Translations under genes and position numbers: made by a program | In this document: piece after piece, positions 1 through 64,000 of the stretch | How the letters are laid out: each line of letters starts with the position of its first letter | Position numbering within the stretch: position 1 is the first letter of the stretch | Origin: Convivina praedatoris | GTDB lineage: Bacteria; Bacillota; Bacilli; Lactobacillales; Lactobacillaceae | Length of the DNA: 64,000 nt | Assembly: GCF_933208495.1 (NCBI RefSeq) | Contig: NZ_CAKOET010000002.1 | Location: 1-64,000 of the forward strand | Direction: 5' to 3' | The notes under the pieces: model-generated | Databases searched by the model: none | What the model was told of the DNA's origin: nothing | The model's input: only the letters and a program-made list of their open reading frames with translations

Positions 1-1
1 T

Positions 2-2827
2 TCGACTTCGGAATCAGCGAGTCAGTCGGCTTCAACGAGTGCCTCGATTTCTGATTCAACTTCTGGATCAAAGTCCGCTTCCAAGTCGGCAAGTACGTCA
101 ACTTCTGATTCAAACTCTGACTCAAAGGCAGCTAGTGAATCCGTTTCGACTTCGATTTCTAACTCCGCTTCAACGGCTTCAACGAGCACTTCACTTTCAA
201 ATAGCTCATCTAAGGCAATTTCGACTTCGGAATCAGCGAGTCAATCAGCTTCAACGAGTGTCTCAATTTCTGATTCAACTTCTGAATCAAAGTCCGCTTC
301 CAAGTCGGCAAGTACGTCAACTTCTGATTCAAACTCTGATGCCAAGTCAACGAGTGATTCGACTTCAACATCTGCAAGTATTTCTGATTCGACCTCGGCG
401 TCAAGTTCAAAGTCGACATCTAGGTCGGCAAGTACGTCGATTTCTGATTCAAACTCTGACTCAAAGGCAGCTAGTGAATCCGTTTCGACTTCGATTTCTA
501 ACTCCGCTTCAACGGCTTCAGCTAGTGCTTCGACTTCGACCAGCATGTCAATTTTTGATTCTGCTTCTAGTTCAAAGTCAACTTCTAAATCGGCAAGTAC
601 TTCGATTTCTGAGTCAAACTCCGATTCAAAGTCAACGAGTGATTCAGCATCAATTAGTACTTCGATTTCAACGAGTGATTCGAAGGTAGCTTCGACATCT
701 GAATCAGGTAGTCAGTCAGCTTCAACGTCAACTTCGATTTTTGATTCTGCTTCTAGTTCAAAGTCAACTTCTAAGTCAGTAAGTACTTCAATTTCAAACT
801 CTGATTCCGATTCAAAGTCAATTAGTGACTCAAAGTCCACATCAATTTCTGGTTCTGAGTCAGCTGCTTCGGCAAGCGCTTCAACTTCGACGAGTGTTTC
901 CAATTCTGATTCAAAGTCGGCAAGTACTTCAACTTCAATTAGTCAGTCAATTTCAAGCTCAACTTCAGCTTCTGATTCAACGTCTAATTCAAAGTCAACT
1001 TCTAAGTCAGTAAGTACTTCAATTTCAGAATCTAACTCAGATTCAAAGTCAATCAGTGCTTCAACTTCAACATCAGTTTCTGGTTCGCTTTCAACTGATT
1101 CAATGAGTACTTCAATTTCAAAGAGTGATTCGAAGGCAACTTCAACTTCTGAATCAGCGAGTGCCTCGACTTCGACCAGTGCTTCAATTTCTGATTCGAT
1201 GTCTGGATCAAAGTCGGCTTCAAAGTCCGCCAGTGCATCTACTTCCGAATCTGGATCAGATTCAAAGTCAACGAGTGATTCCGCTTCGACTAGTACTTCA
1301 ATTTCAAAGAGTGATTCGATGTCAACGTTAACTTCGGAATCTGCTAGTCAATCCGCTTCAACGAGTGCTTCAATTTCTGATTCAACGTCTGGATCAAAGT
1401 CGGCTTCAAAGTCCGCAAGCACGTCAACTTCGGAATCTGGTTCAGATTCTCAGTCGATTAGTGATTCAATCTCACAATCAATTTCAACTTCGGCATCAAC
1501 TTCAGTATTGAAGTCCACTTCAACATCTAAGTCGATAAGTACTTCAACGTCTGGTTCTGAATCTGATTCGAAGTCAACTAGTGACTCGACTTCAATTAGT
1601 CAGTCAATCTCTAGTGCCGCTTCGGTTTCTGACTCAGTTTCTGGTTCAATATCAGCTTCAAGGTCCGCAAGTACGTCGACATCAAGCTCAAATTCTGATT
1701 CAAAGTCAAACAGTGATTCGACCTCTGTTTCAGTTAGCCAATCTGTTTCAGCAGCTTCAATGAGTACGTCAACTTCAACTAGTACGTCGATTTTTGACTC
1801 AGTTTCTGGCTCGAAATCTGCTTCCAAGTTGGCAAGTACATCGACTTCGAACTCAAATTCTGACTCAAAGTCAATGAGTGATTCAACTTCTGTTTCAGTT
1901 AGTGAATCTGCCTCAGCAGCTTCAATGAGTACGTCAACTTCAACTAGTACGTCAATTTCTGATTCAGTTTCTGGTTCGAAATCAGCTTCCAAGTCGGCAA
2001 GTACATCGACTTCGAACTCAAATTCTGACTCAAAGTCAATGAGTGATTCAACTTCAATTAGTCAATCAATTTCTAGTTCGACTTCAGTTTCTGATTCGAA
2101 GTCAGCTTCAAAGTCGAGTTCAAAGTCAGTAAGCACGTCAACTTCCGAATCTGAATCTGATTCAAAGTCCGACTCAAAGTCGGCTTCGATGTCAGCCAGT
2201 ATGTCAACTTCCGAATCTAATTCGAATTCAAAGTCTGACAGTACTTCAGCTTCAACTAGTCAATCAGCTTCAATCTCAAGTTCAAAGGCCGCTCATGATC
2301 CAGCATCAATGTCTGATTCTGAATCAATGAGTCAGTCAGCCTCTGTTTCTGGTTCAACTTCGACATCAACTAGTGCAAGCCAATCAGCTTCAATCTCAAG
2401 CTCTAAGGCCGCTCATGATCCAGCATCAATGTCTGATTCTGAATCAATGAGTCAGTCAGCCTCCGCTGCTGATTCAACTTCGACATCAACGAGCGTGAGT
2501 CAATCAGCTTCAATCTCAAGTTCAAAGGCCGCTCACGATCCAGCCTCAATGTCTGATTCTGAATCAATGAGTCAGTCAGTCTCCGCTGCTGGCTCAATGT
2601 CAACAAGTTCAGCCCACGGTAAGGTAGTACCAAACTCAACTTCAACAAGCTTGAGCCCTGCTCTTTCAACATTCGTTTCGAATGCGAAGGCGCAAGGACA
2701 CAGTGCTTTGCCAAATACTGGTAAAGATAGTGATAATCAATCAGCCGCTGGTCTAATCGGCTTAGCAGCTGCAACCTTGTCACTAGGTGTACTTGGTTCA
2801 AAGCGTAAGAAAGAGGAAGAAAAGTAA
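2..2827 (+). CDS. Serine-rich repeat surface adhesin, LPXTG-anchored (5' end outside window)
   Basis: The frame is open from the left edge, so only the C-terminal 941 residues are seen; the ATG at 545 is internal. About 880 residues are almost pure Ser-X repeats (S-A/T/D/K/E/I-S), typical of serine-rich repeat glycoproteins (SRRPs). These are usually O-glycosylated and exported by the accessory SecA2/SecY2 route. The C-terminus is a sortase signal: LPNTG at 2708-2722, a hydrophobic stretch ([18 protein letters not shown]) and a KRKKEEEK tail, so the protein should be covalently attached to peptidoglycan. Glycosyltransferase and SecA2 genes are not in the window. Function as an adhesin is inferred from the family; the ligand-binding N-terminus is not visible. 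Confidence 0.93.
1751..2080 (+). repeat. Two tandem 165-bp (55-residue) repeats in the SRRP gene
   Basis: A unit starting GCAGCTTCAATGAGTACGTC begins at 1751 and again at 1916, in frame, with few differences until the second copy diverges near its end. Other long direct repeats lie 186 bp apart (from 551) and 339 bp apart (124 and 463), so the region expands by unequal exchange at several unit lengths. Confidence 0.8.
2261..2620 (+). repeat. Three tandem 120-bp (40-residue) repeats in the SRRP gene
   Basis: Copies begin at 2261, 2381 and 2501. Each encodes a block containing [20 protein letters not shown] and is nearly identical at the DNA level. The KAAHDP segment breaks the Ser-X pattern and differs from the rest of the repeat region. 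Confidence 0.9.
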
Positions 2828-2862
2828 ATCAATAACCATTACTTTCTAACTCTAAGTACGGC

Positions 2863-2897
2863 AAAAACCCCTGGATTTTAAATCCAGGGGCTTTTTG
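2863..2897 (+). terminator. Intrinsic terminator after the SRRP gene
   Basis: An 11-bp perfect stem (CCCCTGGATTT 2868-2878 with AAATCCAGGGG 2880-2890) is followed by CTTTTTG. Confidence 0.9.
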
Positions 2898-2977
2898 CAT
2901 TCGGGTTATTCAAAATAAAAATTAATGCGATATAACACGTAAAAATAGATAATTAGTAAGACTCAGTCGTGCTAATT

Positions 2978-3682
2978 TTATGGTTCGACAACGTAACCCA
3001 AAATAGAAACCTCATGCTGATAATTGATAGGTAAATCTGCATAACTCGGATTCAAAGAAACTAGTCGTTGACCATGATTGTCAGCAATATATTGTTTGAC
3101 ATAAGCTTGCTGGTCATAATTAGCAATCACAATCTGACCGGAATGGACATCTTTAGTGCTTTTAACTAAAATAATTTGCTGATCTACAAAATGTGGAGCC
3201 ATTGAATCGCCACTAACGCGAACAGCGTAATCGTGCGGTAAAATCGTTCCCTTTAAATTTTCCCATTCAGGTTCCGAGTCTAAGAAATATTGTCCAGTTC
3301 CAGCTGAAACCGTGCCGAGAACTTGAACCTGTCGTTCACGTGACTGCCTTAATGAAATTATTTTATTCTCATTTTTAAGTAATTGAGTAGCGAAAAGTCG
3401 AAGATTTGTGCGATTGGTTGAATTCAGCTTCTGATCTATTTCGACCAAATCATCTGATAGCGATGCATCAACATCAATTCCAAAAACTTCACTGGGGGAT
3501 ATGTGAAAATATTCAGCTAAAACCCTCACGTAAGACATCTGAATATCAGTGCCATGTTCCCAGCGGGAAATCATACTTTTACTAATTGAAGTGTGAAACT
3601 TATTGTTTACATCTTCTGCTAACTGACCTTGAGATAAATCAGAATTCAAGCGCGCTTTTCTAATTATATTACTAAATGTCAT
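2978..3682 (-). CDS. XRE-type regulator with S24 (LexA/CI-like) self-cleavage domain
   Basis: This 234-residue protein has an N-terminal helix-turn-helix (about residues 3-65, with QGQLAEDVNN and SMISRWEHG) and a C-terminal S24 domain. In the S24 domain I see an Ala-Gly cleavage site in TVSAGTGQ, the nucleophile in SGDSMAP and the general-base lysine in AYVKQY. The architecture is that of phage CI or HdiR-type repressors, which are inactivated by RecA-stimulated self-cleavage on DNA damage. It is divergent from a small HTH gene, and an inverted repeat overlaps its own promoter, so autoregulation is likely. It is not LexA, which has a winged helix at this position. The target genes beyond the neighbour are unknown. 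Confidence 0.85.
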   Translation of the reverse strand: MTFSNIIRKARLNSDLSQGQLAEDVNNKFHTSISKSMISRWEHGTDIQMSYVRVLAEYFHISPSEVFGIDVDASLSDDLVEIDQKLNSTNRTNLRLFATQLLKNENKIISLRQSRERQVQVLGTVSAGTGQYFLDSEPEWENLKGTILPHDYAVRVSGDSMAPHFVDQQIILVKSTKDVHSGQIVIANYDQQAYVKQYIADNHGQRLVSLNPSYADLPINYQHEVSILGYVVEP

Positions 3683-3704
3683 TTACATTCCTCCTGCGTG
3701 AATG

Positions 3705-3739
3705 ATTATAACACAACTATTCCCTATGAGGAACAATAG
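3705..3739 (-). promoter_or_regulatory. Promoter and operator O1 of the S24 regulator
   Basis: On the minus strand a perfect TATAAT (3710-3705) has a weak -35 TTCCTC (3733-3728) at 17 bp. The -35 lies inside an imperfect inverted repeat with TTCCCT and AGGAAC half-sites (3719-3734). Confidence 0.55.
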
Positions 3740-3741
3740 CA

Positions 3742-3770
3742 TTGACATGATTTAGATAGGTATGTAAAAT
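3742..3770 (+). promoter_or_regulatory. Consensus promoter of the small HTH gene
   Basis: TTGACA (3742-3747), a 17-bp spacer and TAAAAT (3765-3770). It lies between the two operator-like repeats. Confidence 0.8.
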
Positions 3771-3776
3771 AAAATT

Positions 3777-3792
3777 GTTCCTTAAAAGGAAC
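3777..3792 (+). promoter_or_regulatory. Operator-like inverted repeat O2
   Basis: GTTCCTT-AA-AAGGAAC is a perfect 7-bp inverted repeat just downstream of the consensus -10, at or near the start of transcription. The GTTCC/GGAAC half-sites resemble those of O1 at 3719-3734. Confidence 0.65.
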
Positions 3793-3817
3793 TAAAAGAA
3801 AGGGCGGGGACTATATC

Positions 3818-4054
3818 ATGACTAAGCGGTTAAGAGAACCCTATTATGCATTAAAAAAGTGGGTGCGCCGTAACCACCTATCACAGTTAGAATTGGCGGA
3901 AACGTTAAAAACGAGCAGCAATTATATTAATAAGAAAATAAATGGTACCGGTTCTGATTTTCGCTTGTCAGAGGTACGGTTGCTAGTTTCTAAATATAGT
4001 ATTCCAGTAGATCTATTTTTCGTACTTGGTCTGCCGGAATCAGATAAAAAATAA
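3818..4054 (+). CDS. Small helix-turn-helix protein, Cro-like by position
   Basis: This 78-residue protein consists almost entirely of an HTH domain (LSQLELAETLKTSSNYINKK, about residues 22-41). It is divergent from the S24 regulator and is preceded by a GGGCGGGG-type ribosome site and a strong promoter flanked by shared operators. That layout resembles a CI/Cro switch, but no phage structural or integration gene is present. The functional pairing is inferred from position only. Confidence 0.7.
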   Translation: MTKRLREPYYALKKWVRRNHLSQLELAETLKTSSNYINKKINGTGSDFRLSEVRLLVSKYSIPVDLFFVLGLPESDKK

Positions 4055-4085
4055 AACCGTTTTTTGCTCAATTCATTGCAAAAAC

Positions 4086-4114
4086 AAGACAACAATTGTT
4101 TTTTGCTTTATAAT
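4086..4114 (+). promoter_or_regulatory. pgk promoter
   Basis: AAGACA (4086-4091), a 17-bp spacer and TATAAT (4109-4114), 35 nt before the start codon. Confidence 0.6.
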
Positions 4115-4149
4115 GGTGCTGTCAAATTAAATAAATTTTGGAGGCATTT

Positions 4150-5367
4150 ATGGCAAAGTTAGCAGTTACTGACTTGGAACTTGCAGGTAAGAAAGTTTTG
4201 ATGCGAGTTGACTTCAACGTACCTATTAAGGGTGGGGTGATTGGTAATGATAATCGAATCGTTGCTGCTCTACCAACTATTAAGTATGTTTTGGAGCACA
4301 ATGGTCGCGCTATCTTATTCTCACATTTGGGACGAATTAAGACTGAAGATGATAAGAAAGAATTGTCCTTGGCTCCCGTTGCTAAGCACTTGGGTGAGTT
4401 GCTAGGTAAGAATGTTACCTTTATTCCTGAAACTCGTGGCGCAGAATTAGAAGCTGCCGTTAACGCTTTGGAAGACGGCCAGATTTTAATGGTTGAAAAC
4501 ACTCGTTTTGAAGACGTTAAGGATGGCGAGTATGTAAAGCTAGAATCTGGTAATAATCCTGAATTAGGTAAGTACTGGGCTTCATTGGGTGATGGTATCT
4601 TTATCAATGATGCCTTTGGAACAGCTCATCGCGCCCACGCATCTAACGTAGGGATTGCTAGTAACGTTATCCAAGCTGCTGCTGGTTTCTTAATGGAAAA
4701 GGAAATCAAGTATCTTGGGGAAACGGTTGCAAATCCTAAGCGTCCTTTCGTTGCCATTATTGGTGGTGCCAAGGTTTCGGATAAGATTGAAGTGATTAAG
4801 GCTTTGTTGAACAAGGCTGATAAGGTTATTGTTGGTGGTGGTATGTCCTACACCTTCGATGCTGCCAAGGGAAACAAGATTGGTAATTCTCTATTTGAAG
4901 CTGATAAGGTTGAATTAGCTAAGCAATTAATGGCAGAAGCTGGTGACAAGCTGGTCCTACCAGTTGATGCTGTTGCTGCTGATGCCTTCAACAATGATGC
5001 TAAGACGGTCATTGTTGATAGTGCAGCTGGTATTCCTGATGGTTATATGGGATTGGATATCGGGCCAAAGTCAATCGCTTTATTCCAAGAAGTGTTGTCT
5101 GATGCTAAGACAGTCGTTTGGAATGGACCAATGGGTGTCTTTGAGATGTCTAACTTCGCTAAGGGAACTTTGGCTATCGGTAACGAATTAGTTAAAGTTA
5201 CTGAAAATGGTGGGGCCACTATCGTTGGAGGTGGTGATTCAACTGCTGCTGTTCAAGCTTTGGGTGTGGCTGATAAGCTTTCCCACATTTCTACTGGAGG
5301 TGGTGCTTCACTTGAATATCTTGAAGGCAAGCCTCTACCTGGAATCGAATCTCTTACCAATAAGTAA
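4150..5367 (+). CDS. pgk: Phosphoglycerate kinase
   Basis: It catalyses 1,3-bisphosphoglycerate + ADP to 3-phosphoglycerate + ATP in lower glycolysis and in the phosphoketolase route. The N-terminus [48 protein letters not shown] and the nucleotide loop [10 protein letters not shown] are all present. Its 405 residues fit the family. The start at 4150 has GGAGG at 4140-4144; an in-frame TTG at 4138 overlaps that site and is rejected. It is monocistronic between its own promoter and terminator, with no gap or triosephosphate isomerase gene beside it. Confidence 0.97.
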
Positions 5368-5378
5368 TTTTAATTTTT

Positions 5379-5405
5379 AAAACGCCTAAAGTGGGCGTTT
5401 TTTTA
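5379..5405 (+). terminator. Intrinsic terminator after pgk
   Basis: AAACGCC (5380-5386) pairs with GGCGTTT (5394-5400), followed by a T-run. Confidence 0.9.
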
Positions 5406-5486
5406 TGCTCAAATCATGGTGCTTTATCTTTACGAATGGTAAGCGTATAATTGTGAGAACATATTTTAAGGGTAGAGGTGATTATT

Positions 5487-7850
5487 GTGGATCAGTCAAT
5501 TCGAGTGATAGAAGAGAATTATTTAAAGAAAACTCTTAAAACAATAAAAACAGCCATCGCGCATACTAAAGCAGCGATTAAACAATCAAATAAGAATATT
5601 AATGATGCCGCCAAAGGGTGGGATGATGTTCGTATCAAAACCGATACTTATTCGGGAATAATTGAAACGGCTATGTCAGTTCGGCAGCAGCAACAGCTTT
5701 TAGCCGAGCGTGAAAATTCTAAATCGCGTTCGCAACAACGTTATGAAACATTAGTGAAACAAGTTAAAAAGCCTTATTTTGCTCGGATTGATTTTAAAGA
5801 GAAAAATGGGGAAAATATGCCGAGCGAAACGATTTATATTGGTTTGGCTTCATTTAGTGACGATGATAATAACTTTTTAGTTTATGATTGGCGGACGCCG
5901 GTAGCTTCTATTTATTACGATGGTGGTATTGGTGATGTTGATTATTTGACACCGGCTGGTCCGCAAGAAGCGGAAGTAACTTTGAAACGTCAATTCGAAA
6001 TCGAAGATGGTGTAATTGTAACACTCTTTGATACGGAAGAAGCCATTGGAGATGCCATGCTGGTTAATGCCTTAGCTGGCGAATCTTCAACAAAGATGAA
6101 GTCAATTGTTACAACCATTCAAAAAGAACAGAATAAAATTATTCGTGATACTGAAGCAGACTTGCTCTTTGTCCAAGGTGCAGCCGGTTCTGGTAAAACG
6201 GCTGCCATCATGCAACGAGTGGCTTATTTGCTTTATCGTTACCGTGGAAAGTTGACCAGTGGACAGGTTGTCTTGTTTAGTCCAAACCAGTTATTTAATG
6301 ATTACGTGGATCAGGTCTTGCCGGAATTAGGGGAGCAAAATTTGGTTCAAATGACCTTCTATCAGTATGCTTCCCGTCGATTACCACGTTTTCAAGTGGA
6401 AAATTTAAACCAACGTTTTGAAGATCAAGGTAAAAATCCTAAGATTGACCAATTAATGGGCAGTTTGGCGATGTATCAAGCGATTAATAACTATGCTAAT
6501 AGCCTTAATCAAGAGGGTATTCGTTTACGTAATTTAATGTTCCATGGGGAGCCTTTGATTCATAAAGAAAAAATTGCTGCAATTTACTACCATTACAATC
6601 AAAATTACCGCTTGTCCCAACGTTTAGAAGCTACTCAGGAAAGTTTGATGCGATCTTTACGAAGCCAAGTTGGGGTGCAAATTCGTCAGGATTGGGTTGA
6701 AGAGGTAATTGAAAATCTATCTAAGCAAGAATATGACGATTTAGTTGGCGCCGGTCGTAGTCGTCTTGGTGATGATCAAGAAGGTGACGCGGCGGCTAAA
6801 ACGCGGATTAATCAGTTGGGACAGGGTCCTCAGGAACGTGAATTTAGTAGTGATAAGGCCGAACGCCATTTCTTAGGCAAACAAATCGTGACTCGAGAAT
6901 TAAGGCCTTTGGCCCGTAAGATTCGGAGAGCAGCTTTTTTGAATATTAATGCCCAATTTGTTGACTTTTTAAATCAAGTACCTGACTATTTGGATTTGAC
7001 GCAGTTTAATCTTAGTGTAGCTGAATGGCACGAATACGTTCAAAAGGTGATTGCTAGTCTAAAAAACGGCGATATTTCATTAGCTAGTGCTACGGTTTAT
7101 CTCTATCTCTATGATTTAGTAACTGGTAAACACGGACAGCGGGATATTCGTTTTCTATTCATCGATGAAATTCAAGATTATACGCCTTTACAACTGGCCT
7201 TCTTGAAGTTTTCTTTCCCCTTGGCTAAGTTTACAGTTTTGGGTGACTTGAATCAGGCTATCTTTACGCATGAAAATGCCCAAGACCTACAAGATGATTT
7301 TTCTCAACTATTTGATGGAGATAAGGTACATCGAGTTGAACTTAATCAGACTTATCGTTCGACGCAGCAAATTACGGACTTTACTAAGGCCATCTTGAAA
7401 GATGGGCAACGGATTGAGGCTTTTGATCGTAAGGGTGAAAAACCAGTAATTAAATTATATGCCGATAACCAAGATGCCACGGGGGCATTACGTCACCAGT
7501 TGAATCAAAACCAGGTCGACCGGGAATCCACTGCTGTTATAACTGAATCCTTAGCGGATGCTCGTCAATTAGCTGAACAACTCCAAGATACCAACATTAC
7601 CTTAATCCACTCTGAAAACCAACGTTTGGTCACTGGTGCTATTATTTTACCGTCTTATTTAGCCAAGGGATTGGAATTCGATGCCGTTATTATTTGGCAA
7701 GCCGATGCCAAACATTACCACAGTGAAAGTCAGCGCCAATTGTTATATACGGTTGCATCGCGGGCGATGCATCGCTTAACCTTAATTGGAATAGAGGTGA
7801 TGTCACCCCTATTGGCTGACTTGCCGCAGGACTTATACCAAGAGGGCTAA
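5487..7850 (+). CDS. helD: HelD-type superfamily 1 helicase / RNA polymerase recycling factor
   Basis: This 787-residue UvrD-like ATPase has Walker A GAAGSGKT (about residues 231-238), the Walker B region FLFIDEIQDYTP, motif III LGDLNQAIF, motif IV NQTYRST and a late KGLEFDAVI/ASRAMHRL block. The long N-terminal coiled segment before the P-loop and the inserted region between the RecA halves fit HelD, which dissociates stalled RNA polymerase from DNA. GTG at 5487 is chosen because GAGGTG (5475-5480) lies 6 nt upstream; GTG at 5478 would overlap that site. The coaA gene follows after 2 nt. Confidence 0.87.
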   Translation: MDQSIRVIEENYLKKTLKTIKTAIAHTKAAIKQSNKNINDAAKGWDDVRIKTDTYSGIIETAMSVRQQQQLLAERENSKSRSQQRYETLVKQVKKPYFARIDFKEKNGENMPSETIYIGLASFSDDDNNFLVYDWRTPVASIYYDGGIGDVDYLTPAGPQEAEVTLKRQFEIEDGVIVTLFDTEEAIGDAMLVNALAGESSTKMKSIVTTIQKEQNKIIRDTEADLLFVQGAAGSGKTAAIMQRVAYLLYRYRGKLTSGQVVLFSPNQLFNDYVDQVLPELGEQNLVQMTFYQYASRRLPRFQVENLNQRFEDQGKNPKIDQLMGSLAMYQAINNYANSLNQEGIRLRNLMFHGEPLIHKEKIAAIYYHYNQNYRLSQRLEATQESLMRSLRSQVGVQIRQDWVEEVIENLSKQEYDDLVGAGRSRLGDDQEGDAAAKTRINQLGQGPQEREFSSDKAERHFLGKQIVTRELRPLARKIRRAAFLNINAQFVDFLNQVPDYLDLTQFNLSVAEWHEYVQKVIASLKNGDISLASATVYLYLYDLVTGKHGQRDIRFLFIDEIQDYTPLQLAFLKFSFPLAKFTVLGDLNQAIFTHENAQDLQDDFSQLFDGDKVHRVELNQTYRSTQQITDFTKAILKDGQRIEAFDRKGEKPVIKLYADNQDATGALRHQLNQNQVDRESTAVITESLADARQLAEQLQDTNITLIHSENQRLVTGAIILPSYLAKGLEFDAVIIWQADAKHYHSESQRQLLYTVASRAMHRLTLIGIEVMSPLLADLPQDLYQEG

Positions 7851-7852
7851 TC

Positions 7853-8542
7853 ATGGATGAGTTAGTTAACCAGATTTTGACTAAATATCAGCAACGCTTT
7901 TTTGTGGTGGCGATTAGTGGTTCAGTTGCCGTTGGGAAAAGTAGTTTTGCAGAACAGCTGGCCAAAAAATTGAATGATACGGGTCTGAATTGTCAGGTAG
8001 TTAGCAGCGATCATTTTCTATATACCAACCAGGAATTAACAACTGCAGGCATTTTTGAACAAAAAGGTTTTCCGGTTAGTTATCATTTAGATCATTTGGT
8101 AGCTATGTTAGAGGCCTTTGAATCCGGTAAGGATCGGGTTGAAATTCCACTTTACCAACAAGATTTTGGGGATATTGTGCCTGATAAACAGCAGATAATT
8201 ATTCGTCCAGATATCTTGATTGTGGAAGGGGTAGTGGCCTTACAGTTGCCAAGTAACCAACGCAATTTTAGTATCTATTTAGATGCTGATTTACACCATA
8301 TTAAGGAGTGGTATCTTAGTCGCAACATCATGGCCACGCTGAGAGCTACTGATAATCCTAAGAGTTGGCGGTATCAATATCGTAATATGCCTTTAGAACA
8401 GTTTAAAAACTTGGCCTTAGCGGTTTGGGAAAAGACAAACCAAAGGAACTTGGATAATTATATTGAGCCTAGTCGTCAGCAAGCTGATGTTTTTGTTCAT
8501 TTGGATCGATGGCATCAACCGGACCGATTGATTAGTCAATAA
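7853..8542 (+). CDS. coaA: Type I pantothenate kinase-like protein (short form)
   Basis: The predicted reaction is ATP-dependent phosphorylation of pantothenate, the first step of CoA synthesis. Visible are the P-loop GSVAVGKS (residues 23-30) and the PanK-specific SSDHFLYTNQ with KGFPVSYHLDHL, then PLYQQDFGDIV and ILIVEGVVALQ. The protein is 229 residues, while typical type I enzymes exceed 300; the missing part is mostly N-terminal. A uridine-kinase-like role is the main alternative, but SSDHFLY favours CoaA. It starts 2 nt after the helD stop and is probably co-transcribed with it. Confidence 0.78.
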   Translation: MDELVNQILTKYQQRFFVVAISGSVAVGKSSFAEQLAKKLNDTGLNCQVVSSDHFLYTNQELTTAGIFEQKGFPVSYHLDHLVAMLEAFESGKDRVEIPLYQQDFGDIVPDKQQIIIRPDILIVEGVVALQLPSNQRNFSIYLDADLHHIKEWYLSRNIMATLRATDNPKSWRYQYRNMPLEQFKNLALAVWEKTNQRNLDNYIEPSRQQADVFVHLDRWHQPDRLISQ

Positions 8543-8555
8543 GATTTTCAATACG

Positions 8556-8583
8556 TTGACATAATTACACGTTGGTGTACAAT
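8556..8583 (+). promoter_or_regulatory. Promoter with embedded operator before the MFS exporter
   Basis: TTGACA (8556-8561), a 16-bp spacer and TACAAT (8578-8583). The spacer carries TACAC-GTTG-GTGTA (8566-8579), a perfect 5-bp inverted repeat, and GTGTAATT (8592-8599) repeats the inverse of AATTACAC (8563-8570). This suggests control by a dimeric repressor encoded elsewhere. Confidence 0.65.
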
Positions 8584-8623
8584 TACCCATTGTGTAATTT
8601 TTTAATTTTTAGGAGGAATCAAC

Positions 8624-10135
8624 ATGTCCAGTGAACTAAAAGACATGAATGGAAAACCAATTAATAAAATTGCCATGATGGCCCTTTTGTTAATCGGTTC
8701 TTTCGTTATTATTTTGATGCAGACCTCATTAGGGACTGCTTTACCTAGTTTGATGACGGCGTTTAACGTTGATTCAGCGGGTGTCCAGTGGCTAACTACT
8801 ATCTTTTTAATGGTTAATGGAATTATGGTGCCGGTTTCGGCCTTTCTTAATACCCGTGTTCCCACGAAGTACTTGTATTTATCAGCGTTACTAATTTATA
8901 TTATTGGCACGGTGATTGCGGTAGTGACTCCAACTAATGCCTTTTGGTTGTTGATGGTTGCTCGAGCCTTACAGGCAGTTGCAGCTGGTATCGTAATGCC
9001 GTTGATGCAGGTTGTCGCTTTGGCTCTTTTTGGTGAAGAATCACGTGGGAAGGCCTTGGGGATGGTTGGTCTAGTTATTGGGATGGCCCCAGCCTTGGGG
9101 CCGACCCTATCAGGATGGATTCTTGACCAAGACCACACATTTTTAGGCTTAACGATTGCCGGTAATTGGCGTTCAATCTTTATGTTGGTTTTACCAATTG
9201 CGATTGTTGTTTTGTTAATTTCATTTATCTACTTTAAAAATATTTTACCTACGCGCGATGTGAAGTTAAACGTGAGATCCCTAATTGAATCTACCTTTGG
9301 ATTTGGATTGATTTTGTTTGGATCAGCTATGGTTTCTGATCATGGTTGGATGAGCTTCACTTGGGTGATTTTACCAATGCTTTTGGGCTTGCTAGTCATT
9401 GCAGAATTTGCTTGGCATCAGTCACGTATGAAAGTGCCTTTCTTAGATCTTTCAGTCTTTAAAAATCGTCAATTCACTATTACGACTATCTTAGTTTCTT
9501 TGACTTTCATTGCCATGATTGGTGTGGAAATGGTTTTGCCAATTTATATGCAACGTGTACGTGGTTTAAGCCCATTAAATTCAGGTTTGACGCTCTTACC
9601 TGGGGCCTTAATGATGGGAGCTCTTTCGCCGCTAGCTGGTTACCTATACGATAAACACGGGGCCCGTCGTTTGGTTATCTTTGGATTTAGTTTGGTCTTC
9701 ATTGGGACCGTACCTTTTTACAAATTAACTGAAACGACTCCTACCATTTTCATTACTACTTTGTATATGTTACGCATGGCCGGAATTGCCTTGACTATGA
9801 TGCCGCTAACGTCATCAGCCATGGGGGTTCTGCGACAAAATCAAGTTGCCCAGGGAACGGCCGTCAACAACACGATTCGTCAGGTAGCTGCTTCCTTAGG
9901 GACAGCGGTACTATCTTCTATTATGCAATCGGTGATTAATGACCATACCCCTACCAGTAGCTTGAAAATTAAGGATCCGTTGGAATATGCTCAGCAAATG
10001 CTAAATGCTGGTTTGTCTGGTTTCCATGCTTCATTCTTGTGTGCGGCTGGTTTTGTCCTAGTGGCGTTCATCTTGGCCTTTTTCTTGCACAAGGGTAAGG
10101 TAACTGCTGCTGAACCTGAGGAGGAAAAAGCATGA
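8624..10135 (+). CDS. DHA2-family MFS drug exporter (EmrB/QacA type)
   Basis: A 503-residue membrane protein with about 14 hydrophobic segments, as expected for 14-TM proton-driven exporters. Signature stretches are LMQTSLGTALPSL in helix 1 and GMAPALGPTLSGWI, which matches the antiporter motif C in helix 5. AGGAGGA at 8611-8617 supports the start. The stop overlaps the start of the DUF4811 gene (ATGA), so the two are translationally coupled. The substrate cannot be told from sequence; toxic organic compounds are typical. Confidence 0.9.
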   Translation: MSSELKDMNGKPINKIAMMALLLIGSFVIILMQTSLGTALPSLMTAFNVDSAGVQWLTTIFLMVNGIMVPVSAFLNTRVPTKYLYLSALLIYIIGTVIAVVTPTNAFWLLMVARALQAVAAGIVMPLMQVVALALFGEESRGKALGMVGLVIGMAPALGPTLSGWILDQDHTFLGLTIAGNWRSIFMLVLPIAIVVLLISFIYFKNILPTRDVKLNVRSLIESTFGFGLILFGSAMVSDHGWMSFTWVILPMLLGLLVIAEFAWHQSRMKVPFLDLSVFKNRQFTITTILVSLTFIAMIGVEMVLPIYMQRVRGLSPLNSGLTLLPGALMMGALSPLAGYLYDKHGARRLVIFGFSLVFIGTVPFYKLTETTPTIFITTLYMLRMAGIALTMMPLTSSAMGVLRQNQVAQGTAVNNTIRQVAASLGTAVLSSIMQSVINDHTPTSSLKIKDPLEYAQQMLNAGLSGFHASFLCAAGFVLVAFILAFFLHKGKVTAAEPEEEKA

Positions 10136-10800
10136 TTTTATTGATTTTATTTCTCTTTGTGGCACTAGCCTTTATTTCTTTGATGTTTTTAGACAAACAG
10201 ACCTATGTTATTGGCGGTGTAATCGGCTTTATTGGCATCATTTTGTCAGTGGGCCTGATTACGGCTAATATGGCCAACCACTTTGGTATGGAAACAAAAG
10301 TTACAACGCATAAAAGTATGATGTACTCAGCCACTAATTCCAAAGGTTATGGTGTGCTGTTGTATCAGCCCGTTGGTACTTCTGGAAAAGAGAATGTTTA
10401 CATTTATCGTAAGCATGAACAAGACCAAAAGCCAACCATTGTTAAACCTGATTTAACGATGACTACTAATCGTCAAGAAATTGCTGGTAATCAAGCTTAT
10501 CGGGTTATAAAAGATACTCGCTATGTATATAAAAATGACTTCTGGAAGTTGATGTTTAGCATTGCTGGTAATGATGGTGAGTTAAAGAAGCGTCAGGTTA
10601 CTTACCAGTTGCCACAGAACTGGATTGCTCTGACAACTCAGCAAGCTAAAAATTTACAGGCTAAAATGACGCCTAAAACTGATGAAGAAAAGGCAGCTGT
10701 AGCTCAACAGCAAGAAGCCTTAGCTGAACTGGCACAAAATGATCCCGATCAAGCAGGCATCAAACAGGTACAGCAAATAAAAGCAACGTTGAATATTTAA
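10132..10800 (+). CDS. DUF4811 membrane-anchored protein
   Basis: A 222-residue protein with two N-terminal transmembrane segments (about 2-20 and 26-46) and a hydrophilic, presumably extracellular domain with YGVLLYQPVGTSGKENVYIY and a Gln/Ala-rich tail. It matches DUF4811, a family usually found next to DHA2 exporters in lactobacilli. The 4-nt overlap with the exporter suggests that it assists the exporter; its biochemical role is unknown. Confidence 0.78.
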   Translation: MILLILFLFVALAFISLMFLDKQTYVIGGVIGFIGIILSVGLITANMANHFGMETKVTTHKSMMYSATNSKGYGVLLYQPVGTSGKENVYIYRKHEQDQKPTIVKPDLTMTTNRQEIAGNQAYRVIKDTRYVYKNDFWKLMFSIAGNDGELKKRQVTYQLPQNWIALTTQQAKNLQAKMTPKTDEEKAAVAQQQEALAELAQNDPDQAGIKQVQQIKATLNI

Positions 10801-10819
10801 TCTTTGTTCAAGGTAGCAC

Positions 10820-10848
10820 TTGTGCTCTCTTTGGAAGCATGCTATACT
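10820..10848 (+). promoter_or_regulatory. Promoter of the cold-shock gene, with long leader
   Basis: TTGTGC (10820-10825), a 17-bp spacer and TATACT (10843-10848). This predicts a leader of about 105 nt before the start codon, as is common for cold-shock mRNAs that change fold with temperature. Confidence 0.65.
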
Positions 10849-10961
10849 ATCGTTAGTAATTTAAGTTTTTGATTTTGATTTGTTTTTTTCGGAAGGCGTC
10901 ATACCAATTATTTTTAATTACAACTACATTATTTTGGTGATACACCTAAAGGAGAACAATC

Positions 10962-11162
10962 ATGGAAAAAGGAACAGTAAAGTGGTTTAACGGAGAAAAG
11001 GGTTACGGCTTCATCACTCGTGAAAACGGTGAAGATGTTTTCGCTCACTTCTCAGCAATCCAAGGTGACGGTTTCAAGACTTTGGAAGACGGTCAGTCAG
11101 TAACTTTCGAAGTTGAAAACTCAGACCGTGGCTTGCAAGCTACTAACATCGTTAAAGATTAA
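10962..11162 (+). CDS. Cold-shock protein, CspA family
   Basis: This 66-residue OB-fold protein carries both RNA-binding motifs, KGYGFI (RNP1) and VFAHF (RNP2). It acts as a single-stranded nucleic-acid chaperone that melts mRNA structure. AAAGGAGAA precedes the ATG. It is monocistronic, with its own promoter, long leader and terminator. Which paralogue (cspA, B, C or D) cannot be decided. Confidence 0.95.
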
Positions 11163-11168
11163 TATTTA

Positions 11169-11195
11169 AAGTCTAGGAAGATTCCTAGGCTTTTT
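11169..11195 (+). terminator. Intrinsic terminator after the cold-shock gene
   Basis: AGTCTAGGAA (11170-11179) pairs with TTCCTAGGCT (11182-11191) around a GA turn, followed by TTTTTG. Confidence 0.88.
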
Positions 11196-11201
11196 GTTTT
11201 G

Positions 11202-11230
11202 CTGAAATTTTGTTTATTTTGCAGTATAAT
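11202..11230 (+). promoter_or_regulatory. gpmA promoter
   Basis: CTGAAA (11202-11207), a 17-bp spacer and a perfect TATAAT (11225-11230). Confidence 0.55.
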
Positions 11231-11265
11231 TAACAAGTAAACAAAGACTAAGGAGTTTTAAAAAC

Positions 11266-11979
11266 ATGGCTAAGTTAGTATTAATTCGGCATGGTCAAAG
11301 TGAATGGAATGCTTTGAACTTGTTCAATGGTTGGGTGGATACCAAGTTGTCTGACAAGGGTATTCAACAAGCTAAGGATGCTGGTGAATTGTTGGCACAA
11401 GAAGGAATTGAGTTTGACCAAGCTTATACTTCAGTGTTGACTCGTGCAATCACAACCCTTCATTTGGCCCTCGAAGAAGCTGGTCAGCTTTATGTTCCTG
11501 AAGCTAAGTCATGGCGTTTGAATGAGCGTCATTACGGTGCATTGCAAGGACAAAACAAGGCTGAAGCTGCTGAAAAGTGGGGAGATGACCAAGTTCATAT
11601 CTGGCGTCGTTCATACGATGTTTTGCCACCAATGTTGGATAGCTATGATCCTGAAGTAACTGTTCAAGGCAAGACTTACCCTGCTTTTGACCGCCGTTAT
11701 GCTGATGTACCTTATGGGGACCTACCTTTGGGTGAAAATCTTAAGATTACCTTGGAACGCGTTTTGCCTTTCTGGTATTCAAACATTGCTAAGGACTTAA
11801 AGGCTGGTAAGAACGTGGTTATTGGTGCCCATGGTAACTCTCTACGTGCCCTTGTTAAGCATTTGGAACAAATTTCAGATGATGAAATCTTGGGTGTTGA
11901 GATTGCTAACGGTCAACCAATTGTTTACGATTTGGATGATGATTTGTCAATCGTATCAAAGAAAGTTTTGACCAAGTAA
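11266..11979 (+). CDS. gpmA: 2,3-bisphosphoglycerate-dependent phosphoglycerate mutase
   Basis: It interconverts 3- and 2-phosphoglycerate. The phosphohistidine motif [10 protein letters not shown] (His at residue 8), the conserved [11 protein letters not shown] block and the second catalytic histidine in [10 protein letters not shown] are present. Its 237 residues match the cofactor-dependent family. AAGGAG precedes the ATG. It has its own promoter and terminator; with pgk 6 kb upstream it supplies consecutive glycolytic steps from separate transcripts. Confidence 0.96.
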
Positions 11980-11987
11980 CATTGACT

Positions 11988-12016
11988 TAACCTGCCTGTC
12001 GTTGGCAGGTTTTTTA
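11988..12016 (+). terminator. Intrinsic terminator after gpmA
   Basis: AACCTGCC (11989-11996) pairs with GGCAGGTT (12004-12011), followed by a T-run. Confidence 0.92.
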
Positions 12017-12045
12017 CTGCACTCTTGTTAAAATCGAGGAAAATT

Positions 12046-13320
12046 ATGTCAGAAGAAAGCAATAAGCCGGTTTATGATCTCTATGAACGTCCACCTTTTC
12101 TTACTTGGTTTGGGCTATCCTTACAGCACCTTTTTTCCATGTTTGGTGCAACGGTCTTAGTTCCCTTACTAGTTGGATTGAACCCGGGTGTGGCCCTCTT
12201 TTCATCCGGAATTGGTACTTTAATCCACATCCTAATCACTCGTGGACGGATTCCAGCCTATATGGGTTCTAGTTTTGCCTTTATTATTCCGATGACTTCA
12301 CTTTTAAAAACGGTGGGTTATCCAGCCGTGGCCCAAGGAGTCATTTCAGTTGGGATAGTTTATTTAGTTGTTGCTTTGGTCGTGACCTTTACCGGTACGG
12401 CTTGGATTAATGCTATTTTTCCACCTGCAGTAGTAGGTCCGGTTATTATGGTAATTGGTTTGAGCTTGGCTGGGGCTGCTGCCACTTCAGCCACTCAATT
12501 GAACGGACACTATGATTTAAAGGTTTTTGCGGTGGCCTTAGTTACACTGTTGGCCACGATTGCTTTTAATATGTTCTTGCGTGGATTTTTGGGACTACTA
12601 CCGGTTTTGCTAGGTATTATTTTTGGGTACTTAATGGCTTTGGCTGTTGGGTTAGTTGACTTATCAGTTGTTAACCAAGCCCAATGGTTCCAAATGCCTA
12701 AATTTGAATCTTTCTTAGATGAACGCGGTTTTGTTTTCTATCCGGCTGCTGTGCTTAGTATGGCACCTTTGGCGTTAGTTACTTTATCGGAACACTTGGG
12801 TCACTTGATGGTTTTGTCCAAGATTACTGGCCATGATTTTTTTGAAAATCCAGGCTTGAAGCGGACCTTGACGGGTGATGGAGCGGCTTCTATCGCTGCT
12901 GGTTTGGTTGGTGGACCAGCCGTAACTTCTTATGGTGAAAATATTGGTGTCATGCAATTGAGCCGGGTTTATTCAGTATGGGTAATTGGTGGAGCAGCTT
13001 TCTTAGCGGTTATTTTTAGTTTTGTTGGTAAATTATCTGCTTTAATTAGTACTATTCCTGGTGCTGTAACCGGTGGGGTTGGCTTCATGTTGTATGGTGT
13101 CATTGCCGCTGCTGGTTTACAAGTTATTGTGGACAATAAAATTGACTACAGTAAAAAGCGGAATTTAATGATTGCTGCCCCGATATTAGTAATTGGGATC
13201 GGTAACTTTCATTTACAATTGAGCAATCAGGTTGATTTTTCCGGGGTTGCTTTAGCAACTGTCCTTGGAATTATTTTGAATTTAGTGTTGCCCAAAGTGG
13301 CAGCCAGCGAGATAGAATAG
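12046..13320 (+). CDS. uraA: Uracil permease, NCS2 family
   Basis: A 424-residue polytopic proton symporter for uracil uptake. It shows LQHLFSMFGATVLVP near the N-terminus and the NCS2 substrate-site segments ALVTLSEHLGHL and GGPAVTSYGENIGVM. ATG at 12046 is preceded by CGAGGA; an upstream in-frame TTG at 12025 lies in the preceding terminator tail. No pyr genes or obvious PyrR leader are adjacent. Confidence 0.92.
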   Translation: MSEESNKPVYDLYERPPFLTWFGLSLQHLFSMFGATVLVPLLVGLNPGVALFSSGIGTLIHILITRGRIPAYMGSSFAFIIPMTSLLKTVGYPAVAQGVISVGIVYLVVALVVTFTGTAWINAIFPPAVVGPVIMVIGLSLAGAAATSATQLNGHYDLKVFAVALVTLLATIAFNMFLRGFLGLLPVLLGIIFGYLMALAVGLVDLSVVNQAQWFQMPKFESFLDERGFVFYPAAVLSMAPLALVTLSEHLGHLMVLSKITGHDFFENPGLKRTLTGDGAASIAAGLVGGPAVTSYGENIGVMQLSRVYSVWVIGGAAFLAVIFSFVGKLSALISTIPGAVTGGVGFMLYGVIAAAGLQVIVDNKIDYSKKRNLMIAAPILVIGIGNFHLQLSNQVDFSGVALATVLGIILNLVLPKVAASEIE

Positions 13321-13327
13321 TTATGTG

Positions 13328-13351
13328 AAGCTTGATTTATCAAGCTTTTTT
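13328..13351 (+). terminator. Intrinsic terminator after uraA
   Basis: AAGCTTGAT (13328-13336) pairs with ATCAAGCTT (13339-13347), followed by TTTT. Confidence 0.85.
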
Positions 13352-13456
13352 ATATGCTTTTTAAATATTTGTTAAAGATTTACCAATGCCTTTCTAACAG
13401 CCGTTACACCGATATTTGTTCCTGATATTTTTTCTTGTGAAATTATCTTTTTGCTG

Positions 13457-13485
13457 TTGAATTTAAAAAAATCAAGGCGTATCAT
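13457..13485 (+). promoter_or_regulatory. Promoter of the ATP synthase operon
   Basis: TTGAAT (13457-13462), a 17-bp spacer and TATCAT (13480-13485), with a leader of about 65 nt before atpB. No atpI gene lies in between. Confidence 0.65.
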
Positions 13486-13555
13486 TGGAATATATTCTGA
13501 CGGATTGCTGGTCAAAGGTGTTCGCCAAATATTAAATTAAGAAAGGAGCGAACGC

Positions 13556-14281
13556 ATGGATGAACCAACGGCAACATTTCGATTCTTGGGTTTGACTTTT
13601 GACTGGTCGATCGTCATTTCAACCTTAGTTTCGATGGCGATTGTGGTTGCGATTGCGGTTTTTCTAAGCCGCCGACCAAGTGTCAGGCCAAATAAGCGGC
13701 AAAATGCTATGGAGTGGATGTTAGATTTCTCCAACAGTATTATCGGTGGGCAACTCCCCAAAGACTTAGCTCGTAAGTTTGGTTTGTATGCTTTCACTTT
13801 ATTTTTCTTTGTTATAGTTTCAAACGAAATTGGGTTGCTATTACAGATTAAAATGGGTGATGGCGTAACTTACATGAAGTCTCCAACTGCTGATCCAATT
13901 GTGACAATGACCTTGTCTATTATGACATTAGCCATTGCCCATGGTATTGGTGTAAAGGAACTCGGTTTGGGTGGCTACCTTAAGAATATGCTGTTAACGC
14001 CATATTCTTGGATGTTACCCCTCAATATTATTGAGCAGTTGGCCAACTTCTTGACGCTATCGTTGCGTCTATTTGGTAATATTTTTGCCGGTGAGATGCT
14101 CTTGAACTTGATTGCCAGCAGTATGGCTTGGCCCGGGCACTTCAACGGATTTTTGACTATCTTAGCCTTACCGTTAGAAATGATTTGGCAAGGATTCTCA
14201 CTCTTTATCGGTGCCATCCAAGCCTATGTCTTTGTCATCTTGACGGGTGTCTTCATTGCCCAATTGTCGGGAAATGAATAG
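13556..14281 (+). CDS. atpB: F1Fo ATP synthase subunit a
   Basis: A 241-residue integral membrane subunit forming the proton half-channels against the c-ring. The functional helix LSLRLFGNIFAGEMLLNLI contains the essential arginine (LRLFGN). AAAGGAG precedes the ATG. It is the first gene of atpBEFHAGDC. In fermentative lactic acid bacteria the enzyme mainly hydrolyses ATP to pump protons and hold cytoplasmic pH. Confidence 0.97.
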   Translation: MDEPTATFRFLGLTFDWSIVISTLVSMAIVVAIAVFLSRRPSVRPNKRQNAMEWMLDFSNSIIGGQLPKDLARKFGLYAFTLFFFVIVSNEIGLLLQIKMGDGVTYMKSPTADPIVTMTLSIMTLAIAHGIGVKELGLGGYLKNMLLTPYSWMLPLNIIEQLANFLTLSLRLFGNIFAGEMLLNLIASSMAWPGHFNGFLTILALPLEMIWQGFSLFIGAIQAYVFVILTGVFIAQLSGNE

Positions 14282-14377
14282 TGGTCATTAGGACTGCTTA
14301 TGAGACTATTACAGTCACGCGGGAGCGTTATCATCCACACTACAGTAACTTATGGTAGGAGCCATATTTATATCTAA

Positions 14378-14617
<240 letters not shown>

Positions 14618-14641
14618 GCCAAAGTATTACGGAGGAAAATC

Positions 14642-15151
14642 ATGTTGGGAACAACGTTATTAGCAGCTAAAGAAATGCCATTGGGTGATATGCTGTTTAT
14701 CATTGTTGCCTTCCTTGTCTTGATGGTTATCCTTAAAAAAGTGGCTTTTGGGCCACTAACTAAGGTTTTGGATCAACGAGCCGACAAAATTTCTTCTGAC
14801 CTAGATGGGGCAGAGGAATCGCGTCAACAGGCCGAGCAATTGGTTGAGCAACGGCAAAACGAACTTGACCAAACTCGGCAGCAGGCTAGCGAAGTTGTGG
14901 CCAGCGCTAAGGCCAGTGCCCAAAAGCAGGGCGAAGACGCTTTAGCGAAGGCTAATGAACGTGCTGATAGTATTCATCAGCAAGCTCAAGCTGACGCAAC
15001 TAAAATGAAAGCTGACGCTATTGCCGGTGCTAAAAGTGAAGTGGCCAACCTTTCGGTGGCAATTGCTTCAAAGTTGATGCAAAAGGAGCTATCTGTTGAT
15101 GATCAGCGGGCTTTAATTGACGCCTATATCGCAGATTTAGACCATAAGTAA
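14642..15151 (+). CDS. atpF: F1Fo ATP synthase subunit b
   Basis: A 169-residue peripheral stalk protein with one N-terminal membrane helix (about residues 13-32) and a long charged, alanine-rich coiled coil (EESRQQAEQLVEQRQNELDQ onward). It links subunit a to delta and alpha. GGAGGAA precedes the start 24 nt after atpE. Confidence 0.96.
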   Translation: MLGTTLLAAKEMPLGDMLFIIVAFLVLMVILKKVAFGPLTKVLDQRADKISSDLDGAEESRQQAEQLVEQRQNELDQTRQQASEVVASAKASAQKQGEDALAKANERADSIHQQAQADATKMKADAIAGAKSEVANLSVAIASKLMQKELSVDDQRALIDAYIADLDHK

Positions 15152-15162
15152 GGAGTATTGGT

Positions 15163-15705
15163 ATGGCAAAAAAGACACGTCAAATTGTTAACCAGTACGC
15201 CCAGGCAATTTTAGAATTAGCAGCTGAGCAGCATAATAGTGATGAGGTTGTGGCTGATCTAACAGCCCTTAAACAGGTGATTGCAGAGCAACCAATGCTT
15301 TTAGTAACCCTGGCCTCACGCGAACTTGATGCTAAAAATCAAGATCAGCTAGTTAATACCTTGACCAAAACAGCAGTTCCAAGTGTTCAAAATCTATTAA
15401 AGGTTTTAATTGCTAATGGACGTTTAATGCTGTTAGACCAAATTATTGATGATTTCTTAGATTTGTATAAGCAAAGTCAGGGCATTGTTGATGTTGATAT
15501 CATCACGGCCTTAGAAGTAGAGCAGGATCAAAAAGTTAAGTTGGAGACGGCCTTTATCCGTCATAGCGGTGCTAAGCAGCTCAATCCTACCTATCGAGTT
15601 GATCCCGCCATTATTGGTGGTGTGATTATGCAATCTAAGTCATTATTAGTTGATGGTAGTTTACGCACTAAAATTACTCAAATGAAGGCACAGTTATTAG
15701 GTTAG
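15163..15705 (+). CDS. atpH: F1Fo ATP synthase subunit delta
   Basis: A 180-residue stator protein capping F1 and holding subunit b. It has an N-terminal helical domain (QYAQAILELA) and the family C-terminal block IIGGVIMQSKSLLVDGSLRTKI. It lies 11 nt after atpF and 12 nt before atpA. Confidence 0.95.
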   Translation: MAKKTRQIVNQYAQAILELAAEQHNSDEVVADLTALKQVIAEQPMLLVTLASRELDAKNQDQLVNTLTKTAVPSVQNLLKVLIANGRLMLLDQIIDDFLDLYKQSQGIVDVDIITALEVEQDQKVKLETAFIRHSGAKQLNPTYRVDPAIIGGVIMQSKSLLVDGSLRTKITQMKAQLLG

Positions 15706-15708
15706 TGA

Positions 15709-17235
<1,527 letters not shown>

Positions 17236-17250
17236 AAGGAGGCGTTGTTG

Positions 17251-18159
17251 ATGGCTTCTTTGCAAGATATTCAGCGTCGAATTTCATCGACTAAAAAAAC
17301 GCGTCAGATTACGTCAGCTATGCAAATGGTTTCAACAGCTAAGTTGAGTCAAATTCAACGTAGTGGTAGTGGTTATCATGCCTACGCATCACGCTTAGAA
17401 GTGGTGGTTGAGCACTTAGTTGCGGCTCACCTATTGGATAACGTTGATGCTAAACATATTCCCTTGATTGGACAACGGGATATTAAAAAAACCGGTATTT
17501 TGGTGATAACTTCTGATCGTGGTTTGGTGGGCTCTTATAACGCCAATGTCATCAAACAAACCAATGATTTGATGAAAAAGCTATCACTTGATACTACCAA
17601 CACCGTCATCTTAGCGGTTGGTGGTAATGGGGCCGATTTCTATAAAAAGCGAGGCTTTAACGTAGCTGTTGAGCACCGAGGCGTTTCTGATGTACCAAGT
17701 TTTAATGAAATTCGTTCTGTTTTAAAGACCGTGATTGACTTGTATGATGCCGAAGTTTTTGATGCTTTGCACGTGGTTTATAACCACTTTGTTAATCGTT
17801 TGACGAGTGAGTATCGTGATGTGCAGTTGTTACCGTTAACTGCTGATACATTGGCTCGTATGGGTGGTAATGAAGCACAAAAGTCAGAGTACGAGGTTCA
17901 TAGTGTCTACGAAATTGAGCCTGATACGAATGCCGTTTTGAATGTAGTTTTGCCTCAATTTGCGCAAAGCTTAGTGTATGAAGCGGTTTTGGATGCTAAA
18001 ACAGCTGAGCACGCTGCTTCTTCAACCGCTATGAAATCAGCCACTGATAGTGCTGATGATTTGATTAGTCGTTTAGGTTTGCAGTATAACCGTGCTCGTC
18101 AAGCTCAAATCACTACTGAAATTACTGAAATTACTGGCGGTATGGTTGCTCTAGAATAA
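17251..18159 (+). CDS. atpG: F1Fo ATP synthase subunit gamma
   Basis: A 302-residue central rotor shaft. The N-terminal helix [20 protein letters not shown] and the C-terminal helix [20 protein letters not shown] form the antiparallel coiled coil in the alpha-beta hexamer. ATG at 17251 has AAAGGAGG (17235-17242) 8 nt upstream; the TTG codons just before it are rejected. Confidence 0.97.
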
Positions 18160-18210
18160 GCAACTAGCTGATTTGGTAAGATTAAGGGCTGTTGGACAGC
18201 CACAAAATGA

Positions 18211-19623
<1,413 letters not shown>

Positions 19624-19637
19624 GGGGGTACTGATTA

Positions 19638-20084
19638 ATGGCAGATGAAAAGAATACAGCGTCAAAGGGGATTACGGTTAAAATTGTAACGCCCGAAGGA
19701 GATATGTATAGCCAAGACGGTGTGGAACTAGCTATTCTAAATACCCAGGGTGGTCAAGTTGGTGTGATGAACAATCACGTTCCGATTTTGGCGGCACTGT
19801 CAATTAGTGAGTTAGTGATTAAAAAAGATGGACGTAATTTACCACTAGCTGTTAATGGTGGGATTGCCGAGTTTTCTAACGGTGTTCTAACTGTGATTGC
19901 CGATAGTGCTGAAACATCCGATAAAATTGATGTTTCTCGTGCTAAAAGTGCCAAAGAACGTGCGGAAGCCCGTTTGGCTCATGCCCAAGAGGTTAAAAAT
20001 CAACATGAAATCGTACTTGCTCGTGTAGCGTTAATGCGAGCTGTAAATCGAATTCAGGTGGCTTCTGTTAATTCAGGACGTTAA
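19638..20084 (+). CDS. atpC: F1Fo ATP synthase subunit epsilon
   Basis: A 148-residue regulatory rotor subunit that inhibits ATP hydrolysis. It shows the N-terminal beta barrel (IVTPEGDMYSQDGVELAILN), NGGIAEFSNGVLTVIAD and a C-terminal helical hairpin rich in Ala, Glu and Arg. It is the last gene of the operon, 14 nt after atpD. Confidence 0.96.
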   Translation: MADEKNTASKGITVKIVTPEGDMYSQDGVELAILNTQGGQVGVMNNHVPILAALSISELVIKKDGRNLPLAVNGGIAEFSNGVLTVIADSAETSDKIDVSRAKSAKERAEARLAHAQEVKNQHEIVLARVALMRAVNRIQVASVNSGR

Positions 20085-20089
20085 TTTTA

Positions 20090-20112
20090 AGGACTGCTTA
20101 GCAGTCTTTTTT
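20090..20112 (+). terminator. Intrinsic terminator of the atp operon
   Basis: AGGACTGC (20090-20097) pairs with GCAGTCTT (20101-20108) around TTA, followed by a T-run. Confidence 0.9.
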
Positions 20113-20161
20113 ATTTACTTTCAATTTTTGAAAAATTTTCTAATAAATATTGGAAAGTTAC

Positions 20162-20190
20162 TTGACCAACTATTTGATCCTTGGTATGAT
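20162..20190 (+). promoter_or_regulatory. tRNA-Glu promoter
   Basis: TTGACC (20162-20167), a 17-bp spacer and TATGAT (20185-20190). Confidence 0.75.
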
Positions 20191-20220
20191 GTAATAGTTG
20201 TTTAAGACAACACTGACCAT

Positions 20221-20292
20221 GGCTCGTTGGTCAAGTGGCTAAGACGCTGCCCTTTCACGGCGGAATCGAGAGTTCGATTCTCTCACGAGCTA
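20221..20292 (+). tRNA. tRNA-Glu (anticodon TTC)
   Basis: The acceptor stem GGCTCGT/ACGAGCT, the T arm GAGAG-TTCGATT-CTCTC and the anticodon loop CTTTCAC with TTC at 20254-20256 form a 72-nt cloverleaf. The CCA end is not encoded. It is a single-gene transcript. Confidence 0.95.
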
Positions 20293-20294
20293 CT

Positions 20295-20328
20295 AAAAAA
20301 GTCGCAATCTAATGATTGCGACTTTTTT
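20295..20328. terminator. Bidirectional terminator between tRNA-Glu and the ketopantoate reductase-like gene
   Basis: A 15-bp perfect stem, AAAAAAGTCGCAATC (20295-20309) with GATTGCGACTTTTTT (20314-20328), serves both convergent transcripts. Confidence 0.92.
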
Positions 20329-20336
20329 GTTTAGAT

Positions 20337-21335
20337 TTATTGAGCGTTACGATATTCGGGAGCTAATTTATTAACTGGTGGATTGTATTGTCGCATTTCT
20401 TCAGCTAAATGAACTAGATTAGTAACAAAACGTTGATTAGGTGCTTGAATACCATTTTTTTCGGCTAAATCAGCAATCCAGCCGTTAATATAATCTACTT
20501 CGGTGGGACGCCCCTTCACAAAGTCTTGATACATCGATGGAAAATGCAGTGGATTAGCAACACGGGAAACATAATCAACTTGTGCCACCATGTCATCTCG
20601 GCTCTCTAACAGGGTAATGCCAGCTGCTTCAGCGGCATCGTAAGCCTCATTGATTAAAGGACGGGCAATTCCTTCCAAGAAGTTGTCATAGGCCATTAAC
20701 TGTCCCATTCGCGATTGGAACATAGTAGCGATTGAATTTTCAACAGCATTAAAGAATACTTTGGTTAATAAGGTACCCATGAAATTATCACTATAGGATG
20801 GATTTAAATTAGCCGCTTGGAAATCTTCTTGGAGTTGGTCCATTACGGCCGAGCGTTGTTCAGTTAGATTGGCATAGACTGACGATCCGGCACCTTCTTT
20901 GCCCATAAAATCAACATCGCCGTAATCATTTAAAATTGTTGCAATCATGGCGGTTCCACCAATGATATGTTCGTCATCGAAGTATTTTTGTAACTTTTCA
21001 ATGTGCCCCATACCATTCATAGCCCCTAGAGCTGTTTGATGTTTTTTGAACTTGGGCGCCAAACGTTTTAAGGTATCAGCCAGTTGCATTTGCTTCATAA
21101 AGAAGATCCAGACATCTGGATTACCTTCGTATTCCTCCGGAGAAAAGATTTTAACTGGTACTTGGTGACGGTCCTTTTGATCGCGGGATTGCCAGACTTG
21201 ATTGTCTTGTGCATGAATTTTTTCTAAGCTAGCGGCGGTAGGTTCAACAAATTCAACATCTAAACCGGCTTTTTCTTGTAATAAAAGTCCATAGCGCAAG
21301 CCCATCGCTCCAGCACCTACAACGGTATACTTCAT
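20337..21335 (-). CDS. Ketopantoate reductase-like oxidoreductase (ApbA/PanE family)
   Basis: A 332-residue NADPH-dependent reductase-like protein. The N-terminal Rossmann motif is VVGAGAMGLRYG, and the C-terminal helical domain has the family block TKVFFNAVENSIATMF. The usual reaction is reduction of 2-dehydropantoate to pantoate, but several family members in lactic acid bacteria act on other 2-keto acids, so the substrate is uncertain. The start at 21335 has AGGAGG 8-9 nt upstream; an upstream extension of 40 hydrophobic residues lacks such a site. It is convergent with tRNA-Glu and divergent from trpS. Confidence 0.82.
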   Translation of the reverse strand: MKYTVVGAGAMGLRYGLLLQEKAGLDVEFVEPTAASLEKIHAQDNQVWQSRDQKDRHQVPVKIFSPEEYEGNPDVWIFFMKQMQLADTLKRLAPKFKKHQTALGAMNGMGHIEKLQKYFDDEHIIGGTAMIATILNDYGDVDFMGKEGAGSSVYANLTEQRSAVMDQLQEDFQAANLNPSYSDNFMGTLLTKVFFNAVENSIATMFQSRMGQLMAYDNFLEGIARPLINEAYDAAEAAGITLLESRDDMVAQVDYVSRVANPLHFPSMYQDFVKGRPTEVDYINGWIADLAEKNGIQAPNQRFVTNLVHLAEEMRQYNPPVNKLAPEYRNAQ

Positions 21336-21410
21336 AATTAAGCCTCCTATAGTAGTTACATTAAAAATAAATAATATTTTCTTAATAATTCTAACAATTA
21401 TAAATGCCAA

Positions 21411-21439
21411 CTGCAAGTGAGGTAGCTTTTGGGTATAAT
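21411..21439 (+). promoter_or_regulatory. Probable trpS promoter
   Basis: A perfect TATAAT (21434-21439) has only a weak -35 CTGCAA (21411-21416) at 17 bp. No T-box fits in the short leader. Confidence 0.5.
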
Positions 21440-21475
21440 GAAACAGTGAAAACACTCAAGTAAGGAATTGTACAA

Positions 21476-22492
21476 ATGACGAAAGAAATTTATTTAACTG
21501 GTGATCGGCCTACTGGTAAGTTGCACATTGGACACTATATTGGCTCTCTGAAAAATCGGGTAGCCATGCAAAATAGTGGCCAATATCACCCTTTTATTAT
21601 GATTGCTGACACTCAGGCTTTTACGGATAATGCTCGTAATCCTGAAAAAATTAAGCAGTCTCTAACTGAAGTCGCTTTAGATTATTTAGCGGTCGGCTTG
21701 AATCCGAATAAGAGTACTATTTTTGTTCAATCGCAAATTCATGGTTTACCAGAATTGACCGAATACTTTATGAATTTGGTGAGTGTGGCCCGGTTACAGC
21801 GTAATCCAACCGTTAAGTCTGAAATTCAGCAAAAGGCTTTTGGTGAAAGTATTCCAGCTGGATTTTTAACTTATCCAGTCTCACAAGCAGCTGATATTAC
21901 TATTTTTAAGGCGACTAAGGTACCGGTTGGGGATGATCAAGAGCCAATGATTGAACAAACTCGGGAATTGGTGCGCTCTTTTAACAATGCTTATCCAGGG
22001 GATGTACTGGTTGAACCAACGGGGGTTTTCCCACCTAAAGGACAGGGACGTTTACCGGGTATTGATGGTAATGCAAAAATGTCTAAGTCCCTGAACAATG
22101 GTATTTATCTGAGTGATGATGCTGATACCTTAGCTAAAAAAGTTAAATCAATGTACACTGATCCCTTGCATATTAATATTGATGATCCAGGGCATGTGGA
22201 AGGAAACGTGGTCTTTACCTATTTAGATATTTTTGATTCAGATAAAGTACGCGTACAAAGATTAAAGGATCATTATCAAGCTGGTGGTTTGGGTGATATG
22301 AAGTTAAAGAAACATCTTATCGATGTTATGGAAGCAGAATTAGCCCCTATTCGTCAGCGTCGAGCTGAATATGCCCAAGACTTACCAGCGGTATTAAAAA
22401 TGTTACAAGATGGTTCGCAACGGGCCAATCAAGTTGCTGAAACAACGATGCAAGAAGTCCGGGCAGCTATTGGTGTTAATTATTTTGGATAA
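21476..22492 (+). CDS. trpS: Tryptophan-tRNA ligase
   Basis: A 338-residue class I aminoacyl-tRNA synthetase that charges tRNA-Trp. It has an intact HIGH motif (residues 17-20 in [10 protein letters not shown]) and KMSKS (201-205). The length fits the family. AAGGAA precedes the ATG. It is divergent from the ketopantoate reductase-like gene. Confidence 0.96.
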
Positions 22493-22542
22493 ATTTTATT
22501 ATATAGAGGAGTAAGATTCCTTGATTTTTTTCTTTTCTTTTA

Positions 22543-22557
22543 ATGTAAACGCTTTCA
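22543..22557 (+). promoter_or_regulatory. cre site before the gluconate permease
   Basis: ATGTAAACGCTTTCA matches the CcpA consensus WTGNAANCGNWNNCW at every fixed position. It overlaps the inferred -35 of the promoter, so binding should repress. Confidence 0.85.
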
Positions 22558-22581
22558 TTTCATGATAAAAATAGATATAAT
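22553..22581 (+). promoter_or_regulatory. Promoter of the gluconate permease
   Basis: TTTCAT (22553-22558), a 17-bp spacer and TATAAT (22576-22581). The -35 half lies in the cre site. Confidence 0.6.
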
Positions 22582-22631
22582 ACTTTCTGGAAACAAATTA
22601 AATGTGAAGAATGAGCGGAAAGGATTGAATT

Positions 22632-24008
22632 ATGTCTTCTTTACTTGTATTAGCAATTGGAATTGCTTTACTACTGGTTTTAATTATTAAGTTTCACATG
22701 AATACTTTTATTGCTTTGATTGTCACGGCTGTGGTGGTCGGATTTGGACTTTGTCTTCCTGGATTTGGCACAATGACATTGGCTAAGATTCCAGTTTCAA
22801 TTGAGAAGGGGATTGGGTCGTCGTTAGGAGAATTAGCAATTGTCTTTGGTTTTGGTGCTATATTAGGACGCTTAGTAGCTGATGCTGGAGGCACCTATCG
22901 GATTGCTCACACGCTAATTGCGAAATTTGGATCTAAGCATATTCAAATTGCTATCATGTTAGCTTCATTCATCATTGGTATTGCATTATTCTTTGAAGTC
23001 GGCTTAGTACTTTTGATTCCTATTGTTTTTGCGGTGGCTTTAGAGGCTGGACTGCCTTTGTTATACTTGGGAATTCCTATGGCAGCGGCTTTGTCAGTGA
23101 CTCATGGATTTTTACCACCCCATCCAGCCCCAACGGCAATTGCTGGTGTATTGGGTGCTAATCCAGGGACGGTACTGTTATATGGTATTATTATTGCAAT
23201 TCCCTGTGCAATTGTTGCCGGACCAATGTTCACAAAGCTAGCACAAAGATTTGCACCCGACGCTTTTGTAGTTAAAAAGCATTTAGAGGCCTTTGGTGAA
23301 GACCAACATCAATTTAAATTAGAGGATACTCCTAGTTTTGGCCTTTCAGTTTTAACGTCACTTTTTCCAGTGTTGTTGATGGGTATCACAACTATCTATG
23401 ACATTGTTTTTAATGACGGTAAGCCCTTTAAAAACCCTCAAGGATTTGATGGCTTTGTAACTATGCTTGGTAATCCAGTGTTTGCTATGATTGCCTCTTT
23501 AGTTTTTGCTCTGTGGGCTATGGGCTGGCATCAAGGTTTGCATAATAAGCAGTTGATGGCGACGGCTGAAACAGCGATTAAGTCAATTGCCATGTTGCTA
23601 CTTATTATTGGTGCAGGAGCAGCGTTTAAACAAATTTTAATTGACGGTGGTATTGCTGCTCAGATTTCACATATTTTCCAAAATTCTTCAGTTTCACCTT
23701 TGATTTTGGCATGGTTAATTACGGTTTTACTACGAGTAGCATTGGGCTCATCAACAGTGGCAGCTCTTACGGCGGCTGGTTTGGTTCAACCCCTTATTGC
23801 AGCAGGGGGTGTTAATCCAGCTTTGATGGTGTTGGTAATCGGTGCTGGATCATTGGCAGCTTCCCATGTCAATGACGCTGGTTTCTGGATGTTTAAAGAG
23901 TACTTTGACTTAAACGTTAAGCAAACTCTACAGATTTGGACCGTTTTAGAAACTATCATTGCCATTACTGGTTTGGTTGTTATCTTAATTTTGAATCTGT
24001 TTATTTAA
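22632..24008 (+). CDS. gntP: Gluconate permease, GntP family
   Basis: A 458-residue membrane protein with about 12-14 hydrophobic helices. GntP-family segments include ELAIVFGFGAILGRLVADAG, THGFLPPHPAPTAIAG and LAASHVNDAGFWMF. It should import gluconate or a related sugar acid by proton symport. No gluconate kinase or phosphogluconate dehydrogenase is adjacent, so the substrate is inferred from family alone. The cre site implies carbon catabolite repression. Confidence 0.88.
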   Translation: MSSLLVLAIGIALLLVLIIKFHMNTFIALIVTAVVVGFGLCLPGFGTMTLAKIPVSIEKGIGSSLGELAIVFGFGAILGRLVADAGGTYRIAHTLIAKFGSKHIQIAIMLASFIIGIALFFEVGLVLLIPIVFAVALEAGLPLLYLGIPMAAALSVTHGFLPPHPAPTAIAGVLGANPGTVLLYGIIIAIPCAIVAGPMFTKLAQRFAPDAFVVKKHLEAFGEDQHQFKLEDTPSFGLSVLTSLFPVLLMGITTIYDIVFNDGKPFKNPQGFDGFVTMLGNPVFAMIASLVFALWAMGWHQGLHNKQLMATAETAIKSIAMLLLIIGAGAAFKQILIDGGIAAQISHIFQNSSVSPLILAWLITVLLRVALGSSTVAALTAAGLVQPLIAAGGVNPALMVLVIGAGSLAASHVNDAGFWMFKEYFDLNVKQTLQIWTVLETIIAITGLVVILILNLFI

Positions 24009-24011
24009 TTC

Positions 24012-24056
24012 AAGTAAAAAGAAATCCTGTTTTAATCAGGATTTCTTTTTACTTGT
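24012..24056. terminator. Bidirectional terminator, 19-bp perfect stem
   Basis: CAAGTAAAAAGAAATCCTG (24012-24030) pairs perfectly with CAGGATTTCTTTTTACTTG (24038-24056). It lies between convergent genes, and the stop codon of the minus-strand LCP gene (24038-24036) falls within it. Confidence 0.92.
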
Positions 24057-25175
24057 TACCATTGTTTTGGGTTGTTGACTGGGTAGCTGCCCACCGTAAG
24101 TGGTCCCGGTTTCGGCAGGACTGAGATTCAATTGTTTGCGAATCACGTTAGTAATCCGTTCTTTTTCGCTTTCAGGGACTTTTTCATAATTAACCATGGT
24201 GTCGCCACTTTGAAAAGCATCAGTTTTTCCTTGCATGTGTTCGGTTTGAATATTATTTTTAGTCGTACCATAGCCTTGGAGCAGGTATAGGAGCTGATTA
24301 AAGGTAATATCAGTGCGGATGCTTTGGCTGAGGCTATCCATCATTTTTTGGTTAAAGACAACATTAGGACGCGTTGCTTGTTTTAATAAAGCCTCTAGAA
24401 CAATACGCTGGCGTTGCTGGCGACCATAATCACCATTAGGATCATCATAGCGCATACGAGAAAAGGCAAGGGCGGCGTCACCTGTTAAACTAGTCCGAGT
24501 AGCTGACCATGTCTTGCCATCGTCATCAGAGTGTTCATAGTTACTACTATCTTTGTGAAAGCGATATAAGTTAGGTCCGTGATCGTGAGCGGTTTCTTGG
24601 CTGTATCGAAAACTCAACGGGGATTTAATTTTAATGCCACCAACATTGTTGACCATTTTTTCTAAACCGCCCATATTAACCAAAGCGTAACCATCGATAG
24701 GTACATTTAGATAGGCTTCCATTGTTTTGATTGTAGCGCCAGTTGAACCAAAGGCATAGGCCGCATTTAATTTCTGTGGGAAATATTTTTCATAGCCTAC
24801 AATGGAAATCATGATATCACGTGGAATGGAAATTAAAGTGACTTGTTCCTTTTGGGGATTCAGGGTCAGAAGCATAATTGAATCGGTCCGGCCACGATCA
24901 GTGCGGCCTAGTTCTCCTGTATCAGTTCCCATAAGCAAAATGTTAACGGGTTGTTTCTTTTTGAGAAGAGTTGATAACGAACGCTGATGCTTAATATTCG
25001 AGGATTCATAAGTTTTAGCAACGATCCCATGGAGTTGATGAATTGTAGAGTGGAAAAAAAACACAAATAGTAGTAGAAAAATTAGTAAAATTATTTTAAA
25101 CCAAGGCCAATGTTTGGGCAGAGATTTATTAATGGCTTGCTTTTTAACCCGAGACATTGGTTGTTGTTCTCCCAT
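24036..25175 (-). CDS. LytR-CpsA-Psr (LCP) cell-wall ligase
   Basis: LCP proteins transfer lipid-linked polymers (teichoic acids, capsule) to peptidoglycan on the outer face of the membrane. The protein has one N-terminal membrane helix (about residues 26-41), then NILLMGTDTGELGRTDRGRTDSIMLL, VTLISIPRDIMISI and GDAALAFSRMRYDDPNGDYGR with the catalytic Asp and Arg residues, and a low-complexity tail. The start at 25175 is preferred: AGGAAA lies upstream, and a TATAAT at 25202-25197 would start transcription after the more distal ATG (25214). ATG at 25157 is a further alternative. Confidence 0.88.
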   Translation of the reverse strand: MGEQQPMSRVKKQAINKSLPKHWPWFKIILLIFLLLFVFFFHSTIHQLHGIVAKTYESSNIKHQRSLSTLLKKKQPVNILLMGTDTGELGRTDRGRTDSIMLLTLNPQKEQVTLISIPRDIMISIVGYEKYFPQKLNAAYAFGSTGATIKTMEAYLNVPIDGYALVNMGGLEKMVNNVGGIKIKSPLSFRYSQETAHDHGPNLYRFHKDSSNYEHSDDDGKTWSATRTSLTGDAALAFSRMRYDDPNGDYGRQQRQRIVLEALLKQATRPNVVFNQKMMDSLSQSIRTDITFNQLLYLLQGYGTTKNNIQTEHMQGKTDAFQSGDTMVNYEKVPESEKERITNVIRKQLNLSPAETGTTYGGQLPSQQPKTMVTSKKKS

Positions 25176-25277
25176 GGTACTTTTCCTGTAACTTTCATTA
25201 TATTTAAGTTCCATTATGACATAAATTCGTTTGAAAGTAGCTTTTAAAAGTTACTAAGTTCCATCTCTAAAACGCTT

Positions 25278-25305
25278 TTGACCTCCGTGGGTTTCATGCT
25301 AGAAT
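25278..25305 (+). promoter_or_regulatory. Promoter of the degenerate PAP2-like gene
   Basis: TTGACC (25278-25283), a 16-bp spacer and TAGAAT (25300-25305). Confidence 0.65.
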
Positions 25306-25336
25306 AATCTAAATAAAAACCTTTGAGGGGTAGGCA

Positions 25337-25999
25337 ATGAAAATGTTGTTTTCAACAAAAGATGGCTATGGACTGAGATGTTTAATGGCGGGGATTGTCT
25401 TTGTGATTTTATCAGTGGCAGTCCGCTTTCAGGTTTTAGATGTGCGTGCTTTTGACAGTGTTACGTCTTTCGTTGTACAGGTTAGTTTACAGCGAAAATT
25501 GACTCTACTATTCCATTTTGGGACCTTTTTAAACCATTGGTGGGTAATAGCTTTAGCTATAGTAATTTTATTTATTTTATTGAGATATCAACGCTACCAT
25601 TTAGCTGCTAACTTTTGGATCATTAGCTTACTGTTTTTAGTAGTGATTAATCTATTTTGGTTTTTATTGGTTGATTTGAGTTGGAATCGTGGCTTCGAAA
25701 TTGAAGGTAATTTTCCAGACTTACTTTTAACACTGTGGTTGTATTATTGGTTATCCATTTACCATTTATTTATTCGACCGCTTTGTCACCGACCAATTAC
25801 CTATCATCTTTTCCACGCTATGTTGATATTATTTTTTGTATTCCAACTTTTGTCACAAATTAATCAAGGGCAAGCTCAGTTATCAGGTGCCTTGGCTGCT
25901 GTATTACTGGCTTATACTTGGTGGCAAATAATGAGTTGGTTATATGGCCATTTTGCTAAGCACTGGCAACGGGTATTACAAATTGACGGTGGCTTGTAG
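25337..25999 (+). CDS. Polytopic membrane protein, possibly degenerate PAP2-like
   Basis: A 220-residue protein with about six hydrophobic helices. The overall layout (a first long loop after helix 1, paired helices, GNFPDLLLTLWLYYW where PAP2 phosphatases have PSGH) suggests a lipid-phosphatase relative. The catalytic KX6RP, PSGH and SRX5HX3D residues are not present. GAGGGG precedes the ATG. No function can be assigned; it sits between an LCP ligase and the lysine permease leader. Confidence 0.55.
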   Translation: MKMLFSTKDGYGLRCLMAGIVFVILSVAVRFQVLDVRAFDSVTSFVVQVSLQRKLTLLFHFGTFLNHWWVIALAIVILFILLRYQRYHLAANFWIISLLFLVVINLFWFLLVDLSWNRGFEIEGNFPDLLLTLWLYYWLSIYHLFIRPLCHRPITYHLFHAMLILFFVFQLLSQINQGQAQLSGALAAVLLAYTWWQIMSWLYGHFAKHWQRVLQIDGGL

Positions 26000-26012
26000 G
26001 ATGTGGTAGTAT
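25983..26012 (+). promoter_or_regulatory. Promoter of the lysine riboswitch transcript
   Basis: TTGACG (25983-25988), an 18-bp spacer and TAGTAT (26007-26012). It overlaps the 3' end of the preceding gene. Confidence 0.55.
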
Positions 26013-26020
26013 AAAACCGA

Positions 26021-26217
26021 TATACAGAGAGGTTGCGACCAACATTAGTAATTAAGCAGAGCCAACCACGGCTTAGAAGCTTAATGAAAGGGGCGGTTGC
26101 CGAAGGTAGCTCACTTGGTAGGTAGTTACTTGGGCTGATGATTAAGAGTCATCAGACTGTCGTGATTTGCGATGCGCTTTGACACTTTTGGCGAATATAC
26201 CGCCAAGGCTCTCTTTC
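26021..26217 (+). promoter_or_regulatory. Lysine riboswitch (L box) aptamer
   Basis: L-box landmarks occur in order: AGAGGTTGCGA after the P1 5' strand, GAAAGGGGCGGTTGCCGAAG, GGGCTGATGA, a P4-like hairpin, GACTGTCGTG and the closing GGCTCTCT. The P1 helix is AGAGAG (26026-26031) with CTCTCT (26209-26214). It precedes an amino-acid permease of LysP type, which fits lysine sensing. Confidence 0.87.
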
Positions 26218-26240
26218 ATTATGGAAAGGGAGCTTTTTTA
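26207..26240 (+). terminator. Riboswitch terminator
   Basis: An 11-bp stem (26207-26217 with 26224-26234, including G-U pairs) is followed by TTTTTTA. Its 5' arm contains the P1 3' strand. Confidence 0.8.
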
Positions 26241-26254
26241 TTGGAGAGGATAAA

Positions 26255-27685
26255 ATGGCAGACGAAAATAATGGTATTAAACGTAATTTAAAAACCCGTC
26301 ATGTATCAATGATTGCCTTGGGTGGTTCGATTGGAACTGGATTATTTGTCGCTTCTGGTGCCAGTATTGCCCAAGCTGGACCAATGGGCGCGATTGTCGC
26401 CTACATTGCGATTGGTATTATGGTTTACTTTTTGATGACTAGTTTAGGTGAGATGGCTACTTATTCACCAACGTCTGGTTCTTTTGCTGATTATGCCAGT
26501 AAGTATGTCGATCCAGCTTTAGGTTTTGCCCTAGGGTGGAATTACTGGTTTAATTGGGCCATTACTCTAGCGGTTGATATTGTGGCTGTTGGTTTGGTTT
26601 CACAGTTCTGGTTCCCGAATGTGCCATCTTGGATTTTTTCAGCCGTAGCGCTTCTGTTGGTTTTTTTGATTAATCTATTTTCAGTGGGTGTTTTTGGTGA
26701 GGCTGAGTATTGGTTGTCCATGGTTAAAGTCGTGACGATTGTAGCCTTCTTGATTGTCGGGGTTATGACCATTTTTGGAATTATTCACTCCGACGTTAAC
26801 GTAATCAAAAACCTTTCGGCGGGGAATCATGGATTCGTTGGTGGCTGGCAATCGGTTCTTTCTGTCTTTGTCGTAGCTGGGTTTTCTTTTCAAGGGACAG
26901 AATTGATTGGTATTACGGCTGGAGAGGCTAAAGATCCAAGTAAAGCTGTTCCTAAGGCCATTCATCAAGTATTCTGGCGAATTCTACTGTTTTATATCTG
27001 CTCAATTTTTGTGATTAGTGCCTTAGTGTATTATAAAAATCCAGATTTGCTGAGTGCTTCAGCTCAGAATATCTCAGTTTCACCCTTTACGATTGTCTTT
27101 GAAAATGCTGGGATTGCTTTTGCAGCCAGTTTGATGAATGCGGTTATTCTAACTTCTATTATTTCAGCGGCTAACTCCGGTTCTTATGCCTCAACTCGGA
27201 TGCTGTATTCTCTAGCCCATAAAGGGGAGGCACCTAAAATTTTTGCTAAGCTTTCTACACGAGGCGTACCAGTTGCGGCTTTGGTACTAACTTCAATGGT
27301 TGGGTTGTTCGCGTTCTTGTCTAATTTAAAAGGGGGGTCAGTCGCCTATACTTGGTTGGTTAATGCTTCTGGTTTGACTGGCTTTATTGCCTGGGTTGGG
27401 ATTGCTGTCTCTCATTTTCGTTTCCGCCGCGCTTATGTTGCGCAAGGTCGTAATTTAAACAAGTTAAAGTATCGTGCTAAGTGGTTCCCGTTTGGGCCAA
27501 TTTTTGCCTTTGTTGTTTCAATTGGGGTTATCATTGGTCAAGATCCTCAAAGTTTTACTAGCTTTGATTTTGAAAAAATCGCCATAACCTATTTGTCAGT
27601 ACCACTCTTTATTATTCCTTACGTTGGTTATAAGCTGATTAAGCATTCCAAAGTAATTAAGTTAAAAGATGTGGACTTGGATTAA
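26255..27685 (+). CDS. lysP: Lysine-type amino-acid permease, APC superfamily
   Basis: A 476-residue 12-TM transporter. It shows the APC signature MIALGGSIGTGLFVASG, GEMATYSPTSGSFADYASKYVDP and FSFQGTELIGITAGEAKDP, close to LysP/amino-acid permease group 3.A.1-like proteins. The lysine riboswitch directly upstream supports lysine as substrate. GGAGAGGA precedes the ATG. Direction of transport is assumed to be import from the family. Confidence 0.86.
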   Translation: MADENNGIKRNLKTRHVSMIALGGSIGTGLFVASGASIAQAGPMGAIVAYIAIGIMVYFLMTSLGEMATYSPTSGSFADYASKYVDPALGFALGWNYWFNWAITLAVDIVAVGLVSQFWFPNVPSWIFSAVALLLVFLINLFSVGVFGEAEYWLSMVKVVTIVAFLIVGVMTIFGIIHSDVNVIKNLSAGNHGFVGGWQSVLSVFVVAGFSFQGTELIGITAGEAKDPSKAVPKAIHQVFWRILLFYICSIFVISALVYYKNPDLLSASAQNISVSPFTIVFENAGIAFAASLMNAVILTSIISAANSGSYASTRMLYSLAHKGEAPKIFAKLSTRGVPVAALVLTSMVGLFAFLSNLKGGSVAYTWLVNASGLTGFIAWVGIAVSHFRFRRAYVAQGRNLNKLKYRAKWFPFGPIFAFVVSIGVIIGQDPQSFTSFDFEKIAITYLSVPLFIIPYVGYKLIKHSKVIKLKDVDLD

Positions 27686-27698
27686 TGTAGTATAATTT

Positions 27699-27726
27699 AA
27701 GAATGGTTCTAACCATTCTTTTTTAT
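27699..27726 (+). terminator. Terminator hairpin after lysP, possible TetR operator
   Basis: AAGAATGGTT (27699-27708) and AACCATTCTT (27711-27720) form a perfect inverted repeat followed by TTTTTT. A TATAAT lies immediately upstream (27691-27696). Because a TetR gene begins 40 nt later, the palindrome might also be its operator. Confidence 0.75.
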
Positions 27727-27765
27727 ATAAATTTAAAATAAAACAGATAGTAAGGGGGTATCAAT

Positions 27766-28344
27766 ATGACGGTTTTACACGAGGAGACCCGCGATCGAAT
27801 TTTAGGGGCAGCAACTGATCTTTTTCTGAGTAACGGTTATGATCAGACTTCAACTCGTCAAATTGCTAAAATTTTAGATATCAGTCAGCCAGCTCTTTAT
27901 CATTATTTTGGTGACAAGGAGACGCTGTTTGTAGAAGTAATTCGTGCCGTTGGTAGTCAAATTGGCCGTGAAATGTGGGCAGTTTTAGATCAAACTTATT
28001 CCGATCCGGTTGATCAACTCGTTGATATGACTCATGCTATTTTAACCCGCCACCCACGTGATGTTTTCACACTTATTCATGGAAGCTTTCCTTCTTTGTC
28101 GGCTGATAATCAGCGTGTTTTGGGGATGACCTTTGGACGGAACTACGTGGCACCGATTGAGGCTTTCTTTGCCAGCGGGGCGGTGAAATTACATGAAAAT
28201 GTCGATGCCCATACTGCTAGTTCGTTTTACATTACGAGTTTGGCACCACTGTTTTCGACCTTTCATTCTTTAAAACCTCAGCAGAGTCGTAAAGAACAAA
28301 TTCAGCAATTACTTAATTTAATATTATATGGGGTAGCTCGCTAA
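27766..28344 (+). CDS. TetR/AcrR-family regulator
   Basis: A 192-residue protein with the N-terminal TetR DNA-binding domain: RILGAATDLFLSNGYDQTSTRQIAKILDI followed by QPALYHYFGDKETLF (about residues 11-56). The C-terminal ligand domain resembles no specific group that I recognise. GGGGG precedes the ATG. It stands alone before rpoB; its target is unknown. Confidence 0.9.
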   Translation: MTVLHEETRDRILGAATDLFLSNGYDQTSTRQIAKILDISQPALYHYFGDKETLFVEVIRAVGSQIGREMWAVLDQTYSDPVDQLVDMTHAILTRHPRDVFTLIHGSFPSLSADNQRVLGMTFGRNYVAPIEAFFASGAVKLHENVDAHTASSFYITSLAPLFSTFHSLKPQQSRKEQIQQLLNLILYGVAR

Positions 28345-28349
28345 AAGGC

Positions 28350-28378
28350 TTGTATTTGTAAGAGTTTTCGAGTATGAT
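28350..28378 (+). promoter_or_regulatory. rpoB promoter
   Basis: TTGTAT (28350-28355), a 17-bp spacer and TATGAT (28373-28378), starting right after the TetR stop codon. Confidence 0.65.
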
Positions 28379-28384
28379 TACAGA

Positions 28385-28578
28385 AGTAACACCGTGAATA
28401 AATACGGGTTTTACGATCTATTGTCCGTAATCCCATTATATTGAAGGCAAACGTGAGCTTCGGAAAGAGCGACGATTGCTTTTTTTGTGTCTTTGAGCCT
28501 TTTAAAATAGGCGAAAAAGTTATTTTGTAATCAAAATGTAATATTACAACACGGCAAAAAATAAATGAGGTGACAAGT
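28385..28578 (+). promoter_or_regulatory. Structured rpoB leader RNA (candidate Lacto-rpoB element)
   Basis: About 194 nt separate the promoter from rpoB. The leader contains a CCGT/ACGG hairpin (28392-28407), the terminator-like hairpin listed separately, and GCCT/AGGC (28497-28512). A conserved Lacto-rpoB RNA is known upstream of rpoB in lactic acid bacteria; the identity here is by position, not by motif match. Confidence 0.45.
28447..28486 (+). terminator. Terminator-like hairpin inside the rpoB leader
   Basis: GCAA-CGT and CTT on the 5' side pair with AAG, ACG and TTGC on the 3' side with small internal loops, followed by a run of seven T (28480-28486). It would cut transcripts before rpoB unless bypassed. 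Confidence 0.6.
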
Positions 28579-31500
28579 GTGGCAGGACATTTAGTAAAGT
28601 ATGGTAAAAATCGTACCCGTCGGTCGTATGCTAGCATTAAAGAAGTGCTGGATATACCTAACTTGATTGAGGTGCAATTAGCTTCTTACCAGTGGTTCCT
28701 AGATGAAGGAATCAAGGAAATGTTTAACGACATTATGCCTATTGATGATTTCCAAGGAAATCTTTCATTAGAGTACGTTGATTATAAGTTAATGGAGCCG
28801 AAGTACAACATTGATGAAGCACGTGAACACGATGCCAATTATTCAGCCCCATTGCACGTAACTTTGCGTTTAACTAACCATGAAACTGGTGAAATTAAGT
28901 CTCAAGATGTTTTCTTTGGCGATTTTCCATTGATGACTGAACAGGGAACTTTCATTATTAACGGAGCAGAGCGAGTAATCGTTTCTCAGTTAGTGCGTTC
29001 ACCAGGAATTTATTATAATCAAGAAACTGATAAAAATGGTCGTCCACACTATGGTACTACTGTAATTCCAAATCGTGGTGCTTGGTTGGAATACGAAACT
29101 GATGCGAAGGGAATCGCTAATGTTCGTATTGACCGAACTCGTAAGCTTTTGATGACTGAATTGGTACGGGCCCTAGGTTTTGGTTCTGATTCAGATATCG
29201 TTGACATCTTCTCTGACCATTATGACGCTTTGAACATGACTTTGGAAAAAGACGTACACAAAAACATGTCTGATTCCCGTGTTGAAGAGGCCTTGAAGGA
29301 TATTTATGAGCGACTACGTCCCGGTGAACCTAAAACAGCTGATTCATCGCGTGCTTTGTTAGTTGCTCGCTTCTTTGATCCTAAGCGTTATGATTTGGCA
29401 CCAGTTGGTCGTTATAAGATTAACAAGAAGTTATCATTGAAGACTCGCCTATTAAACGAAACTTTGGCCGAAACTTTGGCTGATCCTGATTCGGGGGAAA
29501 TCATTGCCGAAAAGGGTACTCTAGTTGATAAGACGCTGATGTCGAAGTTAGCTCCTTATTTGGATCGTGAAGACTTTAAAACAGTCACTTATACACCAAG
29601 CGGGGATGCTGTCTTGCAGGACCCAGTTGTTTTGCAAAAGATTAAAATTGAATCTCCTGAAAACCCAGAAAAGACTTTGCTTTTGATTGGGAATGGTCAT
29701 ATTCCAGAAGATGATCACACTGTTCGTCCAGCTGATATTTTGGCTGGTATTAACTACTTCTTGAACCTACAAGAGGGTGTTGGACAAGTCGATGATATTG
29801 ATCATTTGGGTAACCGTCGAATTCGTTCAGTTGGTGAATTGCTACAAAATCAATTCCGTATTGGTTTGACTCGTATGGAGCGTGTTGTTCGCGAACGTAT
29901 GTCAATTCAAGATGCCAGCACGGTAACACCACAACAATTAATTAATATTCGTCCGGTTGTGGCTGCCGTTAAGGAATTCTTTGGTTCTTCACAGCTGTCA
30001 CAGTTTATGGATCAGACGAATCCATTGGGTGAAATGAACCACAAACGCCGTTTGTCAGCCTTAGGACCTGGTGGTTTGACTCGTGACCGAGCTGGAGTTG
30101 AAGTTCGAGATGTTCACTATACGCACTATGGCCGAATTGACCCGATTGAAACGCCTGAAGGTCCTAACATTGGACTAATCAACTCTTTGGCAACTTACGG
30201 TCGCATTAATAAGTATGGTTTCATTGAGACACCATACCGTCGTGTTGATTGGGGTACTCATAAGGTTACTGACCGAATTGACTACCTAACTGCTGATGAA
30301 GAAGATAACTACATCGTGGCCCAAGCTAATACAGAATTGGAAGACGATGGTAGTTTCGTGCATTCAACTGCCATGGCTCGTTTTGGTGAAGAAAACATCG
30401 AAACGCCAGTTGAAAAGATCGATTATGTCGATGTTTCGCCTAAGCAGGTTGTTTCGGTTGGTACCGCTGTTATTCCTTTCTTGGAAAACGATGATTCTAA
30501 CCGGGCCTTGATGGGTGCCAACATGCAGCGTCAGGCCGTTCCTTTGCTTGATCCACATGCTCCAATCGTGGGAACTGGTGTTGAATATAAGGCAGCTCAC
30601 GATTCTGGTGCTGCTTTGATTGCTAAAGCGGATGGTGAAGTTGAGTACGTCGATGCCCGTCAAATTCGTGTTCGTCGTGAAGATGGTCAACTAGATACTT
30701 ATGAATTAATGAAATTCCGCCGCTCCAATGGTGGTAAGAACTATAACCAAAAACCAATTGTTAAAGCCGGCGAACAAATTGAAGCTGATCAAGTATTGGC
30801 TGATGGACCTTCTATGGAATTAGGTGAATTAGCCTTAGGTCAAAACCCATTAATCGCCTTTATGACTTGGCAAGGATATAACTTCGAAGATGCCATCATC
30901 TTGAATGAACGCCTAGTTCGTGAAGATGTTTATACGTCAATTCACATCGAAGAATATGATTCAGAGGCGCGTGATACCAAATTAGGACCGGAAGAAATTA
31001 CTCGTGAAATTCCTAATACTGGTGAAGAACAGCTTAAAGACTTGGATGAAAATGGTATTATCCGCGTCGGAGCTGAAGTACACGATGGTGACATTTTGGT
31101 GGGTAAGGTAACGCCAAAGGGTGTCACTGATTTATCTGCTGAAGAACGATTGTTGCACGCAATCTTCGGTGAAAAGGCTCGTGAAGTTCGTGATACTTCC
31201 CTTCATGTACCGCATGGCGGTGGTGGTGTTGTTCAAAGCGTTCGGATTTATACTCCTGAAAATGGAGATGAATTGGCACCAGGTGTCAACATGATGGTTC
31301 GAGTTTACATTGCCCAAAAGCGTAAGATTCAAGTTGGTGATAAGATGGCCGGCCGTCACGGAAACAAGGGAACTGTTTCTGTGGTTGTGCCAGAAGAAGA
31401 TATGCCATACATGCCTGATGGAACACCAATTGACATTCTATTGTCACCGATGGGTGTGCCTTCTCGTATGAATATTGGGCAAGTTTTGGAACTTCACTTA

Positions 31501-32199
31501 GGATTTGCTGCTAAGAAGTTAGGCATCCACGTTGCTTCACCAGTCTTTGATGGTGCCAGCGATGATGAAATCGAAGAAGCTTTGCAAGAAGCTGGTTTGC
31601 CAGCTGATGGAAAGTCAGTTGTTTATGACGGCCGGACTGGAGAAGCCTTTGATAAGCGTGTTGCCGTGGGAGTTATGCACTATATGAAGTTGGCCCACAT
31701 GGTTGACGATAAGATTCACGCTCGTTCAATTGGACCTTACTCACTTGTTACGCAACAGCCTTTGGGTGGTAAAGCTCAGTTTGGTGGACAGCGTTTCGGT
31801 GAGATGGAAGTTTGGGCTTTGGAAGCCTACGGTGCCGCCTACACATTGCAAGAAATTTTGACTTACAAGTCAGATGATGTTGCTGGTCGTGTTAAGGTTT
31901 ATGAATCAATTATTAAGGGTGAGCCAATTCCACGCCCAGGTGTACCAGAGTCATTCCGAGTGTTAGTCAAGGAATTGCAAGCTCTTGGTTTGGATATGCG
32001 TGTGCTTGATCAAGAAGGATCAGCAGTTGAATTAAAGCAAATGGATGAAGATGATTCTGTTTTGCCAGTTGATGCGTTAGAAAAGTTGGCTCGGAGTAAT
32101 CCAGAGCTATTAAACAAGGAAGATGAAGAGGTTCAGGCAGCCTTTACAAAAGTTGCTAGTGACCAACCCGCTCCTTTAACTGATGATGATCAACAATAA
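28579..32199 (+). CDS. rpoB: RNA polymerase subunit beta
   Basis: The 1206-residue catalytic subunit. The N-terminus [17 protein letters not shown] and the rifampicin region [20 protein letters not shown] are plain, with sensitive-type residues at the usual resistance sites. [13 protein letters not shown] and [18 protein letters not shown] mark the C-terminal half. GTG at 28579 is chosen because GAGGTG (28567-28572) lies 6 nt upstream. rpoC follows after 21 nt. rpoBC here precedes TetR-free DNA and is not placed after rplL as in Bacillus. Confidence 0.98.
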
Positions 32200-32220
32200 T
32201 TAAAGAAAGGTACCCAATAG

Positions 32221-35200
32221 ATGGCAATCGATGTAAATAAGTTCGAAAGTATGCAAATCGGTTTGGCTTCACCGGATCAGATTCATGATTGGTCCCATGG
32301 TGAGGTTAAAAAGCCTGAAACCATTAACTATCGAACACTTAAGCCTGAAAAAGATGGGCTCTTTGATGAGCGAATCTTTGGCCCAACCAAGGATTATGAG
32401 TGTGCCTGTGGTAAGTACAAGCGGATCCGTTATAAGGGGATTGTTTGTGATCGCTGTGGTGTTGAAGTTACTTCTTCTAAAGTTCGTCGTGAACGCATGG
32501 GACACATTGAACTAGCAGCGCCAGTTACGCATATTTGGTACTTCAAGGGTATTCCTTCTCGAATGGGACTTGTTTTGGACATGAGTCCGCGTTCTTTGGA
32601 AGAAATTATCTACTTTGCCTCATACGTAGTCGTTGATCCTGGGGATGCTCCCGTAGAAAAGAAGCGTCTTCTAACTGAACGTGAATACCGTGATCTTAAA
32701 AAAGAATACGGTGCTAAGTTCAAAGCTGGTATGGGAGCCGAAGCAATTAAAGAGCTTTTGGCCGATGTTGATTTGGCTGGTGAAGCCGATGCCTTGAAAA
32801 AGGAATTACAAGAAGCCACTGGTCAAAAGCGTGTGCGTGCGGTTCGCCGTCTGGACATTATTGAGGCCTTCTTGCACTCTGATAATAAGCCGGAGTGGAT
32901 GGTCATGGAAGTTATTCCAGTTATTCCACCTGACTTACGGCCAATGGTTCAACTGGAGGGTGGCCGTTTTGCCACTTCTGATTTGAATGACTTGTACCGT
33001 CGAGTAATTAACCGAAATAACCGTTTGAAGCGTTTGTTTGATTTGAATGCTCCTGGTATCATCGTTCAAAACGAAAAGCGAATGTTGCAAGAAGCCGTTG
33101 ATGCCTTGATGGATAATGGTCGTCGTGGCCGTCCAGTTGCTGGACCTGGAAACCGTCCATTGAAGTCCCTTTCACATATGTTAAAGGGAAAGCAAGGACG
33201 TTTCCGTCAAAACTTGCTAGGTAAGCGTGTTGATTATTCTGGTCGTTCAGTTATTGATGTAGGACCATTCTTGAAGATGAACCAAATGGGACTTCCTCGA
33301 CCAATGGCGATTGAATTGTTCCGTCCTTTCATCATGAAGGAACTGACGAAGCGGAAGCTCGCTGGCAATGTGAAGTCGGCTAAGCGTAAAATTGATCGCG
33401 CTGATGAAGATGTGATGGATGTCTTAGAAGATGTTATCAAGGAACATCCAGTTTTGCTAAACCGAGCACCTACTCTTCACCGTTTGGGAATTCAGGCCTT
33501 CGAACCAGTCTTGGTTTCTGGTAAGGCAATGCGCTTACACCCATTGGTTACCGAGGCCTATAACGCCGATTTCGATGGTGATCAGATGGCTATTCACGTG
33601 CCTTTGTCTGATGAAGCCCAAGCGGAAGCCCGTTTGCTCATGTTGGCGGCCGGACACATTTTGGCTCCTAAGGATGGGAAGCCAATCGTGGCCCCATCAC
33701 AGGATATGGTTATTGGAAACTACTACCTAACGACTGAAGAAGCTGGTCGTGAAGGTGAGGGAATGATCTTTAGCTCGGTGGACGAAGCTCGCCTTGCCTA
33801 TGAAAATAAGATTGTTCATTACCATACTCGTGTAGGAATTCAAACGTCATCATTCCCAGCTGACAAGCCATTTACTGAAGAACAACGTGGTAAGGTGATG
33901 GTAACTGCAGTTGGTAAGTTACTCTTTAACGAAATTTTGCCAAGTGATTTTCCATATATTAACGAACCTTCAGATGATAACTTTAAGGGTATCTCTAATG
34001 ACTTCTTCATGGAGCCAGGGGAAGATATTCATGAATATCTCAAGGATCGTGAAATTGTAGCACCATTTAGGAAAGGCTTCTTGTCTGATATTATCGCTGA
34101 GGTATATAAGCGTTATAAGGTGACTGAAACCTCACTATTGTTGGACCGGATGAAGGACTTGGGCTATGATATTTCAACTAAGTCTGGTTTGACTGTGGCT
34201 ATGACGGATGTTACCGAACTAGCCGATAAGCCACAGATTTTAGAGGATGCCCATAACCAAGTTGCGACAGTAACTAAGCAGTTCCGTCGTGGTTTGATTA
34301 CCGATGCTGAGCGTTACCAGCGTGTCATTGATATTTGGAGTAAGGCTAAGGACATCATTCAAGACGAATTGATTGCTAGTTTTGATCCAACTAATCCAAT
34401 CTTTATGATGCAGGATTCTGGTGCTCGTGGTAACATTTCTAACTTCGTTCAGTTAGCTGGAATGCGTGGTTTGATGGCTGGACCTGGTGGTAAAATTATT
34501 GAATTGCCAGTTACATCTAACTTCCGTGATGGTTTGACTGTTATGGAAATGTTTATCTCAACTCACGGTGCTCGTAAGGGAATGTCTGATACAGCCTTAA
34601 AGACAGCTAACTCAGGCTACCTGACTCGTCGCTTGGTTGATGTGGCTCAAGATGTTATTGTGCGTGAGTTTGATAACGAATCTGATCGTGGGGTTGCTGT
34701 ACGCGCTATCATGGATGGTAATTCAGTTGTTGAGCCTTTGTATGATCGAATTGTTGGTCGTTATGCCATGAAGTCTGTTTTTGATCCAGAAACTGGTGAA
34801 AAAATTGTTGCTCGTAACGAGATGATTCATGAAGATGCAGCGCGTCATATTGTGAATGCCGGTATCGAAGAAGTAACAATTCGTTCTGTCTTTACTTCAA
34901 CGACTGAACACGGTGTTTCAGTTCTTGATTATGGCCGTAACTTGGCTACTGGTGAAGAGGTTGAAGTTGGAGAGGCAGTTGGAACAGTTGCTGCTCAGTC
35001 AATCGGAGAACCTGGTACTCAGCTAACTATGCGTAACTTCCACACGGGTGGTGTTGCCGGTGGAAATGATATCACGCAAGGTTTGCCTCGTGTGCAAGAA
35101 ATTGTTGAAGCACGAATTCCTAAGGGACGTGCTGAAATTTCAGAAGTTACCGGACAAATTACCACAATTGAAGAAAATCCTGCTGAACGTACTAAGGCAG

Positions 35201-35883
35201 TCACAATCGAAGGGGAAACGGATACTCGTACCTATACTTTGCCATTGACTGCTCGGATGCGCTTTGGTGAAGGTGACCAAATCAAGCGTGGTGAAGCAAT
35301 CAACGAAGGACCAATTGATCCTAAGGAATTGCTTGCTGTAACTGATACTTTGACAACTGAGTCCTATATGTTGTCAGAAATTCAAAAAGTTTACCGTTTG
35401 CAGGGAATTGAAGTTTCTGATAAGCATATCGAAGTTATGATTCGACAAATGTTGCGTAAGATTCGCATCATGGATCCTGGTCAAACTGATTTGCTTCCAG
35501 GTACTTTGATGGATATTGCTGACTTTAAGCGGGCCAACGAACCAGCTTTATTTGCTGGTAAAGTACCTGCTACAGCTCGTCCAGTCTTGTTGGGAATCAC
35601 TAAGGCTGCCTTGGAAACTAATTCATTCTTGTCTGCGGCTTCCTTCCAGGAAACTACTCGTGTCTTGACGGATGCAGCTATCCGTGGAAAGAACGATCCG
35701 TTAGTTGGACTTAAGGAAAACGTTATTATTGGAAAGATTATTCCAGCCGGAACTGGTATGTCTGAGTACCGTCGTATCAAGCCAAAGGTGATTGGCGAAG
35801 TTGTTGCCAACCCGGAGGAAGAAGGTTTTGAGGCTATTCCTAGTTTGGATGATGTTGCGCAATCAATGGATTCTAATCAATAA
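32221..35883 (+). CDS. rpoC: RNA polymerase subunit beta'
   Basis: A 1220-residue subunit. It has the N-terminal zinc ribbon ([13 protein letters not shown] and VCDRCGVEV), the active-site magnesium motif NADFDGDQM, the bridge/trigger region ([19 protein letters not shown]) and a normal C-terminus. AAAGG precedes the ATG. It is co-transcribed with rpoB. Confidence 0.98.
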
Positions 35884-35888
35884 ATTCG

Positions 35889-35918
35889 AAAATACCAGCG
35901 AAAGCTGGTATTTTTTTA
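35889..35918 (+). terminator. Intrinsic terminator after rpoC
   Basis: AATACCAGC (35891-35899) and GCTGGTATT (35904-35912) enclose a GAAA tetraloop, followed by a T-run. Confidence 0.93.
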
Positions 35919-35968
35919 TTGCTCTTCTTTTTAGGGGAGAGTAGACTTAAGAAAAAGAGGTGGAGAAG

Positions 35969-36415
35969 ATGGATGAGATAGTAACCATTCATTGGATTGG
36001 ATGGATTAAAAAATTAAAACGGCGGCAGGCTTTAGCACTTTCAGTTGCTTTTCTAGTGTTTGTATTATTGATAATGTTTCAAGGTAATAGTGGTAATTAT
36101 CAACAATTTGATTGGAAACAGATTGTACTGGTTATTTATTTTTTCTGGAGTTTTTCACCAGCGGGGGAACAACTAGCCCATCGTGCTTTTCCGTATAATA
36201 AACCTCGATTTCAATATCAGGTGACGACATGGTATCAGTGGGGTCAGGCTTTGCTCTTTAGCGGTGCATTTTTTGTTGTTTCACTGTTTATATGGCGCCC
36301 ACAGTATTTGGCTGATATATCATCTAAGATAGTTATTGCAACCATCATTGGCTTTGTTGCCATGTGGTTACACCGGTGGTTATTAGCCCGAGTGATTAAT
36401 AAAAAATACAAATAA
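35969..36415 (+). CDS. Membrane protein of unknown function, paralogue 1
   Basis: A 148-residue protein with about four membrane helices. The N-terminus is HWIGWIKKLKRRQALALS; the central block is YFFWSFSPAGEQLAHRAFP followed by FQYQVTTWYQWGQ. It shares these blocks with the next gene. ATG at 35969 follows AGAGG by 8 nt. I recognise no family; the conserved Trp/Arg/Pro pattern suggests a defined fold. Its role is unknown. Confidence 0.65.
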   Translation: MDEIVTIHWIGWIKKLKRRQALALSVAFLVFVLLIMFQGNSGNYQQFDWKQIVLVIYFFWSFSPAGEQLAHRAFPYNKPRFQYQVTTWYQWGQALLFSGAFFVVSLFIWRPQYLADISSKIVIATIIGFVAMWLHRWLLARVINKKYK

Positions 36416-36447
36416 CACTGTCTTTGGATAATTTGGAGGAACTGGTT

Positions 36448-36906
36448 ATGAGAGAAGTAGCCAAAATAAATTGGATAGCTTGGATCAAGGGCCTAAAACC
36501 ATGGCAGGCTTGGTTGATATCGTTATTTCCATTAATTACGGTACTTTTAATAGAAACCTATTTCTACCTGAAACCGTTGAGCTACTGGAACCAAAATCGC
36601 TTAGATGGCCGTCAAATCACAATGGCGCTATACATTATTTGGCTATTTACACCAATTGAAACGCAGTTACGTTACCGGCGATTTCCCAGTCAAATGCCTG
36701 ATTACCAATATCAAGTGGCGACTTGGTTCAAGTGGTTTCAAGAATTAATTTGTGCCGGTATATTATTTATAATTTTTCGATTGTATTGGTCAGATGTTCG
36801 TTTAATGAGTGTGTCCTTTCAAATGGTACTTGCTATTTACTTAGGCTATTGTTTTGTACCATTTTATTATTGGTTCAAAGCTAAAATTTTAATAAATAAA
36901 GGTTAA
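36448..36906 (+). CDS. Membrane protein of unknown function, paralogue 2
   Basis: A 152-residue protein with about four membrane helices. It aligns with its upstream neighbour at NWIAWIKGLKPWQAWLIS, IIWLFTPIETQLRYRRFP and YQYQVATWFKWFQE. ATG at 36448 has TTGGAGG 8 nt upstream. The 32-nt gap implies one transcript for the pair. No function is recognised; the pair looks like a tandem duplication that has since diverged. Confidence 0.65.
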   Translation: MREVAKINWIAWIKGLKPWQAWLISLFPLITVLLIETYFYLKPLSYWNQNRLDGRQITMALYIIWLFTPIETQLRYRRFPSQMPDYQYQVATWFKWFQELICAGILFIIFRLYWSDVRLMSVSFQMVLAIYLGYCFVPFYYWFKAKILINKG

Positions 36907-37021
36907 CTATGCTCAAAAGTGGTTGTCCATGCCAAAACCATTATCAATCTTGTGAAAATAATTTAAAGTGATACTTGTTCATTTAAGGAAACTAATAACT
37001 TGTTACGCAATTAATTGAAGA

Positions 37022-37450
37022 ATGCGTATAATTAAAGACATGCAAAATTTAGATTACGAACAAATGAACGGGTTGTCATTGGCTTATATTGGCGATGCAA
37101 TCTATGAACTAGCAGTACGAAAACATCTTTTGGGACTAGGCCTGACTAAGGTTAACGACTTACAACGCCATAGTCGTCATTATGTTTCTGCCAAGGCTCA
37201 TGCTGCCTTATACCAATTAATGGACCAACAACAGATTCTTCAAGATCAAGAGTTACTATATTTTAAGCGCGGTCGTAACGCGAAATCACATACCAAGGCT
37301 AAAAACACTGATGTGGTTTCCTATCGGATTTCAACTGGAATTGAAGCCATGTTTGGTTACTTATATTTATCTAACCAGTCAGACCGTTTGCAAGAGTTGA
37401 TGGAATGGATTTATATTCAGGTTGAAACTGGGGAGGCTAGCTATGAGTAA
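37022..37450 (+). CDS. mrnC: Mini-ribonuclease III
   Basis: A 142-residue RNase III catalytic domain without the double-stranded RNA-binding domain. It trims 23S rRNA precursor ends. Visible are NGLSLAYIGDAIYELAVR with the metal-binding Asp, and LYFKRGRNAKSHTKAKNTDVVSYRISTGIEAMFGYLYL. No clear ribosome site precedes ATG 37022; a second ATG at 37040 is possible, and a TATAAT at 37027-37032 would favour it. The stop overlaps rlmB by 8 nt. Confidence 0.9.
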   Translation: MRIIKDMQNLDYEQMNGLSLAYIGDAIYELAVRKHLLGLGLTKVNDLQRHSRHYVSAKAHAALYQLMDQQQILQDQELLYFKRGRNAKSHTKAKNTDVVSYRISTGIEAMFGYLYLSNQSDRLQELMEWIYIQVETGEASYE

Positions 37451-38192
37451 AGTAACGTCAATTGATTTTATCTTTGGACATCATGCCAGTATTGCCGCAT
37501 TACAGGGTGATCAGGCCATTAACAAGGTCTGGCTGCAAACAGGATTAAATCCAGCTTTGGCTCAACAAGTTCGCAAATTAGCTAAGAAACGGCAATTAAT
37601 CGTACAACAGGTGCCCAAAAGTAAGTTAGATGAACTATCTGATGGTGGCAACCATCAAGGAGTTTTACTGAGCCTAGCAGCTTTTGAGTATGCGCAACTT
37701 GATGATTTGTTTGCCAAAGCAGCCCAACGTCATGAAGATCCTTTTTTCTTAATTTTAGATGAAATTGAAGATCCTCATAATTTGGGATCAATTTTAAGAA
37801 CAGCAGATGCGGCCGGTGTCCATGGTGTCATTATTCCTAAACGGCGGGCCGTCCAACTTACAGCAACCGTGGCTAAAACTTCCACGGGAGCTATTGAACA
37901 TGTACCAGTCGTTCGGGTTGGTAATTTAGTTAATCTGGTTGATGACCTTAAGAAACGTGGTTTATGGATTTTTGGAACTGACATGGCTGGCCAAGATTAC
38001 CGTCAGTGGGATGCTACTGGTGCAGTAGCATTAGTGATTGGTAATGAAGGAAAAGGTATTTCTCCCCTTCTCAAGAAGAAAATGGACGGTATGTTAACGA
38101 TTCCGATGGTTGGACATGTGCAGAGTTTAAATGCCAGTGTGGCTACTAGTTTATTAGTGTATCAAGGATATAATTCACGACACCCACTATAA
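37443..38192 (+). CDS. rlmB: 23S rRNA 2'-O-methyltransferase, TrmH/SpoU family
   Basis: A 249-residue SPOUT methyltransferase predicted to modify G2251 of 23S rRNA. The N-terminal L30e-like domain (FIFGHHASIAAL) is followed by motif 1 LDEIEDPHNLGSILRTADAAGVHGV, motif 2 ALVIGNEGKGIS and motif 3 IPMVGHVQSLNASVATSLLVY. GGGGAGG at 37430-37436 supports ATG 37443. In Bacillus yacP follows it; that gene is absent here. Confidence 0.93.
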   Translation: MSKVTSIDFIFGHHASIAALQGDQAINKVWLQTGLNPALAQQVRKLAKKRQLIVQQVPKSKLDELSDGGNHQGVLLSLAAFEYAQLDDLFAKAAQRHEDPFFLILDEIEDPHNLGSILRTADAAGVHGVIIPKRRAVQLTATVAKTSTGAIEHVPVVRVGNLVNLVDDLKKRGLWIFGTDMAGQDYRQWDATGAVALVIGNEGKGISPLLKKKMDGMLTIPMVGHVQSLNASVATSLLVYQGYNSRHPL

Positions 38193-38221
38193 ACACCGAA
38201 TGGTGCCTGTTGGGGAAAGTG

Positions 38222-38767
38222 ATGAAAGATGAATTACGAGCGGTTGTGTATGCTGCTAAAAAAGGACATGATTGTGCTTATCCGGTATTGATTAGTCGTT
38301 TGAAAGGATTAATTTACCAAGTGCATCACCAGAAAATTAGTGCCCGGGTTAGTCCGGATGACTGGTATTCAGATGCGTTAGAGGTCTTATTACGTTGTAT
38401 TAAGCGTTATAACTTGGAACGCAATCGAGCTAAATTTTCAACATATTATGCCTCTGCTTTACAAAATCGAGCAACCGATTTAATTCGTAGCCACTATACG
38501 GCTAAAAATCAATTCGAACGGGCCTTGTATAGCCAGGATCAAGCCGAATTAGAAGGTTTAGAAAAAGGGACTGATACCCATAATCCCGAACAGATTTCCC
38601 TGTTGAAGGAAGCTCTTTCAAACGTTAGTTTTGCCCAGACTGAGGATTTTTGTAAAGTTGTTCGTCAGCTAGTTGGGGCTCAATCTTATCAGGAAACTGA
38701 GGTTAACAGACGTAGTTTTGACCAAATGCAGTATCGTTTTAAACGAGCAATTCAAGCTATGATTTGA
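38222..38767 (+). CDS. sigH: SigH/ComX-like alternative sigma factor
   Basis: A 181-residue protein with a sigma-70 region 2-like part (SPDDWYSDALEVLLRCIKRYN, then FSTYYASALQNRATDLIRSHY). Region 4 is weak. Its place between rlmB and rpmG-secE-nusG is exactly that of sigH in Firmicutes, where the factor controls competence or stationary-phase genes. Weak sequence conservation is usual for this orthologue in lactic acid bacteria. ATG 38222 follows GGGGAAAG. Identity is by position plus partial similarity. Confidence 0.72.
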   Translation: MKDELRAVVYAAKKGHDCAYPVLISRLKGLIYQVHHQKISARVSPDDWYSDALEVLLRCIKRYNLERNRAKFSTYYASALQNRATDLIRSHYTAKNQFERALYSQDQAELEGLEKGTDTHNPEQISLLKEALSNVSFAQTEDFCKVVRQLVGAQSYQETEVNRRSFDQMQYRFKRAIQAMI

Positions 38768-38817
38768 ACTGCAAGGCTGCAGGTGTTAGAATTGAGGGCA
38801 AAGTGGAGGGCGTTAGT

Positions 38818-38967
38818 ATGCCAAGTTCAAAGGGCTCTTTAGCCTGCACAGTTTGCGGTTCGCGTAATTATACAGTGGTTTTGTCCAAAGATCGTACTGA
38901 AAGACTGACTGTCAAAAAGTTTTGTCCCCATTGTGGAAAGCACACGATTCATCAGCAAACAAAGTAA
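38818..38967 (+). CDS. rpmG: Ribosomal protein L33
   Basis: A 49-residue large-subunit protein retaining both zinc-binding pairs, CTVCGS and CPHCGKH. GGAGGG (38805-38810) supports ATG 38818. It stands directly before secE. Confidence 0.95.
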   Translation: MPSSKGSLACTVCGSRNYTVVLSKDRTERLTVKKFCPHCGKHTIHQQTK

Positions 38968-38981
38968 AGGTAAAAAATCTT

Positions 38982-39158
38982 ATGATTACATATTTTAAAA
39001 ATGTTGCCGCTGAAATGCACAAAGTGACCTGGTTAACTGGCGAACAAACTAGTAAAGAAACGATTGCTGTTTTAGCTGTGTCTGCTTTCTTTGCAATTGT
39101 GGTCGGTAGTTCAGATTGGATTTTACAGCAGTTGGTTAACTTGTTGCTAGCACACTAA
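38982..39158 (+). CDS. secE: Preprotein translocase subunit SecE
   Basis: A 58-residue single-span membrane subunit that clamps SecY. It shows the amphipathic motif FKNVAAEMHKVTWLTGEQT and a C-terminal membrane helix. Length and the rpmG-secE-nusG order are diagnostic. Confidence 0.93.
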   Translation: MITYFKNVAAEMHKVTWLTGEQTSKETIAVLAVSAFFAIVVGSSDWILQQLVNLLLAH

Positions 39159-39187
39159 AAGTATCTGTAGTATACTACTAGTAGCGC

Positions 39188-39211
39188 AAAGAGCTCTTGG
39201 AGCTCTTTTTT
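39188..39211 (+). terminator. Intrinsic terminator / attenuator between secE and nusG
   Basis: AAAGAGCTC (39188-39196) and GAGCTCTTT (39200-39208) form a perfect 9-bp stem around TTG, followed by a T-run. A promoter-like TTGCTA-18-TAGTAT (39144-39173) lies before it and none is seen after it, so nusG expression must pass the hairpin. Confidence 0.82.
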
Positions 39212-39230
39212 ATTTTACATTTAGGAGGTT

Positions 39231-39251
39231 ATGGTGCCTGGAGCATCTTAA
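39231..39251 (+). CDS. Six-codon leader reading frame before nusG (MVPGAS)
   Basis: A strong TAGGAGG (39222-39228) lies 2 nt before ATG GTG CCT GGA GCA TCT TAA. The stop is 4 nt before the nusG start, while nusG itself has only a GGAG at a long distance (12 nt). This may be a translated leader that couples to nusG. The 2-nt spacing is short, so translation is unproven. Confidence 0.4.
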   Translation: MVPGAS

Positions 39252-39255
39252 TAAT

Positions 39256-39828
39256 ATGGCAGAAGAAATGGAAAAAGCATGGTTTGTTGTTCATACTTAT
39301 TCGGGTTATGAGCATAAAGTTAAGGCCAATTTAGAGTCACGAACACAGACAATGGGTATGACGGAACAAATTTTCCGTATTTTAGTACCAGAGCAAGAAG
39401 TTTCAACTGTACAGGATGGTGAAGTTAAAACCACTGTTGAAAATGATTTTCCTGGATATGTTTTAGTTGAAATGGCTACTCCTCAAGATGGTAATATGAC
39501 GGATGAAGCTTGGTATGTTGTTCGAAACACGCCAGGTGTAACTGGTTTCTTGGGATCGCATGGAGCTGGTTCAAAGCCTAACTCTTTATTGCCTGAAGAA
39601 GTCGATTTATTAATGCGTCGAATGGGGATGGTTACCAAAGAAGTTGTTGACCTAGACGCTGAGGTTGGTCAAACGGTTAAAATCATCACAGGTCCATTTA
39701 ATGGAATGGAAGGGGTTGTTACAGCAATTGACCCTGAAAAACAAACTCTTGAAGCTACAGTTGAAGTCTTTGGTCGTGAAACACCAACCGAATTAACTTT
39801 TAATGATGTTGATACCACTCTAAATTAA
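39256..39828 (+). CDS. nusG: Transcription termination/antitermination factor NusG
   Basis: A 190-residue elongation factor binding the beta' clamp helices. The NGN domain (WFVVHTYSGYEHKVKANLE, ENDFPGYVLVEM, VRNTPGVTGFLG) and the C-terminal KOW domain (GQTVKIITGPFNGMEGVV) are complete. An in-frame ATG at 39268 would also fit the family N-terminus. Its leader holds a terminator and a short reading frame. Confidence 0.97.
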   Translation: MAEEMEKAWFVVHTYSGYEHKVKANLESRTQTMGMTEQIFRILVPEQEVSTVQDGEVKTTVENDFPGYVLVEMATPQDGNMTDEAWYVVRNTPGVTGFLGSHGAGSKPNSLLPEEVDLLMRRMGMVTKEVVDLDAEVGQTVKIITGPFNGMEGVVTAIDPEKQTLEATVEVFGRETPTELTFNDVDTTLN

Positions 39829-39831
39829 AAA

Positions 39832-39868
39832 ATAAAAAGGATAATTACTTGGTAATTATCCTTTTTAT
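39832..39868 (+). terminator. Intrinsic terminator after nusG, 17-bp perfect stem
   Basis: ATAAAAAGGATAATTAC (39832-39848) pairs perfectly with GTAATTATCCTTTTTAT (39852-39868). Confidence 0.88.
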
Positions 39869-39878
39869 TTGGTATACT
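39849..39878 (+). promoter_or_regulatory. rplK-rplA promoter
   Basis: TTGGTA (39849-39854), an 18-bp spacer and TATACT (39873-39878). The -35 lies inside the loop and 3' arm of the nusG terminator, so the two elements overlap. Confidence 0.6.
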
Positions 39879-39885
39879 AAATAGG

Positions 39886-39935
39886 CATGTCAAAGACATG
39901 TGTGGAAGCAGCACTGAAGCTGCGCTTTACCACAA
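39886..39935 (+). promoter_or_regulatory. Structured rplKA leader, candidate L1 autoregulatory site
   Basis: A CATGTC/GACATG hairpin is followed by a TGTGG...CCACA helix enclosing GCAGC-ACTGAA-GCTGC with an asymmetric internal loop. L1 represses its own operon through such leader helices in many bacteria. The match is structural only. Confidence 0.45.
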
Positions 39936-39953
39936 CACGAGGAGGAAATAATC

Positions 39954-40418
39954 GTGGCTAAAAAAGTCGTAAATGTAGTTAAGCTACAAATTGCCGCTGC
40001 CAAAGCAACACCAGCTCCACCAGTTGGTCCAGCTCTTGGACAGGCCGGTATTAACATCGCGCAATTCACAAAGGAATTTAACGCGCGTACAGCTGATCAA
40101 GCGGGCTCAATGATTCCGGTTGAAATTTCTGTCTTTGATGACCGTTCATTTGAATTCGTTACTAAGACTCCACCAGCAGCTGACCAGTTGCGTAAGATTG
40201 TTGGTAAGGGTTCTGGTGAGCCTAACACCAAGAAGGCTGGTAACGTTACTCTTGACCAAATCCGTGCCATTGCTGAAAACAAGATGGATGATTTGAACGC
40301 CAATGATATCACTGCTGCAATGCGGATGATTGAAGGAACAGCACGCTCAATGGGTGTTACTGTTGATGGTGTTGACTTGACTGTTGATGGTACAGCAATC
40401 AAGGAGGACGCAGAATAA
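39954..40418 (+). CDS. rplK: Ribosomal protein L11
   Basis: A 154-residue protein of the GTPase-associated centre. N-terminal [26 protein letters not shown] and the C-terminal RNA-binding block [10 protein letters not shown] are intact. About 13 residues, acidic at the end, extend beyond the usual length. GTG start with GAGGAGGAA upstream. It overlaps rplA by 1 nt. Confidence 0.97.
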
Positions 40419-41110
40419 TGACACAAAAACATGGTAAGAAGTATTTAGAAGCTGCTGCCAAGGTTGATGCCGAAAAGACATACAGCCTTGACGATGCGAT
40501 TGCTTTGATGAAGGATGTTAGCTATGCTAAGTTCGATGGTTCCGTTGAATTAGTTTTCAACTTGAACGTTGATACTCGTCAAGCTGACCAACAGTTGCGT
40601 GGTGCCGTGGTGCTTCCTAATGGAAGTGGTAAGGACAAGACTGTTGTTGTGTTTGCTCAAGGTGATAAGGCGAAGGAAGCCGAAGCTGCCGGCGCTGACG
40701 TTGTTGGTGCTGCTGATTTGGTTCAACGTATCCAAGACGGTTGGTTGGACTTTGATGTTGCCGTTGCTACACCAGACATGATGGCTCAGGTTGGTCGTGT
40801 TGGTCGTGCTTTGGGGCCTAAAGGTTTGATGCCTAACCCTAAGACTGGTACAGTAACGATGGACGTTACTAAGGCCGTGTCTGATGCCAAGGGCGGTCAA
40901 GTAACATACCGTACTGATCGTGATGGAAACGTTTCTGTTACTGTTGGTCGTGTATCTTTTGATGACCAAAAGTTAGCTGAAAACATTAAGACTATTGCTA
41001 ACACTGTTTTGAAGTCTCGTCCTGCTGCTGTTAAGGGAACATATGTCCAAAACGTAGCACTTTCATCAACTATGAGTCCTGCTGTGACAGTTGATGTTGC
41101 TAGTCTCTAA
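40418..41110 (+). CDS. rplA: Ribosomal protein L1
   Basis: A 230-residue L1-stalk protein and probable translational repressor of rplKA. The signature block [20 protein letters not shown] is present, with [17 protein letters not shown] before it. It starts within the rplK stop (TAATG), which implies coupling. Confidence 0.97.
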
Positions 41111-41139
41111 TTGACAGATTAATTATTAATTGTTAGAAT
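41111..41139 (+). promoter_or_regulatory. rplJ-rplL promoter
   Basis: A perfect TTGACA (41111-41116), a 17-bp spacer and TAGAAT (41134-41139), beginning immediately after the rplA stop. Confidence 0.85.
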
Positions 41140-41157
41140 TTAAAAAGTAATAGAACC

Positions 41158-41260
41158 TATTTTGCCTAAGACTCAGGTGGTGCTTGCACCTTAATCTCCT
41201 GCCGAGGAAGTTGATTTTTAACTTTACCCGCATGTCTTCTTGGCGTGCGGGATTTCTTTT
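41158..41260 (+). promoter_or_regulatory. Ribosomal L10 leader
   Basis: The segment TTGCCTAAGAC...AGGTGG...CACCTTAATCTCCTGCCGAGGAAG matches the conserved L10 leader of Firmicutes, where the L10-L12 complex binds and represses rplJL. It ends in a terminator-type stem CCCGCATG/CGTGCGGG (41227-41251) followed by ATTTCTTTT, so control is probably by attenuation. Confidence 0.82.
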
Positions 41261-41293
41261 GCAAAAAATTCAAAGGAAGGAGAATTAATCACA

Positions 41294-41815
41294 ATGAGTG
41301 AACAAACGATTGCACTTAAGGCCAAGAAGGTTGAAGAAGTAGTTGAGCAGTTTAACGTCGCTACTTCAGCTGTGGTTGTTGATGCACGTGGTTTGACTGT
41401 GGCTGAATCAACTGATTTGCGTCACCAACTACGTCAAGAAGGTGTTACCTTAGAGGTTATCAAGAACAAAATTTTGGTTCGTGCCGCTGAAAAAGCTGGT
41501 TACCCTGAACTAAATGATTTGTTTGCTGGCCCATCTGCTGTTGCTTTTTCAAACGATGATGCTGTGGCACCTGCCCGTATCTTGAAGAAGTTTGCTGATG
41601 AAAACGCCAGCCTTGAAATCAAGGGTGGTGTTGTTGATGGTAACATTGCCAATTTGGAAGACATCAACAAATATGCTTCATTGCCATCTCACGATGGTTT
41701 GCTGGGGCAGTTGATGGCCGAGTTCCAGTATCCAATCCGTACCTTTGCTTATGCTGTTAAGGCATTGCAAGAAAAGAAGGAAGCTGAGTCCGAAGGAACA
41801 GCAGCTGAACAATAA
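41294..41815 (+). CDS. rplJ: Ribosomal protein L10
   Basis: A 173-residue base of the L7/L12 stalk and autoregulator through the leader. Conserved blocks are SAVVVDARGLTVAESTDLR, KNKILVRAAEKAGY and LFAGPSAVAFS. AAAGGAAGGAGAA supports ATG 41294 rather than the upstream codons, which lie in the leader hairpin. Confidence 0.96.
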   Translation: MSEQTIALKAKKVEEVVEQFNVATSAVVVDARGLTVAESTDLRHQLRQEGVTLEVIKNKILVRAAEKAGYPELNDLFAGPSAVAFSNDDAVAPARILKKFADENASLEIKGGVVDGNIANLEDINKYASLPSHDGLLGQLMAEFQYPIRTFAYAVKALQEKKEAESEGTAAEQ

Positions 41816-41854
41816 CAAACTAGTAAAAAGAATAATATTTGGAGGAATTTAATC

Positions 41855-42220
41855 ATGGCTTTTGATAAAGACGCGATTATCGCATCATTGAAGGATGCAA
41901 CCATCTTGGATTTGGCTGATTTGGTATCAGCCATCGAAGAAGAATTTGACGTTTCTGCTGCAGCTCCAGTTGCAGCTGCAGGTGCTGCTGATGGCGGTGC
42001 TGCTGCTAAGAGCTCATTTGATGTTGAATTGACTTCAGCAGGTACTGCTAAGGTTAAGGTCATCAAGGCTGTTCGTGAAGCAACTGGATTGGGCTTGAAG
42101 GAAGCTAAGGACCTTGTTGATGGTGCACCATCAGTTATTAAGGAAGGTCTTTCAGAAGACGAAGCTAACGAATTGAAGGAAGCTTTGGAAGCAACTGGTG
42201 CTTCAGTTACTTTGAAGTAA
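41855..42220 (+). CDS. rplL: Ribosomal protein L7/L12
   Basis: A 121-residue stalk protein. The N-terminal dimerisation helices, the Ala/Gly-rich hinge ([15 protein letters not shown]) and the C-terminal factor-binding domain ([25 protein letters not shown]) are complete. TTGGAGGAA precedes the ATG. Confidence 0.98.
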
Positions 42221-42230
42221 TTCTTCTAAA

Positions 42231-42257
42231 GAAAGAGTGCTACGGTGCTCTTTTTTT
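42231..42257 (+). terminator. Intrinsic terminator after rplL
   Basis: AAAGAGTGC (42232-42240) pairs with GTGCTCTTT around TACG, including two G-U pairs, followed by a T-run. Confidence 0.85.
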
Positions 42258-42281
42258 GTACATAGGAAAGAAGGTATCTCC

Positions 42282-42902
42282 ATGACACAGGTAACGGGTG
42301 GGGAACAATATTTTACAGCACAGCCAACAGCGCAACATGAAATGCACGAGTTTGATTTTCAGCTTTTGGGACAGGAATTACACTTTGTTACCGATGCGGG
42401 TGTTTTTTCTAAAAGAACGATTGACTTTGGTAGTCGCACCATGTTAGAAGCAGTCGATTCCCAGCAATTGCCAATAGGAAAAATTTTAGATTTGGGCACC
42501 GGTTATGGACCCGTGGGTATTGCAATGGCTAAGGCCTGGCAACGCGAAGTGGATTTAGTTGATATCAATCAACGGGCGTTATCTTTAGCAGAACAGAATG
42601 CTCAGCGAAATGGGGTGTCTGAGTTAGTTCATATTTTCCAATCGGATATTTATCAGCAAATTGACCAAAAATATGCAGCAATTTTAGTTAACCCACCAAT
42701 TCGGGCTGGTAAAACGGTTGTGACGTCCATGTTAACAGAGGCTAAAAGTCATTTGATTAAGCACGGCAAGTTAATTGCTGTATTGCAAAAAAAGCAGGGA
42801 GCTCCTTCAGCTCAGAAAAATATGGCTGCGGCTTTTGGCAATGTTAAGGTAATTGGTAAAAGTAAGGGTTACTACGTTTTGGAGAGTATTAATGCGGATT
42901 GA
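42282..42902 (+). CDS. RsmC-like class I methyltransferase
   Basis: A 206-residue SAM-dependent enzyme. Motif I is ILDLGTGYGPVGIAMA and the catalytic NPP motif is ILVNPPIRAG, as in 16S rRNA guanine-N2 methyltransferases (YbxB/RsmC group). AAGG (42271-42274) supports ATG 42282. In Bacillus this gene lies between rplL and rpoB; here rpoBC is elsewhere and tadA follows with an 11-nt overlap. Confidence 0.85.
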   Translation: MTQVTGGEQYFTAQPTAQHEMHEFDFQLLGQELHFVTDAGVFSKRTIDFGSRTMLEAVDSQQLPIGKILDLGTGYGPVGIAMAKAWQREVDLVDINQRALSLAEQNAQRNGVSELVHIFQSDIYQQIDQKYAAILVNPPIRAGKTVVTSMLTEAKSHLIKHGKLIAVLQKKQGAPSAQKNMAAAFGNVKVIGKSKGYYVLESINAD

Positions 42903-43404
42903 TCCGGTTTTAACGACTGAAGAAATCAATTATTTTATGAAAGAGGCTTTGGCTGAAGCTCGAAAAGCTGAGTCGATTGGTGAAGTACCAATTGGTGCCG
43001 TAATCGTTCAGAATGGTCAAATTATAGCCCGTGGGTATAATCATCGAGAAATTGATCAAAAAGCAACTGCCCATGCTGAGTTATTAGCTATTGAAGCAGC
43101 AAATGAAACTTTGGACTCTTTTCGGTTAGAAAATACTACCTTATTTGTAACTCTAGAGCCTTGTGTCATGTGTGCGGGAGCCATTGTTAATGCCCGAATA
43201 CCCCAGGTGTATTATGGTGCTGATGATCCTAAGGGTGGCGCCGTACGTTCTTTACATCACCTATTGGAGGATTCACGTTTAAACCATCGTGTTGATGTGC
43301 ACACCGAGGTTATGGCCCAAGAAAGCGGGCAGTTATTACAGCAATTTTTCCAAGCCATTCGTCTTAGGCAGAAGACTCGTAAAGTAGCTCAGCGTGAAAA
43401 ATAA
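42892..43404 (+). CDS. tadA: tRNA-specific adenosine deaminase
   Basis: A 170-residue enzyme converting A34 to inosine in tRNA-Arg. The zinc and catalytic residues are HAE (61-63) and PCVMC (90-94). TTGGAGAG (42879-42886) supports ATG 42892. It overlaps the upstream methyltransferase gene by 11 nt. Confidence 0.95.
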   Translation: MRIDPVLTTEEINYFMKEALAEARKAESIGEVPIGAVIVQNGQIIARGYNHREIDQKATAHAELLAIEAANETLDSFRLENTTLFVTLEPCVMCAGAIVNARIPQVYYGADDPKGGAVRSLHHLLEDSRLNHRVDVHTEVMAQESGQLLQQFFQAIRLRQKTRKVAQREK

Positions 43405-43424
43405 CTAATCCTTAATAACTCTGG

Positions 43425-43453
43425 TTGCCATCACTTTTAAAATTCGATATAAT
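43425..43453 (+). promoter_or_regulatory. SRP RNA promoter
   Basis: TTGCCA (43425-43430), a 17-bp spacer and TATAAT (43448-43453); the predicted start is about 43460. Confidence 0.8.
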
Positions 43454-43458
43454 TATTG

Positions 43459-43541
43459 TGCGAGCAAGCGTTGGCTTCCGAACCGAGTCAGGACAGGAAT
43501 GTAGCAGCTCTAAGGATGATTAGCGTTGTGCTTGTGTACAT
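43459..43541 (+). ncRNA. ffs: Signal recognition particle RNA (small bacterial type)
   Basis: The conserved domain IV core is visible: GTCAGG, a GGAA tetraloop region (AGGAATG) and AGCAGC, closed by CAAGC/GCTTG near the ends. Position between tadA and dnaX is the classical one for scRNA/SRP RNA in Firmicutes. The ends are estimated from the promoter and the following terminator. Confidence 0.88.
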
Positions 43542-43545
43542 ATGC

Positions 43546-43572
43546 AAAAGCTGCCAATTGGCAGCTTTTTTT
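43546..43572 (+). terminator. Intrinsic terminator of the SRP RNA
   Basis: AAAAGCTGCC (43546-43555) and GGCAGCTTTT (43560-43569) form a perfect 10-bp stem around AATT, followed by T's. dnaX starts 15 nt later. Confidence 0.92.
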
Positions 43573-43587
43573 GTAAGGGGGAGTACT

Positions 43588-45396
43588 GTGACTTATCAAG
43601 CACTTTATCGTGTTTATCGACCACGAACATTTCAAGATATGGTTGGGCAAGATGTCATTACCCAGACCCTGCAAAATGCCATTGAAGCCAATCAAACTGG
43701 ACATGCTTATTTATTTAGCGGGCCTCGTGGAACTGGTAAAACGTCAGCAGCAAAAATATTTGCTCGCGAGATTAATGGTATTGAGGCCAACGTTGATGAT
43801 AGTCAAATCCCTGATATTGTTGAAATCGATGCGGCTTCTAATAACGGTGTGGATGAAATCCGAAATATTCGCGATAGCGCTAACTATGCACCAATCAAAG
43901 CGCCCTATAAGGTTTACATTATTGATGAAGCGCATATGTTATCAACGGGTGCTTTCAATGCTTTATTGAAAACTTTAGAAGAGCCACCGGCTAACGTTAA
44001 ATTTATATTAGCAACGACTGAGCCACAAAAAATGCCAGCGACCATTTTATCGCGAACTCAGCGTTTTGAATTTAAGCGGATTAGTGATCAAACGATTCAA
44101 AACCAGTTGGCTAAAATTTTAGACCAACAAAAAGTTGCCTATGATCTTGAGGGACTTAGATTAATTGCTACTGCTGCTGAGGGTGGTATGCGAGATGCTT
44201 TGTCAATTTTGGATCAAGTTATTGCTTATCAGCCGCAACGAGTGACTGTAGAAACGGCTCGAACAGTAACTGGTACCGTTGCGGTTAATCAATTAATCGA
44301 TTATTTACAAGCAATTGGTCATCGAGAAACGCCAATTGCTTTAGAATTGCTAAGCGCAATTATCGCCGATGGTAAAGATGCCTATCGATTTTTAGCTGAT
44401 TTGATGGGATTGTTGCGGGACATTATGCTGAGTAATGTTGTCCCAGACTTAGTTCGTAGCACGACTTCAATTCAACAGTTACAAGAATTAGCCCAATTGT
44501 TTAGTTTAAATAAGTTACAAACTATGATGCTAGCAATTGATGATATGCAAAAACAAATTGCTCAGTCCCTCCAGACTGATGTATATCTGGAGATGCTGAC
44601 CGTTAAATTAGTTTTGTTGCAAAATAAAAATCAGGATAATCGTCAAGAACTTAGGAAATCGGTTGCACCATCCAAGGCTCGTGAAAATGGCTCAGTTGCC
44701 ACAAATGATAATGATATAGTGGTAAAAAAGTCTGAATCAATTATTGAGTCACAGACTACTCCAGTTGATTCACCTATTTCAGAGCCCAGTCAGGCAACCA
44801 GTATTTCGGCAATGGTAACTTCGGAAGCAACGTCATCAGTTTCAACACCAGTGACACCAAGCAGTCAATCAGTGACTTATACCGGCCAATCAGCTGTTTT
44901 TGCGGTGCTGGCGCGAGCCCAACGTAAAATGTTAACAACGATTCAGCAGGCTTGGTCACAGCTGAAAGATACTTTACCAGTCCAAATACAAGCTTTGTTA
45001 CAGACGGCTAATCCGGTAGCGGCCAGTAGTGAAGGGGTTGTGCTGGCCTTTGAGTACCCGGCCTTGTTGGAACAGGCTTTACACGATGGTAATTTTCAAA
45101 GTGAGGTTCAAGCAATCTTCCAACAAAATAACTTTCCGATTAAGTTAGTGTTAATTAGTCAAGATCAGTGGACTAGGGATCGTGGTGATTATGTGGCTAA
45201 ATTAAAGCTAGGTCAAGAACCACACGAGCATTTTGATCAGTTAGAGCCACTCCAAATCAATACTGATGAGCACGAAAATGCTACGGAAGTCATTAAAAAT
45301 GATAAGCAAACTCCTGACATTGTTGAGGCAGCGCAACATCTTTTTGGTGAAAATTTAGTTAAAGTGGTTAGCCACCCCAGGAAAGGATCGTCTTAA
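43588..45396 (+). CDS. dnaX: DNA polymerase III subunits gamma/tau
   Basis: A 602-residue clamp-loader ATPase. Walker A GPRGTGKT is at 45-52, Walker B is [10 protein letters not shown], sensor 1 is [21 protein letters not shown] and the arginine-finger serine-arginine is in LSRTQ. After KIFAREING the family normally has a four-cysteine zinc module; here the sequence runs directly into [14 protein letters not shown], and the protein contains no cysteine. A Ser/Thr-rich linker (about 400-470) precedes the C-terminal tau domain. GTG 43588 follows AAGGGGGAG. Confidence 0.95.
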
Positions 45397-46001
45397 TGCA
45401 GTATCCAGAACCGATTGCTAGATTAATAGATAGCTATACTAAACTACCTGGCATTGGCCCCAAAACAGCTACTCGGTTAGCTTTTTACACGCTAGGTATG
45501 GAAGAAGATGATGTAATGGCCTTTGCGAAATCCCTCCAAGCAGTTAAAGCTGATGTTGCTTTTTGCGAAATTTGTGGCAATATCACCAGTAAGGATATGA
45601 ATCCATGTGTGGTTTGTCAGGATAAGAGTCGTGACCAGTCAACTGTCTTAGTGGTTCAAAATTCACGAGATGTGATGGCGATGGAAAATACTCGAGAATA
45701 TCATGGTCTCTATCATGTGTTAAATGGCGTCATTTCCCCCAGTGCGGGGACGGGACCAGAAGATATCAACTTGCCAAGTCTAATTCGTCGTTTATCCAGT
45801 AATAATCAAATTCAAGAAGTGATTGTGGGGACTAATGCTAATGCTGATGGCGAGGCAACGGCCATGTATATAGCGCGTTTACTGAAGCCGGCAAATATTA
45901 AAGTTACGCGATTAGCACATGGTCTGGCAGTCGGATCTGATATCGACTATGCGGATCAGCTAACTCTAATTAAGGCTGTGGAGGGGCGTAACGAACTATA
46001 A
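45396..46001 (+). CDS. recR: Recombination protein RecR
   Basis: A 201-residue protein acting with RecO/RecF in loading RecA at gaps. It has the helix-hairpin-helix [15 protein letters not shown], an intact zinc finger (CEICG...CVVC) and a Toprim domain ([35 protein letters not shown]). It overlaps the dnaX stop by 1 nt; the YaaK/EbfC gene that usually lies between them is absent. Confidence 0.96.
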
Positions 46002-46255
46002 TGTTTAAGAAAAATAAAAAAATTGACATTAAAAATGAGTACGACCAAATTTTACTTTATCAGGTTCGCTATTTAAAACGATCCTTGTTATTAGCCCAAG
46101 AATCGGAAACTGCGCTGGTAGATAGTCGCGTTAATGGCCATCTAATTGAGGCACAAACGGCTTTAAAACGAGCTAAATTTAATTATGTTTATCGCGAAGC
46201 TCGCCACCGTCAAACGGTTGAAGATATGCAAAATATGTGGTTCCAAGGAGAGTAA
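46001..46255 (+). CDS. YaaL-like protein (DUF2508)
   Basis: An 84-residue charged, helical protein with NEYDQILLYQVRYLKRSLLLAQ and FNYVYREARHRQ, matching the YaaL/DUF2508 family by sequence and by place between recR and tmk. Function is unknown. It overlaps the recR stop by 1 nt. Confidence 0.78.
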   Translation: MFKKNKKIDIKNEYDQILLYQVRYLKRSLLLAQESETALVDSRVNGHLIEAQTALKRAKFNYVYREARHRQTVEDMQNMWFQGE

Positions 46256-46256
46256 T

Positions 46257-46901
46257 GTGACACATCAATCAGTGTTTATTTCAATTGAAGGACCCGAAGG
46301 GGCTGGAAAAACGAGTTTGATTAATGCCCTAGCACCTGAATTAAGACAAAATCTAAAACGATCAGTACTGACTACTAGAGAACCAGGTGGCAATCCAATT
46401 GCTGAAGGAATTCGCAATATGCTAGCAGCCGACACGTCCGTTAATATGGATGCTCGTACCGAAGCTTTGCTATTTGCAGCAGCTCGTCGACAACATCTAG
46501 TGGAAACGATTTTGCCAGCCTTGGCTAGAAATGAAATTGTCCTGTCTGATCGTTATATAGATAGTTCTTTAGCTTATCAAGGTGGGGGGCGTCAGCTGGG
46601 CGTTGACGATGTTTTAGTTCTTAATGAATTTGCCATTAATCATGTTTTACCTGATTTAACTCTGTATTTAGATTTACCCGTCGAAATTGGCTTAGAACGA
46701 ATTAATCAACAGCGGCAAAATAAAATTGATCGTTTAGATCGTGAAAAATTAGATTTTCATCAGCGAGTTCGGAAAACCTATCTAAACTTGTTAGAGCGTT
46801 TTCCAGACCGAATCGTTAAAATAGATGCTAATCAGCCACTGGACCATGTTATCCAAGCGGCTCAAGTTGAACTCAACAAAATTTTGGAGGTCAAATCATG
46901 A
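46257..46901 (+). CDS. tmk: Thymidylate kinase
   Basis: A 214-residue enzyme phosphorylating dTMP to dTDP. It has P-loop GPEGAGKTS, the DRX motif TREPGG, LSDRYIDSSLAYQG and a lid region QNKIDRLDREKLDFHQRVR. GTG 46257 is chosen with GGAGAG 4-5 nt upstream; alternatives further upstream lie inside the yaaL-like gene. Confidence 0.95.
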   Translation: MTHQSVFISIEGPEGAGKTSLINALAPELRQNLKRSVLTTREPGGNPIAEGIRNMLAADTSVNMDARTEALLFAAARRQHLVETILPALARNEIVLSDRYIDSSLAYQGGGRQLGVDDVLVLNEFAINHVLPDLTLYLDLPVEIGLERINQQRQNKIDRLDREKLDFHQRVRKTYLNLLERFPDRIVKIDANQPLDHVIQAAQVELNKILEVKS

Positions 46902-47221
46902 AATTGGTAACAGCAATTATTCAAGATAAGGATGCAACTAAATTAAGCAATGCCTTTGTCAAAGCTAATATTCGGGCGACACGTTTATCCACAACTGGTG
47001 GCTTTCTGCGTTCGGGAAATACTACCTATATGATGGCAATTGAGGATGAACGGGTGACTGAAGTCTTGGAAATTATCAAGACTGTTTCACAGAAGCGTAA
47101 GCAGTTTATGGTGCCACCATTAGGTATGGATGCTGACCATACCGGTTCTTATCCAGTTGAGGTTGAAGTCGGTGGTGCCACGGTCTTTACGCAGCCTATT
47201 GATGATTTTTATCGTTTCTAA
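46898..47221 (+). CDS. darA: Cyclic-di-AMP receptor DarA (PstA/YaaQ), PII-like
   Basis: A 107-residue PII-fold protein that binds cyclic di-AMP. The family blocks KLVTAIIQDKDATKLSNAFVKA, TRLSTTGGFLRSGNTTYM and QFMVPPLGMD are present. It overlaps tmk by ATGA. No output partner is known from this neighbourhood. Confidence 0.92.
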   Translation: MKLVTAIIQDKDATKLSNAFVKANIRATRLSTTGGFLRSGNTTYMMAIEDERVTEVLEIIKTVSQKRKQFMVPPLGMDADHTGSYPVEVEVGGATVFTQPIDDFYRF

Positions 47222-48156
47222 TGGCAGCAAATTTTATTCAATTAACGCAAAAAACTTATCCAGAACAGCTAGCTCATTTTGAACAGATAATTGCTGATGA
47301 TCATTTGAGTCATCTATACTTATTGGCTGGTAACAAGCACCATACTAAATTAGCTTTTGCTCGCTCATTGGCATGGCTGGTTGCTGGGCCAACAGAAAGA
47401 AACGCCCATAGAATTGAACAAAATGATCACCCCGATATTTTTACTGTGACACCTGAGACCGGGAGTGATGTCCTGAAGGTGGGACAAATTAGGGCCTTGA
47501 TGCCAGAATTTATGACCACTGGTTTGGAAAGTTCACGTAAAATTTTTATTATTGATCAAGTCCAGACCATGACCATCAGTGCAGCTAATTCACTTTTGAA
47601 ATTTATTGAGGAACCGGCAGGGCCGCAGTTGATTTTGTTATTAACTGATAGTGTTGCGGAGGCTTTACCAACGATTCGTTCTCGGGCTCAAGTGGTGCAC
47701 TTAACTACCTTCGATGGAGGAGAGTTTGGTAATCAAACTACTGGATTAGATGATGGATGGGTTGGTGAGGCTCAACCGATTTTATTTAAATGGTTTGAAA
47801 AAGCGATGCAACGTGATTTGTCGGCTTTTAGTCTAGTACAAACGCAACTGGTACCGCTAGCTGCTGACAAACAACAACAAAATTTATTGTTAGAATGGTT
47901 ACATCAGTTAACACGCGATATGATTGTTTTTAATCAGGTCGATGATCAACGTTTATTTTTCCCACAGTTACGAGGATTTTATACTAGTTTGCATCGTCAA
48001 TATACCTTGGAGCAACTCATGGCTGCTGGGGATGGTGTGTTGGCGGATGATGATTTACGTAAAATCAATTTATCTTGGCAAAGTCGTTTGGAAAAAATAA
48101 CGTTAGACCTATCTTTAGAATTAGGAGTAAATGATGCAAGTACAAAAAAGTTTTGA
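47221..48156 (+). CDS. holB: DNA polymerase III subunit delta'
   Basis: A 311-residue clamp-loader subunit. The family segments HLYLLAGNKHHTKLAFARSLA, DVLKVGQIRALMPEF, IFIIDQVQTMTISAANSLLKFIEEP and LPTIRSRAQVVHL are present. As in DnaX, the zinc-binding cysteines usual after the first helix are absent (WLVAGPTERNAHRIEQNDHPDI), and the protein has no cysteine. It starts within the darA stop. Confidence 0.92.
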   Translation: MAANFIQLTQKTYPEQLAHFEQIIADDHLSHLYLLAGNKHHTKLAFARSLAWLVAGPTERNAHRIEQNDHPDIFTVTPETGSDVLKVGQIRALMPEFMTTGLESSRKIFIIDQVQTMTISAANSLLKFIEEPAGPQLILLLTDSVAEALPTIRSRAQVVHLTTFDGGEFGNQTTGLDDGWVGEAQPILFKWFEKAMQRDLSAFSLVQTQLVPLAADKQQQNLLLEWLHQLTRDMIVFNQVDDQRLFFPQLRGFYTSLHRQYTLEQLMAAGDGVLADDDLRKINLSWQSRLEKITLDLSLELGVNDASTKKF

Positions 48157-49009
48157 ACAACATCAAACTGGCACTTTGTATCTCATTCCAACCCCAATTG
48201 GGAATTTGCAAGATATTAGTCAACGGGCTTTATCTGCCTTAGCTGAGGTCGATTTAATCGCAGCTGAGGATACTCGTCATACGCAGCAACTGTTGAACCA
48301 TTTTGAAATTACTACTAAACAAACTAGTTTCCACGAACATAATTGGCAACATAAAATTCCAGAACTGATTTGTATTTTGCAAGATGGACAATCAATTGGT
48401 CAGGTTAGCGATGCGGGGATGCCTTCAATTTCTGATCCTGGAAAGGAATTAGTTGCGGCTGCGATTGAGGCCGATATTCCGGTGGTTCCTCTTCCGGGTC
48501 CTAGTGCGGGCATTGTTGCTTTAATTGCCAGTGGTTTAGTACCACAGCCGTTTTACTTTCATGGTTTTTTATCTCGTAAAAAAAATGAACAGATGGCTGA
48601 ATTAGCTGAATTAAAAGAACGACGGGAAACGGTTATTTTATATGAAGCTCCCCACCGTTTAATTTTTACTTTATCCAATCTTGTTAAAGTCATAGGGCCA
48701 GACCGATCCCTAGTGGTAGCACGGGAACTAACCAAGCGCTACGAGGAATTTTTACGGGGAGCGGCTGGTGAAATTTTGGACTGGGTGCAAAACCATTCAG
48801 TTCGGGGTGAATTTGTGATTATGATTGCGGGTAATTCAGCTCCTGATGTAACTGAATCAGAAGAAGCGGTGCCCGTGGTTGAGGCAGTAGGAAAATTAGT
48901 TGCTCAGGGATTAAAGCCCAATGCAGCTATTAAACAAATTGCTCGAGAACGCCAATTAGAACGTCAAAGTGTTTATCGTGCTTATCATCAATTAGAGGAG
49001 GAATCGTAA
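48134..49009 (+). CDS. rsmI: 16S rRNA (cytidine1402-2'-O)-methyltransferase
   Basis: A 291-residue tetrapyrrole-methylase-fold enzyme. Landmarks are GTLYLIPTPIGNLQDIS, AAEDTRHTQQLL, GQVSDAGMPSISDPG and PLPGPSAGIVALIASGL. Of two adjacent ATG codons the second (48134) has TTAGGAG at better spacing (6 nt). It overlaps holB by 23 nt; yabA, which usually separates the two, is missing. Confidence 0.94.
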   Translation: MQVQKSFEQHQTGTLYLIPTPIGNLQDISQRALSALAEVDLIAAEDTRHTQQLLNHFEITTKQTSFHEHNWQHKIPELICILQDGQSIGQVSDAGMPSISDPGKELVAAAIEADIPVVPLPGPSAGIVALIASGLVPQPFYFHGFLSRKKNEQMAELAELKERRETVILYEAPHRLIFTLSNLVKVIGPDRSLVVARELTKRYEEFLRGAAGEILDWVQNHSVRGEFVIMIAGNSAPDVTESEEAVPVVEAVGKLVAQGLKPNAAIKQIARERQLERQSVYRAYHQLEEES

Positions 49010-49755
49010 TGGTTGATGAGAGTGTCTTTGAAATTGAACGCTGTGTTGAGTATTACGAGGCGGACCGGCACGGTCGTTTGTCGCTACCAATGATTGTTAA
49101 TTTAGCAGTCCTAGCTTCTAAAAAACAAGGCGATATACTAAGTATTGGACAGGCAACTACGCAAGCGCGTGGCTTGGGCTGGGTAATATTACAGTATGAT
49201 TTACATGTTCATCGTCGGCCACAAGTTAATGAATTAATCCGATTGCAAACAACTGTTGGTCATTTCAATCCATTTTTTGCCCAACGTTCCTTTAAAATTT
49301 TAGATGAACAGGGGGAGGAGTTAGTAAACATTAATTCCCTTTGGGCGCTGATTGATATTGAAAAGCGCCATATGGTTCGTTTACCTCTTGATTTAGTTGA
49401 ACCTTACGGGGCTTTACCAGCTAAGCGACTAAATCGAATTCCCAATCCAAGCAAAATTAAATCTGATGAAGCAGCGCAAGAGCAAATGTATCGAGTACGT
49501 TATTTAGATATTGATGCCAATCAGCATGTTAATAATTCTAAATATTTCGAGTGGATGGAAGATGTGATGGGCGCAGAATTTCTGGAAACCCATGAAGTTA
49601 CACGGATTAATTTAAAGTTTGAAAATGAAGTTCATTTGAATCAAACAGTGGTATCTCAAGTCGTTAAGGGCGATAATTACTCTAGGCATCGTATTCAAAC
49701 GGATAATATCGTCAGTGCTGAAGCCGAATTTGAATGGCGATCCATTGATCAATAA
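49009..49755 (+). CDS. Acyl-ACP thioesterase
   Basis: A 248-residue double hot-dog enzyme releasing fatty acids from acyl carrier protein. N-terminal half: YYEADRHGRLSLPMIVNLAVLASKKQG; C-terminal half: VRYLDIDANQHVNNSKYFEWMED, with the family Asp, Asn and His. It starts within the rsmI stop and ends the overlapping gene run. Confidence 0.88.
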   Translation: MVDESVFEIERCVEYYEADRHGRLSLPMIVNLAVLASKKQGDILSIGQATTQARGLGWVILQYDLHVHRRPQVNELIRLQTTVGHFNPFFAQRSFKILDEQGEELVNINSLWALIDIEKRHMVRLPLDLVEPYGALPAKRLNRIPNPSKIKSDEAAQEQMYRVRYLDIDANQHVNNSKYFEWMEDVMGAEFLETHEVTRINLKFENEVHLNQTVVSQVVKGDNYSRHRIQTDNIVSAEAEFEWRSIDQ

Positions 49756-49776
49756 AATTAAAAAGAAGGTACTAAA

Positions 49777-50769
49777 ATGGCAGTTCTAGTTTTAGGTGGA
49801 GCCGGTTACATTGGTTCTCATATGGTTAAGCGTTTAGTTGAAAAAAACGCTGAAGTAGTCGTAGTTGATTCCTTGGTTACCGGCCATCGGGATGCTGTTG
49901 ATCCTAAGGCTAAGTTTTATGAAGTTGATATTCGTGATAAAGCCGCATTGGGTGAAGTATTTAATCAAGAAAATATCAGTCAAGTGGTGCATTTTGCAGC
50001 CTTTTCGATTGTGCCTGAGTCAGTAGCACAACCACTAAAATATTTTGATAACAATACTGGTGGCATGATTACCTTGTTGGAAGTTATGAAGGAACATGAT
50101 GTCAAGCAAATTGTCTTTTCTTCTACCGCGGCCACTTATGGTAATCCGGTTCAAATTCCCATTAAGGAAACTGATCCTCAACGACCAATTAATCCCTACG
50201 GGGAGTCCAAGTTAATGATGGAAAAAATCATGGATTGGTCCGATCAGGCTGATGGTATTAAATGGGTCGCCTTGCGTTATTTTAACGTAGCTGGGGCAGC
50301 TGAGGATGGTACCATTGGTGAAGACCATCATCCAGAAACCCATTTAGTACCAATTATCCTACAGGCTGCTGCCGGACAGCGACCATATATTGAGATGTTT
50401 GGTAATGACTATCAAACGCCAGATGGCTTTAATGTTCGTGATTATGTCCATGTTTTGGATCTAGTTGATGCCCATATTTTAGCTTTAAAGTATTTGGCTG
50501 ATGGACAGCCATCTAATCAGTTTAATCTGGGTTCAGCTACTGGCTTTTCTGTCAAGGAAATGGTTGAAGCTGCTCGCCAAGCAACTGGGGTTGATATTGA
50601 AGCTAAAGTGGGACCTCGCCGACCGGGGGATCCAGATATTTTAATTGCTGATTCTAGTAAGGCTCGTGATATTTTACATTGGGAGCCTAAGTACGATAAT
50701 GTTCAAGATATAATTAAGACTGCTTGGCATTGGACTCAAAGTCATCCAAATGGTTATAATAATCGATGA
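49777..50769 (+). CDS. galE: UDP-glucose 4-epimerase
   Basis: A 330-residue short-chain dehydrogenase-like epimerase making UDP-galactose. NAD-binding [10 protein letters not shown], catalytic Ser-Thr region FSSTAATYG and YGESK, and substrate-binding LRYFNVAGA are present. AAGAAGG precedes the ATG. No gal operon genes follow, so it probably supplies precursors for wall polysaccharide or glycoprotein synthesis. Confidence 0.94.
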
Positions 50770-50770
50770 T

Positions 50771-50801
50771 AAAAACAGCGCCCAAACGGGTGCTGTTTTT
50801 G
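50771..50801 (+). terminator. Intrinsic terminator after galE
   Basis: AAAAACAGCGCCC (50771-50783) pairs with GGGTGCTGTTTTT (50788-50800) around AAAC. Confidence 0.92.
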
Positions 50802-50858
50802 ATTGAATAAGATAGGGCCTTATTGTGTCTTCTTGGCTTCCTATGTTAATCTAAACAA

Positions 50859-51491
50859 ATGATGAAGAAATTAAATGATCTACATATACCCAGTTTAATA
50901 GTGTTGATTTTTATTGCTTTTCAAATTGGCTATATTAACTTGTTACCACTCTTATTCAGAGGCTTTTTCCCCGGATCAATGGCCATTGGTTCGGCGATTG
51001 TCATGCTAATAATTGCAGGAACAGCTTATTTTTTACAAGCAACTAATGGTAGTGTCTGGGAGCGTCCAGAAGGATATAAATTGTTCTTTACGCTAATGGT
51101 TTTTGTCTTGATGTATTTGTCCATTATTGTGATTAGCCAGCTTTATCCAAGCCCTGTTAGTGATAATCAAGCCGAAATTAATTATATTAATACACATGTT
51201 GGCCCCATTAACCAACTATTTTTTAAATTTACGCTAATCTTTTTGGCACCTTTATTTGAAGAATTACTCTTTCGAGGTTGGCTGGTATGGGGGCTGGCCG
51301 GTTGGGGTAAAATAATTCAGTTTATTCTGCCGACCCTACTCTTTACCTTAGTTCATGGACCGAGTCGCCTAGCTGATTGGTTGACCTACGGTACCTTAGC
51401 CGCCCTATTAATGCTAATTCGTTTTTATACTAAAAAGGTTCAATATCCAATGTTTGCTCATATTATCTGGAACGCCTTCTCCTCTTTTTAG
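50859..51491 (+). CDS. CPBP-family intramembrane metalloprotease
   Basis: A 210-residue membrane protein with the CAAX-protease/bacteriocin-processing motifs: EELLFR (Glu134, Glu135, Arg139), FTLVHG (His166) and HIIWN (His201, Asn205). Such proteins in lactic acid bacteria often give bacteriocin self-immunity, but no bacteriocin gene is seen nearby. No Shine-Dalgarno precedes either of the two first ATG codons, and a promoter-like TTGTGT (50823) with GTTAAT (50845) would start the transcript close to the start codon. Confidence 0.87.
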   Translation: MMKKLNDLHIPSLIVLIFIAFQIGYINLLPLLFRGFFPGSMAIGSAIVMLIIAGTAYFLQATNGSVWERPEGYKLFFTLMVFVLMYLSIIVISQLYPSPVSDNQAEINYINTHVGPINQLFFKFTLIFLAPLFEELLFRGWLVWGLAGWGKIIQFILPTLLFTLVHGPSRLADWLTYGTLAALLMLIRFYTKKVQYPMFAHIIWNAFSSF

Positions 51492-51508
51492 GAGTAAGGC
51501 GTTTTTAT
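51471..51508 (+). terminator. Terminator overlapping the end of the CPBP gene
   Basis: AACGCCTT and CTCC (51471-51482) pair with GGAG and AAGGCGTT (51491-51503), followed by TTT. The stop codon (51489-51491) lies at the loop, so the last codons form the stem. Confidence 0.88.
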
Positions 51509-51523
51509 TTAGTTCCTTTAAAA

Positions 51524-51720
51524 CACGAAACCCCGATTACCTAGCGTGGTAATCGGGGAAATAATTTGAGAATATTTGGGAGAGGGAAAAGAATATGAAT
51601 GTCATCGTTGGGAGAAACGATAATTTTTTAGTCCCTGGGCTTGGGGTTTCGTGGTCCTAGTGGGAAGCACTAGTTATTCCGCTTATATGGGGAACCTCCG
51701 TTTAATCAAAGGATAATTTC
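51524..51720. ncRNA. Structured intergenic region, possible undescribed RNA or attenuator
   Basis: The 456-nt gap between the CPBP gene and the fructokinase holds several perfect inverted repeats. These are CCCCGATTACC/GGTAATCGGGG (51531-51541, 51548-51558), CACGAAACCCC/GGGGTTTCGTG (51524-51534, 51643-51653), ATCGTT/AACGAT (51604-51621) followed by T6, and CTAGTG/CACTAG (51657-51673). The first two share CCCC 51531-51534 and exclude one another. A 21-codon frame (51595-51660) is also present. I cannot match it to a known family, and the transcribed strand is uncertain; 6S-like RNA is one possibility. Confidence 0.4.
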
Positions 51721-51827
51721 AACTTGGCTTGTTGCTTGAGACTAACTCGCGTTGTTGATGATTCTTATAATAAGGGGTTTAAGTTAAATATTCATAAAGT
51801 CAAAATAAAGTGAAAATTAAATTTTTG

Positions 51828-51877
51828 TGTAACCGCTTTGCATTATTTTTTGGGAGCGGTTACAATGAGCATATAAG
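51828..51877 (+). promoter_or_regulatory. Fructokinase promoter with inverted-repeat operator
   Basis: TGTAACCGCT (51828-51837) and AGCGGTTACA (51855-51864) form a perfect 10-bp inverted repeat. The right arm lies in the spacer of TTGGGA (51850-51855)-16-TATAAG (51872-51877). The half-sites resemble LacI/CcpA-type operator halves, which fits sugar control. Confidence 0.55.
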
Positions 51878-51947
51878 AGGGCTAACGCCGTATAGTACCT
51901 AATTTGTGTTATAGTTAGTCTGTATAAAAATTCAAAGGAGACAGTTG

Positions 51948-52823
51948 ATGGGACTACTAGGAGCAATTGAAGCAGGTGGAACTAAATTTGTCGTTGCAGT
52001 TTCTGATCATGATTTTAATATTATTAAGCGGGAAGCTTTTCCTACTTTAGACGGTGAGAAGACTTTAGATCAAGTAATTGCCTTTTTTGATCAATATGAC
52101 AGTATTGATGCCATTGGGATTGCTGCCTTTGGTCCCATTGACATTGTTGAAGGATCAAAAACCTACGGTCGTGTATTAGATACACCAAAGCGGGGCTGGT
52201 CGGGCTATGATTTCTTGGGTCGGATGAAAGCTTGGCGTGATATCCCATACTTTTGGACGACTGACGTTAACGGTGCCGGCTGGGCTGAATTTAAGACCGG
52301 GGCTGCCCGTGATGTCCAAAATATGGTTTATCTAACTGTTGGAACTGGAATTGGTGCTGGAATCGTGACTAATGGGCATTTGCTCAGTGGCCTTGGGCAC
52401 CCAGAGGCTGGACATATTTTCCTACAAAAACATCCGCAAGATTCCTACCAAGGACATTGTCCTTTCCACGGTGCTAACTGTTTGGAAGGTTTGGCTGCCG
52501 GTCCAGCAATTGAAGAACGTTGGAACAAAAGTGCTAAAGATATTACTGATGGCGATTTGGCTTGGGAAATCGAAGCCTTTTATCTAGCACAAGCAGCTTT
52601 GGATTACACCATGATTTTGCGACCAGAAAAAATTATTTTTGGTGGGGGGGTCCCTCATCGAGAAAGTTTGTTCCCATTGATTCGTCAAAGTTTTGCCGAT
52701 CAAATGAGTGATTACTTGGCTGTGCCACCGTTGGACGAATATATTGTTCCAGTTGAAAACGGTGATAATGCTGGCATTTTAGGTTGTTTCTATCTATGTA
52801 AAGAATTGCTAGAGACTGCCTAA
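51948..52823 (+). CDS. scrK: ROK-family fructokinase
   Basis: A 291-residue sugar kinase predicted to make fructose 6-phosphate. N-terminal phosphate loop GAIEAGGTKFVVAV, GIAAFGPIDIVEGSKTYG, catalytic-site TTDVNGAGWAE, GTGIGAG, and the zinc site HPEAGHIF with CPFHGANCLEG are typical of ROK fructokinases. AAGGAG supports ATG 51948 over the TTG before it. It is monocistronic behind an operator-bearing promoter. Confidence 0.9.
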   Translation: MGLLGAIEAGGTKFVVAVSDHDFNIIKREAFPTLDGEKTLDQVIAFFDQYDSIDAIGIAAFGPIDIVEGSKTYGRVLDTPKRGWSGYDFLGRMKAWRDIPYFWTTDVNGAGWAEFKTGAARDVQNMVYLTVGTGIGAGIVTNGHLLSGLGHPEAGHIFLQKHPQDSYQGHCPFHGANCLEGLAAGPAIEERWNKSAKDITDGDLAWEIEAFYLAQAALDYTMILRPEKIIFGGGVPHRESLFPLIRQSFADQMSDYLAVPPLDEYIVPVENGDNAGILGCFYLCKELLETA

Positions 52824-52856
52824 GCTAGTGGCAATTGTCAAAAATTTAGATAGGTT

Positions 52857-52885
52857 TTGAGTTAATTATAGTGACGGGTTATAAT
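52857..52885 (+). promoter_or_regulatory. Promoter of the C26 hydrolase-permease pair
   Basis: TTGAGT (52857-52862), a 17-bp spacer and TATAAT (52880-52885). A terminator hairpin lies between this promoter and the gene. Confidence 0.7.
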
Positions 52886-52924
52886 TATCGTTTAACTTTG
52901 ATTTTACCCGTTATTTCGTTAATA

Positions 52925-52959
52925 GCGCCTTGTAACTTTAGGGTTATAGGGTGTTTTTT
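52925..52959 (+). terminator. Terminator / attenuator before the C26 hydrolase
   Basis: GCGCCTTGTAAC (52925-52936) pairs with GTTATAGGGTGT (52943-52954), with several G-U pairs, followed by TTTTTT. It can end scrK transcription, but it also lies 40 nt downstream of the hydrolase promoter. Confidence 0.7.
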
Positions 52960-52986
52960 ACGTTAAAATGTTATTAGGAGATTTAG

Positions 52987-53721
52987 ATGGATAAACCAAT
53001 TATTGGTATTTCTGGTTCAGTAATTATTGACCACGATAAGGCTTTTTACGGGTCAAATCGTAGTTATGTAAATGAAAATTATGTTGGGGCTGTCATTAAA
53101 AATGGTGGCGTACCCTTCATCATTCCGGTTAGTGACAATGATGATGTGATTGAAGCCCAATTAGCTCATGTTCAGGGGTTGATCTTATCTGGTGGCCATG
53201 ACGTTGATCCAACATTATATAATGAAAAACCGAAACCAGCTTTGGGAGATATTTGGCCTAAACGAGATCATTTTGATGGACTATTGTTAAAATTAGCTGA
53301 AAAACGTGGTATTCCTGTACTGGGCATTTGTCGCGGGGCCCAGTTAATTAACGTAGTTCATGGTGGAAGTTGTTTTCAAGATCAATCTTATCGTGAACAG
53401 GAAACCCAAGAACACGTGCAAGATATTGTTGCTAGTCAGCCGACCCATGGGATGCGTGTGGATAAAGATAGTAAGCTGGCCGCAATTCTGGGGAAAACTA
53501 CTTTTGATGTCAATACTTTCCACCATCAAATTCTTAAAGAAATTGGTACCGGATTAAAATCGTGCGCATATGCCACTGATGGTATTTGTGAAGGGTTTGA
53601 AAATGCGTCAGGCACTGTGATTGGCGTTCAGTGGCATCCGGAGATGATGCATAGTAACCCAGATACGGCCTTTATGAATAACCTTTTCCGGTATGTGATT
53701 GAAAAGGCTAAAAAGGAGTAG
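52987..53721 (+). CDS. Class I glutamine amidotransferase-like hydrolase (peptidase C26, PuuD-like)
   Basis: A 244-residue gamma-glutamyl hydrolase-type enzyme. The nucleophile elbow GICRGAQLINV and the catalytic His-Glu in VQWHPEMMH are intact, with LSGGHDVDPTLY before them. Relatives split gamma-glutamyl-GABA or similar conjugates. It is followed after 2 nt by an amino-acid permease, which suggests that the imported compound is its substrate; the actual compound is unknown. Confidence 0.87.
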   Translation: MDKPIIGISGSVIIDHDKAFYGSNRSYVNENYVGAVIKNGGVPFIIPVSDNDDVIEAQLAHVQGLILSGGHDVDPTLYNEKPKPALGDIWPKRDHFDGLLLKLAEKRGIPVLGICRGAQLINVVHGGSCFQDQSYREQETQEHVQDIVASQPTHGMRVDKDSKLAAILGKTTFDVNTFHHQILKEIGTGLKSCAYATDGICEGFENASGTVIGVQWHPEMMHSNPDTAFMNNLFRYVIEKAKKE

Positions 53722-53723
53722 AT

Positions 53724-55130
53724 ATGAAGCAGAAAATAAGTGTACAGGATAAATTGGGCTTTTGGTCTGTCGTTTTTCTAGCGATTAATTCAATTATTGG
53801 TTCTGGTATTTTTCTGACACCGGGTAGCGTAGTACGCCAAGTCGGTAGTCGGGCCTTGATTGTTTATTTGTTGGCCGCGCTTGTGGCTTCCATTATAGCG
53901 ATTTCATTTGCTTCAGCCGCTAAATATGTAACGCAATCCGGCGCAGCCTATGCCTATGCCAAAGCTGCTTTTGGTGATAGGGTCGGTTTTTATATTGGTA
54001 TTTTACGATATTTTTCGGCCACAACAGCCTGGGGTGTAATGGCTGTTGGGGTGATTAAATCAACTTTAGCCATCTTTGGGATGAATCCAAATGAGAATAC
54101 CCAGGTTATCGTCGGTACCTTAATTTTAATGGGTATTATTAGTTTGATTAATGGTTTGGGACAAAGGGTTGTTAAATATGTCATGAATTTGTCGACCATA
54201 GTTAAGGTGGCCGTACTGATTTTAATTATTGTAGCTGGCCTTCTCTTACTGTTGACAACTGGAATAACTGGTAATTTATCCCAGGTTAATCATGTTACAC
54301 AAAATGGTAAAGTGATTGTGCCAACACTAACAACAGCTACTTTTACCATGGCAGTTGTGTCAGCATTTTATGCGTTTACTGGTTTCGAAGCAGTAGCTTC
54401 AGGTTCAGAAGATATGCAAAATCCAGCTAAAAATCTTCCACGAGCGATTCCATTAGCCATTTTAATTATTGCAGTTATTTATATTGGCGTTGTAGCAGTG
54501 ACTTTGCTAGTTAATCCCAAAGTAATTATGACGACGAACCAAGTGGTCGCAGTTACGGCCATTTTTAATAATGTTATTTTACGGGACGTGATTTTGGTCG
54601 GTGCTTTGGTTTCTATGTTTGGCATCAATGTTGCTTCTAGTTTTCATGCTCCGAGAATTTTAGAAGCGATGGCTAAACAAGGTCAGGTTTCTAGTAAATT
54701 AACTCGTCGAACTAAAAATAATTTTCCGTTGCGTTCTTTTGCGACTTCAATTTTATTGGCTGTACTTATCCCACTAGCCTTTAATTACAATATGACTAAT
54801 TTGATAACCCTAAGTGCACTAGTTCGGTTTTTGGGATTTATTATGGTACCTCTGGCTGTTATTTTCTTTTATTATAATAAAAGCCGGTTGGCAGTTTTAC
54901 CGGCTCCTAAAAACTTTGTGACTGATGTATGTGCACCAATTTTATCAACCCTACTGGTAGTCTTTTTATTAATTAACTATAACTGGAAATTACAATTTGG
55001 AATTGTAGAAAATGGTCAAGTCATTGGTGTGAACTGGTATGCGATTGGGATGGTGGTCTTTGGCTTTGTCATCTTGCCGTTGGTGATTACCCTAATTTCG
55101 AAGTTGGAAAATCGTTCGCTAACTAAATAA
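53724..55130 (+). CDS. APC-family amino-acid permease
   Basis: A 468-residue 12-TM transporter. It shows the APC start LAINSIIGSGIFLTPGSV, SGAAYAYAKAAFGDRVGFYIG and FYAFTGFEAVASGSEDMQNPAKNLPRAI. AAGGAG precedes the ATG, 2 nt after the hydrolase. The pair probably imports and cleaves a gamma-glutamyl or amino-acid derivative. Substrate is not defined by sequence. Confidence 0.88.
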   Translation: MKQKISVQDKLGFWSVVFLAINSIIGSGIFLTPGSVVRQVGSRALIVYLLAALVASIIAISFASAAKYVTQSGAAYAYAKAAFGDRVGFYIGILRYFSATTAWGVMAVGVIKSTLAIFGMNPNENTQVIVGTLILMGIISLINGLGQRVVKYVMNLSTIVKVAVLILIIVAGLLLLLTTGITGNLSQVNHVTQNGKVIVPTLTTATFTMAVVSAFYAFTGFEAVASGSEDMQNPAKNLPRAIPLAILIIAVIYIGVVAVTLLVNPKVIMTTNQVVAVTAIFNNVILRDVILVGALVSMFGINVASSFHAPRILEAMAKQGQVSSKLTRRTKNNFPLRSFATSILLAVLIPLAFNYNMTNLITLSALVRFLGFIMVPLAVIFFYYNKSRLAVLPAPKNFVTDVCAPILSTLLVVFLLINYNWKLQFGIVENGQVIGVNWYAIGMVVFGFVILPLVITLISKLENRSLTK

Positions 55131-55160
55131 AAGAAAAATAGATATTTTGGTGTTAAATTC

Positions 55161-55189
55161 TTGAAGCTAGCTGATTGCTATGGTAGAAT
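55161..55189 (+). promoter_or_regulatory. tRNA-Lys promoter
   Basis: TTGAAG (55161-55166), a 17-bp spacer and TAGAAT (55184-55189). Confidence 0.65.
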
Positions 55190-55214
55190 ATATTCTGTTG
55201 TGAAATAGCACAGC

Positions 55215-55287
55215 GGTCAGCTAGCTCAGTTGGTAGAGCAACGGACTCTTAATCCGTGGGTCCAGGGTTCGAGCCCCTGGCTGACCA
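55215..55287 (+). tRNA. tRNA-Lys (anticodon CTT)
   Basis: The acceptor stem GGTCAGC/GCTGACC, the anticodon loop CTCTTAA with CTT at 55248-55250, and the T loop GGTTCGAGCC form a 73-nt cloverleaf. CCA is not encoded. Confidence 0.96.
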
Positions 55288-55292
55288 TAATG

Positions 55293-55321
55293 AAAGTGGA
55301 CTTTGGTCCGCTTTTTTTATT
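55293..55321 (+). terminator. Intrinsic terminator after tRNA-Lys
   Basis: AAAGTGGAC (55293-55301) pairs with GTCCGCTTT (55306-55314), followed by a T-run. Confidence 0.88.
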
Positions 55322-55341
55322 TCCAAGGAGAGTGGTAATTC

Positions 55342-56109
55342 ATGCTTAAAAAACCTAAAAATAATTTAAGATGGCTATGGATTAGTTTAGGCTGTGTATT
55401 AGTTCTGTTGGCGGCTAGCAGTTATTGGTTGTCTAGCCAGTCTCGTTTGACCAAGGGAAAAGCGACTGAGTCTCAGACAACTGTAACTACTGGCTTACCT
55501 AAAAATACTAGAGTTAGTGATTGGCAGTTAGTTTTAGTCAATAAGCAACATCCTCAAAACCAAGAACTAAACTTTACCAAGACTACCGTTGATGATAAGC
55601 AGGTCGATACGCGTATTGTTAAACCTTTGGCAGATTTTCGAAAAGCGGCTTTAGCTGCGGGATATCCAACTACCTTGGTATCTGGGTATCGTTCGATTGC
55701 CGATCAGCGTAATGTTTTTGCGAACGTAACCGCTCAAAACGAGCGTAATGGTCTTACTCCTCAGGAGACGAAAGCGGCGACTGAAGCAGTCGTGCAAACT
55801 CCAGGTTCATCAGAACACCAAACCGGATTGGCAGTTGATTTAGCTGGAAATGATGCCTTAGCAAAGTATCCCAATTTAGAGGCTAATATGGATCAATTTG
55901 CTTCACAGCAGTGGCTGATTAAGCATGCCCCTAACTATGGCTTTGTTTTACGATTTTTACCCGATAAAAAATCCCAATCACAGACCGGTATTGACTATGA
56001 ATCTTGGCATTTTCGCTATGTTGGGTATGCCAATGCGCAGTATATGACTAAACATCATTTAACTTTGGAACAATATCTAACTGATTTAAAAGGCGCCGGT
56101 CAAGCATAA
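55342..56109 (+). CDS. D-alanyl-D-alanine carboxypeptidase, VanY/M15B type
   Basis: A 255-residue enzyme with an N-terminal signal anchor (about residues 11-31) and an extracellular zinc peptidase domain. Zinc ligands and catalytic residues are SEHQTGLAVD (His159, Asp166) and ESWHFRY (Glu220, His223). It trims the terminal D-Ala of peptidoglycan stem peptides. CAAGGAGAG precedes the ATG. No van resistance genes are nearby, so this is a housekeeping version. Confidence 0.9.
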   Translation: MLKKPKNNLRWLWISLGCVLVLLAASSYWLSSQSRLTKGKATESQTTVTTGLPKNTRVSDWQLVLVNKQHPQNQELNFTKTTVDDKQVDTRIVKPLADFRKAALAAGYPTTLVSGYRSIADQRNVFANVTAQNERNGLTPQETKAATEAVVQTPGSSEHQTGLAVDLAGNDALAKYPNLEANMDQFASQQWLIKHAPNYGFVLRFLPDKKSQSQTGIDYESWHFRYVGYANAQYMTKHHLTLEQYLTDLKGAGQA

Positions 56110-56162
56110 AAATATTAGCTATGTTTGTTATACTAAAATGAAATGATACAGGGGGTAGCTAA

Positions 56163-56813
56163 ATGATTGTTTTATCAGGAACAATTGGTGCTGGGAAAAC
56201 TAGTTTAACTGAATTGTTAGCGCAACGCTTGGGTAGCCAAGCCTTTTATGAAAGTGTGGATGATAATCCAATCTTACCGTTGTTTTATCAGGAACCACAA
56301 AAATATGGCTTTCTACTACAAATCTATTTTTTAAATACGAGATTAGCTCAGATTGTTAAAGCTCAAACAGGCCGATTAAACGTTTCGGATCGCTCTATCT
56401 TTGAGGATGCGCTGTTATTCCAATTAAATGCCGACTTAGGACGTGCTACTCAAACTGAAGTGGATATTTATCAAGATTTGGTTGATAACATGTTAGATGA
56501 ATCGAATAGTGATAATTTAGTTCAGCAACCCGATTTATTGGTACATGTTCGCGTAAGTTTGGATACCATGTTAGCTCGTATTAAAAAACGCGGACGACCT
56601 TTTGAACAGGTTCAGCAAGATCCTGACCTTTATCAGTATTATCAAGATCTTAATCAAAGATATGATCAGTGGTTTGCTAATTATAACCGTTCGCCTAAAA
56701 TTCAAATTGATGGAGATCGTTATAATTTTGTGGAAAATGAAGCTGATCGGCAAGTTGTCTTACAAATGATTGAGGATAAGTTAGCTGATGTTGGTGCTTT
56801 ATCTACTAAGTAA
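56163..56813 (+). CDS. Deoxyadenosine/deoxyguanosine kinase-like enzyme
   Basis: A 216-residue deoxynucleoside kinase. P-loop GTIGAGKTSL, the base-binding ESVDDNPILPLFY, the DRS motif VSDRSIFEDALLF and the lid RIKKRGRPFEQ are visible. It phosphorylates salvaged deoxynucleosides; dA or dG preference cannot be told. GGGGG precedes the ATG. It faces a nucleoside hydrolase gene, another salvage function. Confidence 0.9.
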   Translation: MIVLSGTIGAGKTSLTELLAQRLGSQAFYESVDDNPILPLFYQEPQKYGFLLQIYFLNTRLAQIVKAQTGRLNVSDRSIFEDALLFQLNADLGRATQTEVDIYQDLVDNMLDESNSDNLVQQPDLLVHVRVSLDTMLARIKKRGRPFEQVQQDPDLYQYYQDLNQRYDQWFANYNRSPKIQIDGDRYNFVENEADRQVVLQMIEDKLADVGALSTK

Positions 56814-56831
56814 TTAAAAATTATGCATAAA

Positions 56832-56865
56832 AAAACCTCTGCCACATGTATGCAGAGGTTTTAAT
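56832..56865. terminator. Bidirectional terminator between convergent salvage genes
   Basis: AAAACCTCTGC (56832-56842) and GCAGAGGTTTT (56852-56862) form a perfect 11-bp stem with A- and T-runs on both sides. Confidence 0.92.
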
Positions 56866-57822
56866 TTACTTTAAGACAGCTAGCATTTGCTCTTGGAAAT
56901 CGGGTACGAAGCGCTTTTGGTCAACCAAGACAGCTGCTTGGGCAGTTGTTGAATCTAGCAAACGTTCAGTATCACCAATGGTGCGGCCGTAATCACCAGT
57001 TTGGTTGTCGTAAGTAACTTTCATGTTCAACGGTAGGGCCGTGATGTAAGAAGGGTCAATGCTGACGGCCACGGCTAGTGGATCATGCAAGGCTGCACCG
57101 TTTTCATTGATACCAAGATCATGGTAAGCATCAATGTAGTAATCAACGATATCAGCATATTTTTGTCCTGCTACTGTACCTAATTCACGCCATTCAGCTG
57201 TGTGAGCTTTGGTAAGTAGTGTCCGTAAGGTAACATCTAAGCCAACCATTGTTAGGTTTTCTTGATGACGGAAAACGACATCGGCTGCTTCAGGGTCTTG
57301 ATGAATATTAGCTTCTGAAAATGGGGTTACATTACCAGGGACACTTAAAGCACCACCCATTAAGGTTGTTTGGCCAATTAATTGACCAACTGCTGGATCA
57401 ATTTCGAGCGCTTTGGCTAGGTTAGTGAGGGGGCCGGTTGGTAGCATGATTAGTTTGTCTTGATACTGATGGGCAGCTTCTATTAAGAAGTCAACACCAC
57501 TTTGATTGCTAACTTGATTTTTAGCAGTGGTTAATTCGACATCTCCGATACCATTTTTCCCGTGAATTTGTTGTGAAATGGGCATGACATCAAAATGGTC
57601 TGTCGTACTTGAATGTCCTTCACCGATGAAAACCGGTACATCATCAGCACCTAATAGGTGTAACAAATTTAAAGTGTTTTGAGCAGCTATTTGGTTAGTG
57701 GTATTACCATAACTGGCAATCACACCAATTAAATCAACATCAGGATTGCCGATTGCATAGGCTAAAGCCAAAGCATCATCAACACCAGTGTCCAAATCAA
57801 GAATCATTTTTTTCTCTGCCAT
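56866..57822 (-). CDS. Nucleoside hydrolase (inosine-uridine preferring type)
   Basis: A 318-residue calcium-dependent enzyme splitting ribonucleosides to base and ribose. The signature DLDTGVDDALALAYA (Asp9, Asp11, Asp15, Asp16) and the conserved LPTGPLTNLAKAL and GGALSVPGN are present, with the late ALHDPLAVAVSIDP supplying a calcium ligand. AATGGAGAAATA lies upstream of the ATG. It is divergent from the ferredoxin-NADP reductase gene. Confidence 0.92.
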   Translation of the reverse strand: MAEKKMILDLDTGVDDALALAYAIGNPDVDLIGVIASYGNTTNQIAAQNTLNLLHLLGADDVPVFIGEGHSSTTDHFDVMPISQQIHGKNGIGDVELTTAKNQVSNQSGVDFLIEAAHQYQDKLIMLPTGPLTNLAKALEIDPAVGQLIGQTTLMGGALSVPGNVTPFSEANIHQDPEAADVVFRHQENLTMVGLDVTLRTLLTKAHTAEWRELGTVAGQKYADIVDYYIDAYHDLGINENGAALHDPLAVAVSIDPSYITALPLNMKVTYDNQTGDYGRTIGDTERLLDSTTAQAAVLVDQKRFVPDFQEQMLAVLK

Positions 57823-57915
57823 TGCTATTTCTCCATTTTTTCGTTACTTTCATTATAACAAGTGCATTGCTAAAAAAATAACATGAGTTCATTTAATTTT
57901 AGGAAGAAGGATATT

Positions 57916-58911
57916 ATGACTGAAGTCTATGATATTGTCATTATTGGTGGCGGCCCGGTGGGAATGTTTGCTGCTTTTTATGCTAGTTTACGAGATGCAA
58001 AAGTTGCCTTAATTGAGGCCTTGCCTGAGTTGGGTGGGCAGCCGTTAGCTTTGTATCCTGATAAAAAAATCTACGATGTACCAGGGTTGTTAGGGGTTAC
58101 GGGTCGTGATTTGGTTACCAATTTAAAAGAACAAATGGGTCTGTTTAAAGTTGATATTCTTACTGATACGACTATCATTAATGCTAGTCGGGCTAATGAT
58201 TTGTTTACATTAACTACTGATAAAGCGACTATCTTACTAGCTAAAACAGTTATAATGGCGACCGGTAAAGGTTCATTTGAACCACGACGGCTTCAAATTG
58301 AAGAAGCATCCAAGTTTGAAGGGGTTGGTTTATCCTATTTTTTGTCCCAACCGGAGGTATTAGCGCACAAAATTGTTGCCATTGTCGGTGGTGGTGATTC
58401 AGCAGTTGAACTTGCTTTAGCGGTTGAGCCTTATGCTAAAAAAACATATTTAATCCATCGTCGCGAAAGATTTCGGGCTTTGGAACAAAGTGTTAAACAA
58501 TTAGAAAATAGCCAAGTTGAAGTTTTAACGCCTAAAAAAGTAACCGGTATTGAGCGCCGTGCTAATGGACAATTACAAGTGAATTTGAGCCATATTAAAG
58601 AGGCTAACGTCACCGAGAACTTACTAGCGGATCAATTAATCGTACAATACGGTTTTATTTCACAAGATCAAGTGATACGGGAGTGGGATGTAGCCCCAGA
58701 ACGTGATCTTTATGGGGTGCTGGTGCGAGAAAATTTTGTCACTTCTCAACCAGGATTATTTGCCATTGGGGATGTTAATTCCTATCCAGGGCAGGCAGAT
58801 TTGATTGCCATCGGTTTTGGCCAGGCACCTGAAGCCGTTAATGCTGCGATTCGCTGTTTTGATCCAGACCGAGGTGGTCCGGGCCATTCTAGTAGTTTAA
58901 TTATTGAATAA
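57916..58911 (+). CDS. Ferredoxin/flavodoxin-NADP reductase, thioredoxin-reductase-like (YumC type)
   Basis: A 331-residue FAD enzyme. The FAD site is VIIGGGPVGMFAAFYAS, the NADP site is VAIVGGGDSAVELAL, and the late FAD block is GLFAIGDVNSYPGQADLIAIGFGQAPEA. The redox CxxC of thioredoxin reductase is absent, which places it in the YumC group. AGGAAGAAGG (57901-57910) supports ATG 57916; an upstream ATG at 57883 lacks such a site. Confidence 0.9.
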   Translation: MTEVYDIVIIGGGPVGMFAAFYASLRDAKVALIEALPELGGQPLALYPDKKIYDVPGLLGVTGRDLVTNLKEQMGLFKVDILTDTTIINASRANDLFTLTTDKATILLAKTVIMATGKGSFEPRRLQIEEASKFEGVGLSYFLSQPEVLAHKIVAIVGGGDSAVELALAVEPYAKKTYLIHRRERFRALEQSVKQLENSQVEVLTPKKVTGIERRANGQLQVNLSHIKEANVTENLLADQLIVQYGFISQDQVIREWDVAPERDLYGVLVRENFVTSQPGLFAIGDVNSYPGQADLIAIGFGQAPEAVNAAIRCFDPDRGGPGHSSSLIIE

Positions 58912-58943
58912 AAAACAGCATTCCAAAGGATGCTGTTTTTTTT
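58911..58943. terminator. Bidirectional terminator between the reductase and nuclease genes
   Basis: AAAAACAGCAT-TCC (58911-58924) pairs with GGA-TGCTGTTTTT (58928-58940) with one bulge. It touches the stop codon of the minus-strand nuclease gene. Confidence 0.85.
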
Positions 58944-59793
58944 AAGATTGGAGTTGAACTTCCCCCGTTTGATAATTAATCGTAACGCCGGGTTGAACGT
59001 TGAATATCCAGTAATTAAGATTGAGACTTTGGCCGTTATCTTCGACTGATTTAGCCATATAATGAACACCTCGAGCGAGCCGATCGGTTCCCTGATAGAG
59101 GGGAGTAACTTGACCACGGATAGAAATATTCGGATGTTGTTTCAGCGCATTGCGGATATCATCTTCCGGTACTAATTGACCGGGGTAGGCATTTTCAACT
59201 CGTGTGCCAGTGGTCATATTTTCAGTAACCATGGTGGGCATGCCAAAGAATTGGTATCCGACGATATGTGATTTGTTCCAAAGGGCCTGTTTACTGCCAC
59301 CTAATTCGACTTGTGGATTAACATGGGTACCTCCAACCCATTTTTGCCCATTATAATGATCATTAATATACCAACCAGAAGGTCGAACATCGCTGGGAAT
59401 CCGTGCTGGCCGTTTAGTAACTTTTTGAAGGGTGGCTTTGTTAACGACAAAGTTAGCCTGTTGTGACCGTCCCAAACTATCTAGAGGGGATAGGGCAAGG
59501 CCATCAGTTGGTCGTAGACGACTATTTTCACTAGGAAATTGTTCGGCCAATTCGCTCTGTGAAAAAGCGGCTTGATTATCATTGATGTGGACTACATCAC
59601 CATCTAGGGTGCCATCCCATTTTAAGGCTAATAAATCTTGGTTGGAACGGATTTGAGCGCTATTGAAATTACCAGTGGGTGCCTTATGAGAATTAGGCTG
59701 CTTCCAGAAAAAAGCTAGTGCTAATAAAGCTAATAGCAGGCCTAGGGCCACCCAGCGACGATGGTTTGATTTAATATTTTTTTTACGAGCCAT
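58942..59793 (-). CDS. Membrane-anchored DNA/RNA non-specific endonuclease (EndA/NUC1-like)
   Basis: A 283-residue protein with an N-terminal membrane segment (about 13-30) and an extracellular beta-beta-alpha metal nuclease domain. The active-site block is WNKSHIVGYQFFG in place of the usual DRGH, followed by TTGTRVENAYPGQ with the metal-binding Asn. Relatives degrade external DNA or act in DNA uptake. It overlaps the end of the ABC ATPase gene by 1 nt and so belongs to the cystine transporter operon, an unusual pairing. Confidence 0.85.
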   Translation of the reverse strand: MARKKNIKSNHRRWVALGLLLALLALAFFWKQPNSHKAPTGNFNSAQIRSNQDLLALKWDGTLDGDVVHINDNQAAFSQSELAEQFPSENSRLRPTDGLALSPLDSLGRSQQANFVVNKATLQKVTKRPARIPSDVRPSGWYINDHYNGQKWVGGTHVNPQVELGGSKQALWNKSHIVGYQFFGMPTMVTENMTTGTRVENAYPGQLVPEDDIRNALKQHPNISIRGQVTPLYQGTDRLARGVHYMAKSVEDNGQSLNLNYWIFNVQPGVTINYQTGEVQLQS

Positions 59794-60527
59794 TAGAAAG
59801 TCATCGCCCCTAAGAATTGTTGAATCCGTGGGTTGTCAGAAGTAAAGAAGTTTTCTGTGTCACCTTGATAGCCTAAATTACCATGATCGATAAATAAAAT
59901 GCGGTCGGCAACCTGACGAGCAAAGGCCATATTATGAGTCACAATGACCATGGAAGTATTTTGCTCAGCCAAACTCCGTAGAATTCGCAGTACTTGTGCT
60001 TCTAATTCAGGATCAAGGGCGCTGGTTGGTTCGTCTAAGAGTAAATATTTAGGTTGCATGGCTAAGGCACGAATAATTGCGATTCGCTGTTGTTGTCCAC
60101 CAGAGAGTTGATAAGGAAAGCGATTGGCTAATTCGGTCATCTCAAATTGTTCTAAGAGCTTTAAGGCTTGCTGATTAGCCACGGCCTTGGTTAATTTTTT
60201 AACGTGAATTAGTCCTTCAGTTAAATTATGCAACACATCTAGGTGAGTAAACAGTGCTTTTTCTTGAAAAACCATGCCAAACTGCTGGCGCACTTTTAAA
60301 ATTGTTTGGTTACTGATGACTTGGTTAAAAGCTAGTTGTAAATCATCTAAAATCATTTCGCCACTAGTTGGTAGTTCCAATAAATTCAGTGACCTCAGGA
60401 GCGTAGATTTTCCGGAACCAGAGGGTCCTAAGATAGCGGTAGTCTGATGGGCTGGAAAGGTTGTTGTAATATCGTTTAGCGCAACTTGATTCGGATATTT
60501 TTTTGTTAAATTATTGACTGTAATCAT
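59793..60527 (-). CDS. Polar amino-acid (cystine-type) ABC transporter ATPase
   Basis: A 244-residue ATPase: Walker A GPSGSGKST (34-42), Q-loop QFGMVFQEKALF, signature LSGGQQQRIA, Walker B LLLDEPTSALD and H-loop VTHNMAFA. Its closest architecture is the TcyC/GlnQ group. The start overlaps the permease stop (ATGA). Confidence 0.93.
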   Translation of the reverse strand: MITVNNLTKKYPNQVALNDITTTFPAHQTTAILGPSGSGKSTLLRSLNLLELPTSGEMILDDLQLAFNQVISNQTILKVRQQFGMVFQEKALFTHLDVLHNLTEGLIHVKKLTKAVANQQALKLLEQFEMTELANRFPYQLSGGQQQRIAIIRALAMQPKYLLLDEPTSALDPELEAQVLRILRSLAEQNTSMVIVTHNMAFARQVADRILFIDHGNLGYQGDTENFFTSDNPRIQQFLGAMTF

Positions 60528-61222
60528 TGAGCAAACCTCGATGTATAAGCTTCTAAATAGTGCTGTCCGATTGATAGTATAGAAGTTAAAAAGGCATAAA
60601 CTATAGCGACTAGAATATACATAGATAAAATACGATAATTTTGGGCCGCAATTTGCTGACTGAGATAAAACATTTCCACGATGGTAATGACGCTGGCTAA
60701 GGAAGTGTCTTTTAGTAAAGAAATTAAGGAATTACTTAGTGGTGGGATTGAAATCCGAGCTGCTTGTGGCAAAACGACATAAAGATAAACTTCCCAGTTA
60801 GACATGCCTAACGAAAGACCGGCTTCTTTTTGAACGTACGGCACTGATAAAATTGCTGCTCGAATGGTTTCAGAAGCATAGGCACCGGTATTGAGCGAGA
60901 AAACAGTAATTGCCGATATCCAAGCATTGGCAAAAAAACTAATATGAGCATTGGGTAGCCCGTAAAATACAATGAATAATTGCACAATGAGGGGCGTGGA
61001 ACGAAAGGTCCAGACATAGAAGGCTGCAACCCCCTTTAATATTTTTAAAAAGGCTGCTGCCCATTCATTCTTGGGTGGTTGGCTGAGACGAATTAAAGCT
61101 GTCACTAAGGCAAATACTAGTCCTAGGCTAAAAGACATTATTGTCAAGGGAATCGTATATTGTAGCGCTGCTTGGAATAGGCTGGGTAGATATTTGACTG
61201 CTAATTCAAAAAATTCCGACAT
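60524..61222 (-). CDS. Polar amino-acid (cystine-type) ABC transporter permease
   Basis: A 232-residue membrane protein with about five helices and the EAA loop EAGLSLGMSNWEVYLYVVLPQA that contacts the ATPase. FRSTPLIVQLFIVFYGLP is typical of the HisM/GlnP family. A single permease gene implies a homodimer. It follows the binding-protein gene after 23 nt. Confidence 0.93.
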   Translation of the reverse strand: MSEFFELAVKYLPSLFQAALQYTIPLTIMSFSLGLVFALVTALIRLSQPPKNEWAAAFLKILKGVAAFYVWTFRSTPLIVQLFIVFYGLPNAHISFFANAWISAITVFSLNTGAYASETIRAAILSVPYVQKEAGLSLGMSNWEVYLYVVLPQAARISIPPLSNSLISLLKDTSLASVITIVEMFYLSQQIAAQNYRILSMYILVAIVYAFLTSILSIGQHYLEAYTSRFAQ

Positions 61223-61245
61223 AGTAGGCGTTATTCCTTTGCTAT

Positions 61246-62034
61246 TTATTCATGGGATAAGTCAGTACCAAAATATTTTTTTGATAATTTAGTTAAGGTA
61301 CCATCTTTTTCCAACTCTTCAATTGCCTTGCTAATATCTTTTTCTAGTTTGACGTTTTCTTTTTTAAGAAGTGGACCGGATGGCTGCGACTTAACTTCAC
61401 TAGAAATATCAACCGTTGTTAAATTAGCGTTAGGATTTTGCTTTTGCCAAGCAGCAAAGGCACCTAAGTCGTTTAGCGAACCTTCAGCCCGGTTAGTAGT
61501 AATTAAATTCATGGCTTCAACAATACCTGGAACAGCCACAATCTCGGCGCCATGATCGCGGGCAATTTGTCCATAATTAGAAGTCGTTGATTGGGCCATC
61601 TTTTTACCTTTGATGCTTTCTAGATTAGTTAGGCTCTGGTCATCACTACGCTTGATTAATACTGTTTTGGGATAAATATAAGGTGTTGCTAAGCGATAGG
61701 TCTTCTTACGTTCAGGGGTAATACCAACGTTGTTCATGACAACATCGTAACGATTACTTCCTAAACCAGCAATTAAGGAATCCCATTTAGTTTGGACAAA
61801 TTTTGTTTTTAGATGTAGTTTATCGCCGACAGCTTGGGCAACATCGACTTCATAACCAGTTAATTTGCCACCTTCACGATAGGAAAATGGGGCATAGGTT
61901 CCCTCTAGGCCTACAGTTAAAGTTCCTTTGGTGATTGTCTCAGATTGACTACTTTGGCCGTAATAGCGTGTGATGCCAATGATACCGCCGACCACGACCA
62001 GTATACCAACTAACAGAATAACAACTTTTTTCAT
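61246..62034 (-). CDS. Cystine-type ABC transporter substrate-binding protein
   Basis: A 262-residue solute receptor. After one N-terminal membrane helix (about 4-23) it reads GTLTVGLEGTYAPFSYREGGKLTGYEVDVAQAV, TKWDSLIAGLGSNRYDVVMNNVGITPERKKTY and a final TLTKLSKKYFG, closest to the FliY/TcyA cystine receptors. There is no lipobox cysteine, so it is probably held by an uncleaved anchor. GGGAG precedes the ATG. The leader upstream carries a reading frame with Cys codons and a terminator. Confidence 0.9.
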   Translation of the reverse strand: MKKVVILLVGILVVVGGIIGITRYYGQSSQSETITKGTLTVGLEGTYAPFSYREGGKLTGYEVDVAQAVGDKLHLKTKFVQTKWDSLIAGLGSNRYDVVMNNVGITPERKKTYRLATPYIYPKTVLIKRSDDQSLTNLESIKGKKMAQSTTSNYGQIARDHGAEIVAVPGIVEAMNLITTNRAEGSLNDLGAFAAWQKQNPNANLTTVDISSEVKSQPSGPLLKKENVKLEKDISKAIEELEKDGTLTKLSKKYFGTDLSHE

Positions 62035-62054
62035 ATCTGAATCTCCCTGTATAT

Positions 62055-62088
62055 AAAAAACCGCCCTAGATAAAAGCTAGGGCGGTTT
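62055..62088 (-). terminator. Leader terminator of the cystine transporter operon
   Basis: On the minus strand AAACCGCCCTAG (62088-62077) and CTAGGGCGGTTT (62069-62058) form a perfect 12-bp stem followed by T's. It lies 21 nt before the binding-protein start and so acts as an attenuator. Its 5' arm can also pair with the end of the leader reading frame. Confidence 0.93.
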
Positions 62089-62139
62089 GCTAGTTACGAT
62101 GATTTTGAAGTGTAGAAAATATACGTCAAAATACCGGTG

Positions 62140-62193
62140 CTAACAAGCGCCCGGCGTTAAACAAACTAATTTAGTAGGGTTAAACAATGACAT
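62140..62193 (-). CDS. Putative cysteine leader peptide (MSLFNPTKLVCLTPGAC)
   Basis: A 17-codon frame with GGAGG (62203-62199) 5 nt before the ATG and a TAG at 62142-62140. Codons 11 and 17 are TGT (Cys), the latter directly before the stop. The stretch GGGCG-C-TTGTTAG (62152-62140), covering Gly-Ala-Cys-stop, can pair with CTAGCAA-AC-CGCCC (62091-62078 region), the 5' half of the terminator. This is the layout of a ribosome-controlled attenuator responding to charged tRNA-Cys. Translation and function are inferred. Confidence 0.72.
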   Translation of the reverse strand: MSLFNPTKLVCLTPGAC

Positions 62194-62215
62194 AATATCC
62201 TCCAACATATTCATC

Positions 62216-62244
62216 AGTTTAGCGGTCTTATCATACTTTGTCAA
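62216..62244 (-). promoter_or_regulatory. Promoter of the cystine transporter operon
   Basis: On the minus strand: perfect TTGACA (62244-62239), a 17-bp spacer and TAAACT (62221-62216). Transcription should start about 16 nt before the leader peptide. Confidence 0.82.
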
Positions 62245-62399
62245 CTATAATGATGGTTATAATTGTAATTGGTTTAATTTTGTTTTTCTCTTATATTGAT
62301 TATTTTAAAGGACTTTATCTGTTTGTTTTATATTATTTATCAGATTGGCCTAGTTATTGATTTACTTTGCAATTACAATCTTTAAAGCGGTTTATCAGC

Positions 62400-62428
62400 C
62401 TTCCTGGTCTATTAAAATTTGATATAAT
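62400..62428 (+). promoter_or_regulatory. Probable metG promoter
   Basis: A perfect TATAAT (62423-62428) with only a weak -35 (CTTCCT, 62400-62405) at 17 bp. The leader is too short for a T-box. The rest of the divergent gap (62245-62400) is AT-rich and I see nothing else in it. Confidence 0.5.
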
Positions 62429-62471
62429 AAAGCTAATTGGTCCGCCATTAGGGCTAGAAAGAGAGACTCAT

Positions 62472-64000
62472 ATGTCAGCGAAAAATACTTTTTATATTAC
62501 TACTCCAATTTACTATCCATCCGGTAAGTTACAATTGGGTAATACTTACACGACAGTGTTGGCCGATGCAGCTGCCCGTTACCATCGTTTGTTGGGGGAT
62601 GATGTTTTTTTCCTCACCGGAACTGACGAACACGGTTTGAAAATTCAACAAAAAGCAGAGGCTGCCGGTACAACCGAGATGGCCTATTTGGACGGGATGG
62701 CGAAGCAAATTAAAGATTTGTGGCAATTGATGGATATTTCTTATGATCGTTTTATCCGAACAACCGAAGCAGATCATGAAAAAGCAGTTCAAAAAATCTT
62801 TGAGACCTTGTTAGAGAAGGGTGATATTTACAAGGGTAAATATGAAGGCTGGTACTCAGTTTCTGATGAAGAATACTTTACTGAGTCACAGTTAGCCGAA
62901 GTATTCCGTAATGACGAAGGGCAGGTAACTGGTGGCATTGCCCCTTCAGGCCATGAAGTGGAACGAGTTCAAGAAGAAACTTACTTCTTTAAAATGAGTA
63001 AATATGCTGACTGGTTAGTTGATTATTATCATAGTCATCCAGACTTTATTCAACCAGAATCACGGATGAATGAAATGATTCACAATTTCATCGAACCTGG
63101 TTTAGAGGACTTGGCAGTTACGCGGACTTCCTTTAACTGGGGCGTGCCTGTTCCGGGTGACGAAAAGCATGTTATTTATGTTTGGATTGATGCTTTGGCT
63201 AACTATATTACAGCTTTGGGATATGGTAGTGATCGAGATGAACTTTTCCAAAAGTTCTGGCCAGCTAATGTTCAATTGGTTGGAAAAGAAATTGTCCGTT
63301 TCCACACGATTTATTGGCCAATTATGCTTCATGCTTTAGGTTTGGAACTTCCTAAAGAGATTATAGGTCATGGTTGGTTAGTAATGAAAGACGGTAAGAT
63401 GTCTAAGTCTAAGGGAAATGTTATTTACCCAGAAGTCTTAGAAGAACGTTACGGTTTGGATGCTGTTCGTTACTATTTACTCCGATCGATGCCATTTGGT
63501 AATGACGGAGTCTTTACACCGGAAGACTTTGTTTCAAGAATTAACTATGATTTAGCCAATGATTTGGGTAATTTGTTAAACCGAACGGTGGCGATGATTA
63601 ACAAGTATGTTGACGGCGTTGTGCCAGCCTTAGATATTGGTAAGACACCTTTTGATCAAGAACTAGTTAATACTATTGGCCAAAGTATTGCTGATTACCA
63701 AAAGCATTTTAAAGACATTCGGACCGCCGATGCCATTGAGGATGTTTGGGCGATTGTTCGTCGGGCGAACAAGTATATTGATGAAACGCAACCATGGGTT
63801 TTGGCCAAGGAAGCTCAGCATGATAACGCTAATACTAAGATTACTGAGTTAACCGATGTCATGGCGCATTTAGCGGGTGCTCTGCGGGTAATTGCCGTAT
63901 TAATTCAACCAGTTATGACCCAAGCGCCTAAACAGATTTTTGCTCAATTAGGCTTGGACTATCCTGAAGAAGGTATTAAATTGGAAGGTTTGGCCTTTGA
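62472..64000 (+). CDS. metG: Methionine-tRNA ligase (3' end outside window)
   Basis: The first 509 residues of a class I synthetase charging tRNA-Met. [40 protein letters not shown] and [10 protein letters not shown] match MetRS of Bacillus type. The HIGH motif reads QLGN (residues 21-24), so the first histidine is replaced by glutamine. AGAGAG precedes the ATG. The frame is open to the window edge. Confidence 0.96.

Follow-up and report, generated by a model that had tools for sequence, protein, structure and literature searches.

A putative ribosome-mediated, cysteine-responsive attenuator ahead of the cystine-uptake operon of Convivina and its relatives in the Lactobacillaceae

The window, i.e., the whole stretch of 64,000 nucleotides of Convivina praedatoris DNA analysed here, carries on its minus strand, divergently from metG, a leader followed by a cystine-type ABC transporter operon. 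The genes of this operon are the following:

62034-61246, minus strand: receptor, a cystine-type substrate-binding protein (SBP_bac_3), from domain and structure matches
61222-60524, minus strand: ABC permease, whose best NCBIfam model is a cystine permease, below cut-off
60527-59793, minus strand: ABC ATPase, whose best NCBIfam model is the L-cystine ATPase TcyN, below cut-off
59793-58942, minus strand: DNA/RNA non-specific endonuclease (Endonuclea_NS_2), whose start overlaps the ATPase stop

The best-ranking model of each of the three ABC proteins is one of a cystine transporter, always below the curated cut-offs, and the best solved relative of the receptor is 2yln (6e-56), annotated as an amino-acid binding protein, which we take to be the gonococcal cystine receptor. 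The nuclease, already counted as part of the operon by the initial annotation, fits there, a homologue lying behind the ATPase in 18 of the 21 closest named loci (Convivina, Fructobacillus, and Leuconostoc); none was found in the Weissella-type loci L110 and L121, and the short locus L122 is not judgeable. L110 (6246-7574) and L121 (5455-6780) display a receptor-permease pair without adjoining ATPase, followed, as judged by eye, by a disulfide-oxidoreductase-like gene that would fit cystine reduction. Besides, no CysK-type protein was found in the own genome (98% complete), where both of the PALP matches obtained were recognized by eye as TrpB and threonine synthase, so that the cell probably depends on cystine import, which would be essential in poor media.

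The leader itself contains the following elements:

62244-62216, minus strand: promoter, with TTGACA at 62244, a 17-nt spacer, and TAAACT ending at 62216
62193-62140, minus strand: leader ORF of 17 codons, MSLFNPTKLVCLTPGAC-stop, with GGAGG ahead of the ATG, from direct reading and the leaders of relatives
62163-62161, minus strand: Cys codon 11 (UGU), the putative sensor codon, whose position is kept in relatives
62145-62143, minus strand: Cys codon 17, in the loop of a conserved RNA element, not itself conserved
62142-62140, minus strand: stop codon of the leader ORF, read directly
62155-62133, minus strand: hairpin P1 (GCCGG ... CCGGU) around the stop codon, the alternative to the antiterminator, from RNA folds and double changes
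62152-62126, minus strand: antiterminator 5' strand, GGGCGCUUGUUAG and CGGUAUUUUGA, from nascent-transcript folds and the co-evolution test
62108-62080, minus strand: antiterminator 3' strand, UCAAAAUCAUCG, CUAGCAA, and CGCCC, overlapping the terminator 5' arm, from duplex and nascent folds and the co-evolution test
62088-62058, minus strand: intrinsic terminator of 12 bp with a 7-nt loop, then a U tract, from direct reading and RNA fold

Most of this anatomy had been recognized in the initial annotation, and direct reading bears out both the strongly initiated 17-codon frame and the perfect 12-bp terminator with its U tail, as well as the 12 pairs between GGGCG-C-TTGTTAG (62152-62140) and CTAGCAA-AC-CGCCC (62093-62080). 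Two details had to be corrected: the promoter, described as consensus, is good but short of full consensus, with a perfect -35 hexamer and a -10 hexamer that agrees at four of six positions only, and the last base of the terminator lies 23 nt, rather than 21, from the receptor ATG (62034). By eye, a TTGACA-type hexamer also stands ahead of the short frame in most of the relatives' upstream regions that were printed; across the scan region as a whole, promoter-like sites show no excess (13 versus 16.6 in shuffled sequences).

In terms of RNA structure, the whole leader folds far better than its dinucleotide shuffles (z = -4.6, none of 200 as good), and the equilibrium fold of the full window leader favours P1 and the terminator. 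The antiterminator 5' strand can form P1 with its downstream flank or, alternatively, pair with the antiterminator 3' strand, a pairing which a further helix (approximately 62136-62126 with 62108-62097) lengthens in the window; P1 and this helix are additions to the initial annotation. The duplex fold of the two antiterminator strands, in which the strand begins one base later and which therefore counts 11 of the 12 pairs plus four pairs of the inner helix, reaches -15.9 kcal/mol, a value attained by one of 500 shuffles of the second strand.

The conservation of the frame was evaluated on the best 80 of 480 receptor relatives from a contig scan, the closest 21 being those with an identity of at least 56%. 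A Shine-Dalgarno-led ATG frame with Cys occurs 148-210 nt upstream of the receptor in 20 of these 21 closest named loci, the sole locus without such a leader being L122; the nearest named genome is that of Convivina intestini, whose receptor is 95% identical. The window's type of leader, hereafter type A, is found in Convivina, Leuconostoc, some Weissella, and the genus g56, and amounts to 14 distinct leader peptides, 13 of which have Cys at codon 11 and the remaining one at codon 13. Position 11 (13 C, 1 Q) has accordingly the lowest entropy after the start Met, while positions 4-10 and 12-17 vary, with entropies of 2.2-3.2 bits for residues 4-10. As judged by eye, the conserved Cys codon is UGU in eight leaders and UGC in six, which argues that the amino acid is kept rather than the RNA letter, and it stands 4-6 nt ahead of P1, the distance being 5 nt in 11 of the 14 leaders. 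Beyond Cys11, peptide length and frame vary by species, from 17 to 28 residues. The emphasis initially placed on the terminal Gly-Ala-Cys-stop codons is thereby displaced: Cys17 is incidental, being present only in the two Convivina leaders, and its region corresponds to the loop CUUGUUAG of the conserved RNA element, which the frame reads as Leu-Leu in Leuconostoc falkenbergense and, owing to an extra U, as Phe-Val-stop in L. lactis.

At the genus level, a close receptor orthologue exists in 7 of 19 Leuconostoc genomes and the leader is present in all seven; a receptor match of any closeness exists in 11, and in the four genomes with a distant receptor (41-45% identity) tandem Cys codons, the one feature checked there, are absent upstream. 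Among 28 Weissella genomes, the window's type of leader occurs in just five. In Fructobacillus, as which the genus g2 was taken on the basis of leaders common to named loci, the comparison of upstream regions initially suggested for this genus showed that all 13 genomes possess a leader which differs from that of the window but is equivalent to it, its Cys codons numbering one, two, or three.

The pairing partners were found to change together. P1 arms vary in step (CCGG/CCGG, CCAG/CUGG), and the antiterminator pairs GGGCG-C-UUGUUAG with CUAGCAA-AC-CGCCC in Convivina, UGCUUGUG with CACAAGCA in W. kandleri, and GCUCG-U-UAGC with GCUA-CGGGC in the genome G018. When non-overlapping strand pieces of one representative per clade are swapped, the clades being treated as independent, the own strands of nine representatives pair with a mean of -14.4 kcal/mol versus -10.1 (sd 1.04) for permuted ones, and one of 20,000 permutations pairs as well; with the seven type A representatives alone, 11 permutations of 20,000 are as good, about four being expected from chance identity alone. 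Shuffling of the second strand in 16 of the 18 folded leaders (L116 and L117 left out) places 11 at a fraction of 0.034 or below and five, namely L105, three Leuconostoc, and F. ficulneus, at an unexceptional 0.09-0.30. The antiterminator of L. citreum is weak (-8.7 kcal/mol), and the GC-rich Convivina strand pairs equally well with 5 of 14 foreign strands. RNAalifold on the alignment A2 (13 sequences) finds double changes in 10 of 14 pairs (3 of 6 in P1, 7 of 8 in the terminator) and its prediction contains P1 and the terminator but lacks the antiterminator; since Convivina and Leuconostoc are misaligned at P1 by one column in the MAFFT alignments A2-A4, the strand-swap test was relied on. 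Besides, base pairing alone would demand less constancy of GUUAGCACCGGUAUUUUGAC than is seen in Convivina and Leuconostoc. At the level of sequence comparison, every element of the leader can be followed, together with its conservation and the co-evolution of its pairing.

Nascent transcripts, cut in the terminator loop, were folded on the assumption that the ribosome footprint reaches to 12 nt from the first base of the A-site codon. With this footprint on Cys11, the fold is the antiterminator in 12 of 12 leaders (L116 left out). If the footprint is omitted, so that the P1 arm can pair, 11 of the 12 still fold best into the antiterminator, and G018 alone into P1.

Searches across the family delimit the occurrence of this leader. 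The covariance model R1, built from 12 leaders and run with stricter filters, by which weak matches were possibly lost, gives 21 matches at E 0.01 or better in 397 family genomes. Sixteen are strong (E < 2e-9; two in Convivina, two in g56, seven in Leuconostoc, and five in Weissella), and all 16 stand directly ahead of the receptor gene. The other five (E > 0.001) are unrelated sequence and were rejected as leaders. As some 12 of these 16 come from the training set or from the same species (the additional ones being G205, G350, G273, and G062), the new information is that nothing strong turns up elsewhere, plus G205 and G350, which lie outside the training set and keep Cys11. A simple pattern search with GTTAGCANNNNGGTATTTTGAC, whose spacing is unlike that of the window, returned 64 of 397 genomes at up to two mismatches; only G018 and G396 match exactly, and the rest were taken as chance.

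A stricter criterion, asking for a Shine-Dalgarno-led ATG frame with Cys and a terminator behind it, 90-260 nt upstream, retains 15 of the 20 closest loci, 1 of 60 more distant receptor loci, and 11 of 354 control genes. The five close loci that drop out (L111, L113, L114, L116, and L120) all possess the Cys frame; in L114 and L120, the terminator folds as a long bulged structure, which the single-hairpin rule rejects, and that of L116 is shortened. More precisely, L116 (3847-3980, Leuconostoc pseudomesenteroides) lacks about ten nt of the terminator 5' arm compared to L. falkenbergense, by which its attenuation may be altered. Nine of the 11 control genes look by sequence like tcy-type permeases (five), an acyltransferase (one), and cystathionine lyases (three), and the two others (L134, and L178 on the plus strand) are possibly chance. 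Tandem-Cys frames alone occur in 13 of 104 receptor loci versus 25 of 497 control genes, and ten of these control matches are of the Companilactobacillus and Limosilactobacillus kinds described below (seven of ten inspected).

With regard to known RNA families, Rfam gives no match at E up to 5 between 61000 and 63000 of the window, T-box included, and, at gathering scores, nothing beyond two tRNAs in the loci of 12 relatives. Elsewhere in the window, it detects a lysine riboswitch (26019-26187), an L10 leader (41147-41266), a cspA-type thermoregulator (10855-11197), and a small SRP RNA (43451-43548). The own genome has 20 T-box (RF00230) matches at E up to 0.001, five of them over the cut-off; its cysS lies on another contig, which is absent from these 20 places.

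Taken together, these data support, with a probability that we put at roughly 0.88, the view that the leader is a ribosome-mediated, cysteine-responsive transcription attenuator sensing charged tRNA-Cys through one codon. A ribosome would translate the 17-codon frame as RNA polymerase transcribes the leader. When cysteine is ample, the ribosome would reach the stop codon and hide GGGCGCUUGUUAG, thereby blocking the antiterminator, so that the terminator would form and transcription would stop ahead of the cystine-uptake operon. When Cys-tRNA is scarce, the ribosome would stall at Cys codon 11, where its footprint would hide little beyond the P1 5' arm; the next strand would stay free and pair with the linker and the terminator 5' arm, allowing read-through into the receptor, permease, ATPase, and nuclease genes. 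Translation of the frame, stalling, and the cysteine response are what we infer from this arrangement. Since the antiterminator wins among nascent folds even with P1 free, the outcome is probably decided by a ribosome that masks the strand while standing at the stop codon, and P1 may be a pause or protector hairpin. The antiterminator being the stronger of the two structures, a leader that is not translated might let polymerase through, unlike in the trp system. A single regulatory codon is few for ribosome-mediated attenuation and counts against the proposal. A cysteine-responsive attenuator had been put forward in the initial annotation, which named loss of the Cys codons or of the pairing in relatives as an outcome that would speak against it; Leuconostoc, Weissella, and Convivina keep both, and the preservation of Cys11, hairpin spacing, antiterminator pairing, and terminator across divergent relatives argues for the proposal.

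Other explanations would account for part of these observations. The same anatomy would be expected from a TnaC-like nascent-chain arrest, in which the peptide, liganded by free cysteine or cystine, halts the ribosome at a fixed place and thereby determines how the RNA folds, and the window indeed displays a short ORF, a terminator, and a C-terminal Cys; such an arrest is nevertheless very improbable, as Cys11 is the only near-invariant residue, the tunnel-lining residues 4-10 vary freely, and what follows Cys11 differs among species in length and frame. Alternatively, the conserved element CACCGGCGCUUGUUAGCACCGGUAUUUUGAC could harbour an RNA that binds a ligand or a protein and controls the terminator in a riboswitch-like manner, the short ORF being secondary. 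That this element is more conserved than the peptide in Convivina and Leuconostoc, where the frames differ, speaks in its favour. Still, Rfam recognizes nothing at the leader at E up to 5, the sequence is much changed in the Weissella loci L062, L063, and L121 while Cys11, P1, and the antiterminator pairing are kept, and the Cys leaders of Fructobacillus have a different RNA, unmatched by R1, which together leave this explanation with very little probability as well.

Finally, the frame could be a chance ORF ahead of the ordinary terminator of a short transcript, any regulation being exerted by a CymR-like repressor at the promoter. A Cys in a 17-codon frame is not rare by itself, and the own genome encodes two proteins of the Rrf2 family, to which CymR belongs. 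Against this stand the 20 of 21 closest loci, the position-specific Cys, the co-evolving antiterminator, and the outcome of the stricter criterion, whose few control matches mostly look real, so that we consider coincidence extremely improbable. A repressor could act in addition to the attenuator.

The proposed attenuator has counterparts of different build elsewhere in the family. In Companilactobacillus, leaders such as MQACCCVVIENYYTFSACLIPLN, of the kind ACCCVV..LIPLN, occur with a terminator, and in Limosilactobacillus CCC leaders precede a Cys/Met-metabolism PLP enzyme (Pfam, in L167 and L168) and ABC genes:

L146:2005-2160, L148:2000-2155, L158:1932-2082, L172:1939-2090, L135:2000-2167, and L230-L256: Companilactobacillus poly-Cys leaders
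L167:1166-1324, L168:1137-1315, and L177 upstream of 380: Limosilactobacillus CCC leaders ahead of a cystathionine-lyase-like gene

The leader of L146 is followed by a homoserine O-succinyltransferase-family protein, a PALP enzyme (Pfam), which presumably carries a cysteine-synthase motif, and cystine ABC genes; by eye, four more Companilactobacillus loci resemble it. A model built from seven such leaders, R2, matches 27 of 397 genomes, i.e., 25 of the genus g4, which is every g4 genome in the pattern-search list, and two of g35, with CCC in 26 matches and CCT in one. The next gene looks like an acyltransferase in 19 cases, the receptor in four, and another, different ABC permease in four, namely L250, L251, L253, and L254. 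In the Limosilactobacillus leaders, the antiterminator changes yet is kept; the frame of L177 stops directly after CCC, and its antiterminator pairs, by eye, GCGUCUUAUG with CAUAAGACGC. Fructobacillus displays VCCCAPLF-stop, then GGGUGG pairing with CCACCC.

Weissella with separate permease operons have leaders like MLHASSNNYIACASLTRFLR, with, by eye, GCCUAACGCG pairing with CGUGUUAGGC in L149. On the minus strand of L149, L151, L178, and L181, a Cys leader ending in (S/C)LTRFLR and a terminator stand upstream of a permease-ATPase operon, at approximately 5210-5290 on the reverse complement; the permease operon having its own leader, a pair of leaders may co-regulate receptor and permease. Upstream of the receptor in L067, L070, L077, L078, L149, L151, and L181, the leaders are very short (MSLGMRC, MNFRMRC); a terminator is not obvious there, and a hairpin adjoining the receptor Shine-Dalgarno is possible (AACCGGTG with CACCAGTT; AACAGATGT with ACATCAGTT); they possibly act by translational attenuation. 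CC or CCC leaders ahead of the receptor were also found in G010, G035, and, outside the family, G044.

In other Firmicutes, cysteine genes are usually left to T-boxes and CymR/CmbR. Somewhat more probably than otherwise, the Lactobacillaceae would rely in their place on a widespread regulon of Cys leader attenuators, covering cystine import, cysteine synthase, serine/homoserine acyltransferase, and cystathionine lyase, with no fewer than four RNA architectures which are unlike one another but share the use of Cys codons. These would be the one-codon transcriptional sensor of Convivina, Leuconostoc, and Weissella; the CCC leaders, of three kinds, of Fructobacillus, Companilactobacillus, and Limosilactobacillus; the leader at the separate permease operon of some Weissella; and the Weissella 'RC-stop' leaders, maybe translational. 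The sensing principle would thereby have been retained while the RNA was repeatedly rebuilt.

An attenuator of the trp/his type consists of a short ORF with cognate codons, a terminator, and a mutually exclusive antiterminator. The leader shares these features, since it has a ribosome-binding site and short ORF, a position-conserved Cys codon, a terminator before the first gene, and an antiterminator strand that, with the assumed footprint, is hidden with the ribosome at the stop and free with the ribosome at the sensor codon; it differs in that cysteine would be sensed, through a single conserved codon, and in its target, which is cystine import and, elsewhere, cysteine synthesis. T-boxes sense the charging of a specific tRNA and control a terminator, and the leader would likewise be a tRNA-charging sensor acting on a terminator, but has no T-box match. 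Cys leader peptides in mycobacteria were reportedly the subject of work by Canestrari in 2020. Cys-codon leader peptides precede cysteine genes in Actinobacteria, with no conserved terminator hairpin reported in Mycobacterium (PMC1262725), and the M. smegmatis case is described as translation attenuation (PMC13236596). Those leaders resemble the present one in having Cys codons in a short frame ahead of cysteine genes, while their Cys runs near the stop differ from the single conserved Cys, with conserved terminator and antiterminator, of the window type. The uORFC-8-2 motif ahead of cysS in Rhodobacterales (Alphaproteobacteria) is a predicted attenuator which likewise has Cys codons in a short frame and then a terminator stem; its two tandem Cys codons lie inside the first stem, whereas the window has no tandem Cys and a transporter operon (PMC8632094). 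Within Firmicutes, ribosome-mediated attenuation is described for Listeria Rli60 ahead of ilv-leu, for branched-chain amino acids (PMC5864092), and a His leader ahead of hisS/hisZ in bacilli is proposed by prediction (PMC2965389).

To judge by title and opening of the abstract, the open-access matches listed include no report of a cysteine leader-peptide attenuator from the Lactobacillaceae. Ribosome-mediated attenuation and Cys leaders elsewhere being known, what appears new, and well supported by the comparison of genomes, is a cysteine version with conserved terminator and antiterminator in this family. If true, it would fill a gap in the control of sulfur supply in food and gut lactic acid bacteria, some of which are probably unable to make cysteine. 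It would also provide a natural series of equivalent switches with one to three sensor codons, in which the number and place of the codons are directly comparable, as well as a means of influencing the cystine uptake of fermentation strains.
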